IMG/VR virus record: IMGVR_UViG_3300024348_000072
Span: 1 to 47,935 of that record
Direction: 5' to 3' (one strand)
DNA: 47,935 bases
Source: a virus
This document shows positions 1 to 47,935 of the stretch, piece after piece. The notes below the pieces were generated by a model. It saw only the letters and a list, made by a program, of their open reading frames with translations, did no database searches and had not been told where the DNA came from. The position numbers and the translations under genes were made by a program. Numbering within the stretch: position 1 is the first letter of the stretch; each line of letters starts with the position of its first letter.

Positions 1-273
1 GGTGTCCCAAGTGACCTTCTGGCCGACTTCGCAGATGACCTTGACGCCATCCTGTTCGAGTGTGCACTCGCCATGCTCCTTGCCGCGGGACGCGATTTCG
101 AGCATCGCATCATTGGAGAACCGGTTGCTCAGTTCAGCCTTAATGAGGTCCATGTTCTTCTTGCTGCGGCTGACGTCCTCGACGGCCATCGCGTACATCT
201 CACGCAGACGGACGACGCTCATGCTCTTGTAAGCCTCGGCGAGGTCCTTGACGGTGTTCTTCTTCAGTTTCAT
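1..273 (-). CDS. Phage early protein, N-terminal part (cut by window edge)
   Basis: An ATG at 273 opens a 91-codon frame that runs off the left edge without a stop. The product is charged and largely helical, starting MKLKKNTVKDLAEAYKSM, and ends in a short beta-like stretch (VKVICEVGQKVTWD). It resembles small early phage proteins that carry a G-x-K/V-V... W-D motif and end in an ARTV..(G/E)KP-type tail; that tail type is found on the fragment at the other window end (47804-47935). Taken as circular, the frames join exactly. The leader is C/A-rich (ACCCACAACACAAC) with no Shine-Dalgarno. It lies 20 bp downstream of the HTH gene and is probably in the same early operon. Function unknown. Confidence 0.7.
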   Translation of the reverse strand, partial: MKLKKNTVKDLAEAYKSMSVVRLREMYAMAVEDVSRSKKNMDLIKAELSNRFSNDAMLEIASRGKEHGECTLEQDGVKVICEVGQKVTWDT

Positions 274-293
274 GTTGTGTTGTGGGTGGGAAA

Positions 294-524
294 TCAGTTG
301 GCGGCGTACTCGAGAATGTCGATGGGCTGGCCTTCGACCTTGGCGAGTGCGATGATTTGAAGCAGACGCCAAGATGGGATGCGGCGACGCTCACGCCACT
401 TCTCAATGGTCTTGGGGTTGACGTCAACGCCTTTGGCAAGCAGACGGTGGTGTAGTTCATTGACGCCGCCAAACCGCTTCACGATTTTGTCGACGTTCAT
501 TTTGGTGATAGTGTTGAGTTCCAT
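294..524 (-). CDS. Small helix-turn-helix regulator (Cro/CII-like role)
   Basis: A 76-residue protein whose core (VDKIVKRFGGVNELHHRLL, then TIEKWRERRRIPSWRLLQII) reads as a compact helix-turn-helix, with the recognition helix around the IEKWRERRRIP segment. Such small phage HTH proteins act as DNA-binding switches. I chose the ATG at 524. The frame is open to a GTG at 548, but a promoter-like TTGACT and an operator-like 13-mer occupy 534-562, so a start at 548 would leave no room; an ATG at 500 is also possible. It diverges from the integrase and heads the minus-strand replication operon in a circular map. It is the best candidate for binding the repeated GAC-N5-GTC operator, but this is inferred from position only. 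Confidence 0.75.
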   Translation of the reverse strand: MELNTITKMNVDKIVKRFGGVNELHHRLLAKGVDVNPKTIEKWRERRRIPSWRLLQIIALAKVEGQPIDILEYAAN

Positions 525-533
525 AGCACCGAC

Positions 534-562
534 ACCTTGGGAAGACACCTACACTAAGTCAA
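534..562 (-). promoter_or_regulatory. Promoter/operator of the HTH gene
   Basis: On the minus strand TTGACT (562-557) is followed 17 nt later by CAAGGT (539-534), just upstream of the ATG at 524. The 13-mer GACTTAGTGTAGG (560-548) overlaps the -35 hexamer and fills the spacer. It differs by one base from the GACTTAGTGTCGG copies at 38743, 38764 and 39040. Binding here would block this promoter. The -10 match is poor, so the promoter call is tentative; the shared motif is directly visible. Confidence 0.45.
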
Positions 563-576
563 CCCCATTTTGGCGG

Positions 577-604
577 TTGACATGATGTGAATGTTTTCCA
601 TGGT
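577..604 (+). promoter_or_regulatory. Putative integrase promoter
   Basis: TTGACA at 577-582, a 16-nt spacer and CATGGT at 599-604. The same TTGACA-N16-CATRGT layout recurs at 30530-30557 and 34568-34595. If used, transcription would begin near 611, just before the ATG at 615, and would exclude the ATG at 591. The -10 hexamer is weak against the sigma-70 consensus. Confidence 0.35.
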
Positions 605-614
605 GGGTTTTCCC

Positions 615-1655
615 ATGAGTATTCCAAGGCTCGTCAAGAACCCAGACACCGCCATCTACGAGGTCCGCTTTGCCCTAAGCGGGCGTTCCCGCGTACGCTC
701 GCTTGGCACCCGAGACTACGACAAGGCCATGCAGGAGTTCGGCAAATGGTGCACGCTGTCCAAGCAGGCGGCTGTAGACAGGGCCGACCCTACCCTCGAC
801 ATAGTCTTCGCTGATTACATGCGTGAGCACGTCGAGACGCGTGTGGTCGCACAGGAGAGGCAGGAACAATGTGCCCTGCCCCTCCTCGCCCTGTTCGGCA
901 AGGTCAAGCCCCGGGACATCGGGATGGCCGAGACTCTCAAATACAGCAACCTGCGGCAGGCTGGACGCTGTGGCCCCAATGCCGTGGCTGAGTCGACAGT
1001 CCGTCGGGAGATTGGCATGCTCCGTGCCGCCATCAACCATGGCATCAAGGCTGGGCGTCTGACGTCAGACAGCCTCAGACACATGTTCATCCCCAGACAG
1101 CCAGCCCCCAAGGACCTCTATCTAACCAAGGAGCAACTGCAGGTGGCCATTGATACGGCCAAGGACTGCGGCGAACGGACCTACCTGTTCGTCATGATTG
1201 CCGCCTACACGGCCGCAAGAAAGGGGGCCATCGAGCATCTGACATGGGACCGTGTGGACTTCGCCAACGGCATGATTAACTTCGACGACGGGTCCGTCCG
1301 GACCAAGAAGCGTAAGGTCAAGGTGCCTATGAACAAGGCCCTGTTCGACGCCCTCAAGGAACGCTACTGCTCACCCCAGCCTACAAGCGAGTTCGTCACA
1401 GGTAACAACACCCCCATGCACCGGGAGTTCCTGCGTCTCAAGGTCCTGCTCAAGGAGCGGCACCCTCAGTACGCTGACAAGTGGGAGGCCATGACACCGC
1501 ACACGCTTCGCCACACATGGGCTACGCTGGCGGCACAGTCCGGCGTCTCTATGTTCGACATAGCCGGTGTCCTCGGGGACACAGTTCAGACGGTCATCCG
1601 CGTCTACGCCCACCACTCGCCGAACCACCTGCGGCAGGCCGTCTCATTTCTTTGA
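615..1655 (+). CDS. int: Tyrosine recombinase / phage integrase
   Basis: Site-specific recombinase expected to integrate and excise the prophage. Of its 346 residues, the N-terminal half is the arm/core-binding part. The C-terminal catalytic domain shows the first Arg in TAARKGAIEHLTW (R202), a Lys in the RTKKRKVKVP beta-hairpin (about K231/232), the box HTLRH (H296, R299) and the nucleophile Tyr in VIRVYAHHS (Y331). Family members usually have LGH about nine residues before the Tyr; here it reads LGD (D322), an unusual substitution at the His/Trp position. An in-frame ATG lies at 591; I prefer 615 because of the promoter-like sequence at 577-604. The 3' end overlaps the end of the convergent gene at 1594-1950 by 62 bp. 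No attP could be assigned. Confidence 0.93.
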   Translation: MSIPRLVKNPDTAIYEVRFALSGRSRVRSLGTRDYDKAMQEFGKWCTLSKQAAVDRADPTLDIVFADYMREHVETRVVAQERQEQCALPLLALFGKVKPRDIGMAETLKYSNLRQAGRCGPNAVAESTVRREIGMLRAAINHGIKAGRLTSDSLRHMFIPRQPAPKDLYLTKEQLQVAIDTAKDCGERTYLFVMIAAYTAARKGAIEHLTWDRVDFANGMINFDDGSVRTKKRKVKVPMNKALFDALKERYCSPQPTSEFVTGNNTPMHREFLRLKVLLKERHPQYADKWEAMTPHTLRHTWATLAAQSGVSMFDIAGVLGDTVQTVIRVYAHHSPNHLRQAVSFL

Positions 1656-1950
1656 TTACACGCATGCCCATCGCGAATGTGATGACGGCGAGGCAAGTTG
1701 AGAACACGAGCACGGCCCTCTCGGCGTCGTGAAACCCGCCCTTGGCGGACTCCAGCATGTTCTCCGATGTCTTGCTGTCAGACAGGATTTTGTCGTCGGT
1801 GATGAGCAGAACCATGGCGTTCGGGTCGGTCAGGGCCAACCTGATTTCCTCCATTATGAACCACAACCGAACGCAGACAGCATCGGCCACGATGAGCGTG
1901 CCGATTAGGGCCAACTGAAGGTTGCCCTGTTCACTTCTTTCGTTTGCCAT
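1594..1950 (-). CDS. Two-TM membrane protein of the lysis cassette
   Basis: A 118-residue protein with two hydrophobic segments, about residues 12-34 (LALIGTLIVADAVCVRLWF) and 79-97 (AVLVFSTCLAVITFAMGM), separated by a polar region of about 45 residues, and an Arg/Gly-rich tail. It is the last gene of the minus-strand late block, and its start overlaps the end of the holin-like gene by 20 bp. A second holin, antiholin or accessory lysis membrane protein would fit the position, but no family was recognised. The last 62 bp are antisense to the end of the integrase, so the tail composition (GGSASGGRRRG) may partly reflect that overlap. Confidence 0.65.
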   Translation of the reverse strand: MANERSEQGNLQLALIGTLIVADAVCVRLWFIMEEIRLALTDPNAMVLLITDDKILSDSKTSENMLESAKGGFHDAERAVLVFSTCLAVITFAMGMRVIKEMRRPAAGGSASGGRRRG

Positions 1951-2338
1951 TGGCTTTCCCCTTTGGTGAGAGTTTTGCCACTTCGGATGAGCCCTTAGCC
2001 TTGGCCCATTTGATTACGAACTCCACGATTTCCGTTGCGGTCGCACCGCTGATGCCGACGCAAGCCACCTTCAGACCCCTTGCCATCTCTTGCTCTTGTA
2101 GGCCCTGGTCAACCAGGCAGGCCACGATACCTGCGGCAAGGACGTGTCTGATTGCCCCACCAAAAGAGGTCTTGCCTTCGGACAGCAGCAGCCTGGCAAC
2201 CATCCCGGCTACTCCAATTAGCGATGCTGTGAAGCCACCTTCCTTCAGGGCTTGTACGATGTCCTTGCTTGACTCGACATCCGGAGCAGGGGCGGGAGGA
2301 GGGCTCATTGGAGGGTTCTGCGATAGCCCATTTCCCAC
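1931..2338 (-). CDS. Holin-like protein
   Basis: A 135-residue protein with a Pro-rich N-terminus, three predicted membrane segments (about residues 37-53, 60-79 and 88-108) and a very basic C-terminus (SPKGKANGKRKK). This topology, with short loops and a charged cytoplasmic tail, is typical of phage holins, which form the inner-membrane lesions that time lysis. The central GGAIRHVLAAGIVACLVDQ and ISGATATEIVEFVIKW segments resemble holins of many tailed phages. It overlaps the upstream small HExxH gene by 34 bp and the downstream membrane protein by 20 bp, a tight lysis-cassette arrangement. The exact holin family cannot be assigned by eye. Confidence 0.7.
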   Translation of the reverse strand: MGNGLSQNPPMSPPPAPAPDVESSKDIVQALKEGGFTASLIGVAGMVARLLLSEGKTSFGGAIRHVLAAGIVACLVDQGLQEQEMARGLKVACVGISGATATEIVEFVIKWAKAKGSSEVAKLSPKGKANGKRKK

Positions 2339-2583
2339 ATGGCTTCTGCGATTTCTGAGGCTCCTTTTAGGACGGCATCTTCTTCGAGATACGGAAAGGA
2401 TGCGTGGACAAGTTCGTGGACAGCGGTGTCGATGAGTTCCGCTTCCTTCTGTCTGGGGTCTATCCTGATTACTCCGTTGTTGGGATTGTAAGTCCCATAG
2501 GCGGTCCCGCCCTTCTTCCCATCCGGAGGGGTTTTGCCAAGTCTGACAAACTTGATGACCCGTTTATTTTTGGATTTCGCCAT
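2305..2583 (-). CDS. Small HExxH (putative zinc metallopeptidase-like) protein
   Basis: A 92-residue protein starting MAKSKNKRVIKFVRLGK. Near the middle it carries the zincin motif HELVH inside IDTAVHELVHASFPYLEED, followed by a helix ending WEMGYR. HExxH suggests a zinc-binding peptidase-like fold, but the protein is much smaller than SprT or ImmA families and I see no certain third ligand (a Glu in SEIAEAMWEMG could serve). Similar short proteins occur in many phages without a known role. The frame is open further upstream, but ATG 2583 fits the conserved start. It overlaps the lipoprotein gene upstream by 20 bp and the holin-like gene downstream by 34 bp. Confidence 0.75.
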   Translation of the reverse strand: MAKSKNKRVIKFVRLGKTPPDGKKGGTAYGTYNPNNGVIRIDPRQKEAELIDTAVHELVHASFPYLEEDAVLKGASEIAEAMWEMGYRRTLQ

Positions 2584-3283
2584 TGTTGTTGATGGAGTCC
2601 CTGACCTTATCCCATAACCACCACAAACCGAGTCCGGCTGCGGTCGCAGCGGTGCCGATGGCGACCCACAGGAAGTAAGGGCTGTTGATGATGAACGGAA
2701 CACCTCCGCAGAAGGCCCCGCAAAGCAGTAGTGGAAGGCCGATTTTTGGGCCCATGAACACGGTGCCAAGTGCACCTATGGCCGCAAGCCCAGCACCGAC
2801 AAATGTCCACGCCATGTCTGACTTGTCTTTCCGAACTCGCTCAACCTCATCAGACAGCTCTTTAATACGGGTATCCCTTGCAGACAGGGCAGCCTTATTG
2901 GCCGCTACCTGTGCCTCAAGGTTGGTCCAAGCCTGTTCAACGGCCTTCTGTTTCTCGGCGGCCTTCTTGCGTTGGGCTTCATAGTCAGCCGGGGTGGCCT
3001 TTTCAGACCGCTGTCTGGCAAAAGCAAGGTCGCCTTCCGTTGGCTTAGGCAGGAATGATTGTGCTACAGACAGCTCAGACTCAACTACGGTAGGCTTGCC
3101 AGACGAGTTGGCTTCACGGGCTACGGTAACGGCAGCGGCAACACGAGAGTCGATGACATCAAGCGTCGTTCCGACGGCAGACAGGTCCGGTGCCTTTGGG
3201 GAAGGCTGTGCGTCTGGCAGTTTGTCAGGCGTGGATTTGCAACCAGCCAGGGCCAACAGGGCTATGACCAGATGCAGACGCAT
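2564..3283 (-). CDS. Lipoprotein with C-terminal TM segments; candidate unimolecular spanin
   Basis: A 239-residue protein with an N-terminal lipoprotein signal (VIALLALAGC, lipobox Cys15), a Pro-rich linker, a long charged helical region likely to coil (about residues 100-155), and three hydrophobic C-terminal segments (about 157-177, 181-199, 203-224). An outer-membrane lipid anchor at one end and an inner-membrane anchor at the other, joined by a periplasmic coil, is the architecture of unimolecular spanins such as T1 gp11, which fuse the two membranes in the last step of lysis. T1 gp11 has one TM helix; three would be unusual. The location between a holin-like gene and small membrane genes supports a lysis role. 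Function is inferred from architecture. Confidence 0.75.
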   Translation of the reverse strand: MRLHLVIALLALAGCKSTPDKLPDAQPSPKAPDLSAVGTTLDVIDSRVAAAVTVAREANSSGKPTVVESELSVAQSFLPKPTEGDLAFARQRSEKATPADYEAQRKKAAEKQKAVEQAWTNLEAQVAANKAALSARDTRIKELSDEVERVRKDKSDMAWTFVGAGLAAIGALGTVFMGPKIGLPLLLCGAFCGGVPFIINSPYFLWVAIGTAATAAGLGLWWLWDKVRDSINNNGEIQK

Positions 3284-3286
3284 GAC

Positions 3287-3421
3287 TCACTTGTGCATGA
3301 ACTCGTCCGCGATAGACTTGGCCTTGACTTCGAGAGCAGCTGCCTTGGCGGCATGCTTGCGGAAGACGAGAAGACCGGCGATGAAGCCGATGACAAGACC
3401 AACCAGGAATGAGATAATCAT
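3287..3421 (-). CDS. 44-residue single-TM protein
   Basis: A short frame from ATG 3421 to TGA 3287, ending 3 bp before the lipoprotein gene. The product begins MIISFLVGLVIGFIAGLLVF, one strong TM helix with glycine spacing, followed by a basic, Ala/Lys-rich helix ending in DEFMHK. Size and position suggest a small lysis-associated membrane protein (pinholin, antiholin or spanin partner), but nothing in the sequence decides between these. The hydrophobic pattern, tight spacing and plausible codon use support it as real. Confidence 0.6.
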   Translation of the reverse strand: MIISFLVGLVIGFIAGLLVFRKHAAKAAALEVKAKSIADEFMHK

Positions 3422-3431
3422 TGTCTGAACA

Positions 3432-3803
3432 TCATTGTCTGACACGCCTGCTGGTCAAGCGTTTGAGCCAATAGCCTACGGCTAAAATCTGGGTCCAGTT
3501 AGCCGTCGATTTGACGCGGTTGGCGAGCGACGAAATGACGATTACATTACCCGGGATGTAGCCCTTGGATGGCACAATCCTATCTAATGTCGGTGATGTA
3601 GGCAGCGGACGCTTGTTCTTACCCTGTGTCATGATTACCCCAAGAACCGGACACCGTCTTGGTATGACAATGTCTGAGGGTGCTATCGTGAACCTCAGCT
3701 TCTTCTGCCTTGCCCGCTGCTTTGCTAAGGAGTACAACATCACATGTGGATAGGCCTTTCGGTAGGCCATCATCCGCGTCCGCTTTAGCTCGAGCCGGTT
3801 CAC
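3432..3803 (-). CDS. HNH/endonuclease VII-like protein
   Basis: A 123-residue basic protein. It contains RRCPVLGVIM, then TLDRIVPSKGYIPGNVIVIS followed by LANRVKS. This LDRI..SKGY..GNV.V.S..AN..K signature is typical of small phage HNH-type endonucleases, often free-standing homing endonucleases. The LDRI segment precedes the conserved Asn of the beta-beta-alpha metal site, but a full Cys/His zinc scaffold is not visible, so activity is uncertain. It starts with GTG at 3803 overlapping the stop of the giant virion gene (GTGA), which implies translational coupling. It may be a mobile endonuclease inserted between virion and lysis genes. Confidence 0.7.
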   Translation of the reverse strand: MNRLELKRTRMMAYRKAYPHVMLYSLAKQRARQKKLRFTIAPSDIVIPRRCPVLGVIMTQGKNKRPLPTSPTLDRIVPSKGYIPGNVIVISSLANRVKSTANWTQILAVGYWLKRLTSRRVRQ

Positions 3804-6800
3804 TTCAAGAGGTCGTCGATGATGTTCTCGTCGTCGTCTCGCTTCTGAGGTTTGGCGGGCTTACCGGCCACGCCTTTGACGACGAACTCTCGGGTTGCCG
3901 GGTGGCTGGTAGCCTGGATGCCGATGGCTCCCATACCTCCCATAACCTTGCCCGGGCCCAAGGCGAAGGCTGCGTTCGCCAATGGCTGGACTCCGAGGTC
4001 ATAGGCGAGGCGGGCAGCCCGGCGTTCGGTCGTGTTAGTGTTCTCAGAGTTTCTCGGTCCGAAGTAGTCCACGCCGCCCTTGATACCTTCAGAGAAGGTT
4101 CCGAGGACAGGACCAAGCATGACGGTCGCAGGGTCCTTGTCGTAGCGTGCACTAAGTGCGGCGTTAGCCATGAAGTCGTAGCGTCCGAACAAGTTAGAGC
4201 GGGACATGGCTCGGGCAATCTTCATGCCCTCGCTCATCTTCGCTTCGTTGACTCGTGCCGGGTCCTTGAAGGCCTCGTCGCGACCTTCGCCCATGAGGTA
4301 CTGAACGCCGGTAAGGACGGGCAGCATCATGGCTGGCCCGAGCATGTGCATGCGGTCCATGGCGGTCAGTTCGTTCTTTGACGCGGCCGTCTTTGCCAGA
4401 CGAAGTGTACGCTTGGTGACATTTTCGTGGAAGGCGTAGAGGTAAGACTGAAGGTTGAAGATGACGGAGCCGAGCGGATGGTTCGCCCAGCGAGGGCGGG
4501 TACCAGCGTTCGGGTTCATGATGACCTGCTCAGTAAAGCGAGCAAGAGCGTCACGGTACATCTCCGGACCCTTGCCGTTCTGTCTGCCGATTAGGGCCAA
4601 CTTCCCAGCCTCGTCGAGCTTCTCGAGTTGCTTGACGAACTTGGCAAACGCAACGTGGTCAGTAACGCCAAGTTCGTTTAGGTAGCGGACCGACGAAGCC
4701 TTCATGCGGCCGTTGTCATTGATGTCTTCGGCAAGTCGTCGAAGGAACACGGTACCGGCACGCACGGATGCGATGCGGGTTCCCTCCGTCCATTGGTGCA
4801 GACCGGTCTTGCGGAAGAACTGGTCGGTCAGGTACTTGCTTCCTGAGCGTGTCTGGTCGGTCCAATAGCGACTATCGACAGACGAACTTACTGCCTGTCC
4901 AGACAGTTCAGACACGACAACTCCGACGTCCTGTGCGAGTTTGTGGTAGTAGTCCGGGTCATCAGCAAAAAGCTTTCGCTTCATGTAGACGAGCGAATTG
5001 CCCATGGCAGACAGGCTGTCTACGACGTTGCCGGTGCGGATACCGGTGACAAGTGGTTCACCCAGCGAAGACAGGGTGGCACGAGGCAAGAAGTGGATGG
5101 CCGAGTAGGCGTTTAGGAAGTTGATGATACCCTGGCCCTTGTAGTCCTTGAGTTGGTTGGTGCCCAACTGGTTGGCGACAAGGGAGTTCATCTCCTGTAA
5201 GGCGGTGCGGTTGCCCTCGCTAATCAGGGCTTTCTGGAGTCCTTGATAGACCTCAAACTCGGCACCGAAGCGTCGGGCGATTTCGGCGTTCTTGACCGCA
5301 CGTCCGATGTACGAATTGGTAGCGTCAAGGATGTTCCGGTTGTAATACTTCTCCATGAACCCCTCTGCCACCTTGTTGAAGGTGCGGGAGCGGGTGTGCT
5401 TCGGCTCTCCGTTCAGGTTCGACGAGTCGAACACGAACTTCTGGTCAAAACTGAAGCCGCTGTCTCCACGGAGGATGGCGTCGTACCATTCTGAAGCCGC
5501 TTCGCGTGCTTCAACTGGGTCCATGCCGGTGGTTTCGTAGGCCTTCTGGGCCGCGTTCAGGAAGCCATAACGGTCCTTTAACACCAGCTCATTGTCGAGC
5601 ATGCGAGGGACGTAAGTTTCGCCTGCGTTATCAAGTTTGATGCCAGCACGGATTTGGTACTGGTGCATCTTGCGATAGAGTCCTCGCAGCGAGGTGACGG
5701 CCGTAGCGAGTTTTGGGTCAGACGGAAGACCCGGCTGAACCATGGCACGGCCGAGGTCTTCAAGGAACTGCTTCTGTCCGTCGACATCCTTGAGCTTGAG
5801 TTCTGCCTCGAACGGACGAAGTGCGTCTGCGAGTTCGTTCTTGAACTGCAGCTGGCTTCGGCTGACGGCGGTATGGAAGCCGATTTTGGCAGCCTTGTCC
5901 GTGCGACCGGCAAGGGTGCTGTTCAGAAGTTCGCTGACTTCGCGAAGGACCTTAGATTGGCGTCTGTCTGCGAGCACATCCAACTGAGCCTGTGAGGAAC
6001 GCAGGAACGAAGCGGTTACAAAATCGACGCCATGCTGTGCAAAGGTTTCCTTGTCTGTGACGCTTTCCTTTGCACGCCTCAGACCTTCGATGCCCTTCTT
6101 GACGGCGTTGACGGAAGCCTGGGCTTCCTCTCTGAGGAAACTCTTGTTACCGGACATGGAGTATTCGTTTCCAAGACCCTTGACGTCGTTGTTCCCGAGT
6201 CGAGGTTCGCCAAGCATGTTCACGTCTTCCGGCTTGTATTCAAATCCATGACGTTCCTTGAACGCCTTCTGAACGTCTGCCGGGATTTCAGACGACTTGC
6301 GAACGTCCGTGTCTCCGCCGAGTTCGACGAAGCTCTGATAAAGTTCATCGAGTCGCTCGAACGAGCCAGGCTTGAACTCCCCAAGCCTGTGTTCGCGGTC
6401 CTCACGGGTGATTATTCCAAGTTTTTCGAGGGTGCTGTTTTCCATGCCCATCGAGGTGGCGGCCTGGAACTGGACTTCACGGTCAAGTTCCTTGTCATAC
6501 CAGTCAGGAAGTTTTCCTTCCATGCCGGGTTCCTCGCGGAGCCTGTCCATGAGGTCCTGCTCAGACTTGCCACGAGTCTCCTTCTTGCGGTCACGCTCGT
6601 ATTGACGGTAGTTGTATTCACCAGGCTCTCCCGTGTTTTCGCGGAAGTCCATCTCTTGAATGACCTCGTCGTAAGTTGCTTCACGTCCGAGTTGGGCTTC
6701 AAGGTCCTTTTTAGCCTCAAGGAAGCCCTTGTTTTGAGCGGCGGTATTCTCGAAAAGGTCTTCTCTGTCTGCGTGCTCACGCATCAAATCGTTCATTTCC

Positions 6801-9800
6801 CTGACCTCAGCACGAGTCATGCGTCGACCCTTGGTTTCATTGGTCAGTTGCTCAATGTCTGCTTCGGCGTCCTTGATGCCGCGTGCGGCGGATTGTTTGC
6901 CGATACCGAACTCGTCAAAGCCACGCGGGTGGATTTCAGCCGCCGTAGCCGCGTCTGCGTCTGCGGCACTCATTCCCTCTGCCTGCTTACGCTGAGAGCG
7001 AATGTCAAAGAGTTGGCTGTAGTAGTCTCCGTCCGGCTTCTTGAAGTCAGAGATGTTCTTCGAGGAGATTTCAAGGATGGACTCCATGGCCACATCAAGG
7101 GCGGTTCCACCTTTGATGCCCATGATTTGCTTGACCGCATCCTTGAACTTAGACCAAGCGTTCGTCTCGCCCATCTTGATGGTCTTCAGATAGGCCTTGA
7201 ACTCAGCGTTAGTGGAGGCGTGGGCGATGAACTCGTTGATGTCAGCAATCGGATACTGTCCGGCCGAGGCCAGTCTATCCATGTCTGCACCTGGGCCAAA
7301 GATGTTGCGGGCTGCGTTATTCGGGTCGTCTCGAAGTTTGTCGAGTTTGTCGGCACTAAGCGGCTTGCTGTTATCTTTCTGTTCAGACAACACCTTCAGG
7401 TAGGTCTGGACAAGCCTGCGTACGGCCTTGTCCGAGTTGGGGCTTTGGGCGTATGCACGAAGACGGTCGAAATACTTCGTCCCGCTGGACCCCATGACGT
7501 CGGCACCGGTGTTACCGGTGATGACACCTACGGTTCCGAAGATGGCTCGGTTGACCTTGTCAGCCGTAGCACTATGCACGATTTCGTGCATCACGATTTC
7601 AAGTGCCATCTTGGGGTCAGACAGCTGTTCGCGGCTGAACTTGATGCCACCAAACTTGGTACCCGTCGAGATGTTGCCCGACTCAGGCCTCCAGCCTGGG
7701 GTGTAACCGGAAGCCTCTCCGCCGTTCTTGCCCCAAGCACCAACAACTACTTCAAGACTTTTGGCGTCTTGGTTCTTCAGTAGGTACTCGGCAAGTCTTC
7801 CAAGTTCAGGGTCGATACCCTGCATGTCCTTGCTCTTGGAGTTCTTGACGATGCGTTCAAGCACGTCCTTGACCTTGGATTGACCCTTGAACGTCATGTT
7901 GACGACATCTCGGGCGGCAGCAGACAGACCGTAATACCTCGCTTCTTCTTCCCAGAACTGACCCGGACGGTTATCGCGTCCTTCAACAGGGCTTACCACT
8001 TCCATGCCCTTGCCTCGTCGGCCTCGGGCTTCGTGGGTGAACTGCTGGTGTCCGCCGATTTGCTTCTTGTTTTCACGCCGGAAATCGGTGGTTTCGATGC
8101 GGTCACGGTTTGCGGCTTCAGCCTCGAACTCGTAAAGACGACCACGTTGGACGTCGACTTCTGCACGAACGGCGGCCATTTCAGCCTCAGACGCACCGGA
8201 TGCTTTCATTTCAGACACGCGTGCGTTGTTGGCTTCGACCTCCATGGACAGGCGGTCCACTTCGGCGTCCAACTCAGCACGGGTCATGTTCTCAGGAACG
8301 ATGTCCGTAGTGCGACCTTCTTCACGACGCATCTCCGGCATGGCCTTACGACGCTCGTTGATGGCCTTTTCGACTTCACGCCAGTAGGGGCGACCCTGCT
8401 CCTTGAGGGCGTCTCGAGCCTGCATCAGTTCGTCGATGGTCAGTCGGTCAAAGCGACCACGGGCCCAGTTTAGGGCCTGAACAGGGTCACGCTTGACGCG
8501 AGGTGCTTCTACGTTGGGGTTCTCGAACGTCTCTTTTTGACTCTCACGCTGGACGATACGGCTACGGTCAAGACGCTCCCAGTTGCCTTGCTGGCGACCA
8601 CGGGCGTTGAGTTCGACCTTTGCGGCACGAAGGCGTTCTTCGTTGACCTTGATTTCTGTAGCCAACTGGGTTGCTTCAGGCGAGCGGTTGCGGCCGTCAC
8701 GCTTGTTCAATTCAGACAGACGCTCGCGGTCAGAACGGATTTGGTCAGGAAGACCCCGGACCATGTCGTTCAACTGAGACTTAGGAGTGGTTTCCGGGAC
8801 AAATCCACCAAGGGCGGTGTTGCGGTCGCCTTCGTTGCCGTATTGACGGTGGCGGTTCTGCATTTCCTCGGTGACCAAGCGGAGCAAGTCTGGGTCAGCG
8901 GAGCCCTTGTTCTTCTCAAGACGCGTCTGAAGGTCGACAAGTTCGTCGTAGGTAAGGCGAGAAGGGTCACCGGTTTCGGTAAGGGCTTCAGGGCCGGTAC
9001 GTTCCTGTCGGCGTTCCCAAACCTGCGGCTTAGCAAGGGGGTCACGGACACGGTCACGGCCGGTAGTGCCACCTTGAGGGGCTGGCTGGGAGGCCTGATT
9101 TTTACGGGCTTCACGCTCGTCAAACTTCCGGGCAGCCATGTCGATGAACTGCTGGTCAATGCCCTGGATTTTCTGAAGTTCAGCAAGACCACGCTCCTTT
9201 GAAACAGAGGTTCGGTCGACGAGTTTCTCGATGGAACGCTGGATGGCTTCGGTGGCCTGACCGGTGGAAACCTTGCCGTCAGACACTTCACGCATCAGGC
9301 TACGCAGCTGCATTAGTTCGACTTCGGCCCTCGGGGGAAGTAGGCGGGCCTGGTTACCAGACATCTTCATGGAGTCCATCTTTGCATGATGACGCTCCAT
9401 GATTTCACGATTGTAGGCGGGCGTACCCGGGCGAATGTGAGCAGGCATAGGCTGCTCCCAACGCGGTAAGTTGCTGGTTTCGGCCGGTGCTTCTGCTGGC
9501 TTAGCCTCAAAGGTGCTAAGACCTGCCTGCTTGTCCTGCTGTCTGAGGAGGTCATTCAGGTCCTCGCTAAGCATTTCGAGTTCCGGCCTGAGACGGTTGG
9601 GATTTCCTTCACCACGTTCCAGCTTTCCCTTCACATCCTCGATACGCTGGTAGTGGTCTGCAATCTGGTTCTCGAGCGAGTCTCCTTGTACGGAACGATT
9701 TCCAAGCATCGAGAAGCCACTCGCAGACTTTGAGTAGCGGTAAGTGGTGTCGTTTTCAAGACGCGTAGATGCGTCATAATGAGCCGCGTAGATGGCGTCG

Positions 9801-12800
9801 CGTTCCGCTTCGGAGATGCGACCGGCCTGGAAGTCTTCTCCGGCCTTGAGGACATCGTCAAAGGTCTTGGCTTCGGCCTTCTCATTGGCATCCCGGCGTT
9901 GGACGTCTAAGTCGAACTTTTGACGCCACTCACGATAGGGCATGTCGCCGATACCCCTTACGTTAATGGTGATGTTGTCGGGACCGACAATGGCTGCCAG
10001 GGCTTTAGACGAGGCACTAAGGTCAGACACATCAGACAGGCGGTAGCTAATCTGCGTCATACCCTGTGCGTCCGCTTCGTTGTTCACGCGATGCACGAAC
10101 TCAGACAGGAGGCCCTTGAGCATGCCCTGGTTTCGCATGCCAGGGTGGGTATCGAAACGCTCGATGTAGACTTCAGGAGTTCCGTCCTTGGTGGTCTGGA
10201 TTTGTCCGATGATTTCCGTGGCTACACGACGACCTTCTTCACCTCGATAAAGGTTTGACAGGCCGGTGTAGTCCGGTCGACCAGTTGCACTTGTGGGGAC
10301 AGGGATTTCCTTGTCCGAACGGAGCAGCAGGTGGACCGTGTTCATCCGGGTTGGTGACCCAGGGATGACGCCCCTGACTGCACCATTGAGCGACTCGTTT
10401 TCGCTCAAGACCTCAAGGGTCAGGTTGTCGCCGCGAGACGAAGTCTGTCTGAGCGTGTCTGAAAGACCTCGAGAAAGAGGTGCCTGAGCGGCAGCCTGGC
10501 CACCGCCAAGGCGTGCGTCCGGATTGTCGAGTTCCCGGAAACGGCCTACATCCCGGGCGGCCTGGTCTGGGGTGGCTGCTGGAATAGCTGCCCGAGATTG
10601 ACTGCTTCCTGGGAGTCGAGGCTCTGCCCGTCCATAGTTTGCGGTAAGGGGGACCTGCTCGGCGTTTGACTGGGGAAGGACGGGACGGACGGGGGAAGAT
10701 AGCTGCCTGTCTCCGGTGAGGGCGAGAGGGGTTGCGTTGACGCTGCGTCCGGTCGCGTCGAGGGGTTGCCCTGTCTGAGGATGGAATTGAGTTCCTCGCT
10801 TCCCTCCGTGACCTGAGTAGAGTTTCGTCTGCTCGTTTCGTTCCTTGGTGGCTGCATCAATAGCTCGACGTAGTCTTGGGCTGATGCTTGCGTCGGTTCC
10901 CAAGCCAAGAACTTGGCCGTACCGGCCCCCGAAGGTGCCTGGCTTGAACTCAGCGGAGTCCCAGCCTTGTTGTTGTTCGTATTTGCCTTCATAAGCGATT
11001 AGTCGGACGGTTGCGTTGTGACCGCTGTCGCGGCCGATAGTGTTTTCCCAGGCTCGGCGGGATGCCTCTGCCAGGACCATCTTATCGGGCACCTGGCCCA
11101 TAAAGTCAAACATTCGGACACCACCCTCATGGCTCATGGGGCCGACGGAGTCGGCAACATCCATCTGGTAGTCGTCCTTCAGTATTCTTGCAACTTCCTT
11201 TGAAAAGGCGATTGTTTCGGGCCTGTTCAACTTGCGACCGGCGTCAATTTGGATGGCGGTCCCCATCTGGTTCTCGCCCTTGTACCCAGGGTAATTGCCA
11301 TCTAAGGTTGGTTGCAGGTCGTGTCTGATAACAGACCAGCCCACGCCCTTTTGGCCGTGAGCTGCAGACAGGGAGGTTGCGAACTGTCCGACTCGACGCA
11401 TGGCGTCTGCCATGTCCGAGCCTGGCTGAAGCGTGAAACGGAAGGCAGACGCACCGTTGTTTTGCATCACGCCACCCTCGCTCCAGAAGCCGGTGTCTAC
11501 AGACTCCGTAGGCCTTGGCAGACCAAGTTCAGCAGCGGCGGTGTCAATCAGGTTGCGACCTGCCGGTCCGCTAAAGATGGAGGAATGGACTTCAGGAAGA
11601 CGAGCAGTCGGAACGTCCATGGTGCCAGCGGCATTACGCTGGGACTCGATGTTCGTTACGCCTTCCGGGGCAAGACCAGGGCGGGCTGCGGTAGCATCAG
11701 GGGCCATGGTTGCCGCACCACGAGGACCAGTAAGGGCCTCCGCTGGAAGGGTTCCAGGCTTAGCCATCGGCTGGTTGGTATCGGGGTTGATGCCGTTGTT
11801 GATGAGTTCCTGGCGGCGGCGGGCTTCATTGGCGAGGTCAACGGGGCTGGTGCCCTTTTGACCTCCCTTTGCCGGGTCAATACCACCACGACCACCGGCA
11901 CGACCACCAGAGGTGGCTGCCAGGAGTTCGTCAGGGTGGTAGTAATGGCCGGTTTCCTGGAAAAGTTTAAGGCGTTCCTCCTGCATACGCTGGAGAACAT
12001 CACCGACTTCGACGTCGCCCTTGGCGGCTTTGTCAGCCGTAAAGCCCTGCTTCTCAAGTTCAGCAAGAACGCGAGCACGCTCGGCTTCGTCTGCGGTAGA
12101 ACGCTGGACCCTGTCTGCGGCCTCTTTTGCGGTAAGTTCCTCGCCTTCCTTCATCAACTTGGCAGCAGCCGGACTGAGTTCGACAGGCTTGGCTTCAGGC
12201 TGTGCGAGGTTACGGAGGTCAAGACGACCTCCGACGGTCTTTTCTCCTTCTTGAGGTTGATAGATTACCTGTCCGTCTGCGGTGGTAATTGGCTTTTGCG
12301 GCTGACCGGCAGGTGCGGCATAATTCCTGCCATACACAAGAGGGCTTAGAGGAACGCCACCAGAACCGTATGTCTGTGCCTTAAATCCATCTCCAAAAAG
12401 GGTAGCAAGGGTGGCCTCTCTGACGACGTCTGGCGTCTGTGCAAAGTTCCTGTCCATGTCTGAAAGACCGACATCAAGAACCCGTTTCATGCCAGCATCG
12501 ACGCCGACCTTGTGCATGCCACCCGCAGACAGCATGGGAATGTTACCCAATGCGTGCTTTGTGATGCCACCAGTAAAAGCGAGAGACGACAGTAGTTCCG
12601 GAACTGACGACGTCATGTTTGCGAAGTCGCCACGCTGATACTGGTCGTAGACGTGCTTGCCAGCCTCATAGCTTCCTTTGCCCATGTCATACATGAACAT
12701 GCCCTGAAGGCCTGTGTCTCCAAGAGTTAGCAAGCGTGCCTTGTTGACTGCACTCGTGGTGGCGGCAGACGCCGCACCCGTCTGAGCCATAACCGAAGGA

Positions 12801-14023
12801 AGTGCGGCCTGGGCCTGTCGTGCCTTCCCTCCGACGAACTTTGTGACACGACCGAGGGGGCTGTTGAAGAACTCCGGGAGAGAGTAGCCAACATTCAACG
12901 CAGAAGCACCCACGTTGTAGATGCCCTTGCCGACCGCACCCATGGTTGAGTCGTTGTTTCCGATAAACTGAGGGGCGAACACCTCATGCTGAGGTTGAGC
13001 CATCTCTCCGCTCCCGACGAGAGGAAGACCTTTTCCTGGGACACGCTGCTGAAGGCCGAGAGCACCAGCCCAGCGGTTTCCAACAGTATCGTAAGAGTTC
13101 TCCGCATTGAACGGAACCGGCATGTTGTGCACGACATCCTTTGCCTGCGTCAACGGATTGGTAAGGTATCCAATGCCTCCAAGAACGCCGCTGTATTTGG
13201 TGGCCTGATGACCGAGCGTGCTTTCATCCTCCCAGGGCCTGTAAGTTACAGGTGCCTCTGCCCTAAGTTCTCCGGGCTGATTGTATCCAACGACCTCGCC
13301 ATTGTTGTTGGTAATAGGTGTGAACTTAGGGTAGAAAACATCATCCCAAGAACGACCTTCCGGAAGTGCACCCGTCTGGTGGTACGAGCGTACTTCGTTT
13401 GGAAGCCAGTTGCGAGGGGTAGGCATGGCTTCTGCCTGAACGGTTGACTGACGCGGGCCAAACATGGTGCGTCCAAAGTTCATCACGCCAGAAGCAAGCC
13501 TGCTTCCAAGACCTTCAGACAGGACTTCACTTCCAGCCGGATAAGACTCAGGAGCAGCCTTCAGTTCGGTGTTGGCAGGACCGGTGTTCTTGCCGATGAA
13601 CCCAGGGGCAGACCCTGGTTTCATTCTGGGAGTTACAAGGGCCTGCGGTTCGGCCTGTCCTTCGACAGCCGCATCAAGGTGGTATGTGTATTCTTGCCCC
13701 TTCTCGTCTGAGAAAGAGAAGTTTTTGACAGACGGGAAACCGTCTTCGCCGATGTCTACATAGACATCCGTGATTACGTTTGTGGCCCCGCCTGGGACTT
13801 GAAAGCGTCCGCCATTACGGACGCCATCCGGAAAAGCCGAGTTCTTGAACTCAGACAGATGCTGATTGGAGATAGAACGCGTCTCGTCGTAAGACGGGTT
13901 CCAGGTACCAGAGCGTACGCCCCTCGCACCTTCCTGGCTGCTCGGGTCGCCGATAATAGCAATCGGTGTCAGACCGCGTCGCTCAAGTGCCCTGCGTAGG
14001 TCAAAGTTGTCCTTCTTAGCCAT
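3800..14023 (-). CDS. Giant virion (ejection/internal) protein with GNAT-like and HExxH segments
   Basis: A single uninterrupted frame of 3407 residues, about 21% of the window. It is the last large gene of the virion block, where T7 places gp15/gp16, and probably is ejected with or ahead of the DNA. Visible segments: a GNAT-like acetyl-CoA motif (FDTHPGMRNQGMLKGLL, near residue 1290); long charged helical stretches (about 1500-2000) with recurring patterns such as RLTYDELVDLQTRLE and RLTIDELMQARDAL; a zincin motif HEIVHS (H2146-E2147, H2150); and a C-terminal part (about 2970-3240) with PRATLSSLGEP and RPRWANHPLGSVIFNLQSYL, as seen near the C-termini of other giant podovirus proteins. No T7-like RNA polymerase motifs were recognised. 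Codon use and frame are continuous. Confidence 0.85.
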   Translation of the reverse strand: MAKKDNFDLRRALERRGLTPIAIIGDPSSQEGARGVRSGTWNPSYDETRSISNQHLSEFKNSAFPDGVRNGGRFQVPGGATNVITDVYVDIGEDGFPSVKNFSFSDEKGQEYTYHLDAAVEGQAEPQALVTPRMKPGSAPGFIGKNTGPANTELKAAPESYPAGSEVLSEGLGSRLASGVMNFGRTMFGPRQSTVQAEAMPTPRNWLPNEVRSYHQTGALPEGRSWDDVFYPKFTPITNNNGEVVGYNQPGELRAEAPVTYRPWEDESTLGHQATKYSGVLGGIGYLTNPLTQAKDVVHNMPVPFNAENSYDTVGNRWAGALGLQQRVPGKGLPLVGSGEMAQPQHEVFAPQFIGNNDSTMGAVGKGIYNVGASALNVGYSLPEFFNSPLGRVTKFVGGKARQAQAALPSVMAQTGAASAATTSAVNKARLLTLGDTGLQGMFMYDMGKGSYEAGKHVYDQYQRGDFANMTSSVPELLSSLAFTGGITKHALGNIPMLSAGGMHKVGVDAGMKRVLDVGLSDMDRNFAQTPDVVREATLATLFGDGFKAQTYGSGGVPLSPLVYGRNYAAPAGQPQKPITTADGQVIYQPQEGEKTVGGRLDLRNLAQPEAKPVELSPAAAKLMKEGEELTAKEAADRVQRSTADEAERARVLAELEKQGFTADKAAKGDVEVGDVLQRMQEERLKLFQETGHYYHPDELLAATSGGRAGGRGGIDPAKGGQKGTSPVDLANEARRRQELINNGINPDTNQPMAKPGTLPAEALTGPRGAATMAPDATAARPGLAPEGVTNIESQRNAAGTMDVPTARLPEVHSSIFSGPAGRNLIDTAAAELGLPRPTESVDTGFWSEGGVMQNNGASAFRFTLQPGSDMADAMRRVGQFATSLSAAHGQKGVGWSVIRHDLQPTLDGNYPGYKGENQMGTAIQIDAGRKLNRPETIAFSKEVARILKDDYQMDVADSVGPMSHEGGVRMFDFMGQVPDKMVLAEASRRAWENTIGRDSGHNATVRLIAYEGKYEQQQGWDSAEFKPGTFGGRYGQVLGLGTDASISPRLRRAIDAATKERNEQTKLYSGHGGKRGTQFHPQTGQPLDATGRSVNATPLALTGDRQLSSPVRPVLPQSNAEQVPLTANYGRAEPRLPGSSQSRAAIPAATPDQAARDVGRFRELDNPDARLGGGQAAAQAPLSRGLSDTLRQTSSRGDNLTLEVLSENESLNGAVRGVIPGSPTRMNTVHLLLRSDKEIPVPTSATGRPDYTGLSNLYRGEEGRRVATEIIGQIQTTKDGTPEVYIERFDTHPGMRNQGMLKGLLSEFVHRVNNEADAQGMTQISYRLSDVSDLSASSKALAAIVGPDNITINVRGIGDMPYREWRQKFDLDVQRRDANEKAEAKTFDDVLKAGEDFQAGRISEAERDAIYAAHYDASTRLENDTTYRYSKSASGFSMLGNRSVQGDSLENQIADHYQRIEDVKGKLERGEGNPNRLRPELEMLSEDLNDLLRQQDKQAGLSTFEAKPAEAPAETSNLPRWEQPMPAHIRPGTPAYNREIMERHHAKMDSMKMSGNQARLLPPRAEVELMQLRSLMREVSDGKVSTGQATEAIQRSIEKLVDRTSVSKERGLAELQKIQGIDQQFIDMAARKFDEREARKNQASQPAPQGGTTGRDRVRDPLAKPQVWERRQERTGPEALTETGDPSRLTYDELVDLQTRLEKNKGSADPDLLRLVTEEMQNRHRQYGNEGDRNTALGGFVPETTPKSQLNDMVRGLPDQIRSDRERLSELNKRDGRNRSPEATQLATEIKVNEERLRAAKVELNARGRQQGNWERLDRSRIVQRESQKETFENPNVEAPRVKRDPVQALNWARGRFDRLTIDELMQARDALKEQGRPYWREVEKAINERRKAMPEMRREEGRTTDIVPENMTRAELDAEVDRLSMEVEANNARVSEMKASGASEAEMAAVRAEVDVQRGRLYEFEAEAANRDRIETTDFRRENKKQIGGHQQFTHEARGRRGKGMEVVSPVEGRDNRPGQFWEEEARYYGLSAAARDVVNMTFKGQSKVKDVLERIVKNSKSKDMQGIDPELGRLAEYLLKNQDAKSLEVVVGAWGKNGGEASGYTPGWRPESGNISTGTKFGGIKFSREQLSDPKMALEIVMHEIVHSATADKVNRAIFGTVGVITGNTGADVMGSSGTKYFDRLRAYAQSPNSDKAVRRLVQTYLKVLSEQKDNSKPLSADKLDKLRDDPNNAARNIFGPGADMDRLASAGQYPIADINEFIAHASTNAEFKAYLKTIKMGETNAWSKFKDAVKQIMGIKGGTALDVAMESILEISSKNISDFKKPDGDYYSQLFDIRSQRKQAEGMSAADADAATAAEIHPRGFDEFGIGKQSAARGIKDAEADIEQLTNETKGRRMTRAEVREMNDLMREHADREDLFENTAAQNKGFLEAKKDLEAQLGREATYDEVIQEMDFRENTGEPGEYNYRQYERDRKKETRGKSEQDLMDRLREEPGMEGKLPDWYDKELDREVQFQAATSMGMENSTLEKLGIITREDREHRLGEFKPGSFERLDELYQSFVELGGDTDVRKSSEIPADVQKAFKERHGFEYKPEDVNMLGEPRLGNNDVKGLGNEYSMSGNKSFLREEAQASVNAVKKGIEGLRRAKESVTDKETFAQHGVDFVTASFLRSSQAQLDVLADRRQSKVLREVSELLNSTLAGRTDKAAKIGFHTAVSRSQLQFKNELADALRPFEAELKLKDVDGQKQFLEDLGRAMVQPGLPSDPKLATAVTSLRGLYRKMHQYQIRAGIKLDNAGETYVPRMLDNELVLKDRYGFLNAAQKAYETTGMDPVEAREAASEWYDAILRGDSGFSFDQKFVFDSSNLNGEPKHTRSRTFNKVAEGFMEKYYNRNILDATNSYIGRAVKNAEIARRFGAEFEVYQGLQKALISEGNRTALQEMNSLVANQLGTNQLKDYKGQGIINFLNAYSAIHFLPRATLSSLGEPLVTGIRTGNVVDSLSAMGNSLVYMKRKLFADDPDYYHKLAQDVGVVVSELSGQAVSSSVDSRYWTDQTRSGSKYLTDQFFRKTGLHQWTEGTRIASVRAGTVFLRRLAEDINDNGRMKASSVRYLNELGVTDHVAFAKFVKQLEKLDEAGKLALIGRQNGKGPEMYRDALARFTEQVIMNPNAGTRPRWANHPLGSVIFNLQSYLYAFHENVTKRTLRLAKTAASKNELTAMDRMHMLGPAMMLPVLTGVQYLMGEGRDEAFKDPARVNEAKMSEGMKIARAMSRSNLFGRYDFMANAALSARYDKDPATVMLGPVLGTFSEGIKGGVDYFGPRNSENTNTTERRAARLAYDLGVQPLANAAFALGPGKVMGGMGAIGIQATSHPATREFVVKGVAGKPAKPQKRDDDENIIDDLLK

Positions 14024-14060
14024 GTCTGACAGATAGCGTTTCAGACACTACTGTCGAGAC

Positions 14061-15422
14061 TTACTGCTGCAGACCGGTCACGGGGACGAGGACAATCTTG
14101 CCGTCCTGCGTTCGGGCTACGACAAAACGTGGAGACTCCTTGGTGCCACCGTAGTAGTAGTTGCCCTCCTTGGCTCCGGCCAAGTCGGCAGGAGCGGGGC
14201 CTGCAAAACGCGGACGAATGGCAACTCCAGCAGCCACAGACGAGGCAAGGTCGGGTTGAGAGACAATGACGTTGTTCGAGGGTACCGGAATGGTGTCTGC
14301 CATTCGATTGCTGTAATCACCCGTGGCTTTAGGAGTGAACCCAGGTGTCATCTGGAAATCACCTCCAAAATGTGGGAAGTTCCTCGTTTCGGTGCCAACC
14401 TTGTATGTGCCGGTGCCACTAAATGGGTTCCATGATGCACCTTCATCGAAATCACCAGTAGCCATCGTGCCAGCCTGTACGGCAGACTTGATGTCCGGGT
14501 GCATTTCCAATGCCATGTTAAACGCCTCAAGCGGGCTGTAACCAGCGTTTGCGAGTTCCGTGGCAAGGTTAGTGACAGAGTTGGCCTGAAGCGGATTTAG
14601 GGCAAGGGTTCCTTCCCTTGCGTTACCCTCGTTGTCGATGCGTCCAAGTTGTCTGTCGAGTAGGAACGCATAGGGTCCGCCAGGGTACTTGAGGGCTGCG
14701 GTTCCAAGCTGAGTAATAGACTGCTTTCGGCGTTCTTCCGTGATGTTCATCAGGTCGGCCATGCTTACAACCTGACCTCCGGCAACATTAGGAGTGCTGT
14801 AAGTCGTGCTAATTTGGCCGTTATCTTCGACCGACTTGTTGACAACGGTAGCACGGTCCCCTGGAACCACCGGCTTGGTTAGCGTCTGAGTTTTGACTCC
14901 GGATACTGGCATCAGACGTCTTTCTGTTACTACCTTGCCCTTGACCGTGCTCTGAACATTGGTCCAAGAGTGAGGAATACCATCAATGATGTGGACTTCA
15001 GGGTCCTTGGCGGTCGCACTTGAAGAAGGTGCAAGCCCAGGATTGCCAGACAACCCGTGGACCAGGTTGTCGTTCGGGTTGATACCCCAAGCAGCAAGAC
15101 CGGCAGAGCGGGCTTCAGGGGTCAGACCGGCGGCTGGTTTGCCACCCGGGAAAAGGGTGTTCGTTCCAAAGAACTCACGGGTAGCACCAGTTGCCTGCTG
15201 GGGATTAATCGTGTCATTTGCCAACAGCATAGCCCGGATGTGAGGCGGAGTGTGCGGGTCCTCAAGCATCGCTTTGCGGGCCGCAAGACGGTCTGCAAGG
15301 ATTTTGTTTTCGCTGCCGAGTTTGGCTGTCTGACCGAGGTAGAGCTGGCCCTTGGCCTGGGCTTCCGGGTCGACAGCGAAGCCTTCAAGGGCTGCGGTAA
15401 AAGGGTTTTTGGTAGTGGCCAT
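14061..15422 (-). CDS. Internal virion-type protein
   Basis: A 453-residue protein, start MATTKNPFTAALEGFAVDPE, largely hydrophilic with a helical N-terminal part and a Gly/Pro/Thr-rich C-terminal half (VGTETRNFPHFGGDFQMTPG), ending in a beta-like PRFVVARTQDGKIVLVPVTG. No catalytic motif and no family recognised. It sits between the giant protein and two smaller internal virion-type proteins, the position of T7 gp14-gp15. It is therefore most likely an ejection or internal core protein; this rests on gene order only. It ends 37 bp before the giant gene and starts 2 bp after the next upstream gene's stop. Confidence 0.7.
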   Translation of the reverse strand: MATTKNPFTAALEGFAVDPEAQAKGQLYLGQTAKLGSENKILADRLAARKAMLEDPHTPPHIRAMLLANDTINPQQATGATREFFGTNTLFPGGKPAAGLTPEARSAGLAAWGINPNDNLVHGLSGNPGLAPSSSATAKDPEVHIIDGIPHSWTNVQSTVKGKVVTERRLMPVSGVKTQTLTKPVVPGDRATVVNKSVEDNGQISTTYSTPNVAGGQVVSMADLMNITEERRKQSITQLGTAALKYPGGPYAFLLDRQLGRIDNEGNAREGTLALNPLQANSVTNLATELANAGYSPLEAFNMALEMHPDIKSAVQAGTMATGDFDEGASWNPFSGTGTYKVGTETRNFPHFGGDFQMTPGFTPKATGDYSNRMADTIPVPSNNVIVSQPDLASSVAAGVAIRPRFAGPAPADLAGAKEGNYYYGGTKESPRFVVARTQDGKIVLVPVTGLQQ

Positions 15423-15424
15423 GG

Positions 15425-16279
15425 TCAGGTAATTCGTGTGTTATTGTAGAGAGGGTAGGCCTGGCGTCTGCGGTTGTTCATGCCAAAGTTTCCGGTAAAG
15501 GCTCCACCCTGAGCGAGAAGGCTTCCAACTTGTCCGGCATTAGACCCAACAAGGGTGGTAGGTATGGCGGCGGTGGCGGCCGCACCAGTCAATCCTGCCG
15601 CTTTTGCCGCCGCGAGGTATGCCTTCTGTTGCTCGGCAAGTTTAAGCATCTTGTCAGCATTAGACATCCATGGAGTAGTACCCTGTGCTGCGTACCCACC
15701 AGAAACGACGGCAACAGCGTTTAGGATGTCGCCAAGCTGAGATAGGTTGTCACCGGCATGACTTGCGGCTTCGTTCTCAATGTTGGCAACCTGGCCCGAG
15801 CCACGCTTGAAATTGCCTACTTTGCTGATGTTTTGAAGATTTCGTGCGTTGTTGATGCCAAGGTTTAAGTTGGTGTCCGTAAGCGAACCCATGGAAGCCA
15901 TGGCCGTACCTGTGCTCTTGTTGACAGCATCACCTTCTGCGGCTTTAGATGCTGTCTCAGCCTGAACAAGGCGGTTCTGCCCAGACTCACCAAGCCTGCT
16001 GACGGCATCACCAATCGGAATGGCATCAACTGCGGCGTTCATAGCCGCCAGACGCTTGTTCTTATTTTCCTCAAGACCCGTGTCGACGCTCATACGGGTA
16101 TTGCCCTCGACGCCTTCAGCCAAGAGCTTTTCGGCTTCCTTTGTCAGACGTTCCTGACGCTCAGCCTCAAGTTGCTGGACGGCCGTCATGGCCTTCGAGC
16201 TTTTCTGTGCAGCGGCGTATTTGGAAGCAGTACCGGCTGCCAGGGCCGCGTACGTCAGATTGGTCATTAGTTCGCACAT
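15425..16279 (-). CDS. Internal virion-type protein (Ala-rich, helical)
   Basis: A 284-residue Ala/Gly/Asn-rich protein. A helical N-terminal segment (KYAAAQKSSKAMTAVQQLEA) is followed by alternating small-residue helices and a hydrophobic, glycine-rich C-terminal region (AAGLTGAAATAAIPTTLVGS) that could insert in a membrane. This composition is typical of podovirus internal virion proteins that form the ejection channel. ATG 16279 is preceded by GGAAAG, one of the few Shine-Dalgarno-like sequences here; ATG 16267 is an alternative start. It is separated from the upstream gene by 1 bp. Assignment relies on composition and position. Confidence 0.7.
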   Translation of the reverse strand: MCELMTNLTYAALAAGTASKYAAAQKSSKAMTAVQQLEAERQERLTKEAEKLLAEGVEGNTRMSVDTGLEENKNKRLAAMNAAVDAIPIGDAVSRLGESGQNRLVQAETASKAAEGDAVNKSTGTAMASMGSLTDTNLNLGINNARNLQNISKVGNFKRGSGQVANIENEAASHAGDNLSQLGDILNAVAVVSGGYAAQGTTPWMSNADKMLKLAEQQKAYLAAAKAAGLTGAAATAAIPTTLVGSNAGQVGSLLAQGGAFTGNFGMNNRRRQAYPLYNNTRIT

Positions 16280-16280
16280 G

Positions 16281-16889
16281 TTACTTTCCGTCCGGGACGT
16301 ACCTGGAAGATTTGCCCGGATTAGTGAAGGCGTTCATACCCGGGGCCCACGGCTGGTATGCTTCTACGTTGCGGGTAGACTTGATGATGCCTCCGGTAGT
16401 CTCAAAAAGGGAGCCGAGGCCTTCAAATGCCGGTGAACTGCTTAGCATGCCAACACGCTGGCGGGCTTGGTTGGCAGCAAGGGTGTCATCACCGCTTGCC
16501 ATCGTCTGATTGATGAGGTCCGTGCGGTTCTGCTCCACTTGCTGGCGGGCATTGTTTGCGTACTCCTGGCCTTTGTCTGCAATACGCATGGCCGCCATGT
16601 CGCGTTCGCGGTCAACTACGCCCATCTGTCTGGCACGTTCAGACGAAGCCAGGTTGCCAGAACGAGCCAGATTAAACAATAGGTCCCGGTTAGCGTCCTT
16701 GTATTGGCGTTCAGCCTCCGGGGCTGAGAAGGCCTTGAAGTCGTCGGCACGCTTCTGGTAAAAACTGTCGTCAAACTGAGAGAAGGTCTGGTTAATCTTC
16801 TCCGTTCCGGCCTTGATGCGTGCCTGCCGTGCGTCCTCGTCAGCACGAGCACGGGCTGCAGCCCCGCCATCTCCGGATGAAAAGCACAT
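16281..16889 (-). CDS. Internal virion-type protein, MCFSSG N-terminus
   Basis: A 202-residue hydrophilic, helix-rich protein beginning MCFSSGDGG; a MCF(G/S)S start is common in internal virion proteins next to the gp13-like gene of T7-type phages. The rest is mostly charged helix (ARADEDARQARIKAGTEKI; RERDMAAMRIADKGQEYANN) without enzymatic motifs. It starts 6 bp after the gp13-like gene ends and ends 1 bp before the next gene starts. Likely an ejection protein of the inner core. Confidence 0.7.
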   Translation of the reverse strand: MCFSSGDGGAAARARADEDARQARIKAGTEKINQTFSQFDDSFYQKRADDFKAFSAPEAERQYKDANRDLLFNLARSGNLASSERARQMGVVDRERDMAAMRIADKGQEYANNARQQVEQNRTDLINQTMASGDDTLAANQARQRVGMLSSSPAFEGLGSLFETTGGIIKSTRNVEAYQPWAPGMNAFTNPGKSSRYVPDGK

Positions 16890-16895
16890 TGGTGA

Positions 16896-17375
16896 TTAAT
16901 CTGTCTGAAGGCCTGTCTGAGTAAAGGCGAAAAGGTAGAACGTCTCGCCATGTTTGCCGAGCATCCGGTTCTCTCCCTCAAACTGAAAGCCAAGGAAACG
17001 AAGCCAGCGGTGGGCATCAAGATGACCTTCCATGGACCGACATTCCGCCCTGAGTGCACCGGTCGTCATAACGCCTGGAATGATGATACGCTTGATGTAT
17101 TTGCCGAGTTCTATGGCCACGGTGTGGAACTTGTCTGTGCAGAACATGTAGACGTTCCAAAACGTAGGACTAATTGGAACGACGCCGAAAACAACCACAG
17201 GCTCATCGTCGTCTGTCTTGACCACAAAACTGATGCCGCCCGTCAGACAGATGGACTCCGCCAGGTCGTGCGGCTCGTCTGTGAACCTGCCAGCGTAGAT
17301 TTCACGCTTATCCCACTCACGCATGTTCTCCGCAACATACAGAACGTCGGGGTAGTTCAGTTCAGTCAGCTTCAT
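16896..17375 (-). CDS. T7 gp13-like (DUF2833/GNAT-fold) virion protein
   Basis: A 159-residue protein starting MKLTELNYPDVLYVAENMRE. Its C-terminal AHRWLRFLGFQFEGENRMLG, preceded by a RAECRSMEGHLD segment, resembles the DUF2833/T7 gp13 family, which has an acetyltransferase-like fold and is associated with the internal core or its assembly. I chose ATG 17375, which overlaps the end of the tail tube gene by 14 bp; the frame is open upstream to 17459. Position just after the gp12-like gene matches T7 order. Enzymatic activity is not implied. Confidence 0.75.
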   Translation of the reverse strand: MKLTELNYPDVLYVAENMREWDKREIYAGRFTDEPHDLAESICLTGGISFVVKTDDDEPVVVFGVVPISPTFWNVYMFCTDKFHTVAIELGKYIKRIIIPGVMTTGALRAECRSMEGHLDAHRWLRFLGFQFEGENRMLGKHGETFYLFAFTQTGLQTD

Positions 17376-19932
17376 TGGTCTGGAAGTGAATGATAAGGTT
17401 GCCGATGCGTCCGTAGGTGCTGCCACGGCTGGTAAGCTTAACGCCGATGTGTGTGCCAATGCCTACCGCGATAACGCGTCCAAGTTGGAAGGTAGAGTTG
17501 TCGATAATACCAATGTGGTCACGGACCTCCGGTCGATAGGGGTCTGTGCCAACGTAGAAGTCCCACGAGCCGTCAGACGTAAGGTCTACGCCCTCGAGAT
17601 GCTTCTGGTGGGCTGGCTTACCGCCATCAAGGTATGGCAGGGTCATGGACGCCTGTGAGGCGTCGTATTCGTTTCCTGACGTTCCGCCATACTGGTAAAT
17701 GGAGTTGCCGTACCTGGCGTACATGTTGCCTTTTATGGTCATCAACTTGACCGGCAGGATTTCTGGCGTGTAAGTTGACCAAGCCTGGATGCCAGCGGTC
17801 GGGTAACTGGAGTGCACGAACATCTTGTCGTAGACGTTCATGATGAGCCGGTTATCGCGTGGCTCGATGACCGAACAGGCCGTATTAAAAATGGTCGACT
17901 CGGGGATTTCAGACAGCTTCTGTGAGACGATGGTGTCGATGTTGACCCCCACGTCTGCGACTTGAGCCTGGCTGGAGGAGTCTCGTGCCCTGAGAGAGCG
18001 GATGCCGCTGTCAGACAGGTAGAAAACGTCCAGCTCTCCGTAGCTGATTACAGAGCCTGGAGCCACCGTTCCTGTGTTCAAGACAACCTGAGATAGGGCA
18101 TTGTTCTGCGGGTCTACGTCAATCCCCCAAATCTGGCATGAACTACGACTGAATACGGCGAGTTTCCCCTGATAAGGGGCTGCAGCCACGAGGTCTTCGG
18201 TGCCGTTCGTATTGTTCGACATGTCGATGAAGAACACGCCGATGCCGCTTGGCTTCCAGTCTTTGGGGTCGTCAAGGGCAGACGAGATGAGGTAAGAGTC
18301 AGCCAGCAGGTTCACCTTGGACTTGTAGGTGAAGCAATAGTTCAACTTCAAACCGCCCATGGCGGTTGAACCAACGTACTTTGGGTAAGTGGTGTTGTCT
18401 GACTCAATAATCGTCAGACGGAAGGTAGAACCTACGGTTTCTGCATGCGTTCCGGAAGTCGCGAGCCCAACGGTGGTACGCTGGCTGATACCACCTACTG
18501 GGTCTACGCCACCGGCCATAGGTACGACCGAACTGATAGCCACGTTTCCAAGCGTAGTAATACTGATTACACGGCCGTTCAAAGAAGCACCTGAATTAGC
18601 AGCCGCCGTCAGGACAACCTTACCACCGTCGATTACGGAAGCCGAATACTCGACTGTCGACAGGTAGGAGTTGATTTTATCTGCGGTTGTCTGTGCCGTA
18701 TTTGAGTTCGACTGAACCCAATGCACATGACCACCAAGGATGTCCACGCCGTCGACCTTAACCTCGGTGATTGCGTTCGTAGTACCTCCTGCAAGCGTTC
18801 CCATCGTTGCGATGTACCGTCCGTTGTTGTACGGACTCTGGTGGATTGAAGCAGGGTCAATCAACTGATGGATGTCGTAGACTTGGTGCGGGTTCTCATC
18901 GAACTCAATCTGGACAATCGTTCCGTTGGCATCCGCACCAACGTCATTGGGTGCGTAGACAAACATCGAGTTGGTATCGTTGCCGCTGTTGTAGGCACGA
19001 AGGTATGAGTATGCCGAATACTTGTGGGCAAGTCCGGCCGTGGTGTTGTCGTTGATAGCCTTTGCGATGTTGAAAAGCAGGCTACCCCAGTTTGAACCAG
19101 TCGTGTATGTCGGGGTGTATGTGTTGAACTTCAGTCCGGTAGCACCACTCCATCCGATGAGGTCCATCCCGTCCGTAGCGGTCACAGACGAGGCACCTAC
19201 GCGGATACTGCGGATGCCTGGGCATGATGCGGCATCCATGTTTCGACCATCTTTCCAAAGAGAAGCGGGGTTTGAACTTCCTCCAGAGATTACAAAACTA
19301 CCCTTTGAAAGCACCTCCGGGATTGGCTTCACAGCCGTCTGAGACGTCACGGGCGTACTTGCCGTGAACTTACCTGACGCGGTGGTTGTGACCGTGAAGT
19401 CCTTTCCTTGCGGTCCTACAATAGCAATACTACCAGCATTGATGATGGCTGAGTATCCGTCTGGAAGTAGCGACTCGATGTGGTCAAGAAACCCCTGTAC
19501 GTTTCCGTGCGAAAGTCGGTAAATGCCGTTGACGGAGTCAAGTACGACCTCGCCATTGTAGTAGCAGTAGCGTGCACCATCGTTGAACTCTGCGATGACA
19601 AACGGCTTACCGGCGTAGGACGTGAACGATACGACCTTCGTCATGCTAAACGAAGGTCCGTCTGGGTGGATTAGACGCTGATAGGTGACACCGGCAGGAA
19701 CCTGAGCCGTGGCGGCGGAGCCAAACACGAAGACCGTGTCTCCGCATCCTTCGAGGCCGTAAGTCTCGACGCCTACGTTGCCGACCAACTTGAAAGCCTT
19801 ACGCTTCTCGATTTCTCCGCCCCGGGTGACATGGGCGTTGTCCATTTCGACGAGGCAACCGGCCTCAGACGTGAGGATGTTGCGTCTCGTATCGAGCCCA
19901 CGTTTGAAGTTCTCGACTACGAGGTATGCCAT
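17362..19932 (-). CDS. Tail tubular protein B-like (T7 gp12-type nozzle)
   Basis: An 856-residue protein. Its N-terminus MAYLVVENFKRGLDTRRNIL, then CLVEMDNAHVTRGGEIEKRK, is the hallmark of podovirus tail nozzle proteins (tail tubular protein B), which form the distal tail tube and bind fibres. The long middle is beta-rich with many Ser/Thr/Asn residues, as expected for nozzle proteins. It lies directly after the gp11-like gene (3 bp gap) and before the gp13-like gene (14 bp overlap), exactly the T7 order. Length is close to T7 gp12 (about 800 residues). Confidence 0.85.
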   Translation of the reverse strand: MAYLVVENFKRGLDTRRNILTSEAGCLVEMDNAHVTRGGEIEKRKAFKLVGNVGVETYGLEGCGDTVFVFGSAATAQVPAGVTYQRLIHPDGPSFSMTKVVSFTSYAGKPFVIAEFNDGARYCYYNGEVVLDSVNGIYRLSHGNVQGFLDHIESLLPDGYSAIINAGSIAIVGPQGKDFTVTTTASGKFTASTPVTSQTAVKPIPEVLSKGSFVISGGSSNPASLWKDGRNMDAASCPGIRSIRVGASSVTATDGMDLIGWSGATGLKFNTYTPTYTTGSNWGSLLFNIAKAINDNTTAGLAHKYSAYSYLRAYNSGNDTNSMFVYAPNDVGADANGTIVQIEFDENPHQVYDIHQLIDPASIHQSPYNNGRYIATMGTLAGGTTNAITEVKVDGVDILGGHVHWVQSNSNTAQTTADKINSYLSTVEYSASVIDGGKVVLTAAANSGASLNGRVISITTLGNVAISSVVPMAGGVDPVGGISQRTTVGLATSGTHAETVGSTFRLTIIESDNTTYPKYVGSTAMGGLKLNYCFTYKSKVNLLADSYLISSALDDPKDWKPSGIGVFFIDMSNNTNGTEDLVAAAPYQGKLAVFSRSSCQIWGIDVDPQNNALSQVVLNTGTVAPGSVISYGELDVFYLSDSGIRSLRARDSSSQAQVADVGVNIDTIVSQKLSEIPESTIFNTACSVIEPRDNRLIMNVYDKMFVHSSYPTAGIQAWSTYTPEILPVKLMTIKGNMYARYGNSIYQYGGTSGNEYDASQASMTLPYLDGGKPAHQKHLEGVDLTSDGSWDFYVGTDPYRPEVRDHIGIIDNSTFQLGRVIAVGIGTHIGVKLTSRGSTYGRIGNLIIHFQTNEAD

Positions 19933-19935
19933 GGT

Positions 19936-20628
19936 TTAGTTCTGGACCTTGCCGCCAATCATCCGGTAGGTCGGGGTGACGCCAGGAGGGCCGCCACCGT
20001 AAGTCGTCAGACCGCCCTTCCCAGACATTCCACGCAGACGGGCATAGTGCACGTTGGCGAGGTTCAGTTTGGCAGGTGCGTCTGGAGACTTGTTGTGGGA
20101 AAGCAGTTCTGCGGCCGCGTAAAGCGTCAGGAGATGGTCGTCGAGCTCACAGACATCCGTGTCTGCGATGAGAGGTGCGAGCTTACGGATGCCGGTGAAA
20201 CGAAGGGTCATGTCATTCGAGGCAGGAATAGGCCATACCTCGAACTGAGTGCCACCTTCGTAGGTCGACCATTTTAGGGCCGGGTCCTGGCGTTCGCCTT
20301 CGTCCGAGTCCATGAAGTTGTAATCGGCGTTGCCGATACCATACTCCATAGGACGCCAGACACCGGAATACTTGACCTCTGTCTGATTGATACGTCCGAA
20401 GTCGAGGGAGTTCGGGAAAGCGTAGTAACGCTGTCCGGTCTTCAACTCGATGTCCCTTGTCACGGAAAACAAGGGCCAATCGAAGTCAGCCCACAGACGC
20501 TCCTGCGTGCGGGAAAGCAGCAGGTTCATCTGGTGGACTTGGTTCGTCCCCATGGCAGGGTTTGGCGACGCACCGATTTCGGCACGCAGCTGGTCCCTCA
20601 GCTGAGATAGCGACGTGCCGCGAGCCAT
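19936..20628 (-). CDS. Tail tubular protein A-like adaptor (T7 gp11-type)
   Basis: A 230-residue protein. Its N-terminal helices MARGTSLSQLRDQLRAEIG and MNLLLSRTQERLWADFDWPL are followed by RDIELKTGQRYYAFPNSLDF, the pattern of podovirus adaptor/gatekeeper proteins that connect portal and nozzle. The beta part (YEGGTQFEVWPIPASNDMTL) matches the same family. It lies between the 99-residue head-proximal gene and the nozzle gene with gaps of 1 and 3 bp. Confidence 0.8.
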   Translation of the reverse strand: MARGTSLSQLRDQLRAEIGASPNPAMGTNQVHQMNLLLSRTQERLWADFDWPLFSVTRDIELKTGQRYYAFPNSLDFGRINQTEVKYSGVWRPMEYGIGNADYNFMDSDEGERQDPALKWSTYEGGTQFEVWPIPASNDMTLRFTGIRKLAPLIADTDVCELDDHLLTLYAAAELLSHNKSPDAPAKLNLANVHYARLRGMSGKGGLTTYGGGPPGVTPTYRMIGGKVQN

Positions 20629-20629
20629 G

Positions 20630-20929
20630 TTACTTCTTCAGTTCAGCGACAGGGGCGTCTTCGATGCCGATGTCGACGAGTTTCTTTGGGAGGTTCGGAT
20701 TAGAACCGGGAAACGCCTTGGCGATGATGTCCTTGCCGTAGAAGGCGGTCAGACGCTCGACTTCTTTGGCGTTGCCGATGGCGGCGTCGCCCTCGAGCTT
20801 GACGTTGCGGATGGAGCCAACGCCGTGAAGGGCGGTGAGGATGACGATTTCGGGGACGGTGATACCTTCCTTAACAACGGTGTTGCCGATGTCGCCGGAT
20901 AGCAGGATTTCGCAGGTGACGGTTTGCAT
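20630..20929 (-). CDS. Small head/tail-region protein of unknown function
   Basis: A 99-residue protein starting MQTVTCEILLSGDIGNTVVK, predicted beta-rich at the N-terminus (VPEIVILTALHGVGSIRNVK), with a short helix (AKEVERLTAFYGKDIIAKAF). Similar small proteins lie between capsid and adaptor genes in related podoviruses. It could be a head-completion or scaffold-associated protein, but nothing seen proves this. The frame extends upstream to 20965, into sequence next to the terminator; ATG 20929 gives the conserved start. First gene after the major-capsid terminator. Confidence 0.65.
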   Translation of the reverse strand: MQTVTCEILLSGDIGNTVVKEGITVPEIVILTALHGVGSIRNVKLEGDAAIGNAKEVERLTAFYGKDIIAKAFPGSNPNLPKKLVDIGIEDAPVAELKK

Positions 20930-20962
20930 ACGCAGACAGTCAACCAGACACAGACAGGTCTG

Positions 20963-20998
20963 CAAACAAAAAGAGGGGCCCCCTCTCGGGGACCCCTC
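20963..20998 (-). terminator. Rho-independent terminator after the major capsid gene
   Basis: On the minus strand, GAGGGGTCCCC - GAGA - GGGGGCCCCTC forms an 11-bp stem (one G-U pair) at 20998-20973, followed by TTTTTGTTT. It lies 23 bp after the capsid stop codon and before the head-tail genes, the same relative position as the T-phi terminator after T7 gene 10. Confidence 0.88.
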
Positions 20999-21021
20999 GG
21001 TTTGACGTCTGTCAGACAGGC

Positions 21022-22068
21022 TTAGCCCACCTGGTACACCGCCGAGCCGTTGAGCTGGGTGGCGGTCATGCCGCCGGTCCAGGTCATGGCACGGTAGATG
21101 ACGTACTGGTCGTGAGGACGAGCCGGGTTATGGGTCTTCTTGTCCTCGCCGTCCATGACGTAGAGCTTCAGGTTGCTCTCGTCGATGAAGTAGATGTAGT
21201 CCGACTTACCCAGGGTGTCCAGGGTCGGGTCATACACGAACTTACCAACGCCACGCATGCTGATGTCAGCCATGCCGAGCTCCGTGGAGCCGCCGTTCAT
21301 GAAGCCGCTCTGGGTGTAGATGCCCTTCTCGAAGACTTCTTCTTCCAGCTTGGCCAAGGCGGCCGAGCCACAGAAGATGAGGTTGGGCTTGCCACCGAAG
21401 CGGGTCAGCTGGCGGACTTCAGCTCGGAGGAACTTGGTCAGCGTCTGATTGGTCTTGGAGGCGATAATCTTGTTCGCACCCACGGCCGCACGGTTACGCC
21501 AAGCGGGGACGAGAGCACGGTCAAGACCGCCGACGGTACCCGTGGTGGGGTCGTCAGAGATGAAGGCCGTGATGCCCGGGATGAGCTTGGGGTCCTGCGT
21601 GCCGTCCTTCCAGAGCATCTCGTTGAACGAGCGAGCCCAGCCTTCAGCCATGTCCGCGAGCTTGTGCTCGAGGAGGCCGGTGAGGGCGGTCATTTCGCGG
21701 TCCGAGTGCTTGCTGGTGGAGGCACCGTTGAGGGAGTCGACGACGGAGATACCGTCGTGCTTGAGCTCCGTCAGGGAGACGGTGATACCGGCGTGGATTT
21801 CCTTCCACGGGTAGTTGACCCGCTTGAGGTTGGCCGGGTTGTCGTACGTCACCGAGTCAAGATGCGAGAAGCCCTTGATAGCGGTGGTGTAGTCGAAGAT
21901 GACCGGGAGGTCGATTTTGCCCTTACCGCCGGGGAAGGACTTCTGCTTGCGGGTGAGGGCAGCGAGAAGCGGCTTTTCCTGGATGGTCTGAGCGAACGGC
22001 TTGTCTTTGATGTAGAAGTCGAGGGTCGCCGCGGCGATGTTCTCGAGTTCCTGAGTGGTGAAGGCCAT
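21022..22068 (-). CDS. Major capsid protein
   Basis: A 348-residue protein following portal and scaffold. The N-terminal helix MAFTTQELENIAAATLDFYI, the segment KGKIDLPVIFDYTTAIKGFS and the C-terminal YVIYRAMTWTGGMTATQLNG match the HK97-fold coat proteins of this podovirus type. It is expected to form the icosahedral shell. The leader AACCAGATAAAACATC has no Shine-Dalgarno, unusual for such an abundant product. A strong terminator follows the stop, consistent with a high, separately tuned transcript level. Confidence 0.85.
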   Translation of the reverse strand: MAFTTQELENIAAATLDFYIKDKPFAQTIQEKPLLAALTRKQKSFPGGKGKIDLPVIFDYTTAIKGFSHLDSVTYDNPANLKRVNYPWKEIHAGITVSLTELKHDGISVVDSLNGASTSKHSDREMTALTGLLEHKLADMAEGWARSFNEMLWKDGTQDPKLIPGITAFISDDPTTGTVGGLDRALVPAWRNRAAVGANKIIASKTNQTLTKFLRAEVRQLTRFGGKPNLIFCGSAALAKLEEEVFEKGIYTQSGFMNGGSTELGMADISMRGVGKFVYDPTLDTLGKSDYIYFIDESNLKLYVMDGEDKKTHNPARPHDQYVIYRAMTWTGGMTATQLNGSAVYQVG

Positions 22069-22090
22069 GATGTTTTATCTGGTTCGGGGG

Positions 22091-23128
22091 TTAGCGTGCC
22101 GCCGCCAACCGGACAACGTCGAGCAACGTCTTAGGCTGGGGCTGAGCGGAGACGGACGAAACTGAGCTCGTGACAACTTGGGCCGAACGCACAGGGATAA
22201 TCGACCGCATGGCTTCGTTGACGTCGGCGTAGGCCCTTTCGACCATGCTGACGGCTTCTTGTGCCGATTGCGGAGGTTGTACCTGCAGCATCAGACGGAC
22301 CTTATCCATCACAAACCGCTGCTTCTTGGAGTAATCGACATCGCGTTTTTTTACGTTCTCCTCCCATGCCACCACGGCGTCGCGGGTTTGACCCTGCTTC
22401 GCTGTGTTCTCAAGTTCCTGCTTTTGAGCAAACGCCTGTTGCTGCTGTGCAGCGAGGAAGTTTGCCTGAGCCCTGGCTTTCGCCAGTTCTTTCGCGGACT
22501 CAATGTCCGCGTCTCCGTTGTCGACTCTCTTGCTGATGTCTTCAGGCAAGACTTCGCCGACAACCGGTGCCAATCGCGACAGATGGCTCTGCAGTACCTT
22601 GTAAGCCTCGAACGGATTGTGCTTGATGAGAGCCATGACCTGATAACCTTCTGCCACCTCTTGAGGCGTCAGTTGGTTGTTGGTCATAAACGTCTCAATC
22701 TTGTCGTACTGTTCGGCACGACCCTTAAAAGAGTCGCGTTCAGACAGTAAGGCCTTCCATCGAGGGTGATTGTGGAACGGAAGTTTGTCCTCGGCCTTGC
22801 CGTCAGAGGTGGCGTCGTCCTTGACCGCCTTTTCTCCCCCTTCGGCATCCTTAGATGCGACTTCGTTATTCCCCGCAGGCGACGAACCCGCGTCGGATTT
22901 TCCCGCAGCGACGCTTTTTACGACATCGAGTAGGGTGGTCCGCTTTTTGTTAGCGTCTGTCTCCGAGGCGGACGGGGCCTGCGGCACATTATTAGCGTCC
23001 GAACCATCGTTCGCGTCTTCAGGCTGCTGGCTCACAGCATTTTCCTGGGAGGGAACGGTGTTTCCGTTGTTTTTGTCGGTATTTTCCGGGGCCGACGAGG
23101 CCACCTGATTGTTATCGTCTGTTTCCAT
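22091..23128 (-). CDS. Capsid scaffolding protein
   Basis: A 345-residue acidic protein between portal and coat genes. The N-terminal third is low-complexity and Asn/Glu/Ser/Pro-rich (ASSAPENTDKNNGNTVPSQ); the rest is charged helix (LAKARAQANFLAAQQQQAFA; YDKIETFMTNNQLTPQEV). This is the usual composition of an internal scaffolding protein that directs procapsid assembly and is later lost. No protease motif seen. It is flanked by gaps of 47 and 22 bp. Confidence 0.8.
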   Translation of the reverse strand: METDDNNQVASSAPENTDKNNGNTVPSQENAVSQQPEDANDGSDANNVPQAPSASETDANKKRTTLLDVVKSVAAGKSDAGSSPAGNNEVASKDAEGGEKAVKDDATSDGKAEDKLPFHNHPRWKALLSERDSFKGRAEQYDKIETFMTNNQLTPQEVAEGYQVMALIKHNPFEAYKVLQSHLSRLAPVVGEVLPEDISKRVDNGDADIESAKELAKARAQANFLAAQQQQAFAQKQELENTAKQGQTRDAVVAWEENVKKRDVDYSKKQRFVMDKVRLMLQVQPPQSAQEAVSMVERAYADVNEAMRSIIPVRSAQVVTSSVSSVSAQPQPKTLLDVVRLAAAR

Positions 23129-23175
23129 TGGGATAAGTCACACTTTGTCTGTGTCTGAGGACAAAGCAAGCGTTT

Positions 23176-25353
23176 TTACGCCATCATTTGAGGCGGCGTC
23201 TGATTGTCTGTCGTCTGAGGTCCCGGAGCACCAGGGGCAGCACCCTGGACGGGTGCGTTCTGGGCTCCTTCGGGTCCCTGAGCGTTGGGATTGCCCTCCG
23301 TGGTAGCGGTGGCGTCCCCAGCCATGGCCTTTTGGTTGGCGTTCATGGCGACAATGGACGGAATGGTGGCGACGATGAGGTCCGTGGTGTCCAGACGGTC
23401 ATCAAGGCGGCGGAACGTCTCCTTAGCCAGGAAATCCGGAGGAATACCAGGGATTTGCATCAGAATGGGGGCCATACGCTCCCAATTCTGCAGTTCCTGG
23501 GCCTTATTCGGGCGTCCGGAGGAGCCAGCCTCAATGTCAAGGTACAGTTGCTCGGAGATTTCCTCACGAGTGAACTGCGGCCAGACAGAACCTGGGCCTA
23601 CCACCTTAGTGACGTACTCCTGGGAGAACTCCTTGAGCATGACCTGACCGGCCGCCCGGCAAATCAGGCCGAGAAACTCGTCAAGGTCGTCGACATTGGA
23701 GCCGACGGCTGACATGCGGCTGGACTCAGCGACGGAAACCTCAGTAGCCGTGGTTCCGGAGGCTGCTGTGCCGCCGATGTTGGCCTCCTGAGAGCCCAGG
23801 ATGCGAAGCGTGTCATCAACGAGCATGCTCGTGTCATACAAAGCAGGGTCGATGGCGACCGGCTTGATGTGCTGAAGGATGGCATCGACCGGCTGACCGG
23901 GCTGAAGGCCGCGAAGTTCGATGATGGCGTGGGCTGGACGCTCGGCCAGGTTAATCTTGTCTTTCTCATCCATCATGCCAAACGGCACGGCGTAGGCTGG
24001 ACGGTTCGCGTGACGATGTTCACGCAGACCTTCGCGTGCACGGTTGTATTCGACCTGAATAGGACGGATAAGAGAGACGTCTGACTGCGGGAAAATGCAC
24101 TTCTCGTTTTCAACTTCGTTGAAGACGAGCGGGAAGATGGGCCAGAAGCCTTCGAGTTCGGGCCACGGAGACTCCGGTTCAATCAGGAAGTCATGGAAGC
24201 CGTCGACAACGACGTACTTCATGCGGTCCTTCTTGGAGTAGACCTCCCAGACACAGCAGCGGTCATCAGACTTCTCTCCGTTACCACCGATTTCGGGGTG
24301 GGCGATGTTGCGGCCCTCCTTGTAGGAGTTGTATTGGTTGCCGATGTCCACCTTGTAGACTTCCTTGATGTCATCAGGGCTCATCATGAACTCCTGAGCG
24401 ACCCATTCAGCACCGAGGAACGAAGAAAGATGGCGGCACTTAGGGTCTACGATGATGCTGGTAGAAGGAGGGAAATCAAAGACGACGCCTTCTCGCACCA
24501 TGACTTCAGGCTTCTCAGACAGGTCACGCATCATCAGACGCAGACGCTCAAGGTTGGCTTCATTTTCCTTGATTTCACCGTCTTCGACGTCTTGCGTAAG
24601 GCGTTCGACGGCTGCGATTTGCTCCGTGATGTCACGGATTTTCTCGGCGTCTTCCGGGCGACGCTCGGTCACGCGTTCAAAGCCAATCTTGACGTAGCCG
24701 ACGCCGGTCACGCAGACACGGCGAACAAGTTGTTTCATCTGAGCCTTGAAATTGGGCTGCTGCTCGGAGATGACGTGGTCGAATACGAGTTCAAGCGTCT
24801 TGGCGACCTTGTCCAGCATGACACGCTTCTGCGAGCCCTGCTGAAAGTCCTGCATCAACGCCATGGCGTTGGGGTCAGGGGGCATGCCCTGCTGCATAGC
24901 CATGGCAGACATGGCCTGTGCGGACTGCAATTCAGACATAGACTCGCTCCAGAGCGAGTATTCCAGACGCTTCTTACGTTTTGCCGTGGCCTTCGGGTTC
25001 TTGCAATACAAGGACGCGACACGCTGAGCGATGTGACGCTGCGTAATGTTGGCGACATAGCGACCTTCGTCGCCGCCTTCCCATTGTTTTCCGGACACGA
25101 AGTCCATGTCATCACGCATACGCTTGAACGCAGACTCATGCTTTGCCTTGCCGGAGCGTACCTTTTCGCAGATTTCCTTGACGAGTTCGAGTCGAGCCTT
25201 CGGAGGCTCCATGGTATCACGACGGATACGACCCTCTCCGGGTTGCTGCTGTTGCATGGGGTCGATGCCCGGCTGCTGAGGCATCATGCCAGGCATCATC
25301 GGGGGTTGTTCGGGAGGAACGCCGCCCATCATCATCATGTCGTCTGACTCCAT
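23176..25353 (-). CDS. Portal protein
   Basis: A 725-residue protein. The N-terminal 40 residues are Met/Pro/Gln-rich (MMMMGGVPPEQPPMMPGMMP). They are followed by the portal-type core: HESAFKRMRDDMDFVSGKQW, RYVANITQRHIAQRVASLYC, and IIVDPKCRHLSSFLGAEW. The C-terminus is again Gln/Pro/Gly-rich. Portal proteins form the dodecameric DNA gate at one capsid vertex and bind terminase. It lies between terminase large subunit (15 bp gap) and scaffold, as expected. The homopolymer-rich ends make the exact start less certain, but ATG 25353 is the only sensible one. Confidence 0.88.
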   Translation of the reverse strand: MESDDMMMMGGVPPEQPPMMPGMMPQQPGIDPMQQQQPGEGRIRRDTMEPPKARLELVKEICEKVRSGKAKHESAFKRMRDDMDFVSGKQWEGGDEGRYVANITQRHIAQRVASLYCKNPKATAKRKKRLEYSLWSESMSELQSAQAMSAMAMQQGMPPDPNAMALMQDFQQGSQKRVMLDKVAKTLELVFDHVISEQQPNFKAQMKQLVRRVCVTGVGYVKIGFERVTERRPEDAEKIRDITEQIAAVERLTQDVEDGEIKENEANLERLRLMMRDLSEKPEVMVREGVVFDFPPSTSIIVDPKCRHLSSFLGAEWVAQEFMMSPDDIKEVYKVDIGNQYNSYKEGRNIAHPEIGGNGEKSDDRCCVWEVYSKKDRMKYVVVDGFHDFLIEPESPWPELEGFWPIFPLVFNEVENEKCIFPQSDVSLIRPIQVEYNRAREGLREHRHANRPAYAVPFGMMDEKDKINLAERPAHAIIELRGLQPGQPVDAILQHIKPVAIDPALYDTSMLVDDTLRILGSQEANIGGTAASGTTATEVSVAESSRMSAVGSNVDDLDEFLGLICRAAGQVMLKEFSQEYVTKVVGPGSVWPQFTREEISEQLYLDIEAGSSGRPNKAQELQNWERMAPILMQIPGIPPDFLAKETFRRLDDRLDTTDLIVATIPSIVAMNANQKAMAGDATATTEGNPNAQGPEGAQNAPVQGAAPGAPGPQTTDNQTPPQMMA

Positions 25354-25368
25354 TTGTCTGAAGCGTTG

Positions 25369-26967
25369 TCAGAAACCTCCCAAACGCAACTGCTTTTCGC
25401 GGCGACGCTGGTCGTTGGACGCCTGCTTGAGCCAACCCATGCTTCCGACAGGAAAGCCCTTGGGCTCAGACAGGACCGGGACGCGAGCACCAAATTGTTT
25501 TGACAGACCAAGGCCGATGTAGGCCAGGGCGTCGACAAAGTCGTCATGCTTGGCAGACGGGAACTTGAGTAGTTCTTGCTCGGCATCCTGATACCAGGGG
25601 GCAAACCGGGGGAACTTGACCTTACCCATGGCCATACGGCCACGGATGGCCTGGGCTCGCGTCTGCTTGTCCTTAGCGGGGGTGACCTCGTCAATGGCCG
25701 CATAGATGCCTCGCTCCTGCATACGCTTACGCAAGAACGGACCGATGGACTTGGAAATGTGTCCGCGTTCCGCCCACCACATGAGCGGTTTGTACCGGTC
25801 AATCAGGTCAATCATGGCCTCGACGACGTCGTCTGTCTCGGCTCGACGCCACCAGATTTCAGGCAAAATCCAGATGTCATCGTTGCTGTCTACGCCGACG
25901 GGCAGCAAAACCGTGGCATCTCGGTCCTGGTCCGCCGACACAGCGTGGTCAGACGCGATGTAGACCATCAAATCCTTTGGCAATTCGTTGGGAAGATACC
26001 CCACCATCCAGTCTTTTCGGAAGAAATCGCCGTCCTCCGGGGCTGGCTGGCCTTGATACAGGGCCGCAAAGCCCCTGGGGTTCAACGACTTAGCTCGATT
26101 TAAGAAACTTTCGTCAAACCGTTCGGGCCACAGGGCTTCGCCGGGCTTACGACCCATTGGGTCGTCATTCACGGCCAGAGCCGGTAAAGCCAAAATCTTC
26201 CAATGCTTGGCCTCGTCTGCATTGAAATAGGGGTTCGTAGGGTCTGTCAGACGGCCGATAAGGTCGTCTTCGTGCCAGCGTGTCATGATGATGACGACAC
26301 GGCTGCCGACAGACATGAGTCGGGACATGGCGACGTCCGTGAACCACCCCCACATCTTGTCACGGGTTGATTTCGACTCTGCTTCGTCTCGGTCCTTGAT
26401 AGGGTCGTCGATGACAAGAAGGTCGGCACCACGTCCGGTCAAGGAGCCGCCACGACCGACGAACATAGCCTGGCCACCTTCGATTGTCTGAAGCTGTTCC
26501 GAAGACGCAGACCCCTTGCGGAGTTGGCAGCCTGGGAAAACCTGGCCGAAAACCGGCATCTGGACGATTTCTCGGACAGCACGACCGAAGTCTTTGGCGG
26601 TGTCCTCGTTGTAAGTAGCGAAGATGGTGTGACGATACGGGTCCTTGCCCATGAACCACGCCGGGAACCGGCGAGAAGCCAGTTCAGACTTACCATGACG
26701 CGGCGGCATCGTGATGATAAGCCGCTGGATAGAGCCCTTCTCCACTTCTTCGAGGGCTGCCGCGATGACTTCGTGGTGCTTGCACGCCGTGTACCTGGAC
26801 CTGTCGATGTCATCCGGGTCATCCGGGTCCGGCAGCGTCATCTTGGTGAACTCAAGAAGACTGGACCTGGCCCGCTTCAGCGACAGAAGTCGCTTTGCGG
26901 CCATAATTTGACGAGAGTAGGCCTCGATGGCCTCCTCTCGTGAGTATTCGGTTTTTTCCTCGGACAT
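25369..26967 (-). CDS. terL: Terminase large subunit
   Basis: A 532-residue DNA-packaging motor. The ATPase half carries the Walker A-like MPPRHGKSEL (about residues 87-96) and Walker B LLVIDD (183-188), preceded by GRGGSLTGRGAD. The nuclease half (RNase H-like) shows YIASDHAVSADQDRDATVLL and the C-terminal acidic motif HDDFVDALAY. It cuts concatemers and translocates DNA through the portal. The circularly permuted look of the window would fit headful packaging. The start overlaps the upstream 62-codon gene by one base (TGATG). Confidence 0.95.
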   Translation of the reverse strand: MSEEKTEYSREEAIEAYSRQIMAAKRLLSLKRARSSLLEFTKMTLPDPDDPDDIDRSRYTACKHHEVIAAALEEVEKGSIQRLIITMPPRHGKSELASRRFPAWFMGKDPYRHTIFATYNEDTAKDFGRAVREIVQMPVFGQVFPGCQLRKGSASSEQLQTIEGGQAMFVGRGGSLTGRGADLLVIDDPIKDRDEAESKSTRDKMWGWFTDVAMSRLMSVGSRVVIIMTRWHEDDLIGRLTDPTNPYFNADEAKHWKILALPALAVNDDPMGRKPGEALWPERFDESFLNRAKSLNPRGFAALYQGQPAPEDGDFFRKDWMVGYLPNELPKDLMVYIASDHAVSADQDRDATVLLPVGVDSNDDIWILPEIWWRRAETDDVVEAMIDLIDRYKPLMWWAERGHISKSIGPFLRKRMQERGIYAAIDEVTPAKDKQTRAQAIRGRMAMGKVKFPRFAPWYQDAEQELLKFPSAKHDDFVDALAYIGLGLSKQFGARVPVLSEPKGFPVGSMGWLKQASNDQRRREKQLRLGGF

Positions 26968-27155
26968 CAGGCGAGCTTCACCGCAAGCTCGGCCTCAACT
27001 TCTGCCTTGGTCGGCTTGATGATGAGGTCCAGCTTGGAGTGAGACTTGCCGCCCTTCTTGAACTCAGACAGGCCGAAGATTTTCTTGGCCTCAAGGTCGA
27101 CAAAGGCGACCCAGGAGTTTTCAGGGATGACGATGGTTTCGTGGTTAGCTTTCAT
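26967..27155 (-). CDS. 62-residue protein between tail fibre and terminase genes
   Basis: A small soluble protein (MKANHETIVIPENSWVAFVD) with a beta-rich N-terminus and a Lys/Glu-rich C-terminal helix (TKAEVEAELAVKL). No family recognised. It starts 5 bp after the tail fibre stop, and its TGA overlaps the terL start (TGATG), so it is probably translationally coupled to terminase. A structural or chaperone role is possible but unproven. Confidence 0.65.
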   Translation of the reverse strand: MKANHETIVIPENSWVAFVDLEAKKIFGLSEFKKGGKSHSKLDLIIKPTKAEVEAELAVKLA

Positions 27156-27160
27156 GATTA

Positions 27161-29683
27161 TTAGGAGGTGTAGTAGGAACCGTTGCCGTCGGCGTAGAGG
27201 CCGTAGTAGTTGCTTCCGTCATAGAAGTTTCCATAGTAAGTGCCGTAACTGACGTAAGAAGTGTTGCCGTTCTGGGAGTAGTAGCCGCCATCTCCGTTGG
27301 CGTAGCGGTCCTCACTCCAGTAGGAGGCGTCAAAAGTAAGCCAGTTACTGTTGTATGAGTCGTAGTACGAGAACTGGTTGGTGCCGCTGAAGTAACCAAG
27401 GTAGGTTCCGTAAGACGGGTTACTTGGAGTATTGTCCTCGACATAGTATCCGCCCGTTCCGTCGTACTTGACGAGGCAGGAGCCTCCATCGTAGATGACG
27501 TCTCCAGACTGAGCAGACCATCCGCCCGTGTTTGATGTGTAGGTGCTTCCGTTTCCGTCAGAGTAAATGTTGCCAGAACTAATCGAGTAGGTGTAAGTAC
27601 CGCCGCTGGAGCATCCAGTCCAACTGAGGGTAGACTCACTCAAGGTTACGTTGAACGAGATGCAGAAGCCCATCGGATACCAGCAACCATTCTGGTTGTA
27701 ACCTCCGGTTGAATAGGTTCCACCGTTGCCGTCAGCGTACACGTTGTTGCTGTAGAAGTTTCCACTCCAATTCGTGTTGCCGGTGGCGTCGGTCAGGTTT
27801 TCGACGTAATCGCAGGAACTCGAAAGAAGGGTTCCGGACGCAGGGAACATCAGGTCACCGCTGACAACCCAGCCGTCTGGCGTACTGGTAGCCTCAACGT
27901 AAGCCTTGGCACCACGGGTGAAGGTCTTGCCGTCAATGTTGATGGCGTTCGTGAACTGCATCGGATAGGTCGCAGACGCAGACTGATAGAAGTAGTAACG
28001 CTCGCCATAGTTGGACAAAGGACCGCCAAAAGTAATCTTTCCTTGGTCGTCTGTAGCGTAATCAAGTAAGTAAAGATAACCAGGATTGGAGACCGTGATG
28101 ACGGGTGCGTAGTTCTGGTTAATTACCGGAAGCGTACGCTTCTGGTACGGACTTAAAGCCGATGCTACACCGGTAATCGCGGAGATGTCGTGAGTGTGCG
28201 ACAGGTTTGCCTTCGCGTTGAGTTGAGTCTGCAATCCCGTCACGTTAGCGATGGTGTGCGTGTGCGTGGTGTCAGCCTTTCCGCTCAGGGTCGTCTGAAG
28301 ATTAGTGATGTCTGAGATTACGGACGCAGACAACTTAGTCCAGGCGTACGGATGGGTAATCGGACCGTAACCTGCCGCACCGATGGCGGTGTTGAAACGG
28401 TAGATGAAACTACCAAGCCAGACGACTTCGCCTGGAGAGTAGGTCTTGAAGTTGTCGTATTCGGAAATGCCGCCGCCTGATTGGCTGATTTCCTGCCATC
28501 CGCCGTTAATGCGTCCGTACAACTTGAAGTCAGTCGGGGCTTCGCGGATTTCAAATTGATAGGCAAGTTCGGCCGCGAGGCGGGCTTGCAGCATCCCCCA
28601 AATCCTGAAGCCAAGATTATCGCAAGGATTGTCGTTGAAGTCCTGAAGCGTAACGAGGCGATTGTCGCCGTTGTATCCGTATCGCTTGCTGATGCGGTGC
28701 ATCGTCGTCCGAAGGATGGACGAAATGATGGACATGCGGATTTTCAGGACCTCGACACGCTCGGCCAATGTCTTGCTGATAGTCGAGTCTTCGGCCGCTC
28801 CGTTGCCGGAGATGACTTCTTCACCGAAATAAGTGCCACCAATAGAAGACCTTACGAAAAGACCGGTAGACTCGTTGAACGTGAGTCCGAACATACCCTG
28901 AAGGTACGCGTCTGAGGTCAGATACGACTGCCTTCCAAGCATCTGGTCTGCGTTCGGGTCCACATACATGTGGAACATCGACTTAAAGCGATTGTAGATG
29001 GAACGGTCGGACGTATCCGAACTGTTCAGACCAAGATTGGTTACAGACTGACCCTTGCTTGATACGTCAGCCAAGTTCTGGTCTGCGTCCAGCATGTTGT
29101 CATACTGGCTGTCGAGGGACGCCTTTAGGATGGTGATGCTTGACAACGCCTGCTGTGCCTCGTCGCGTGCGGCGAGCGTCGACTGCTTGTGCGACTGCGT
29201 CTCTACTTCCGCAGACGCCGCCGTTGAGGCCGAGGCGTTTGCTTGGACGGCCGAGTTTTGGGCTTCGGCTGCTTTGGTAACTGCAAGGTCTTTGGCTGCG
29301 ACTGCTGGAGCGACGGCTGCGTTGGCTTGGGTTGCAGAAGACTGAGCAGCGTTCGCATAATTTTCTGCAGTTGTAGCAGAGATAGACGAGGCAACAGCTG
29401 ATTGAGACGCTGAGAGAACGAGGGGTTGGAGTTGTGCATAAACTTGGGAATAAGCTTGGGTTGCGATAGCCTCCGGAATACCGGTGCTTTCAAACGCTTG
29501 TGGGTTGAGCTTGCCGTCAGACCGCTGGATTTCAGACAGACGCGAAATCAGGGAGTCTACGGTGATTTTCAGAGAGTCGAACTCGCCGTCAATCTGGACG
29601 CCAGGCTGCTGGACGGTGGGATTGTTAGTGCTAAACGTCTCGAAGTTGAACAGACGGTCATACGGAACTGGCGGCTGAGACAT
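27161..29683 (-). CDS. Tail fibre protein with Tyr-rich C-terminal repeats
   Basis: An 840-residue protein. The N-terminus (PYDRLFNFETFSTNNP, then GVQIDGEFDSLKITVDSL) is the virion-attachment domain common in podovirus fibres. It is followed by an Ala/Ser/Gln-rich coiled-coil shaft (about residues 110-200), a globular region, and phage-fibre repeats KADTTHTHTIANVTGLQTQL and KANLSHTHDISAITGV (about 470-520). The last 195 residues are Tyr/Gly/Ser/Asn-rich with recurring Y-x-D/N-G-x-G blocks near residues 649, 707, 740, 794 and 830. The tip is expected to bind the host surface. First gene after the terminator that follows terS. Confidence 0.88.
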   Translation of the reverse strand: MSQPPVPYDRLFNFETFSTNNPTVQQPGVQIDGEFDSLKITVDSLISRLSEIQRSDGKLNPQAFESTGIPEAIATQAYSQVYAQLQPLVLSASQSAVASSISATTAENYANAAQSSATQANAAVAPAVAAKDLAVTKAAEAQNSAVQANASASTAASAEVETQSHKQSTLAARDEAQQALSSITILKASLDSQYDNMLDADQNLADVSSKGQSVTNLGLNSSDTSDRSIYNRFKSMFHMYVDPNADQMLGRQSYLTSDAYLQGMFGLTFNESTGLFVRSSIGGTYFGEEVISGNGAAEDSTISKTLAERVEVLKIRMSIISSILRTTMHRISKRYGYNGDNRLVTLQDFNDNPCDNLGFRIWGMLQARLAAELAYQFEIREAPTDFKLYGRINGGWQEISQSGGGISEYDNFKTYSPGEVVWLGSFIYRFNTAIGAAGYGPITHPYAWTKLSASVISDITNLQTTLSGKADTTHTHTIANVTGLQTQLNAKANLSHTHDISAITGVASALSPYQKRTLPVINQNYAPVITVSNPGYLYLLDYATDDQGKITFGGPLSNYGERYYFYQSASATYPMQFTNAINIDGKTFTRGAKAYVEATSTPDGWVVSGDLMFPASGTLLSSSCDYVENLTDATGNTNWSGNFYSNNVYADGNGGTYSTGGYNQNGCWYPMGFCISFNVTLSESTLSWTGCSSGGTYTYSISSGNIYSDGNGSTYTSNTGGWSAQSGDVIYDGGSCLVKYDGTGGYYVEDNTPSNPSYGTYLGYFSGTNQFSYYDSYNSNWLTFDASYWSEDRYANGDGGYYSQNGNTSYVSYGTYYGNFYDGSNYYGLYADGNGSYYTS

Positions 29684-29725
29684 GGTGACGATACTTTCTG
29701 CGGGACTAAATTAGTTTTGCAAGAC

Positions 29726-29754
29726 AACAAAAAGTAGGGACTCTTTTCAGCCCC
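29726..29754 (-). terminator. Probable rho-independent terminator between terS and tail fibre
   Basis: On the minus strand GGGGCT - GAAAAG - AGTCCC gives a 6-bp stem (one G-U pair) at 29754-29737, followed by TACTTTTTGTTGT. It would separate terminase small subunit transcription from the tail fibre/virion operon. The stem is short, so partial termination is likely. Confidence 0.55.
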
Positions 29755-29800
29755 AGATTTTTTCGCGGGGCACCTGAGATGTACGCGGACGGTCGCGGGC

Positions 29801-29839
29801 GGGGGCGTGCCCGGGGGTGCGTGCGGCGTGCACGCCCCC
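29801..29839. repeat. GC-rich inverted repeat downstream of terS
   Basis: GGGGGCGTGC at 29801-29810 and its exact complement GCACGCCCCC at 29830-29839, with a 19-nt GC-rich loop. It lies between the terS stop and the U-tailed terminator. There is no U-tract of its own. It may be an RNA-stabilising hairpin, a protein-binding site or part of a packaging signal. Confidence 0.5.
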
Positions 29840-29880
29840 ACATGGCGTGTGCACATACGGCTGGGCGGGCGGGCCCGCAC

Positions 29881-30453
29881 TCATGCCTGCTCAGACACCT
29901 GCGTATCCGGGCAGGCATCTGCAGGCAGACAGGCAGGCGGGTGCTCGGACGCAGACAGGCTGGCGAGTGCATCCGCACCAGCCTGCACAAACGCCTGCAG
30001 AGCGTGCTCGTCCATGTCCGCAAGTGGGCCTGTCCATGCAGGTAGCCCCAGCCGTGTCTGCTGTGCGGCCAAGCCCATGCCAGCGTGCTCCAGCGTCCAG
30101 CGTGCGGCCTGCAGACGGACATTGGCAGGCGTGGCCGGGTCCTGCATGAGCCCACGGATGCACCCCCAAGCCAACGCCGCACCCTCGGTCCGCAACCCGA
30201 GGTCGAGGGCCGTCTGAATTGCCTCCCGGACATGAGGCAGTCTGAGCAGACGAGGACCCGAGTGCTCGGACAGGCCGACAGACCGGCAGGCCGAGGCCAC
30301 ACATCCACCGTTGCGAACATAGGCCGCCACGAACAGCGATTGGGGCTCAGTCAAACAGTCGGCAGACACCGCTGAGACGAACCGACCGCCGACACCGTTT
30401 CGGACACCGCCAGACCGAGCCACCAGACCAGAGCCAGACACTTTTTTTGTCAT
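29881..30453 (-). CDS. terS: Terminase small subunit
   Basis: A 190-residue protein. After a Ser/Gly-rich start (MTKKVSGSGLVARSGG) it shows LTEPQSLFVAAYVRNGGCVA followed by ASACRSVGLSE and LLRLPHVREAI, the DNA-binding helical region of terminase small subunits (L-T-x-x-Q...FV..Y...GN/GG..A). A second helical region (NVRLQAARWTLEHAG) is the oligomerisation type. The C-terminus is Ala/Pro-rich and unusually Cys-containing. It recognises phage DNA for packaging by TerL. It is separated from terL by the fibre and a small gene, and diverges from the AAA+ operon. ATG 30453 is chosen although the frame is open much further upstream, because that extension is antisense to the ATPase gene. Confidence 0.85.
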   Translation of the reverse strand: MTKKVSGSGLVARSGGVRNGVGGRFVSAVSADCLTEPQSLFVAAYVRNGGCVASACRSVGLSEHSGPRLLRLPHVREAIQTALDLGLRTEGAALAWGCIRGLMQDPATPANVRLQAARWTLEHAGMGLAAQQTRLGLPAWTGPLADMDEHALQAFVQAGADALASLSASEHPPACLPADACPDTQVSEQA

Positions 30454-30469
30454 AGGATTTTGGCCAATG

Positions 30470-30497
30470 TTTATCGGCCTCAGACCGACATTTGCAA
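30470..30497 (-). promoter_or_regulatory. Putative promoter of terS
   Basis: On the minus strand TTGCAA (30497-30492), a 16-nt spacer and GATAAA (30475-30470), with the start codon 17 nt further on. It uses the same 16-nt spacing as the plus-strand promoter candidates. Four of six bases match the -10 consensus. Confidence 0.4.
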
Positions 30498-30529
30498 CAT
30501 CGAACTTGGCACCAATTTGTCGGTTCGAG

Positions 30530-30557
30530 TTGACAGACTGTCGGTGGTCTGCATGGT
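30530..30557 (+). promoter_or_regulatory. Putative promoter/operator of the plus-strand operon
   Basis: TTGACA (30530-30535), 16 nt, CATGGT (30552-30557), 26 nt before the AAA+ gene start. The -35 and spacer contain GACAGACTGTCGG (30532-30544), which matches the 13-bp operator motif at 10 of 13 positions and includes the perfect dyad GACAG-A-CTGTC. Confidence 0.45.
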
Positions 30558-30583
30558 GGTCCTCGCCAAACGGCATCCACACC

Positions 30584-32212
30584 ATGACCCACAACACCCC
30601 CACCAACGCCGAACCGACACTCGTCATCGGCATCACCCAGACCGCCCTGCAGACCGCCGGGCTGTCCTCGTCCGGCTCGACCAGCCAGACGGCCACCGCC
30701 CCCTCGGCCCAGAACAGCCGTGGCGGGTTCGGCAACGAGCCCTCCCCGGGTTCCGAGCCCGGCTCGTCCGGCCAGCCCGAGCAGGGCGGGCAACCCGCCC
30801 AAGTGGGCAACCCCAGCGGCCTGTCCGCTGGTGAGCCCAACGCCAACGCCACGGCCAACGCCCAGACGCAGACCCCCAGCGGTGCGTCCGACCCTCAGTC
30901 CGGCTCGTCCGGCGAACCGGGTCAGACGCCCGGCGAACCGGGTCAGACGCCCGGCGAGCCCAGCGAGCCCGGCCAGCAGGCAGGCGAGCCCGGCCAGACG
31001 CAGACCCCCAGCGGTGTGCCCACCCTGCCGGACGCCAGCGACCTCGAGGCTGAAATCGGCCCCCGGGGCCAGACCAAGGTGACCTCGGAAAACCGTGGTG
31101 CCGTCCGCAAGTGGCTGACCCGCAAGGGCGTGGCCTACAACCCGGAAGGTGCGTGCAAGGGTGCTGGCAAACTGTCCGTGTCCGAACTGTCTGCGGCCTA
31201 CAACGACACGACCGACCAGACCCTCCGGGACCTGCTCGCCCAGCAGGGCGGTCAGACCAGCCCTCAGACGAACGGTGCGAACCAGCCCCAGACGCCCTCC
31301 GGCCAACCCGAGCCCAAGCAGGCTCAGACGCCGCAGACGCCCAAGGCCCAGACGCCTACCCCCAGCGGCCTGCCCGAGCCCCTACCCAAGCCTGTGAAGG
31401 TGCCCTCGAACATCCGCAAACACGCCCTGCATGACGAGGCCGTGGACCTGCTCCAGCCCGGTGGCTTCGGGGTGTTCGTGTTCGGCCCGGCTGGTTCCGG
31501 CAAGACCACGCTGGCTCAGACGGTGGCTCAGACGCTCGGTCTGGAGTGCTACATCGCCGGGGCCGTCCAAAAGGACTTCAAGGTCCTCGGCTACAAGGAC
31601 GCCCGGGGCGAGTATCAGACCACGCCCTTCCGGCAGGCTTTCGAGCATGGTGGCCTGTTCCTGTTCGACGAAATCGACGCCTCCAACCCGCAGGTCCTGC
31701 TGGTGCTCAACGCCGCCTTGGCGAACGGCATCTGCGACTTCCCGGACCGCACCGTGAAGGCCCACCCCCGCTTCCGCTTCATCGCCTCGGCGAACACGAA
31801 TGGCGGCGGTGCGACTGCTCAATACTCGGGCCGTAACAAGTTGGACGCCGCCTCGCTTGACCGCTTCGCCGTCCTCGAGTGCGACTACGATGACGCCCTC
31901 ACGGACAGCGTGGTCCGTTCCTACGGTCTGACCGGGGCCATCCTCGAGGAAGCCCTCGAGTGGGTTGCCACCGTCCGGGACTACCGTCTGGCGGCTCGCC
32001 AGAACAGCGTGGACCTCGTGCTCAGCCCTCGTGCCGCCTTCTTCGGCGTCCGGGTGCTCGCCGCCGGAGGCAAGCAGTTCCGCAAGTGCAAGGACCTGCT
32101 CGACTGCTTCATCCTCAAGAAGGTGTCTGACCCCGAGGCTCGCAAGCGTCTGGCCAAACTCGGCGAGGCCGCTGTCAACGCTCGCCGCAACCCCGCCCAG
32201 CCGACCGCCTAA
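30584..32212 (+). CDS. CobS/MoxR-like AAA+ ATPase with long disordered N-terminus
   Basis: A 542-residue protein. Residues 1-150 are low-complexity, rich in Ser, Gly, Pro, Gln and Thr, with tandem PGEPGQT units. A small folded segment follows (about 150-215: ENRGAVRKWLTRKGVAYNP). After a second Pro/Gln/Thr linker comes the AAA+ domain, with Walker A GPAGSGKTT (301-309), Walker B LFLFDEID (D362-E363) and sensor I SANTN (402-406). AAA+ proteins of this type remodel partner proteins, usually with a von Willebrand A partner; the next gene is the obvious candidate partner. I start at ATG 30584, 26 nt after a promoter-like sequence; an in-frame ATG at 30467 would place the promoter inside the gene. 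First gene of the plus operon. Confidence 0.85.
   Translation: MTHNTPTNAEPTLVIGITQTALQTAGLSSSGSTSQTATAPSAQNSRGGFGNEPSPGSEPGSSGQPEQGGQPAQVGNPSGLSAGEPNANATANAQTQTPSGASDPQSGSSGEPGQTPGEPGQTPGEPSEPGQQAGEPGQTQTPSGVPTLPDASDLEAEIGPRGQTKVTSENRGAVRKWLTRKGVAYNPEGACKGAGKLSVSELSAAYNDTTDQTLRDLLAQQGGQTSPQTNGANQPQTPSGQPEPKQAQTPQTPKAQTPTPSGLPEPLPKPVKVPSNIRKHALHDEAVDLLQPGGFGVFVFGPAGSGKTTLAQTVAQTLGLECYIAGAVQKDFKVLGYKDARGEYQTTPFRQAFEHGGLFLFDEIDASNPQVLLVLNAALANGICDFPDRTVKAHPRFRFIASANTNGGGATAQYSGRNKLDAASLDRFAVLECDYDDALTDSVVRSYGLTGAILEEALEWVATVRDYRLAARQNSVDLVLSPRAAFFGVRVLAAGGKQFRKCKDLLDCFILKKVSDPEARKRLAKLGEAAVNARRNPAQPTA
30911..30952 (+). repeat. Two 21-bp tandem repeats in the AAA+ gene
   Basis: The 21-bp unit beginning GGCGAACCGGGTCAGACG occurs twice head to tail and encodes GEPGQTP twice. 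Partial, diverged units follow (GEPSEPGQ, GEPGQTQ). Each unit contains CAGAC. It is likely to vary in copy number through slippage. Confidence 0.8.
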
Positions 32213-32227
32213 CCCAACCGCAGACAA

Positions 32228-32254
32228 GCCTGCTCGCCATGACGGCGGGCAGGC
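32228..32254 (+). other. Strong intergenic hairpin after the AAA+ gene
   Basis: GCCTGC-T-CGCC, loop ATGAC, GGCG-G-GCAGGC form an 11-bp stem (one U-G pair) 15 nt after the ATPase stop. There is no U-run after it, so it is more likely an RNA stabiliser or attenuator than a terminator. It occupies the same relative position (just after a stop codon) as the two ribozymes downstream. Confidence 0.6.
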
Positions 32255-32289
32255 CCCTGCACCCTCTCCCCCAAACACACACAACACAC

Positions 32290-33231
32290 ATGGCCCTCAT
32301 CGACCCAACCACGCTCCCTCGCCACAAGGAAAAGCGTTTCTACCAAACCCCCGGCGTCTGTCTGAAGTCCGACTTCAGCAACGCAGACCGCAGTAAGAAC
32401 TATGTTCTGCTCGAGGCAGACAGCATCACCTCCTACCTCAAGTGGCAGGCCGAGTGCGAGTCCACGACCTCCGGCTGGCGTGAGTCCCGGTCTGCGTCTG
32501 CCAAGCAGTCGTGGGACCTCAAGGCCGGATGGGACGGCTTTCAGACGCTCGTGTCTGACGGCTGGCCCAAAGGCGTGGCCAAACTCAAGACCGCTGTCGC
32601 CGCCCTGCCCTCGTCCATCGGCTTCGGACGAGTCCCGGACTCGGATGTATGCGGTGACTCGCTCAACATCCCGGCGTTCGTGGCTGGTGACCCCTGCCAT
32701 TGGGACTGCGACCCGGACGAGGACGCAAGCCTCGGACAGACCAAGGTCATCCGTCTGATTGTCCCGGTCGGTGCCCTCGCCGGATACGATGCGGACTACC
32801 TCTACAACCGAGGTGCGGCGGTCGTGGCCTGCATCCGTAGCATCGAGGCCGCTGGCTACCAATGCGAGGTCTGGGCCGAGTCTGCGAGCAAGTCTGCCCC
32901 CGAGGCTGTCTGTCAGCGAGTGAAGGTGAAGCACGCCGGAGCCTCGCTCGACCTCAACAACCTCGCTGTCTGGCTGGCTCACCCTGCGGCCTTCCGCCGA
33001 GGCTTCTTCTCTGGTCGTGAGTGCCTCTGGTCTGTGCAGACGCCGCAGGGTAGCGTGGACGGTCTGCTGGGCGGCTACGGTGGCACCTGCTACGGCCCCA
33101 CGGCTGACCTCGAGGCCGGGACCATCTACCTGCCCCTCGCCGCCCACGGACGGAACGGCACGCCGCAGGCCAGCCTCGAGACGCTGTCTGCCGTGTTCGC
33201 CAAGGCCGGGTTCCTGCTCAAGTTCAACTAA
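32290..33231 (+). CDS. Companion protein of the AAA+ ATPase (DUF7192-like?)
   Basis: A 313-residue protein starting MALIDPTTLPRHKEKRFYQT. The central part has GWPKGVAKLKTAVAALPS, a motif DPCHWDCDPDED, and an alternating strand-helix region (RGAAVVACIRSIEAAGYQCE) resembling one half of a Rossmann/vWA-like fold; a clear DxSxS metal site is not seen. The C-terminus contains GLLGGYGGTCYGPTADLEAG. Similar proteins occur beside MoxR/CobS-like ATPases in other phages; I recall the label DUF7192, but cannot verify it. It may be the substrate or vWA-like partner of the ATPase. It follows after 77 bp with a C/A-rich leader (CAAACACACACAACACAC), no Shine-Dalgarno. Confidence 0.75.
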   Translation: MALIDPTTLPRHKEKRFYQTPGVCLKSDFSNADRSKNYVLLEADSITSYLKWQAECESTTSGWRESRSASAKQSWDLKAGWDGFQTLVSDGWPKGVAKLKTAVAALPSSIGFGRVPDSDVCGDSLNIPAFVAGDPCHWDCDPDEDASLGQTKVIRLIVPVGALAGYDADYLYNRGAAVVACIRSIEAAGYQCEVWAESASKSAPEAVCQRVKVKHAGASLDLNNLAVWLAHPAAFRRGFFSGRECLWSVQTPQGSVDGLLGGYGGTCYGPTADLEAGTIYLPLAAHGRNGTPQASLETLSAVFAKAGFLLKFN

Positions 33232-33243
33232 GCAGACAGACAA

Positions 33244-33293
33244 GGACGAAACGCCGTGAGGCGTCCGTGGGTTAGGCCCACGCTGACGAGTCC
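33244..33293 (+). ncRNA. Type II hammerhead ribozyme 1
   Basis: The full three-way junction is visible. Stem II: GGAC (33244-33247) with GTCC (33290-33293). GAAA at 33248-33251. Stem III: CGCC-GTGA-GGCG (33252-33263). Cleavage UC at 33264-33265. Stem I: CGTGGG-TTAGG-CCCACG (33266-33282). Then CTGACGA (33283-33289), matching the invariant CUGANGA. Every core position (CUGANGA, GAAA, UH) is present, and stem II is the open helix, so this is type II. Predicted self-cleavage is after C33265, 34 nt past the upstream stop codon (33231) and 73 nt before the next start (33339). Two other gaps in the operon carry, respectively, a second ribozyme and a plain hairpin. Confidence 0.9.
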
Positions 33294-33338
33294 AGACGCA
33301 AGCACTCAGACACTCTCACCCAAACCCAACAGACACAC

Positions 33339-33590
33339 ATGGACTACAACACCCGCCAACACCTCCACATCCTCGTCCGTGAACTCGACGACGCCCACCT
33401 CCGGGTCCCGGTCGCCTACACTCACACGGAACTCGCCCACAAGGAACTCAAGCGTCTGCAGACGGAAGGCGTGACCGGGCCGGAACTCGCCTCGGCAGAC
33501 GCTCGCTACAAGGCGTCCCTCGACTACTACGCCTCGTGCATCACCTGCCTCGACCGCACCCGCAAGGAACTCGCCGAGGCCATCGGCTAA
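33339..33590 (+). CDS. 83-residue helical protein of unknown function
   Basis: A small charged protein (MDYNTRQHLHILVRELDDAH), predicted mostly helical with possible coiled coil and two Cys in CITCLDRTRKELAEAI. No family recognised. It is the first gene after hammerhead ribozyme 1 and so would be the first cistron of the released 3' RNA, with a 73-nt leader. The leader ends in CCAACAGACACAC, C/A-rich, without Shine-Dalgarno. Confidence 0.7.
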   Translation: MDYNTRQHLHILVRELDDAHLRVPVAYTHTELAHKELKRLQTEGVTGPELASADARYKASLDYYASCITCLDRTRKELAEAIG

Positions 33591-33627
33591 TCAGACAGAC
33601 AACCTTTCATCCCAACCCAGACACACC

Positions 33628-33873
33628 ATGAAGACCAAGAAACTCATCCGTTCCCTGCTCGACGAAATCGAGGTCGCTAAGGACAAGGTCAGCGACTGCG
33701 AGCGTGAATACATCCGGGCATCGTCTGCCCACAACCGTCTGCTCAACCAGACGGACGACGGCGAGCGTCTGGGCAAGACCCACGCCCGGTGCAACGAGGC
33801 CGTCAGACGCTGGACCGAGGCGAGCGACTTGCTCGACGACCTCCAGACCAAACTCGACACCCTTCTCTCCTAA
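33628..33873 (+). CDS. 81-residue coiled-coil protein
   Basis: A charged helical protein (MKTKKLIRSLLDEIEVAKDK ... LLDDLQTKLDTLL) with heptad-like leucines, probably a two-helix coiled coil. No family recognised. Leader CCCAGACACACC, no Shine-Dalgarno. It lies in the run of small genes between the two ribozymes. Confidence 0.7.
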   Translation: MKTKKLIRSLLDEIEVAKDKVSDCEREYIRASSAHNRLLNQTDDGERLGKTHARCNEAVRRWTEASDLLDDLQTKLDTLLS

Positions 33874-33889
33874 CCCAGACACAGACACC

Positions 33890-34561
33890 ATGAGCACCTA
33901 TCGCATCTTCAAGCGGGATAGCCACAAGGCCCTTCCCATCGACACAGACACGAGCAAGCCGGAGGGCCCCGGTCTGGGTCGGAACAACCGCACGCTGGCT
34001 GAGCGTGCCGAGTGGGCGTTGACCGAGAGCATCCGGGACTACCTCCCGCCTGTCCGAGGCATCTCGCTCGACCACGACGGAGCCCGCCCGCATCACGGAG
34101 CACACCGCAGACAGTTGGACGACTTCGGGGCCGCACATTATGTTGAGCGTGCACGCCACGAGGTCCTGCTCACCGTCTGTCTGACCGAGTGCGGTGACGG
34201 CATCCGGGAACTCGGCTGGGAGGGCGTCATCCTCAGACAGCACTTCGGCTCCTGTCTGTGTGTGCATGGCCCGGTCGGCCAGCCGCCTGTCCGCAACAGC
34301 GTGACGGACGGTCTGGTTGTCTGCACTCGTATCGGGAAAGTCACGACAGACGACATTCTCGACCGCTGTTTGCAGGACCGCATCGTCTGCTTGCTCAATC
34401 GCAAGTTCGTCCCGGCACACGCCACCTACTTGGGCTTCGGCGTCTGCAAGGAGGCACCCGACCGGGCAATCATCCGCATCACCGTCCAAGTGACCAAGAA
34501 GAAAGCGGTGACCTTCACTCTCGGTCTGTTGCCCGGCGTCGAACAGCCGTGGATTTTCTGA
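33890..34561 (+). CDS. 223-residue protein of unknown function
   Basis: Start MSTYRIFKRDSHKALPIDTD at ATG 33890, 16 nt after the previous stop. The protein is mixed alpha/beta with many His and Cys residues (HDGARPHHGAHRRQLDDFGA; EVLLTVCLTECGDGIRELGW; VGQPPVRNSVTDGLVVCTRI). The Cys/His content could bind metal, but no recognised zinc-finger spacing is present. No family recognised. It ends just before a promoter-like TTGACA at 34568. Confidence 0.7.
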   Translation: MSTYRIFKRDSHKALPIDTDTSKPEGPGLGRNNRTLAERAEWALTESIRDYLPPVRGISLDHDGARPHHGAHRRQLDDFGAAHYVERARHEVLLTVCLTECGDGIRELGWEGVILRQHFGSCLCVHGPVGQPPVRNSVTDGLVVCTRIGKVTTDDILDRCLQDRIVCLLNRKFVPAHATYLGFGVCKEAPDRAIIRITVQVTKKKAVTFTLGLLPGVEQPWIF

Positions 34562-34567
34562 ACCCAC

Positions 34568-34595
34568 TTGACAACCTACACTTTGTCGGCATAGT
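34568..34595 (+). promoter_or_regulatory. Putative internal promoter/operator
   Basis: TTGACA (34568-34573), 16 nt, CATAGT (34590-34595), 25 nt before ATG 34621. The spacer holds CCTACACTTTGTC (34575-34587), 11 of 13 identical to the operator copy at 548-560. Same architecture as the operator-bearing promoters at 30530 and 562. Confidence 0.45.
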
Positions 34596-34620
34596 GCCCA
34601 ATCTCCAACCCACCCAGAAC

Positions 34621-34980
34621 ATGACGCAACCCAATGAAAACAAGCCCACGGACAACCTGTGGGAGTCCACCAACAAGGCGACTCACGACCGCCTTCTCAA
34701 CCGAGTCCGTGTCGGCTACAACGCCGCCGTTGACTCGCTCGAAAACCTCGAGGCTCTCCGGGTCAAACTCGACTCGGCAATCTCGCAGGCTCAAGCCGCA
34801 AGGGACACGCTCAAGGACGCCGACTTTTACCTGTCCGTCTATGACTACGAGCAGGTTGACCCTCGCTGTGCTGACGCCCGGGGCTTCCTCCTGTCTGCCT
34901 ACCTCGGTCTGTCTGTCCTTGGCTCGCTCAAATCCAAGGTGAGCATCCCGGACGACACCGCCTACCGCCCGAACGCCTAA
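34621..34980 (+). CDS. 119-residue helical protein of unknown function
   Basis: Start MTQPNENKPTDNLWESTNKA. Two or three long helices (NAAVDSLENLEALRVKLDSA; QAQAARDTLKDADFYLS) suggest a coiled-coil bundle, and the C-terminal GFLLSAYLGLSVLGSLKSKV is moderately hydrophobic. No family recognised. It may be read from its own promoter at 34568 as well as from the upstream operon. Leader CCAACCCACCCAGAAC. Confidence 0.7.
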   Translation: MTQPNENKPTDNLWESTNKATHDRLLNRVRVGYNAAVDSLENLEALRVKLDSAISQAQAARDTLKDADFYLSVYDYEQVDPRCADARGFLLSAYLGLSVLGSLKSKVSIPDDTAYRPNA

Positions 34981-35023
34981 CCCACCCACTCACCCCCAGA
35001 CACACCTCCACACACATACGAAC

Positions 35024-35452
35024 ATGAGCGAACCCACTCCCACCATCCACGCCGCCTTCATCCGGGAACACCTCAACGAGCACCTGCTCGGGTCTGAGGT
35101 CCTCCCGCTGTTCAACACCGGACGCATCGTCATCACGAACGGTCTGCAGGACCGCTTCGGCGAGCAGACGCTCGACCTCGTGGCCGAACTGCTGACCGCC
35201 CACTCGTGTTGCTATTGGGGCAACGCCCTTCCGGCTGGCGATTGGCAGTCGAACGACGACCCGGGCAACATCGAACGCTTCGAGCGTCTGCCGTCTGAGC
35301 ATGGCAAGGACTACGAGCCTCGTGCCCTGCACATCCCGGGGCGTGTCCTCGCCTCGTGGCGTTTCCCGAAAGAGAGCGAGTCCGTCTGGGTCATCACCGA
35401 GTCCGGCGACAACGGCTTCGTGACGACCGTCCTCCTGCCCAGCGAATACTAA
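35024..35452 (+). CDS. 142-residue protein of unknown function
   Basis: Start MSEPTPTIHAAFIREHLNEH. Mixed alpha/beta with CCYWGNALPAGDWQSN and a C-terminal hairpin-like ESESVWVITESGDNGFVTTV. No family recognised. The start lies in the context ATACGAACATGA, which is repeated exactly at the gene starting at 35872. Confidence 0.7.
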   Translation: MSEPTPTIHAAFIREHLNEHLLGSEVLPLFNTGRIVITNGLQDRFGEQTLDLVAELLTAHSCCYWGNALPAGDWQSNDDPGNIERFERLPSEHGKDYEPRALHIPGRVLASWRFPKESESVWVITESGDNGFVTTVLLPSEY

Positions 35453-35467
35453 CCTACAAACTGTCGC

Positions 35468-35495
35468 TTGACAAACATCACAACCCAGCAATACT
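35468..35495 (+). promoter_or_regulatory. Putative internal promoter
   Basis: TTGACA (35468-35473), 16 nt, AATACT (35490-35495; four of six consensus bases). Transcription would start almost at ATG 35504, giving a near-leaderless mRNA. The extended block GTCGCTTGACA (35463-35473) recurs on the minus strand at 39200-39190, beside the 36-bp palindrome. Confidence 0.4.
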
Positions 35496-35503
35496 TCCCA
35501 CCT

Positions 35504-35830
35504 ATGGCTAAAACCTCCAACAAACTCAAGGCCCTCGACGCCGCCCTCTCGGCGGTGCTCGGGGCTTACATCGAACTGCGAGACAAGGAAAAGGACCCCG
35601 CCCCCTTCAACCGGGTGCTGGCCACGGACGACCCCTTCGCCGACCTCGCCAACAAGTGCGTCAAGGCGTTCACGGACGCCGGTCACCCGGTCACCATCCC
35701 GCTTCTGGCCAGCCTGTGCCGGACCGCCTACACAGACAGCAAGCGTAAGGACAAGTATGCGTTCCCCATCGAACGCTTCGACGCCCAGACGCTCATCGAC
35801 CTGTCTGTCTGGTTCGCCTCCAACCGATAA
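35504..35830 (+). CDS. 108-residue helical protein of unknown function
   Basis: Start MAKTSNKLKALDAALSAVLG. Helical throughout (DPFADLANKCVKAFTDAGHP; FDAQTLIDLSVWFA), soluble. No family recognised. An upstream in-frame ATG at 35468 coincides with the promoter-like TTGACA and is less likely as a start. Confidence 0.7.
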   Translation: MAKTSNKLKALDAALSAVLGAYIELRDKEKDPAPFNRVLATDDPFADLANKCVKAFTDAGHPVTIPLLASLCRTAYTDSKRKDKYAFPIERFDAQTLIDLSVWFASNR

Positions 35831-35871
35831 CTTTCCACCCACCCAGAAATAACAACCCAGCAAATACGAAC

Positions 35872-36420
35872 ATGACGAACAGCAACGACAAGAACCCCAG
35901 CAACGGCAAACCGCCCGAGCACGCCATCGCCACGAGCCCGCAGGACCTGCTCAACTTCCTCGGCTTCATCAGCAAGGGCACGCTCATCGGGGCCGTGACC
36001 GCCGCCGCCATCAAGGACGACCTCACCAAGTTGGTGAAGGCCCTCGACGACGGACAGACGGCAGACGCCAAGGCTCACGCAGACCAAATCCGGCAGGGCC
36101 TCAACCTGCTCGGCAAGGCTGTCTGCACCCTCGGTCAGACCATCGTCCGTCACGACGAATACATCACCCGCAAATGCGAGGAGCGTGGTATCCCTGTGAC
36201 GAGCGTGTCTGAGAACCTCATCGAGACTTTCAAGTTGTCCGGCGAGGACTTCCTCAAGTCCTTCTTCGAGGAGGCCAAGGGCAACGGCTTCGTGGAGGAG
36301 CCGAACGGTCCGTCCAAGAAGAAGGGCAAGTCCGCAGACAAGCCCGGCTACAAGGACAAGAACTTCGACCCGCACGACCGCTTGGACGGCTTCGACCCGG
36401 ACAAGCATCGGTTCAACTAA
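35872..36420 (+). CDS. 182-residue protein of unknown function
   Basis: Start MTNSNDKNPSNGKPPEHAIA. A disordered N-terminus is followed by a helical core (LTKLVKALDDGQTADAKAHA; LNLLGKAVCTLGQTIVRHDE) and a charged, disordered C-terminus rich in Lys, Asp and Pro. No family recognised. Its TAA stop (36418-36420) directly abuts hammerhead ribozyme 2, so self-cleavage would leave this mRNA a very short 38-nt 3' end after the stop. Confidence 0.7.
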   Translation: MTNSNDKNPSNGKPPEHAIATSPQDLLNFLGFISKGTLIGAVTAAAIKDDLTKLVKALDDGQTADAKAHADQIRQGLNLLGKAVCTLGQTIVRHDEYITRKCEERGIPVTSVSENLIETFKLSGEDFLKSFFEEAKGNGFVEEPNGPSKKKGKSADKPGYKDKNFDPHDRLDGFDPDKHRFN

Positions 36421-36487
36421 GGCCGAAACATCAGACGGAGTCATGGCCGTCTGGTGTCCGTGGAGTTACGCTCCCGCTGACGAGGCC
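36421..36487 (+). ncRNA. Type II hammerhead ribozyme 2
   Basis: Same permuted order as ribozyme 1. Stem II: GGCC (36421-36424) with GGCC (36484-36487). GAAA (36425-36428). Stem III: CATCAGACGG (36429-36438) with CCGTCTGGTG (36447-36456), 10 bp including one U-G, loop of 8 nt. Cleavage UC (36457-36458). Stem I: CGTGGAG-TTACG-CTCCCG (36459-36476), with U36461 bulged. Then CTGACGA (36477-36483). All core positions are intact. Stems II and III differ in sequence from ribozyme 1 while the core is kept, as expected for a conserved RNA. Predicted cleavage is after C36458, 51 nt before ATG 36510. Confidence 0.9.
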
Positions 36488-36509
36488 GTCAGACAAACCA
36501 CCTTCACCC

Positions 36510-36968
36510 ATGCTGCACAAGCACACACCCAAGAGCGAACCCACCCCGGGGACGCAGAACCACCGAGGCAGGCCCCGCCTGTCCCTCTCCCGGCTCACCA
36601 CCGCCTCCGGCATCCGGCAGGCGGTGAAGCGTGACCTCGTCACGCTCGAGCAGGCAAACGACCAGACGGTCAAGGCCCTGCACAAGTGCGGCGACCTGCT
36701 GTCGTCCCTGTTCGGCCAGACCCACGGCGTCCCCGCTGGTCTGACGACCGAGACGCACCGCATCGCCCTCGTGGTCGAGGTCATCTCCTGTCTGCACGAC
36801 TCGGCGACCAAGGTCCACGAGGTCATCGACTCCCGCAAGCCCGACCGCACCGCCGGACGGTCTGACGAGGTGCTCGCCAAGGCCCGGGCCAAACGCTGGT
36901 CCAAGGCCAAGCGGTCCAAGTCGGCCAAAGCGGCGTGGGCTCGCCGCAAAGGAAAGGAGGTGGCGTGA
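36510..36968 (+). CDS. 152-residue basic protein of unknown function
   Basis: Start MLHKHTPKSEPTPGTQNHRG. The N-terminus is basic and disordered (RGRPRLSLSR), the middle helical (TTETHRIALVVEVISCLHDS), and the C-terminus strongly basic and histone-like (KAKRSKSAKAAWARRKGKEV), suggesting nucleic-acid binding. No family recognised. First gene after ribozyme 2; its stop overlaps the next start (TGATG). Confidence 0.7.
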   Translation: MLHKHTPKSEPTPGTQNHRGRPRLSLSRLTTASGIRQAVKRDLVTLEQANDQTVKALHKCGDLLSSLFGQTHGVPAGLTTETHRIALVVEVISCLHDSATKVHEVIDSRKPDRTAGRSDEVLAKARAKRWSKAKRSKSAKAAWARRKGKEVA

Positions 36969-37372
36969 TGCCTGCCGTCATCGTGGCGAGGGTCACCCTC
37001 GCCTTCTCCGTGGAGGGCGTGTCCCTCCCGGACGAGGTGCCCATCGACCCGCTGGAGTTCGGCGAGTTCGATGAGCGTCATCCCATCGTCCGCAAGGATG
37101 GTGTCTGTCTGTCGTCCGTCTCGTGCGACTCATACTCGCTGTCCACGGACGGCGAACGCACCGTGTTCAAGTTCACGACCGAGTGGGTGTTCACCTGCGA
37201 GGACAAGGTCGCAGACCGCCTGGCCAGCATCCTGTCTGACCCGGCCAACACCGACCCCGGCGTCCTGCTGTTCGACCTGTCTGTCGAGGACGAGTCTGGA
37301 CGCTCGTGGGACCTCGATGCCGAACCGCAGACCGTCTGTGAGGTCCGCAAGAAGGTGGGAGGTAAGTCGTGA
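36968..37372 (+). CDS. 134-residue acidic protein of unknown function
   Basis: Start MPAVIVARVTLAFSVEGVSL at ATG 36968, coupled by TGATG to the upstream gene. Acidic and beta-rich (ERTVFKFTTEWVFTCEDKVA; DPGVLLFDLSVEDESGRSWD). No family recognised. Its TGA overlaps the GTG start of the next gene (GTGA), indicating translational coupling. Confidence 0.7.
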   Translation: MPAVIVARVTLAFSVEGVSLPDEVPIDPLEFGEFDERHPIVRKDGVCLSSVSCDSYSLSTDGERTVFKFTTEWVFTCEDKVADRLASILSDPANTDPGVLLFDLSVEDESGRSWDLDAEPQTVCEVRKKVGGKS

Positions 37373-37974
37373 GCGACGGACAAGAGGCGACCAACCCGCC
37401 GGACAAGGAGTCCCGGGTCCGCAGGCTGAAGGAGGGCAAGGCTGAGCAGACGCTATCCGTCTGCGTCTGGGCTTCGGCCAAGCACAGCAGGCCCATCATC
37501 CTGTTCCCGGACGAGCAGTTGGAGGCGTTCGAGGACTCGGTCACAGACCCAGACAACATCCAAGTCCGGGAGGAACGCGTTGACGGTGAGCGTCTGGAAA
37601 TCCTGTCTGTCTGGGTCCTGCCGAACTTCCTGTCCAACCGCAAGGGTCACGGCTCCCGCAAGTATCTGTGCACGCAGGTCCGCTTCATGGTCTGCGTGGA
37701 TGTTCGGACGGCAGACGGATGCGAGACGCCGGAGGCCAAGGATGCCGTCCTCGAACTGCTCAAGCGTCTGTGGTGGGAACTCCCGGCCATCAAGCCGAGG
37801 GTGATGACTCCGCACGCCCTGTCCGTGGCCAACACTTCGGACAAGGTCGTCTGGGGTGCACGCCGTTCGTGCCCGCCGGGCAGGGGCATCAGCAAGGACC
37901 TGTTCGAGGCCATCGAGCCCGAGGTCATGCTCATCACGGAGGAGGACGCAGGCAAGGGCCCTGCCCAGACATGA
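37369..37974 (+). CDS. 201-residue protein of unknown function
   Basis: GTG start at 37369 (MSDGQEATNPPDKESRVRRL), coupled to the gene before. Mixed alpha/beta: ERVDGERLEILSVWVLPNFL, KYLCTQVRFMVCVDVRTADG, and a C-terminal helix (SKDLFEAIEPEVMLITEEDA). No family recognised. Its stop overlaps the start of a 34-codon membrane peptide (ATGA). Confidence 0.7.
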   Translation: MSDGQEATNPPDKESRVRRLKEGKAEQTLSVCVWASAKHSRPIILFPDEQLEAFEDSVTDPDNIQVREERVDGERLEILSVWVLPNFLSNRKGHGSRKYLCTQVRFMVCVDVRTADGCETPEAKDAVLELLKRLWWELPAIKPRVMTPHALSVANTSDKVVWGARRSCPPGRGISKDLFEAIEPEVMLITEEDAGKGPAQT

Positions 37975-38075
37975 AGCCTGTCTGGGTCTATGCCTTCTTC
38001 GTCGTGCTCAACGCCATCCTGTTGGGCATCGTGCTGGCGGCGTGCCTAAGCAAGGCAATCATGCCACGCCTCTGA
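37971..38075 (+). CDS. 34-residue membrane peptide
   Basis: ATG 37971 overlaps the upstream TGA (ATGA). The product, MKPVWVYAFFVVLNAILLGI and then VLAACLSKAIMPRL, is a single TM helix; LAAC resembles a lipobox, though only ten residues would follow. Last gene of the plus operon, 8 bp before a strong terminator. Coupling and hydrophobicity support it as real; function unknown. Confidence 0.55.
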   Translation: MKPVWVYAFFVVLNAILLGIVLAACLSKAIMPRL

Positions 38076-38083
38076 GCGTCAAA

Positions 38084-38113
38084 GGGTCAGCCTCCGGGCT
38101 GGCCCTTTTTTTT
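38084..38113 (+). terminator. Rho-independent terminator of the plus operon
   Basis: GGGTCAGCC - TCCG - GGCTGGCCC (one U-G pair) at 38084-38105 followed by eight T. It also contains the 3' end of the convergent rusA gene: the minus-strand copy of the T-run encodes the KKK-like C-terminus and the stop codon (38087-38089) lies inside the stem. Confidence 0.92.
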
Positions 38114-38728
38114 GGCCTGCTCGCTGGCCCTCACAGCCTCGCTCAACCATGCGGGAGGCTCCGGGCTCGGGTCGCAGGGGTAGCCCTGCCTCTCGGTCCA
38201 GCCAGAGGGCTGGAACGCAGGCTCGTAGGGCTGGACCCAGACGGTCACCCCGGCGTGCTCGAGGTCGGACCACACCTTGTCCACGGTAAGCGACGAGACA
38301 AGGCAGTCGTCTACGATGACGCCCTGTCTGGTCAGACAATCGAGAATGAGTTTGGCGAGGTTGTCCGTGTCAGGTCTGGAGACATGGGGCGACCCTGTCT
38401 GTCTGCCACGCTTCGGCTTCCGTCCGGCGACCTTCTGGAACGAGAAGCGGAACTGCATCTTGACGGACAGGGCGTCTGTCCCGAGCAGACCGGGGAGGGC
38501 TTGCTTGCCTCCCGTGATTTCGAGTGCCTGCTTGCAGGCTCGCTCGACCGCTGAAATCCACAGACGAGCGTTCTTGTCTGCGGTGCTGATGACCCGGCCC
38601 GCAGCGAACCTCGGTCTGGGTTGCGGTCTGGGCGTCCCAAGTGCGATGACGGTCAGACCCGGATGTCTGCGGATGTCTGGCTGTCTGCTCGTCTGTCCGG
38701 CGTCTGCGTTTGCGGCTGCGTTTTGCAC
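38087..38728 (-). CDS. rusA: RusA-family Holliday junction resolvase
   Basis: Endonuclease expected to resolve recombination or replication junctions. After a disordered N-terminus the RusA fold is seen: VIALGTPRPQPRPRF, KNARLWISAVERACKQA, then the catalytic Asp-rich region HVSRPDTDNLAKLILDCL and IVDDCLVSSLTVDKVWSD (Asp residues of DTDN and DD bind metal). Start choice: the frame is open to 39007, but that part runs through iterons and operator copies, so I take GTG 38728, which leaves the operator pair at 38743-38776 just upstream. Length 213 is longer than classic RusA (about 120), with a Pro/Glu-rich C-terminal tail. The 3' end lies in the plus-operon terminator. Confidence 0.82.
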   Translation of the reverse strand: MQNAAANADAGQTSRQPDIRRHPGLTVIALGTPRPQPRPRFAAGRVISTADKNARLWISAVERACKQALEITGGKQALPGLLGTDALSVKMQFRFSFQKVAGRKPKRGRQTGSPHVSRPDTDNLAKLILDCLTRQGVIVDDCLVSSLTVDKVWSDLEHAGVTVWVQPYEPAFQPSGWTERQGYPCDPSPEPPAWLSEAVRASEQAKKKGQPGG

Positions 38729-38742
38729 GGGAACACACGAAA

Positions 38743-38776
38743 GACTTAGTGTCGGAAAAGCAAGACTTAGTGTCGG
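38743..38776. promoter_or_regulatory. Paired operator-like repeats upstream of rusA
   Basis: GACTTAGTGTCGG at 38743-38755 and again at 38764-38776, exact 13-bp direct repeats spaced 21 bp start to start (two helical turns). Third exact copy at 39040-39052; variants at 548-560, 30532-30544 and 34575-34587. The half sites GAC-N5-GTC suggest a dimeric regulator. Confidence 0.7.
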
Positions 38777-38954
38777 AAGTCTAAACTTCGCTACATAGGA
38801 TGATAGTGTCTGGTGGCACACCTGCGAAGCATGGGTGTGCCCATGAGGACACCATACTATTAATAGGACTCGCGTCCTCAAAATTAAGTAGCGTGTTATC
38901 AACGACTTACAGATTTCCAAAAACCGTTTGAGGACGCTATTCACAGGACGCAGA

Positions 38955-38979
38955 CAAGTTGTTGTAATACAACCACTTG
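38955..38979. repeat. 25-bp near-perfect palindrome
   Basis: CAAGT-T-GTTGTA-A-TACAAC-C-ACTTG, symmetric except for the T/C pair at the sixth position from each end and the central base. It lies between iteron copies and is a likely binding site for a dimeric protein. Confidence 0.75.
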
Positions 38980-39039
38980 CGTATGTGGCGTCCTCAAAGT
39001 CATTCACAAGGACACGCCTAACGTCCTCAACAGACGAAC

Positions 39040-39052
39040 GACTTAGTGTCGG
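39040..39052 (+). promoter_or_regulatory. Third exact operator-like 13-mer
   Basis: GACTTAGTGTCGG inside the putative origin, 9 bp after the last iteron-like copy. If the HTH protein binds it, replication could be controlled by the lysogeny regulator. Confidence 0.6.
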
Positions 39053-39101
39053 GTTACATAACTTGCTAATCTACGCACGGATGGGTTGTCTGAATGTCTG
39101 T

Positions 39102-39126
39102 TCAGACAGAAACCTCAGACAGAAAC
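39102..39126 (+). repeat. 13-bp tandem direct repeat TCAGACAGAAAC
   Basis: TCAGACAGAAAC at 39102-39113 and 39115-39126. The first copy also takes part in the palindrome TGTCTG-TT-CAGACA (39095-39108). All units contain the over-represented CAGAC pentamer. Confidence 0.75.
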
Positions 39127-39144
39127 GCTATTAACACCGGGGGT

Positions 39145-39180
39145 GATTTAATTACGTTACGTCCGTAACGTAATTAAATC
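39145..39180. repeat. 36-bp perfect AT-rich palindrome
   Basis: Arms GATTTAATTACGTTACG and CGTAACGTAATTAAATC (17 bp each) around TC. It lies 19 bp beyond the lytic transglycosylase stop. On the minus strand no U-run follows, so a classic terminator is unlikely. It could be an origin cruciform, a protein-binding dyad or an integration-related site. A TTGACA on the minus strand (39195-39190) is adjacent. Confidence 0.85.
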
Positions 39181-39199
39181 ATTCCAGACTGTCAAGCGA

Positions 39200-39616
39200 C
39201 TATTTCAAACTTTCTTTCAACCTCACCAACGCCCTTTGTTTATGGGCCGGTGCTCTACTTGGGTTGAAACCTATCCGACGAAATCCGTCGAAGCCCATAG
39301 CATACGACAGATAGACCTGCTGCGGGGTGGGGTTGGGTATCCCGGCTTTCTTCAGACGGTCCATGTGCAAAGCCAGCAGCCAGCTCGCCAGCTGTCTGGC
39401 CAGCTGTGGGTCAGTTGTCCGAGGTATGGGTCTAAGCCCATTCAGGGACCTGAACCGGTTGGCGTCTTCCCATGCGGACGGCCAGATTTGCCAAGCCGTG
39501 ATGGCCCGGCCTCCGTCTCCTACGGCGGCGTGGTCCATGCGGGACTCGGTCATCCCTACGGCGGTCACCATCTTCTCGGACGGCATGGCCACAGCCAGAA
39601 GCAAAGCGGCAATCAT
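39200..39616 (-). CDS. Lytic transglycosylase / endolysin-type protein with N-terminal export signal
   Basis: A 138-residue protein. A short hydrophobic N-terminus (MIAALLLAVAMPS) could be a signal peptide or signal-anchor. The catalytic region VTAVGMTESRMDHAAVGDGG followed by ITAWQIWPSAWEDA matches the SLT/goose-lysozyme pattern, with E24 as catalytic acid (T-E-S) and a G...AWQI substrate-cleft motif. It cleaves peptidoglycan glycan strands, either for lysis or local wall opening. It sits in the early minus operon, not with the holin-like gene. Its ATG overlaps the upstream stop (ATGA). Confidence 0.8.
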   Translation of the reverse strand: MIAALLLAVAMPSEKMVTAVGMTESRMDHAAVGDGGRAITAWQIWPSAWEDANRFRSLNGLRPIPRTTDPQLARQLASWLLALHMDRLKKAGIPNPTPQQVYLSYAMGFDGFRRIGFNPSRAPAHKQRALVRLKESLK

Positions 39617-39810
39617 TCGGTTCGGATACCAAAGGTATCGTTGCGGACGAACTTGAATTGGTCCGAGGTGAAGTGCCGGAGCACGCCGTCCTTGTCCAGC
39701 ACGATGGCGAACACGTCGTTTGAGAACGTGCCTCCGTCACGGACATAGATGAGCATGCCGTAGCCGATAGGCGTCTCGACCGGCATGGGGTTGCGAAACT
39801 CGTGTATCAT
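39613..39810 (-). CDS. 65-residue protein of unknown function
   Basis: Beta-rich small protein (PIGYGMLIYVRDGGTFSNDV, then VLRHFTSDQFKFVRNDTFGI). ATG 39810 overlaps the TGA of the 49-codon gene (ATGA), which decides this start over ATG 39825. It is coupled to the transglycosylase by another ATGA overlap. No family recognised; such proteins occur beside early phage genes. Confidence 0.7.
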   Translation of the reverse strand: MIHEFRNPMPVETPIGYGMLIYVRDGGTFSNDVFAIVLDKDGVLRHFTSDQFKFVRNDTFGIRTE

Positions 39811-39956
39811 TTGTGGGGTTTCCATTTGTTGCGGGCGAACAGGGACGCCCACATGTCTGCCGTCTGCTTGCCATGCGTGGCGACGACCTTCTTTTCGTGT
39901 GGTGTCTGCATCTTGAGTCCGGGCTTCAAGACTTCGGGCCTACGCTTTTGTTTCAT
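39807..39956 (-). CDS. 49-residue basic protein
   Basis: ATG 39956 to TGA 39807, overlapping genes on both sides (17 bp upstream, 4 bp downstream). Product MKQKRRPEVLKPGLKMQTPH, then VVATHGKQTADMWASLFARN and a basic tail. No family recognised. The coupled overlaps support translation. Confidence 0.6.
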   Translation of the reverse strand: MKQKRRPEVLKPGLKMQTPHEKKVVATHGKQTADMWASLFARNKWKPHK

Positions 39957-40536
39957 TGTCGGCTTTAAGGCGGTCAGCATCAGACTTTAAATCAGCCACC
40001 TCGGCCTTGAGGCGGGTCTGGTCATCAATCAAGGCGGCGACCTGTCTCTGCAAACCATAGACCTCGTTGTTGGCTTTCTGCCATTCACGCACAAGCCTGT
40101 CCTCGTTCTCCTTTTCCATCTGAAGGTCGGAAGTCAGCCGCTCGACCTCGGCCTTGAGGCGTTCAATGCGGTTTTTCTGATGTTCACAGCATTTCTGAAG
40201 AATGTCGCCTTCCTTGTAATCGTCATTCCTCATACGCATTACTTCTTCCTTTAGTTTTGCATTTTCGTCGAGCAGATGACGATACATTTCTGCTCTGACA
40301 AAATCTGTTGAATGGCCCTTGGTCAGCCGCTCGACCTCGGCCTTGAGGCTATCGCACTCGACTGCCAGCACGCTGTTCTCCGCTTGGCGGGCTTGGCACT
40401 CGGCCTTGAGGCGGGCGTTCTCGGCACGCTCGAACTTGACGACCTCCCACAGGTTGTCTGCCCGGCACTTCTCATGGTGGAGTTGGAGTCGGAGTTCGAT
40501 GACTTCGTTGTCGTTGGTGTAGTTGTCTGGGTTCAT
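39940..40536 (-). CDS. Long coiled-coil protein
   Basis: A 198-residue protein that is almost entirely heptad-like, with recurring LKAEVERL/LKAEV units (AENARLKAECQARQAENSVL; KNRIERLKAEVERLTSDLQM; DQTRLKAEVADLKSDADRLK). It probably forms a dimeric rod. Function unknown; possible scaffolding or inhibitor role in the early operon. ATGA overlap with the upstream 66-residue gene. Confidence 0.75.
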   Translation of the reverse strand: MNPDNYTNDNEVIELRLQLHHEKCRADNLWEVVKFERAENARLKAECQARQAENSVLAVECDSLKAEVERLTKGHSTDFVRAEMYRHLLDENAKLKEEVMRMRNDDYKEGDILQKCCEHQKNRIERLKAEVERLTSDLQMEKENEDRLVREWQKANNEVYGLQRQVAALIDDQTRLKAEVADLKSDADRLKADNETKA

Positions 40537-40733
40537 TGGTTTGGGTTAAGTTTCTTTTTGAGTTCGATGTTCTGGAGTTCGACTACCTGCACCTGTGCAG
40601 ACAGACGTGCGGACTCACGCATGAGCCAATAGATAAACCCACGCGTCACGGTAATCTTGTCCGAGTCCTTGTTGTAAGGGTCCGTGTAGTGGTCGCCGAC
40701 CTTCTTAGGGACGGTCCAATCTTCGTCAGGCAT
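40533..40733 (-). CDS. 66-residue protein with C-terminal helix
   Basis: Start MPDEDWTVPKKVGDHYTDPY; second half is a long helix (RESARLSAQVQVVELQNIEL) that could pair with the neighbouring coiled-coil protein. No family recognised. It overlaps the HTH gene by 8 bp and the coiled-coil gene by 4 bp. Confidence 0.65.
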   Translation of the reverse strand: MPDEDWTVPKKVGDHYTDPYNKDSDKITVTRGFIYWLMRESARLSAQVQVVELQNIELKKKLNPNQ

Positions 40734-40953
40734 CGGAGCGAGGACGCTTGGGTCCCATCTGGGGTTTGGGAACGGGGAGCCCGTTCTTCTTGCACCAGCG
40801 GTAGATGCGGTTGCGTCCGATGCGGTGCCTGTCTTCGATGGCCCGGATAGAGCCGGTCCGTAGGGCGGACTCGTAAAGCGTCCGCAGCATGTTGTGCTGC
40901 TGGTCGTCTGTCATCCGCTCGAAGGCGGAAGACTGTCTGGTCTTGTTGCTCAT
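40726..40953 (-). CDS. Small helix-turn-helix protein
   Basis: A 75-residue protein with a helix-turn-helix pattern: GSIRAIEDRHRIGRNRIYRW followed by CKKNGLPVPKP, similar to resolvase/transposase-type or Fis-like HTH units. It may be a transcription regulator or DNA-binding accessory. It is coupled to the primase-helicase gene by ATGA. A second candidate, besides the 76-residue HTH protein, for binding the repeated operator. Confidence 0.7.
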   Translation of the reverse strand: MSNKTRQSSAFERMTDDQQHNMLRTLYESALRTGSIRAIEDRHRIGRNRIYRWCKKNGLPVPKPQMGPKRPRSDA

Positions 40954-43235
40954 TTGGTCTGGATGATGCGTTTGGTGTTGTTGTCGTAGGAGAAGTTATC
41001 CCAATTCGGGACGTCGAGGTAGGCACCGGACGAGAGTTCGGCACCGTCCGAGTCCGTGGCATAGTTGCCGGTCGGAATGTCGAGCCACTTCTTGTCCTTA
41101 GTTCCCTTGGCCGCACATGATACGACCACTTCCTTCATCATGAGCCTGCTGACAAGCGACTCGAACTCATGGGCACCGGTCTGTCTGAGCACCAGCGGGA
41201 GTTCCGAGCGTCGGCGATACACGCCTGACTTGGCGTTCTTGCCTTCGATGGAGTAGGGGTGGCCTCGCTCGGCGGCATGCCGGATGGCAAAGATGAGCCA
41301 AGCCTCACGCTCGCCCATGTTGATGGAGTTGAACAGGTCGTCCTTGGTCACGTCTGTCAGCAGGCCGGATGGCTGTCTCAGCAGGGTGAGTTCGCTGTCC
41401 AGCATCTCCGGGTTGTTCGCCTTGATGATGGCCAACTTCCACAGCATCCCACGCTTGGGGCTGAGTTTCATGGCCGTCATGCGACGCTCGTAGTCAGACG
41501 AGTGCCAGATGCCGATGACGGAACGGAAGGCCGCAGGCAACGCAGACGAGCCACGGACGGCGGCCTTCATGTCCTCTGTGTTGCGGATGGGTTCATCGCC
41601 CGGCTTGCGGACGTGGTGGGTGATGATGAGGGCGGAGCCGAGTTCACCGCAGACCTGCGAGGCCACACGGATGAACTCATTGATGACCGTGGCCGAGTTC
41701 TCCTCTCCGTGCATGACGGAGTTGAGCGTATCCATGACCACCAGACGAAGGTCCTTCAGTTGTCTGAGGTGGCCCATGAGTTCCATCCACTTCTTTGACG
41801 GGCGGGACTCCTGTGTCTTCGGGTCTTTGTCCACGAGTGCGAACGAACCTCCGGAGTTGATGAGGGGCAGGATGACAAGTTTGTCTGCGGCTGCGAACCG
41901 CATGCCGTCAGGGTCGATTTCGGTCAGACGGATGTGTAGTTCCTCTTGGTCGTCTTCGGTCGTGATGATGACCGCGGTGCCACCCTGCATGACATTGTGG
42001 CCACACCATGTCTGAGGTCCGCACGACTCGGTCGCAGCGACCTTGAGTGCGAGGTCCAGCATAAGGAAGGTCTTACCGGCACCGCCTTCGGCGACAAGCA
42101 TCTGGTGCTTGCCTGCGAGGACGACCTTATCGACGAGGAACTTACGCTTAGGTGGGGTGCCATGAGCCCAGCGGTGAGCCGCCCAAGCAAGCAGGCCCTG
42201 CCCTTCATCGGATACGATGGGTTTCTCGGGCTCCGGCATAGGTCCATGTGAGTGCAGGTCCTTGCGGAAGATGGCGTTGAACTCCTTGATGGCCCTTTGC
42301 AGGGGCCAAGGCGGGAGCATCTTGGCGTCCATCCAGCCGATGGTCCGCTCGAGGGCCTCCTGCTCGGTGAGTTCGCCTCGCCTTACCGCTGTGATGAACA
42401 TGCCTGCGACCCGGGAGAACTGCGACCATCTGGTCATGTCTCCGTCGCCGCCTTCATGGACTTCATCGCTTAGGTTTAGAGCCCGAAACTCGCCCTGCTG
42501 CGTGTCCGCAGAGGTCCCCTTCTTCCGCTCCACGGCCTGGCCAGGCATCGGCTGCATCTGTCTGACTACATCAGACACATGCTCCGGGTGGTAGCCGTAG
42601 TCCTTGTTGTGCTCACGGATTTCGACGAGCGTCATCTTGCCGTTCTTGCCGTGGACGGAACCTGCCAGACGGATAGGCTGGTGGGCCCGACCGTAGGGGT
42701 TGGACTCGACGCCCTTGCCGAACTGAGGGTCGCCACCGACCTTGGCGGCGAGTTCATCACGGATGCCTACGACCTCGGCTGTTTCGCCGGGACGCCGGGA
42801 CAGGCCGAAGTAGACGTGCAACTTGTCCTTGCCCTGCTCCGTCTGACCACCGGATGCGACCACCATGGTCGGCTCCATACCGGCTTTGCGGATGTGGTCC
42901 ACGGCACCCCAAGGGTTGCCGCTATCAATGTCGCAACAGACGGTGTCAAAGCGAATGACGTTCGATGACGTAGCCTCCGGCTGGGACAGCACGGCGGGAA
43001 CGACGAACGCACCGATGCCGTGGGAGTTCCACCGCAGGACATGCTGGTAGACCACTTGGGCGAGGTTATCTGGGCAGTCGAGGGCTGGCTGGATGAGGAT
43101 GTTCTCAGCGAACACGCCCTCACGCTCGGTGCCCTTCTCGCCGATGCCACGCAGACATAGCCACTCGCCTGCGGCGAAAGGTGTCCTAAACAGCAGACCG
43201 AGGTGGTCGCTGACCGATTGAAAATGGGGGGTCAT
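40950..43235 (-). CDS. Primase-polymerase / RepA-like helicase fusion
   Basis: A 761-residue replication protein. N-terminal part resembles archaeo-eukaryotic primases (prim-pol): DxD in VCCDIDSG (D102, D104), KLHVYF (H140) and IRLAGSVHGK (about 188-197). C-terminal part is a RecA-fold RepA/AAA_25-type ATPase: Walker A AEGGAGKT (382-389), VIITTEDDQEE, Walker B LVVMDTLN (D502), and IITHHVRKPGDEP with RGSSALPAAFRSV. It probably primes and unwinds at the phage origin. As no phage DNA polymerase is present, elongation would use the host replisome. It lies in a tight operon, 1 bp from the upstream gene. Confidence 0.85.
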   Translation of the reverse strand: MTPHFQSVSDHLGLLFRTPFAAGEWLCLRGIGEKGTEREGVFAENILIQPALDCPDNLAQVVYQHVLRWNSHGIGAFVVPAVLSQPEATSSNVIRFDTVCCDIDSGNPWGAVDHIRKAGMEPTMVVASGGQTEQGKDKLHVYFGLSRRPGETAEVVGIRDELAAKVGGDPQFGKGVESNPYGRAHQPIRLAGSVHGKNGKMTLVEIREHNKDYGYHPEHVSDVVRQMQPMPGQAVERKKGTSADTQQGEFRALNLSDEVHEGGDGDMTRWSQFSRVAGMFITAVRRGELTEQEALERTIGWMDAKMLPPWPLQRAIKEFNAIFRKDLHSHGPMPEPEKPIVSDEGQGLLAWAAHRWAHGTPPKRKFLVDKVVLAGKHQMLVAEGGAGKTFLMLDLALKVAATESCGPQTWCGHNVMQGGTAVIITTEDDQEELHIRLTEIDPDGMRFAAADKLVILPLINSGGSFALVDKDPKTQESRPSKKWMELMGHLRQLKDLRLVVMDTLNSVMHGEENSATVINEFIRVASQVCGELGSALIITHHVRKPGDEPIRNTEDMKAAVRGSSALPAAFRSVIGIWHSSDYERRMTAMKLSPKRGMLWKLAIIKANNPEMLDSELTLLRQPSGLLTDVTKDDLFNSINMGEREAWLIFAIRHAAERGHPYSIEGKNAKSGVYRRRSELPLVLRQTGAHEFESLVSRLMMKEVVVSCAAKGTKDKKWLDIPTGNYATDSDGAELSSGAYLDVPNWDNFSYDNNTKRIIQTK

Positions 43236-43520
43236 TTACTCGACGTGCTTCTTGTGCAGGAAGGCAGGGGTGGGCTCACCGTACCACGAACCGGTGACAT
43301 TGAACTCCATGTATTCCACGGCCTCACGATAGTCCATGTCATCCCGGTCCATGAGGACCTTGATGCAGAGTTCATAGTCGTAGACGACGATAGGCATGCG
43401 GCCCGGCTGGTGTGCCGTGAAGCCGAGGACAGCCTTGCTGAAGCCGTCTGCGATGAGCATGCCCTCGAAGTCCGGGCCGAGGTCGTCTGCCTTCTTCTTA
43501 GGTTTCTTTACTTTAGCCAT
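43236..43520 (-). CDS. 94-residue conserved-type phage protein
   Basis: Basic N-terminus (MAKVKKPKKKADDLGP), then a compact region ending VVYDYELCIKVLMDRDDMDY and AVEYMEFNVTGSWYGE. This YDYE..C...LM.RD.M...EAVEYMEFNV pattern recurs in small phage early proteins of unknown function. It overlaps the nuclease gene upstream by 13 bp and abuts the primase-helicase gene. Confidence 0.7.
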   Translation of the reverse strand: MAKVKKPKKKADDLGPDFEGMLIADGFSKAVLGFTAHQPGRMPIVVYDYELCIKVLMDRDDMDYREAVEYMEFNVTGSWYGEPTPAFLHKKHVE

Positions 43521-44296
43521 GATGGGATGTTGTCGTTGGTATCGGTTGTAGGTTTAGGAGACTTGTGGCACCGGGTGGCGTAGTCGCAGAACTTGCAGCC
43601 GAAGTTGGCCGGGTCTTGTGAGAACTTGGTCAGTTCATCGGGCGTCTGAGACGAGATGATGCGGACGGCCTTGTCGATAAGTTGCTGGGCCGCGTAGGTG
43701 TCGAGGCGGATGACCTCTGCGTAGACATCGCCGGTGTCGCGGTTGAGGCAGGTGAACAGACAGAACTCAAGGTTGAGGTGAGCCATGTATGTCTGAGCCT
43801 GTGCCCAATAGACGAACTTGGACTCCTTGATACCCTTGGACACGACGTCCTTGAAGGACTTGGAACCGAGTGCCTTGTTCTCCCATAGGGCTGGCCACTT
43901 GATGCCGTCCATGTCTGGACCGCCGTGGATGATGCCGTCGAGGTGACCCTTTAGACGCCCCCCTGCGGCCTCGAAGCCGAACTGCTTGCCCTCCGGATTG
44001 TGCGTGACCAGCAGGAAGCCTGCGGCCTTGAGATACTCTGCCATACGGTCTTCGCCGTCGTGGCCCATGTCGAAGATGCGGATGGTCTTGCCCTTGAAGT
44101 CAGAGCCTTCATCCTTTGGCAGTTGGTGATACTCATAGCCGAGGGCACGCTCACAATGATGGCCCCAGCGGGACGCACCAAGATACTTGCGTGGTGCCTG
44201 CGACTTGTTCCTCTTGACGCAAGCGTCATCGAGAAGCGATGACAGCCTTTCACTCAAGCCGGGCGGCTTGGGCTTCTCTGCTGAGAAGATGCTCAT
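43508..44296 (-). CDS. Cas4/AddB-like PD-(D/E)XK nuclease with Fe-S-type cysteines
   Basis: A 262-residue RecB-type nuclease. The active-site motifs are GHLDG (D120) and WENK (E139, K141), then SKFVYWAQAQTYM (QxxxY helix). Four cysteines are placed as in 4Fe-4S nucleases: C48, then C234-x2-C237-x5-C243 (GCKFCDYATRC). The spacing equals the Cas4/AddB pattern. It probably acts as an exonuclease in recombination with the Sak4-like ATPase and ssDNA-binding protein of the same operon. ATG 44296 chosen; it overlaps the upstream gene by one base (TGATG). The frame is open further upstream without good sense. Confidence 0.85.
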   Translation of the reverse strand: MSIFSAEKPKPPGLSERLSSLLDDACVKRNKSQAPRKYLGASRWGHHCERALGYEYHQLPKDEGSDFKGKTIRIFDMGHDGEDRMAEYLKAAGFLLVTHNPEGKQFGFEAAGGRLKGHLDGIIHGGPDMDGIKWPALWENKALGSKSFKDVVSKGIKESKFVYWAQAQTYMAHLNLEFCLFTCLNRDTGDVYAEVIRLDTYAAQQLIDKAVRIISSQTPDELTKFSQDPANFGCKFCDYATRCHKSPKPTTDTNDNIPSWLK

Positions 44297-44496
44297 CAGT
44301 TGGACTTCCTGATTTGCTTCAGGGACTTGTGGTCCTCGATGAGCGTGATGAGCGTGTCGACCGAGATGGCGATGTAGCCTCCGCACTCATCCTTGTGCGA
44401 GGAGATTTGCTGGGCGGTGTCGTGGATTTCGTCGATGTATTTTTCCTCATCGTCCGGAGTCCACTTCTTGTTGTCGTTCTTCTTGGGGGGGTTCAT
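44296..44496 (-). CDS. 66-residue protein of unknown function
   Basis: Charged small protein (MNPPKKNDNKKWTPDDEEKY; YIAISVDTLITLIEDHKSL), mostly helical. No family recognised. It sits 7 bp after the helicase stop and overlaps the nuclease start by one base. Confidence 0.65.
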   Translation of the reverse strand: MNPPKKNDNKKWTPDDEEKYIDEIHDTAQQISSHKDECGGYIAISVDTLITLIEDHKSLKQIRKSN

Positions 44497-44503
44497 GACT
44501 TGG

Positions 44504-46138
44504 TTATTGTTGGAGGTTGTGAATGGTTTTGCAAATGCGTTCTTCGTTGAACTTCCAGGTCAGCCGACAGGCGGCCGAGTAGCGGTTCATGAGGTTCATC
44601 GGCCCGAGGCCGAGCAGGGAAAGTTGTTTGTCGGTGGCCGGTAGTTTGAGCCAAGACTTAGATTTGCGGGCCGCATCACGGTCGCCATGCTGACGCATGT
44701 AGTCGTCTGCAGACGCGATGCAGGTGACCCGTTCTTCAGACACGCACAGGACACGGATGCGTCCCTTCTCCACGGCCCCAAGGGCGGCGAAGCCCTTGTG
44801 GGTGCAGATGACCACGGCCCACGCAGACATGGCCGAGCAGACGGAAGCCGCACCATCCCACAGGTGGACCCACCGGAAGGGGCTTGCCTCGATGATTTCC
44901 ACCTCAGTCATGCCGAACGTCTCAAGGGACTCCCGTTCCTTTTCGTTGACCGGCTTTTTGCCGTATTCGTGTCCGCAGACAGGGCACTCCGTCAGCCATG
45001 CCGGGTGCTTTGTGCCACACTCCGGACACTCCTTCGGCACGGCTTCGGCCTTCTGGCGTTCTTCGATACGGATACCGGCGTCTATGTCGCCGTGCGTCAG
45101 GATACTATGACCAAAGTCGAGTATCAGACAGTCAGATTTGGTCTTTCCAGGGTACCGCTCTGGGTCGAGTTTCCTCAGACCACGTCCAATCATCTGTATC
45201 ATGGTGCTCTTATGTGAGCACGGACGCAGGAGTATTACGCACGATACTGGCTGGCAGTCCCAGCCCTCGGTGAGCACGGCTACGTTGACGACGACCTTGA
45301 ACTTACCCTTGTCAAAATCAGACAGGGTCTTGCGTCTGTCATGCTCAGACATCTCGCCGTGTACGACCCGAGCTTCCACTCCAGCTGCCGTAAAGTGATT
45401 GCAGACATCCTCGGCATGCACGATGGTGCTGCAGAACACGACTGTCTGGCGGTCTGAAGCCTTCGTATTCCACTCCCTGAACACGGCGTCGTTCACCACC
45501 TGCTTGTTCATGATGGACTCGACCTCGCCCATGTCGAAATCGTTGGCCGTCCGGCGGACCTTGGACAGGGAGTCCCCGAGTCCGCAGTCGATTACGAATG
45601 TCCGTGGCCTTACAAGGTGCCCCTCTGCGATGAGTTCGCCAAGGGTTACGGCGTCACAGACGTTGTTGAATACGGCCTGTAACCCCCTGCTATCGCCTCT
45701 TTCCGGGGTGGCGGTTACCCCGAAAACGGCCAGCCGGGGGTTCAGTTCCTTAGCCCGGCGGATGATTTTCTGGTATGACTCGGCGGCCACATGGTGGGCC
45801 TCGTCGATGACGAGCAGGTCAAAACTTGGCATCAAGGCCAGGTTGTTATCACGGGCCAGGGTCTGCACCATGGCGAACGTGGTGTCTGCGAACGTCTTGT
45901 TCTGTGCGTCACAGATAACGAATGGCTTTCCGGTCACACGCTTGTATGTCGTGGCGTTCTGGTCCACGAGTTCGTCGCGGTGCTGCAGCACGAGCACCTT
46001 GCCCCATCGGTCGCAGACAGCAGACAGCATCACCGTCTTGCCAGCACCGGTGGGTGCGATGGCGATGGTGTTGCCGTCAGCCTTGAGGGCTTTGACTGCT
46101 TTGTCTACAAGTTCAGACTGTCTTGGTCGCAGTATCAC
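44504..46138 (-). CDS. SF2 DEAH-type helicase with zinc ribbon
   Basis: A 544-residue superfamily 2 helicase. Motif I APTGAGKT (residues 28-35), motif II DEAH (112-115), motif III VTATP (141-145), motif VI QMIGRGLRK. The C-terminal part has a zinc ribbon with CPEC ... CPVC (about 380-400). Phage SF2 helicases of this kind work in replication or recombination. GTG start at 46138 with no Shine-Dalgarno; about 170 bp of non-coding sequence precedes it, so it may have its own promoter. Confidence 0.9.
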   Translation of the reverse strand: MILRPRQSELVDKAVKALKADGNTIAIAPTGAGKTVMLSAVCDRWGKVLVLQHRDELVDQNATTYKRVTGKPFVICDAQNKTFADTTFAMVQTLARDNNLALMPSFDLLVIDEAHHVAAESYQKIIRRAKELNPRLAVFGVTATPERGDSRGLQAVFNNVCDAVTLGELIAEGHLVRPRTFVIDCGLGDSLSKVRRTANDFDMGEVESIMNKQVVNDAVFREWNTKASDRQTVVFCSTIVHAEDVCNHFTAAGVEARVVHGEMSEHDRRKTLSDFDKGKFKVVVNVAVLTEGWDCQPVSCVILLRPCSHKSTMIQMIGRGLRKLDPERYPGKTKSDCLILDFGHSILTHGDIDAGIRIEERQKAEAVPKECPECGTKHPAWLTECPVCGHEYGKKPVNEKERESLETFGMTEVEIIEASPFRWVHLWDGAASVCSAMSAWAVVICTHKGFAALGAVEKGRIRVLCVSEERVTCIASADDYMRQHGDRDAARKSKSWLKLPATDKQLSLLGLGPMNLMNRYSAACRLTWKFNEERICKTIHNLQQ

Positions 46139-46212
46139 TTGAAAAAGGGTTGCCCCCGAGCAGAGGCCATCCCAAGTAGGCGTGCTCGGTTAGTCCGTAT
46201 TGGCCACAACAC

Positions 46213-46237
46213 AACGTGGAACCGACAAAACCACGTT
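46213..46237. repeat. Inverted repeat upstream of the helicase gene
   Basis: AACGTGG (46213-46219) and CCACGTT (46231-46237) around an 11-nt loop, in the 170-bp gap before the helicase. The A-run that follows on the plus strand is on the wrong side for a minus-strand terminator, so an operator is more likely. Confidence 0.45.
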
Positions 46238-46274
46238 AAAAAACCAACCGGATTGGGACTGTCGTAAGATTGTC

Positions 46275-46300
46275 TGTGCTGGGCTTGGGACTCCAGCACA
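46275..46300 (-). other. Hairpin after the ssDNA-binding protein gene
   Basis: TGTGCTGG (46275-46282) and CCAGCACA (46293-46300), an 8-bp stem with a 10-nt loop, starting 8 bp after the stop of the ssDNA-binding gene. There is no U-tract, so it would be a weak or stabilising hairpin. Confidence 0.5.
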
Positions 46301-46308
46301 TTCTTGGC

Positions 46309-46863
46309 TTAGAACGGGTTACCGTTCTTGGGCGTGGTGAGAAACCCCGGCTTACCGCCGAGGCTCGGCTGAGCAGACGGACCGGCGGAGCCTGACATGA
46401 CCTGCTTGAACTTGTCGGCGTAGCCGCTATCCGGGTTGGGAGAGTAGTAGTCCGACACGCTGTTCTTATCGGCGTGGCCGTCGTTGCCCTTCTTGATGCC
46501 GACCTTGATGGCCACCGTCTGACCGTTGAGGCCGTTGATGACGTCCTGAATGGTCGGGAAGCGACCATAGGACTCCTCGTTCCCGACGGTCACGAGGCCA
46601 GCGGCTTCGAGCATACGGACGAGGAACTTCTTCCCGAGTTTGCGGGCTTCCTCGCTGTTGCCCTCGAAGGACGGGTCCATGACGATGGACCAGACCTTGC
46701 GGCCGTTGAACTCACCGCCGACGAGCGTGAACTCGCAGTCGATGTAGCGGCTCCCGGTGTTCTGGGAGTTCTTGATGCCACGGACGTTGATGACCGCCTT
46801 AGCGGAGGTCTTGTCCGGGATGAGGCCGATGGACTGGCCTGCGGAGTCTTTGCTGGTGAACAT
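46309..46863 (-). CDS. DUF669-type ssDNA-binding protein
   Basis: A 184-residue protein. Core strands (SRYIDCEFTLVGGEFNGRKV; IQDVINGLNGQTVAIKVGIK) and a LGKKFLVRMLEAAG helix match the phage DUF669/SSB-like family. The C-terminal 50 residues are disordered and Gly/Pro/Ser-rich, though without the acidic tip of bacterial SSB. It lies between the Sak4-like ATPase and the helicase, as in other phage recombination modules. Leader AAACCAAAACCCAAGAACATC, no Shine-Dalgarno. Confidence 0.78.
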   Translation of the reverse strand: MFTSKDSAGQSIGLIPDKTSAKAVINVRGIKNSQNTGSRYIDCEFTLVGGEFNGRKVWSIVMDPSFEGNSEEARKLGKKFLVRMLEAAGLVTVGNEESYGRFPTIQDVINGLNGQTVAIKVGIKKGNDGHADKNSVSDYYSPNPDSGYADKFKQVMSGSAGPSAQPSLGGKPGFLTTPKNGNPF

Positions 46864-46884
46864 GATGTTCTTGGGTTTTGGTTT

Positions 46885-47772
46885 TTATTTGGTTTCCGCC
46901 TTGTTGTTGTTGGACACGTCGGCCGTAAGGCTGGTAATCAGCGTGGTGTCGAGTCGCTTGCCCTCGCGGATTTTCCGCATGAGCATGCCAAGGTCCGGGG
47001 CTTCGACACATTCGAGTCGGCCGGAGCGGTCTTTGGCGGGGTATCCCCATTCATTATCCTGTCTGCAGACGAAGGCACGCTGGACGCCGGTGTCGGTCTT
47101 GAACGTCTGGAGCGTGATGACTTGGTCGAAGATGCCCGGGAGTTCGCGTGCCGTAGCAGAGCCCTCAATCTGGGGGGTGTAGACGTCACGACCGAACTCG
47201 TCCTTCTCCTTGTCGAGGATGCCGACGAGGATGGTGGAACGGTCAGAGTGCTGGAGGTGGGTCAGCCAACGGATGAGTTCAGACTTGAGGGTGCCATAGG
47301 CGGCACGCTTGTCCAACTTACCATTCTTATCGGACATGGACGACGGCTGCGTCTGAGCCCACTCGAACGCCAGACGGCTGGCCACGGTGATGGAGTCGAC
47401 GTAGATGTTCTTGTATTTGGCGAGCGAGGCTGCGTCGCCAAAGGCCTCGTGTGCACACAGACGCTTGTACGTCTCGATGCCGTAGTGGCCGTTGGGGTCG
47501 CTGGGGTCCGGGCCGCAGATGAACAGGGTGAGAGCACGGCAGTATTCCCACGGATGGATGCCGAGGGCGGATGCCTGCTTGCGAACGTCGACGACGTCAC
47601 CGGCCCAGTCTTGGATGGCAAGAGTGCCAGCCTCGAGGTCGACGAACAGCGTGTCGTTCGGGTTGAGCGTGCGGGCCTGCGTCGTCTTGCCGACGCCGCT
47701 GGGACCGAACATGACGATGTTGACTTTGGGGACGACCTTGAGGCGGTCGTCGGCCTTGATGATGCCTTTCAT
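46885..47772 (-). CDS. RecA-fold ATPase, AAA_24 / Sak4-like
   Basis: A 295-residue ATPase with Walker A GPSGVGKTT (23-31), the acidic strand LFVDLEAGT and a Walker B-like NIYVDSIT (D126), followed by TILVGILDKEKDEFGR. This fits the phage AAA_24/Sak4 group, single-strand annealing or RecA-like recombinases that work with SSB. Neighbours (DUF669 ssDNA-binding protein, Cas4-like nuclease) support a recombination role. The C-terminal 25 residues are disordered. Leader CCATCCACACACAACAC, no Shine-Dalgarno. Confidence 0.85.
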   Translation of the reverse strand: MKGIIKADDRLKVVPKVNIVMFGPSGVGKTTQARTLNPNDTLFVDLEAGTLAIQDWAGDVVDVRKQASALGIHPWEYCRALTLFICGPDPSDPNGHYGIETYKRLCAHEAFGDAASLAKYKNIYVDSITVASRLAFEWAQTQPSSMSDKNGKLDKRAAYGTLKSELIRWLTHLQHSDRSTILVGILDKEKDEFGRDVYTPQIEGSATARELPGIFDQVITLQTFKTDTGVQRAFVCRQDNEWGYPAKDRSGRLECVEAPDLGMLMRKIREGKRLDTTLITSLTADVSNNNKAETK

Positions 47773-47803
47773 GTGTTGTGTGTGGATGGGAAAGAAACCC
47801 GCC

Positions 47804-47935
47804 TCACTCGGAGGCAGGGAACGAGAACTTGGGTTCGTCGATACGCACCGTGCGTGCGTCCGTCAGTTTGTCAAGGAGGTCTTTTTCCGTGACGCTGTGG
47901 TAGACGCGTTCGGGCACCGTGATGGTGACCTTCAT
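47804..47935 (-). CDS. C-terminal part of the gene cut by the window edge
   Basis: 43 codons from the right edge to TGA 47804. The first codon is ATG by chance or truly; the product, MKVTITVPERVYHSVTEKDL and then LDKLTDARTVRIDEPKFSFP, looks like the C-terminal domain (ARTV...KP.F) of the protein whose N-terminus is at 1-273. In a circular map the two frames join exactly, giving 134 residues. Related proteins usually have about 20-40 more residues between these parts, so a short piece may be missing. The next gene starts 31 bp downstream. Confidence 0.65.
   Translation of the reverse strand: MKVTITVPERVYHSVTEKDLLDKLTDARTVRIDEPKFSFPASE

Follow-up and report, generated by a model that had tools for sequence, protein, structure and literature searches.

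We analyzed a viral DNA of 47,935 nt (positions 1 to 47,935 of IMG/VR record IMGVR_UViG_3300024348_000072, the whole of which is referred to here as the window) and confirm, at the level of sequence, that nucleotides 33244-33293 constitute a complete type II (circularly permuted) hammerhead ribozyme, denoted ribozyme 1. The window also holds a second type II hammerhead, ribozyme 2. We think it very probable that the two act in cis to split transcripts of the + strand gene block of this phage, with the predicted cleavage leaving both new RNA ends capped by hairpins and the gene blocks uncoupled.

An original prediction, made from the letters of the sequence, had proposed a type II hammerhead at this position, and our analysis supports that interpretation. 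All invariant core bases and three stems in type II order were read directly at 33244-33293, and the predicted fold agrees. Stem II is formed over 4 bp by the strands GGAC (33244-33247) and GUCC (33290-33293), the core comprises GAAA (33248-33251), U33264, C33265 and CUGACGA (33283-33289), stem III is a 12-nt hairpin (CGCC-GUGA-GGCG, 33252-33263), and stem I is a 17-nt hairpin with 6 bp (CGUGGG-UUAGG-CCCACG, 33266-33282). The A15.1-U16.1 pair and the CUGANGA, GAAA and UH elements of the core can be read in both ribozymes and, by reading and by fold, loops close stems I and III in both while stem II is open. The fold program reproduced the three stems of ribozyme 1 at -23 kcal/mol, with a z of only -1.85, so that the fold energy alone is no proof of the element. 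A structural scan for the full core and perfect stems returned ribozyme 1 as the sole match in the window (chance 0.013 per shuffled strand). With a covariance model (R1) built from 34 aligned related viral hammerheads, none from the window, ribozyme 1 scored 62.4 bits (E 8e-17) and ribozyme 2 34.3 bits (E 3.5e-8), followed by a third-best match in the window at 14.6 bits. The predicted cut after C33265, and a predicted downstream product that has a 5´-OH and begins with the stem I hairpin, both fit the sequence, its conservation in relatives, and published phage hammerheads (PMC3088659).

As had been noted, ribozyme 1 lies between two protein genes, with the DUF7192 gene upstream and a run of small genes downstream (Table 1). 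Ribozyme 2, also in a gene gap and on the same strand, has a 28-nt stem III hairpin and a stem I with a bulged U, and its cut is predicted after C36458. The conserved A that precedes its stem II doubles as the final base of the UAA stop codon of the upstream gene. The original prediction had the mRNA split once, between the AAA+ and companion genes and the small genes; the placement stands, while the single cut does not, since the block contains two ribozymes. With ribozyme 2 at 36421-36487 the one cut becomes two, and the transcript would therefore fall into three parts, namely the AAA+ and DUF7192 genes, the small genes of 33339-36420, and the genes from 36510 onward. Both ribozymes would cleave themselves and may thereby affect expression. 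Judged from gene orientation only, the gene block would be one transcript; two promoter-like sites (10/12 matches) lie between the ribozymes on the + strand, at 34568-34595 and 35468-35495, the former in a stretch adjoining a gene block that is missing from a close relative, L248. A strong intrinsic-terminator-like hairpin at 38081-38108 (12 pairs followed by TTTTT) is likely the end of the + strand gene block. Unlike in most relatives, no Shine-Dalgarno sequence was evident at the window genes that start 45 and 22 nt past the ribozymes, and family searches with the 83-aa frame at 33339-33590 gave no match. The neighboring small genes are preceded by similar leaders (AACCCAACAGACACACCATG-like, at 33300-33340 and 33591-33630), and the absence of whole genes at such places from L248 and from a second close relative, L249, suggests that cassettes are lost or gained by recombination between leaders.

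Table 1. Positions of the ribozymes, key nucleotides and flanking genes in the window
Feature	Position	Strand	Basis or remark
AAA+ ATPase gene (CobS-like), upstream of ribozyme 1	30467..32212	+	Pfam AAA_5; phrog_249
DUF7192 protein gene	32239..33231	+	Pfam PF23822; stop 12 nt upstream of ribozyme 1
A33243, predicted Hoogsteen partner of U33272 (loop I base 1)	33243	+	Base identity; contact proposed by analogy
Hammerhead ribozyme 1, type II order	33244..33293	+	Direct reading, fold, structural scan, covariance model
Ribozyme 1 predicted cleavage site, after C33265	33265..33266	+	UH step position in core
83-aa reading frame, first after ribozyme 1	33339..33590	+	ORF list; start 45 nt downstream of ribozyme 1
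182-aa reading frame	35872..36420	+	UAA stop immediately precedes ribozyme 2
Hammerhead ribozyme 2, type II order	36421..36487 (model match 36420-36487)	+	Relaxed scan, covariance model
152-aa reading frame, first after ribozyme 2	36510..36968	+	Start 22 nt downstream of ribozyme 2

Both ribozymes are kept in L249, which is 88-94% identical to the window over this region and differs by one base inside each ribozyme, in loop I in both cases; the 83-aa frame is missing from the corresponding place. In L248, ribozyme 1 is unchanged and the contig ends within ribozyme 2. When more distant relatives were sought with proteins, the same three contigs came back (94-95% identical), and conservation in the lineage thus rests on very few genomes. 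A model search found no such hammerhead in the nearest named phages by terminase, Mae-Yong1326-1 and RHph_N65, indicating that the element is not essential in the lineage. The terminase is 54.5% identical to that of the Microcystis phage Mae-Yong1326-1, with a similar gene layout (25369-26967, 30467-32212 and 40950-43235), and an integrase at 591-1655 suggests a temperate phage.

Two pattern scans of IMG/VR that fixed only the core and an open stem II each returned at least 120 stretches. Stems I and III were left unconstrained, and both formed in 137 of the 148 GGAC-core matches listed, vs 7 of 2960 shuffles. With one base of the core changed, the pattern had 0 matches in the whole of IMG/VR, compared to at least 120 for the intact core. 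The compensatory changes by which the stems were to be judged are also present, with 13 of 15 pairs altered on both sides among 34 relatives, for which stems were required when the rows were picked. Where loci held multiple hammerheads, all elements were on one strand in 84 of the 85 loci listed. The same pattern gave only 27 stretches in a bacterial and archaeal genome collection of 257 billion bases, which fits an element that is mainly viral. When the surrounding 2 kb was compared to named phages by BLAST, one spot was conserved, the ribozyme itself, found in unannotated gaps of the Streptomyces phages phiRKBJ001 and Wentworth; the structural scan detected further type II hammerheads in the loci of these two phages and in phages Yara, Spernnie and R4. 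Pseudomonas HPP-Temi, Enterobacter BHUENT9 and Rhizobium RR1-A were rejected as carriers, the scanner having found no hammerhead at their partial BLAST matches to a 69-base query. Contigs of Phycicoccus jejuensis and Streptomyces iakyrus each contain three hammerheads, spaced alike in the two contigs but in opposite orientation; the two genome projects may have sequenced one and the same prophage, or a phage contaminant. In the literature searched, nothing was found on actinobacteriophage hammerheads.

In five annotated phages, the model found 38 elements, each sharing the strand of the genes around it. Gene overlap was at most 12 nt for 30 of the 38, and the median distance to the next start was 14.5 nt. 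For phiRKBJ001, Wentworth and Yara, 18 of 20 model matches end 10-15 nt upstream of a start codon. Three of the eight elements with greater overlap sit on very short frames of phage R4, gp60.1, gp67.1 and gp75.1 (41762-41845, 44125-44217 and 47073-47174 of that record), which are probably annotation artefacts. Among subclass members on viral contigs (the subclass is described below), a ribosome site plus start was found within 60 nt for 189 of 216, vs 24% in shuffles. Collectively, this placement at gene boundaries supports a role in mRNA processing. In phage Spernnie, two hammerheads lie back to back in one gene gap, at 2436-2495 and 2505-2556, separated by 9 nt; the RNA between the cuts of such a tandem pair would be excised as a fragment of ~70 nt.

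The type II elements scanned fall into two structural groups. The first corresponds to the consensus published for type II: its stem I is longer, its stem II often has 3 bp, and loop I pairs with the tail more than expected. The second, which includes ribozyme 1, has a 6-bp stem I closed by a loop of 5-6 bases, a stem II that mostly spans 4 bp, and loop I-tail pairing no higher than expected. For ribozyme 1 itself, the search for a loop I-tail pseudoknot of at least four pairs gave a longest run of two, and in the class with a GAC stem II a pseudoknot was found in 9 of 157 elements, vs 6.2 expected. Among the 227 distinct members of the second group, loop I opens with U in 218, an A directly precedes stem II in 206, and 205 have both, with neither base set in any search pattern. 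Ribozyme 1 has the contact bases of the sTRSV hammerhead (a U beside pair 1.6 and an A ahead of the stem II 3´ strand). By analogy, the subclass may keep the A-U Hoogsteen contact of sTRSV with stem II open. We rejected the idea that type I and type III phage hammerheads are equally strict about the final A of loop II, since only 41 of 125 among the matches listed have it.

These structural groups bear on the one proposed check that went the other way, the call by Rfam. At the gathering threshold neither ribozyme was called in the window, where the 37-bit cut-off of Hammerhead_II (RF02276) was not reached, and the best match at a relaxed threshold was to Hammerhead_3 (13.9 bits, E 6.7). By the letter of the check this would count against the element, and we attribute it to the model: among the loci scanned, Hammerhead_II passes 1 of 46 members of the subclass with a U-initial loop and 6-bp stem I vs 31 of 42 other type II elements, explaining why Rfam is silent on ribozyme 1. 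We tentatively suggest, giving it a little less than an even chance, that phages widely use a distinct pseudoknot-free type II subclass with the satellite-virus A-U contact and no stem II loop, that its members are arranged in series at gene boundaries, a short way upstream of ribosome-binding sites, as a general means of splitting mRNAs with hairpins on both new ends, and that the subclass has mostly escaped annotation through the failure of the reference model to detect it. Some members may already be listed in the supplementary alignments of Perreault et al. 2011.

For the window, we favor a mechanism in which the RNA would fold as polymerase passes, stems III and I forming as local hairpins and stem II closing last, with the active fold resting on the putative Hoogsteen contact between A33243 and U33272, not on a tail pseudoknot. 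The RNA would then cut itself after C33265 and C36458, resolving read-through transcripts into an AAA+/DUF7192 piece, a middle small-gene piece and the remainder. Upstream mRNAs would end in the stem III hairpin with a 2´,3´-cyclic phosphate and downstream mRNAs would begin with the stem I hairpin and a 5´-OH; both product ends would be hairpin-capped because the type II order puts the cut between two hairpins. The ends would thus be capped while the gene blocks become uncoupled in expression or decay. Types I and III would cap one side only, and type II would suit the splitting of mRNAs without destabilization. Such a constitutive split could be replaced by tuning of the downstream genes if cleavage were conditional on ions, temperature or ribosome traffic, or if it triggered decay of one product. 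Salt-dependent tuning has been proposed for a halovirus hammerhead located 13 nt upstream of a helicase gene (PMC3088659), and the elements of related phages are near start codons. We nevertheless consider regulation of this kind unlikely, given that no conserved extra domain or ligand-binding region was found and that the flanks, past one base, are near background in composition.

Another explanation is that the ribozymes are selfish or related to recombination, spreading among phage gene cassettes and cleaving without benefit to the phage. The genes between and beside the ribozymes vary among close relatives, and other phages carry many copies per genome, as might be expected of such elements. 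This is, however, quite improbable: the sequence of the stems varies freely while pairing and core are kept and the one-base core mutant is absent from the collection, indicating selection for the active structure, and the sequences of copies inside a single phage diverge, which would not be expected if a mobile element had recently multiplied. We give hardly any credence to the view that the stretch resembles a ribozyme by chance or is the hairpin of a transcription terminator. The silence of Rfam at threshold and the unremarkable fold energy could point that way, but the shuffle, stem and core-mutant controls all oppose it. As for a terminator, no terminator-like site with a T-run was found at ribozyme 1 or 2.

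The kind of element is not new. Perreault et al. 2011 described type II hammerheads next to phage genes, reporting that they form clusters there, undergo cleavage in vitro as well as in E. coli, and might cut long phage transcripts into operon- or gene-length mRNAs (PMC3088659). The same study found that many hammerheads are without the pseudoknot, for which other interactions, or none, may serve, and left open how these hold the active fold and what purpose phage hammerheads have (PMC3088659). To the first question the subclass offers a testable answer, an A-U contact at two named bases; for the second, culturable Streptomyces phages carry 6-10 copies each at gene boundaries. For annotation, the present Rfam type II model misses most of the subclass.

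Several known systems can be compared with the window element. Theta ribozymes of gut phages (PMC10879173) are likewise small self-cleaving RNAs that process phage transcripts, but have an HDV-like fold and are linked to tRNAs, whereas no tRNA gene was found in the window. HHphage of haloviruses HF1 and HF2 is, like ribozyme 1, a hammerhead that closely precedes a gene within a polycistronic viral transcript, and its authors regard a 5´ end mapped on the RNA as in line with cleavage in vivo (PMC3088659); it differs in having a core variant and an archaeal virus as its carrier, and the salt-tuning idea is specific to it. The crystal structure of the type III sTRSV hammerhead revealed a Hoogsteen pair common to both natural hammerhead classes, between the A that ends the stem II loop and the U next to residue 1.6 (PMC2553840). 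The window element shares the A before the stem II 3´ strand and the U next to pair 1.6, but sTRSV has stem II closed by a tetraloop and stem III open, whereas the window element has an open stem II and a stem III hairpin; the sTRSV class processes circular satellite RNA, while the window element is in phage mRNA. Finally, the type II hammerheads of RF02276 and PMC3088659 have the same core and permutation, and a phage or prophage likewise carries several of them, which flank its genes on the coding strand; their published consensus and Rfam model feature a loop I-tail pseudoknot, whereas the window element has a 6-bp stem I, a short U-initial loop, a 4-bp stem II and no such pairing.
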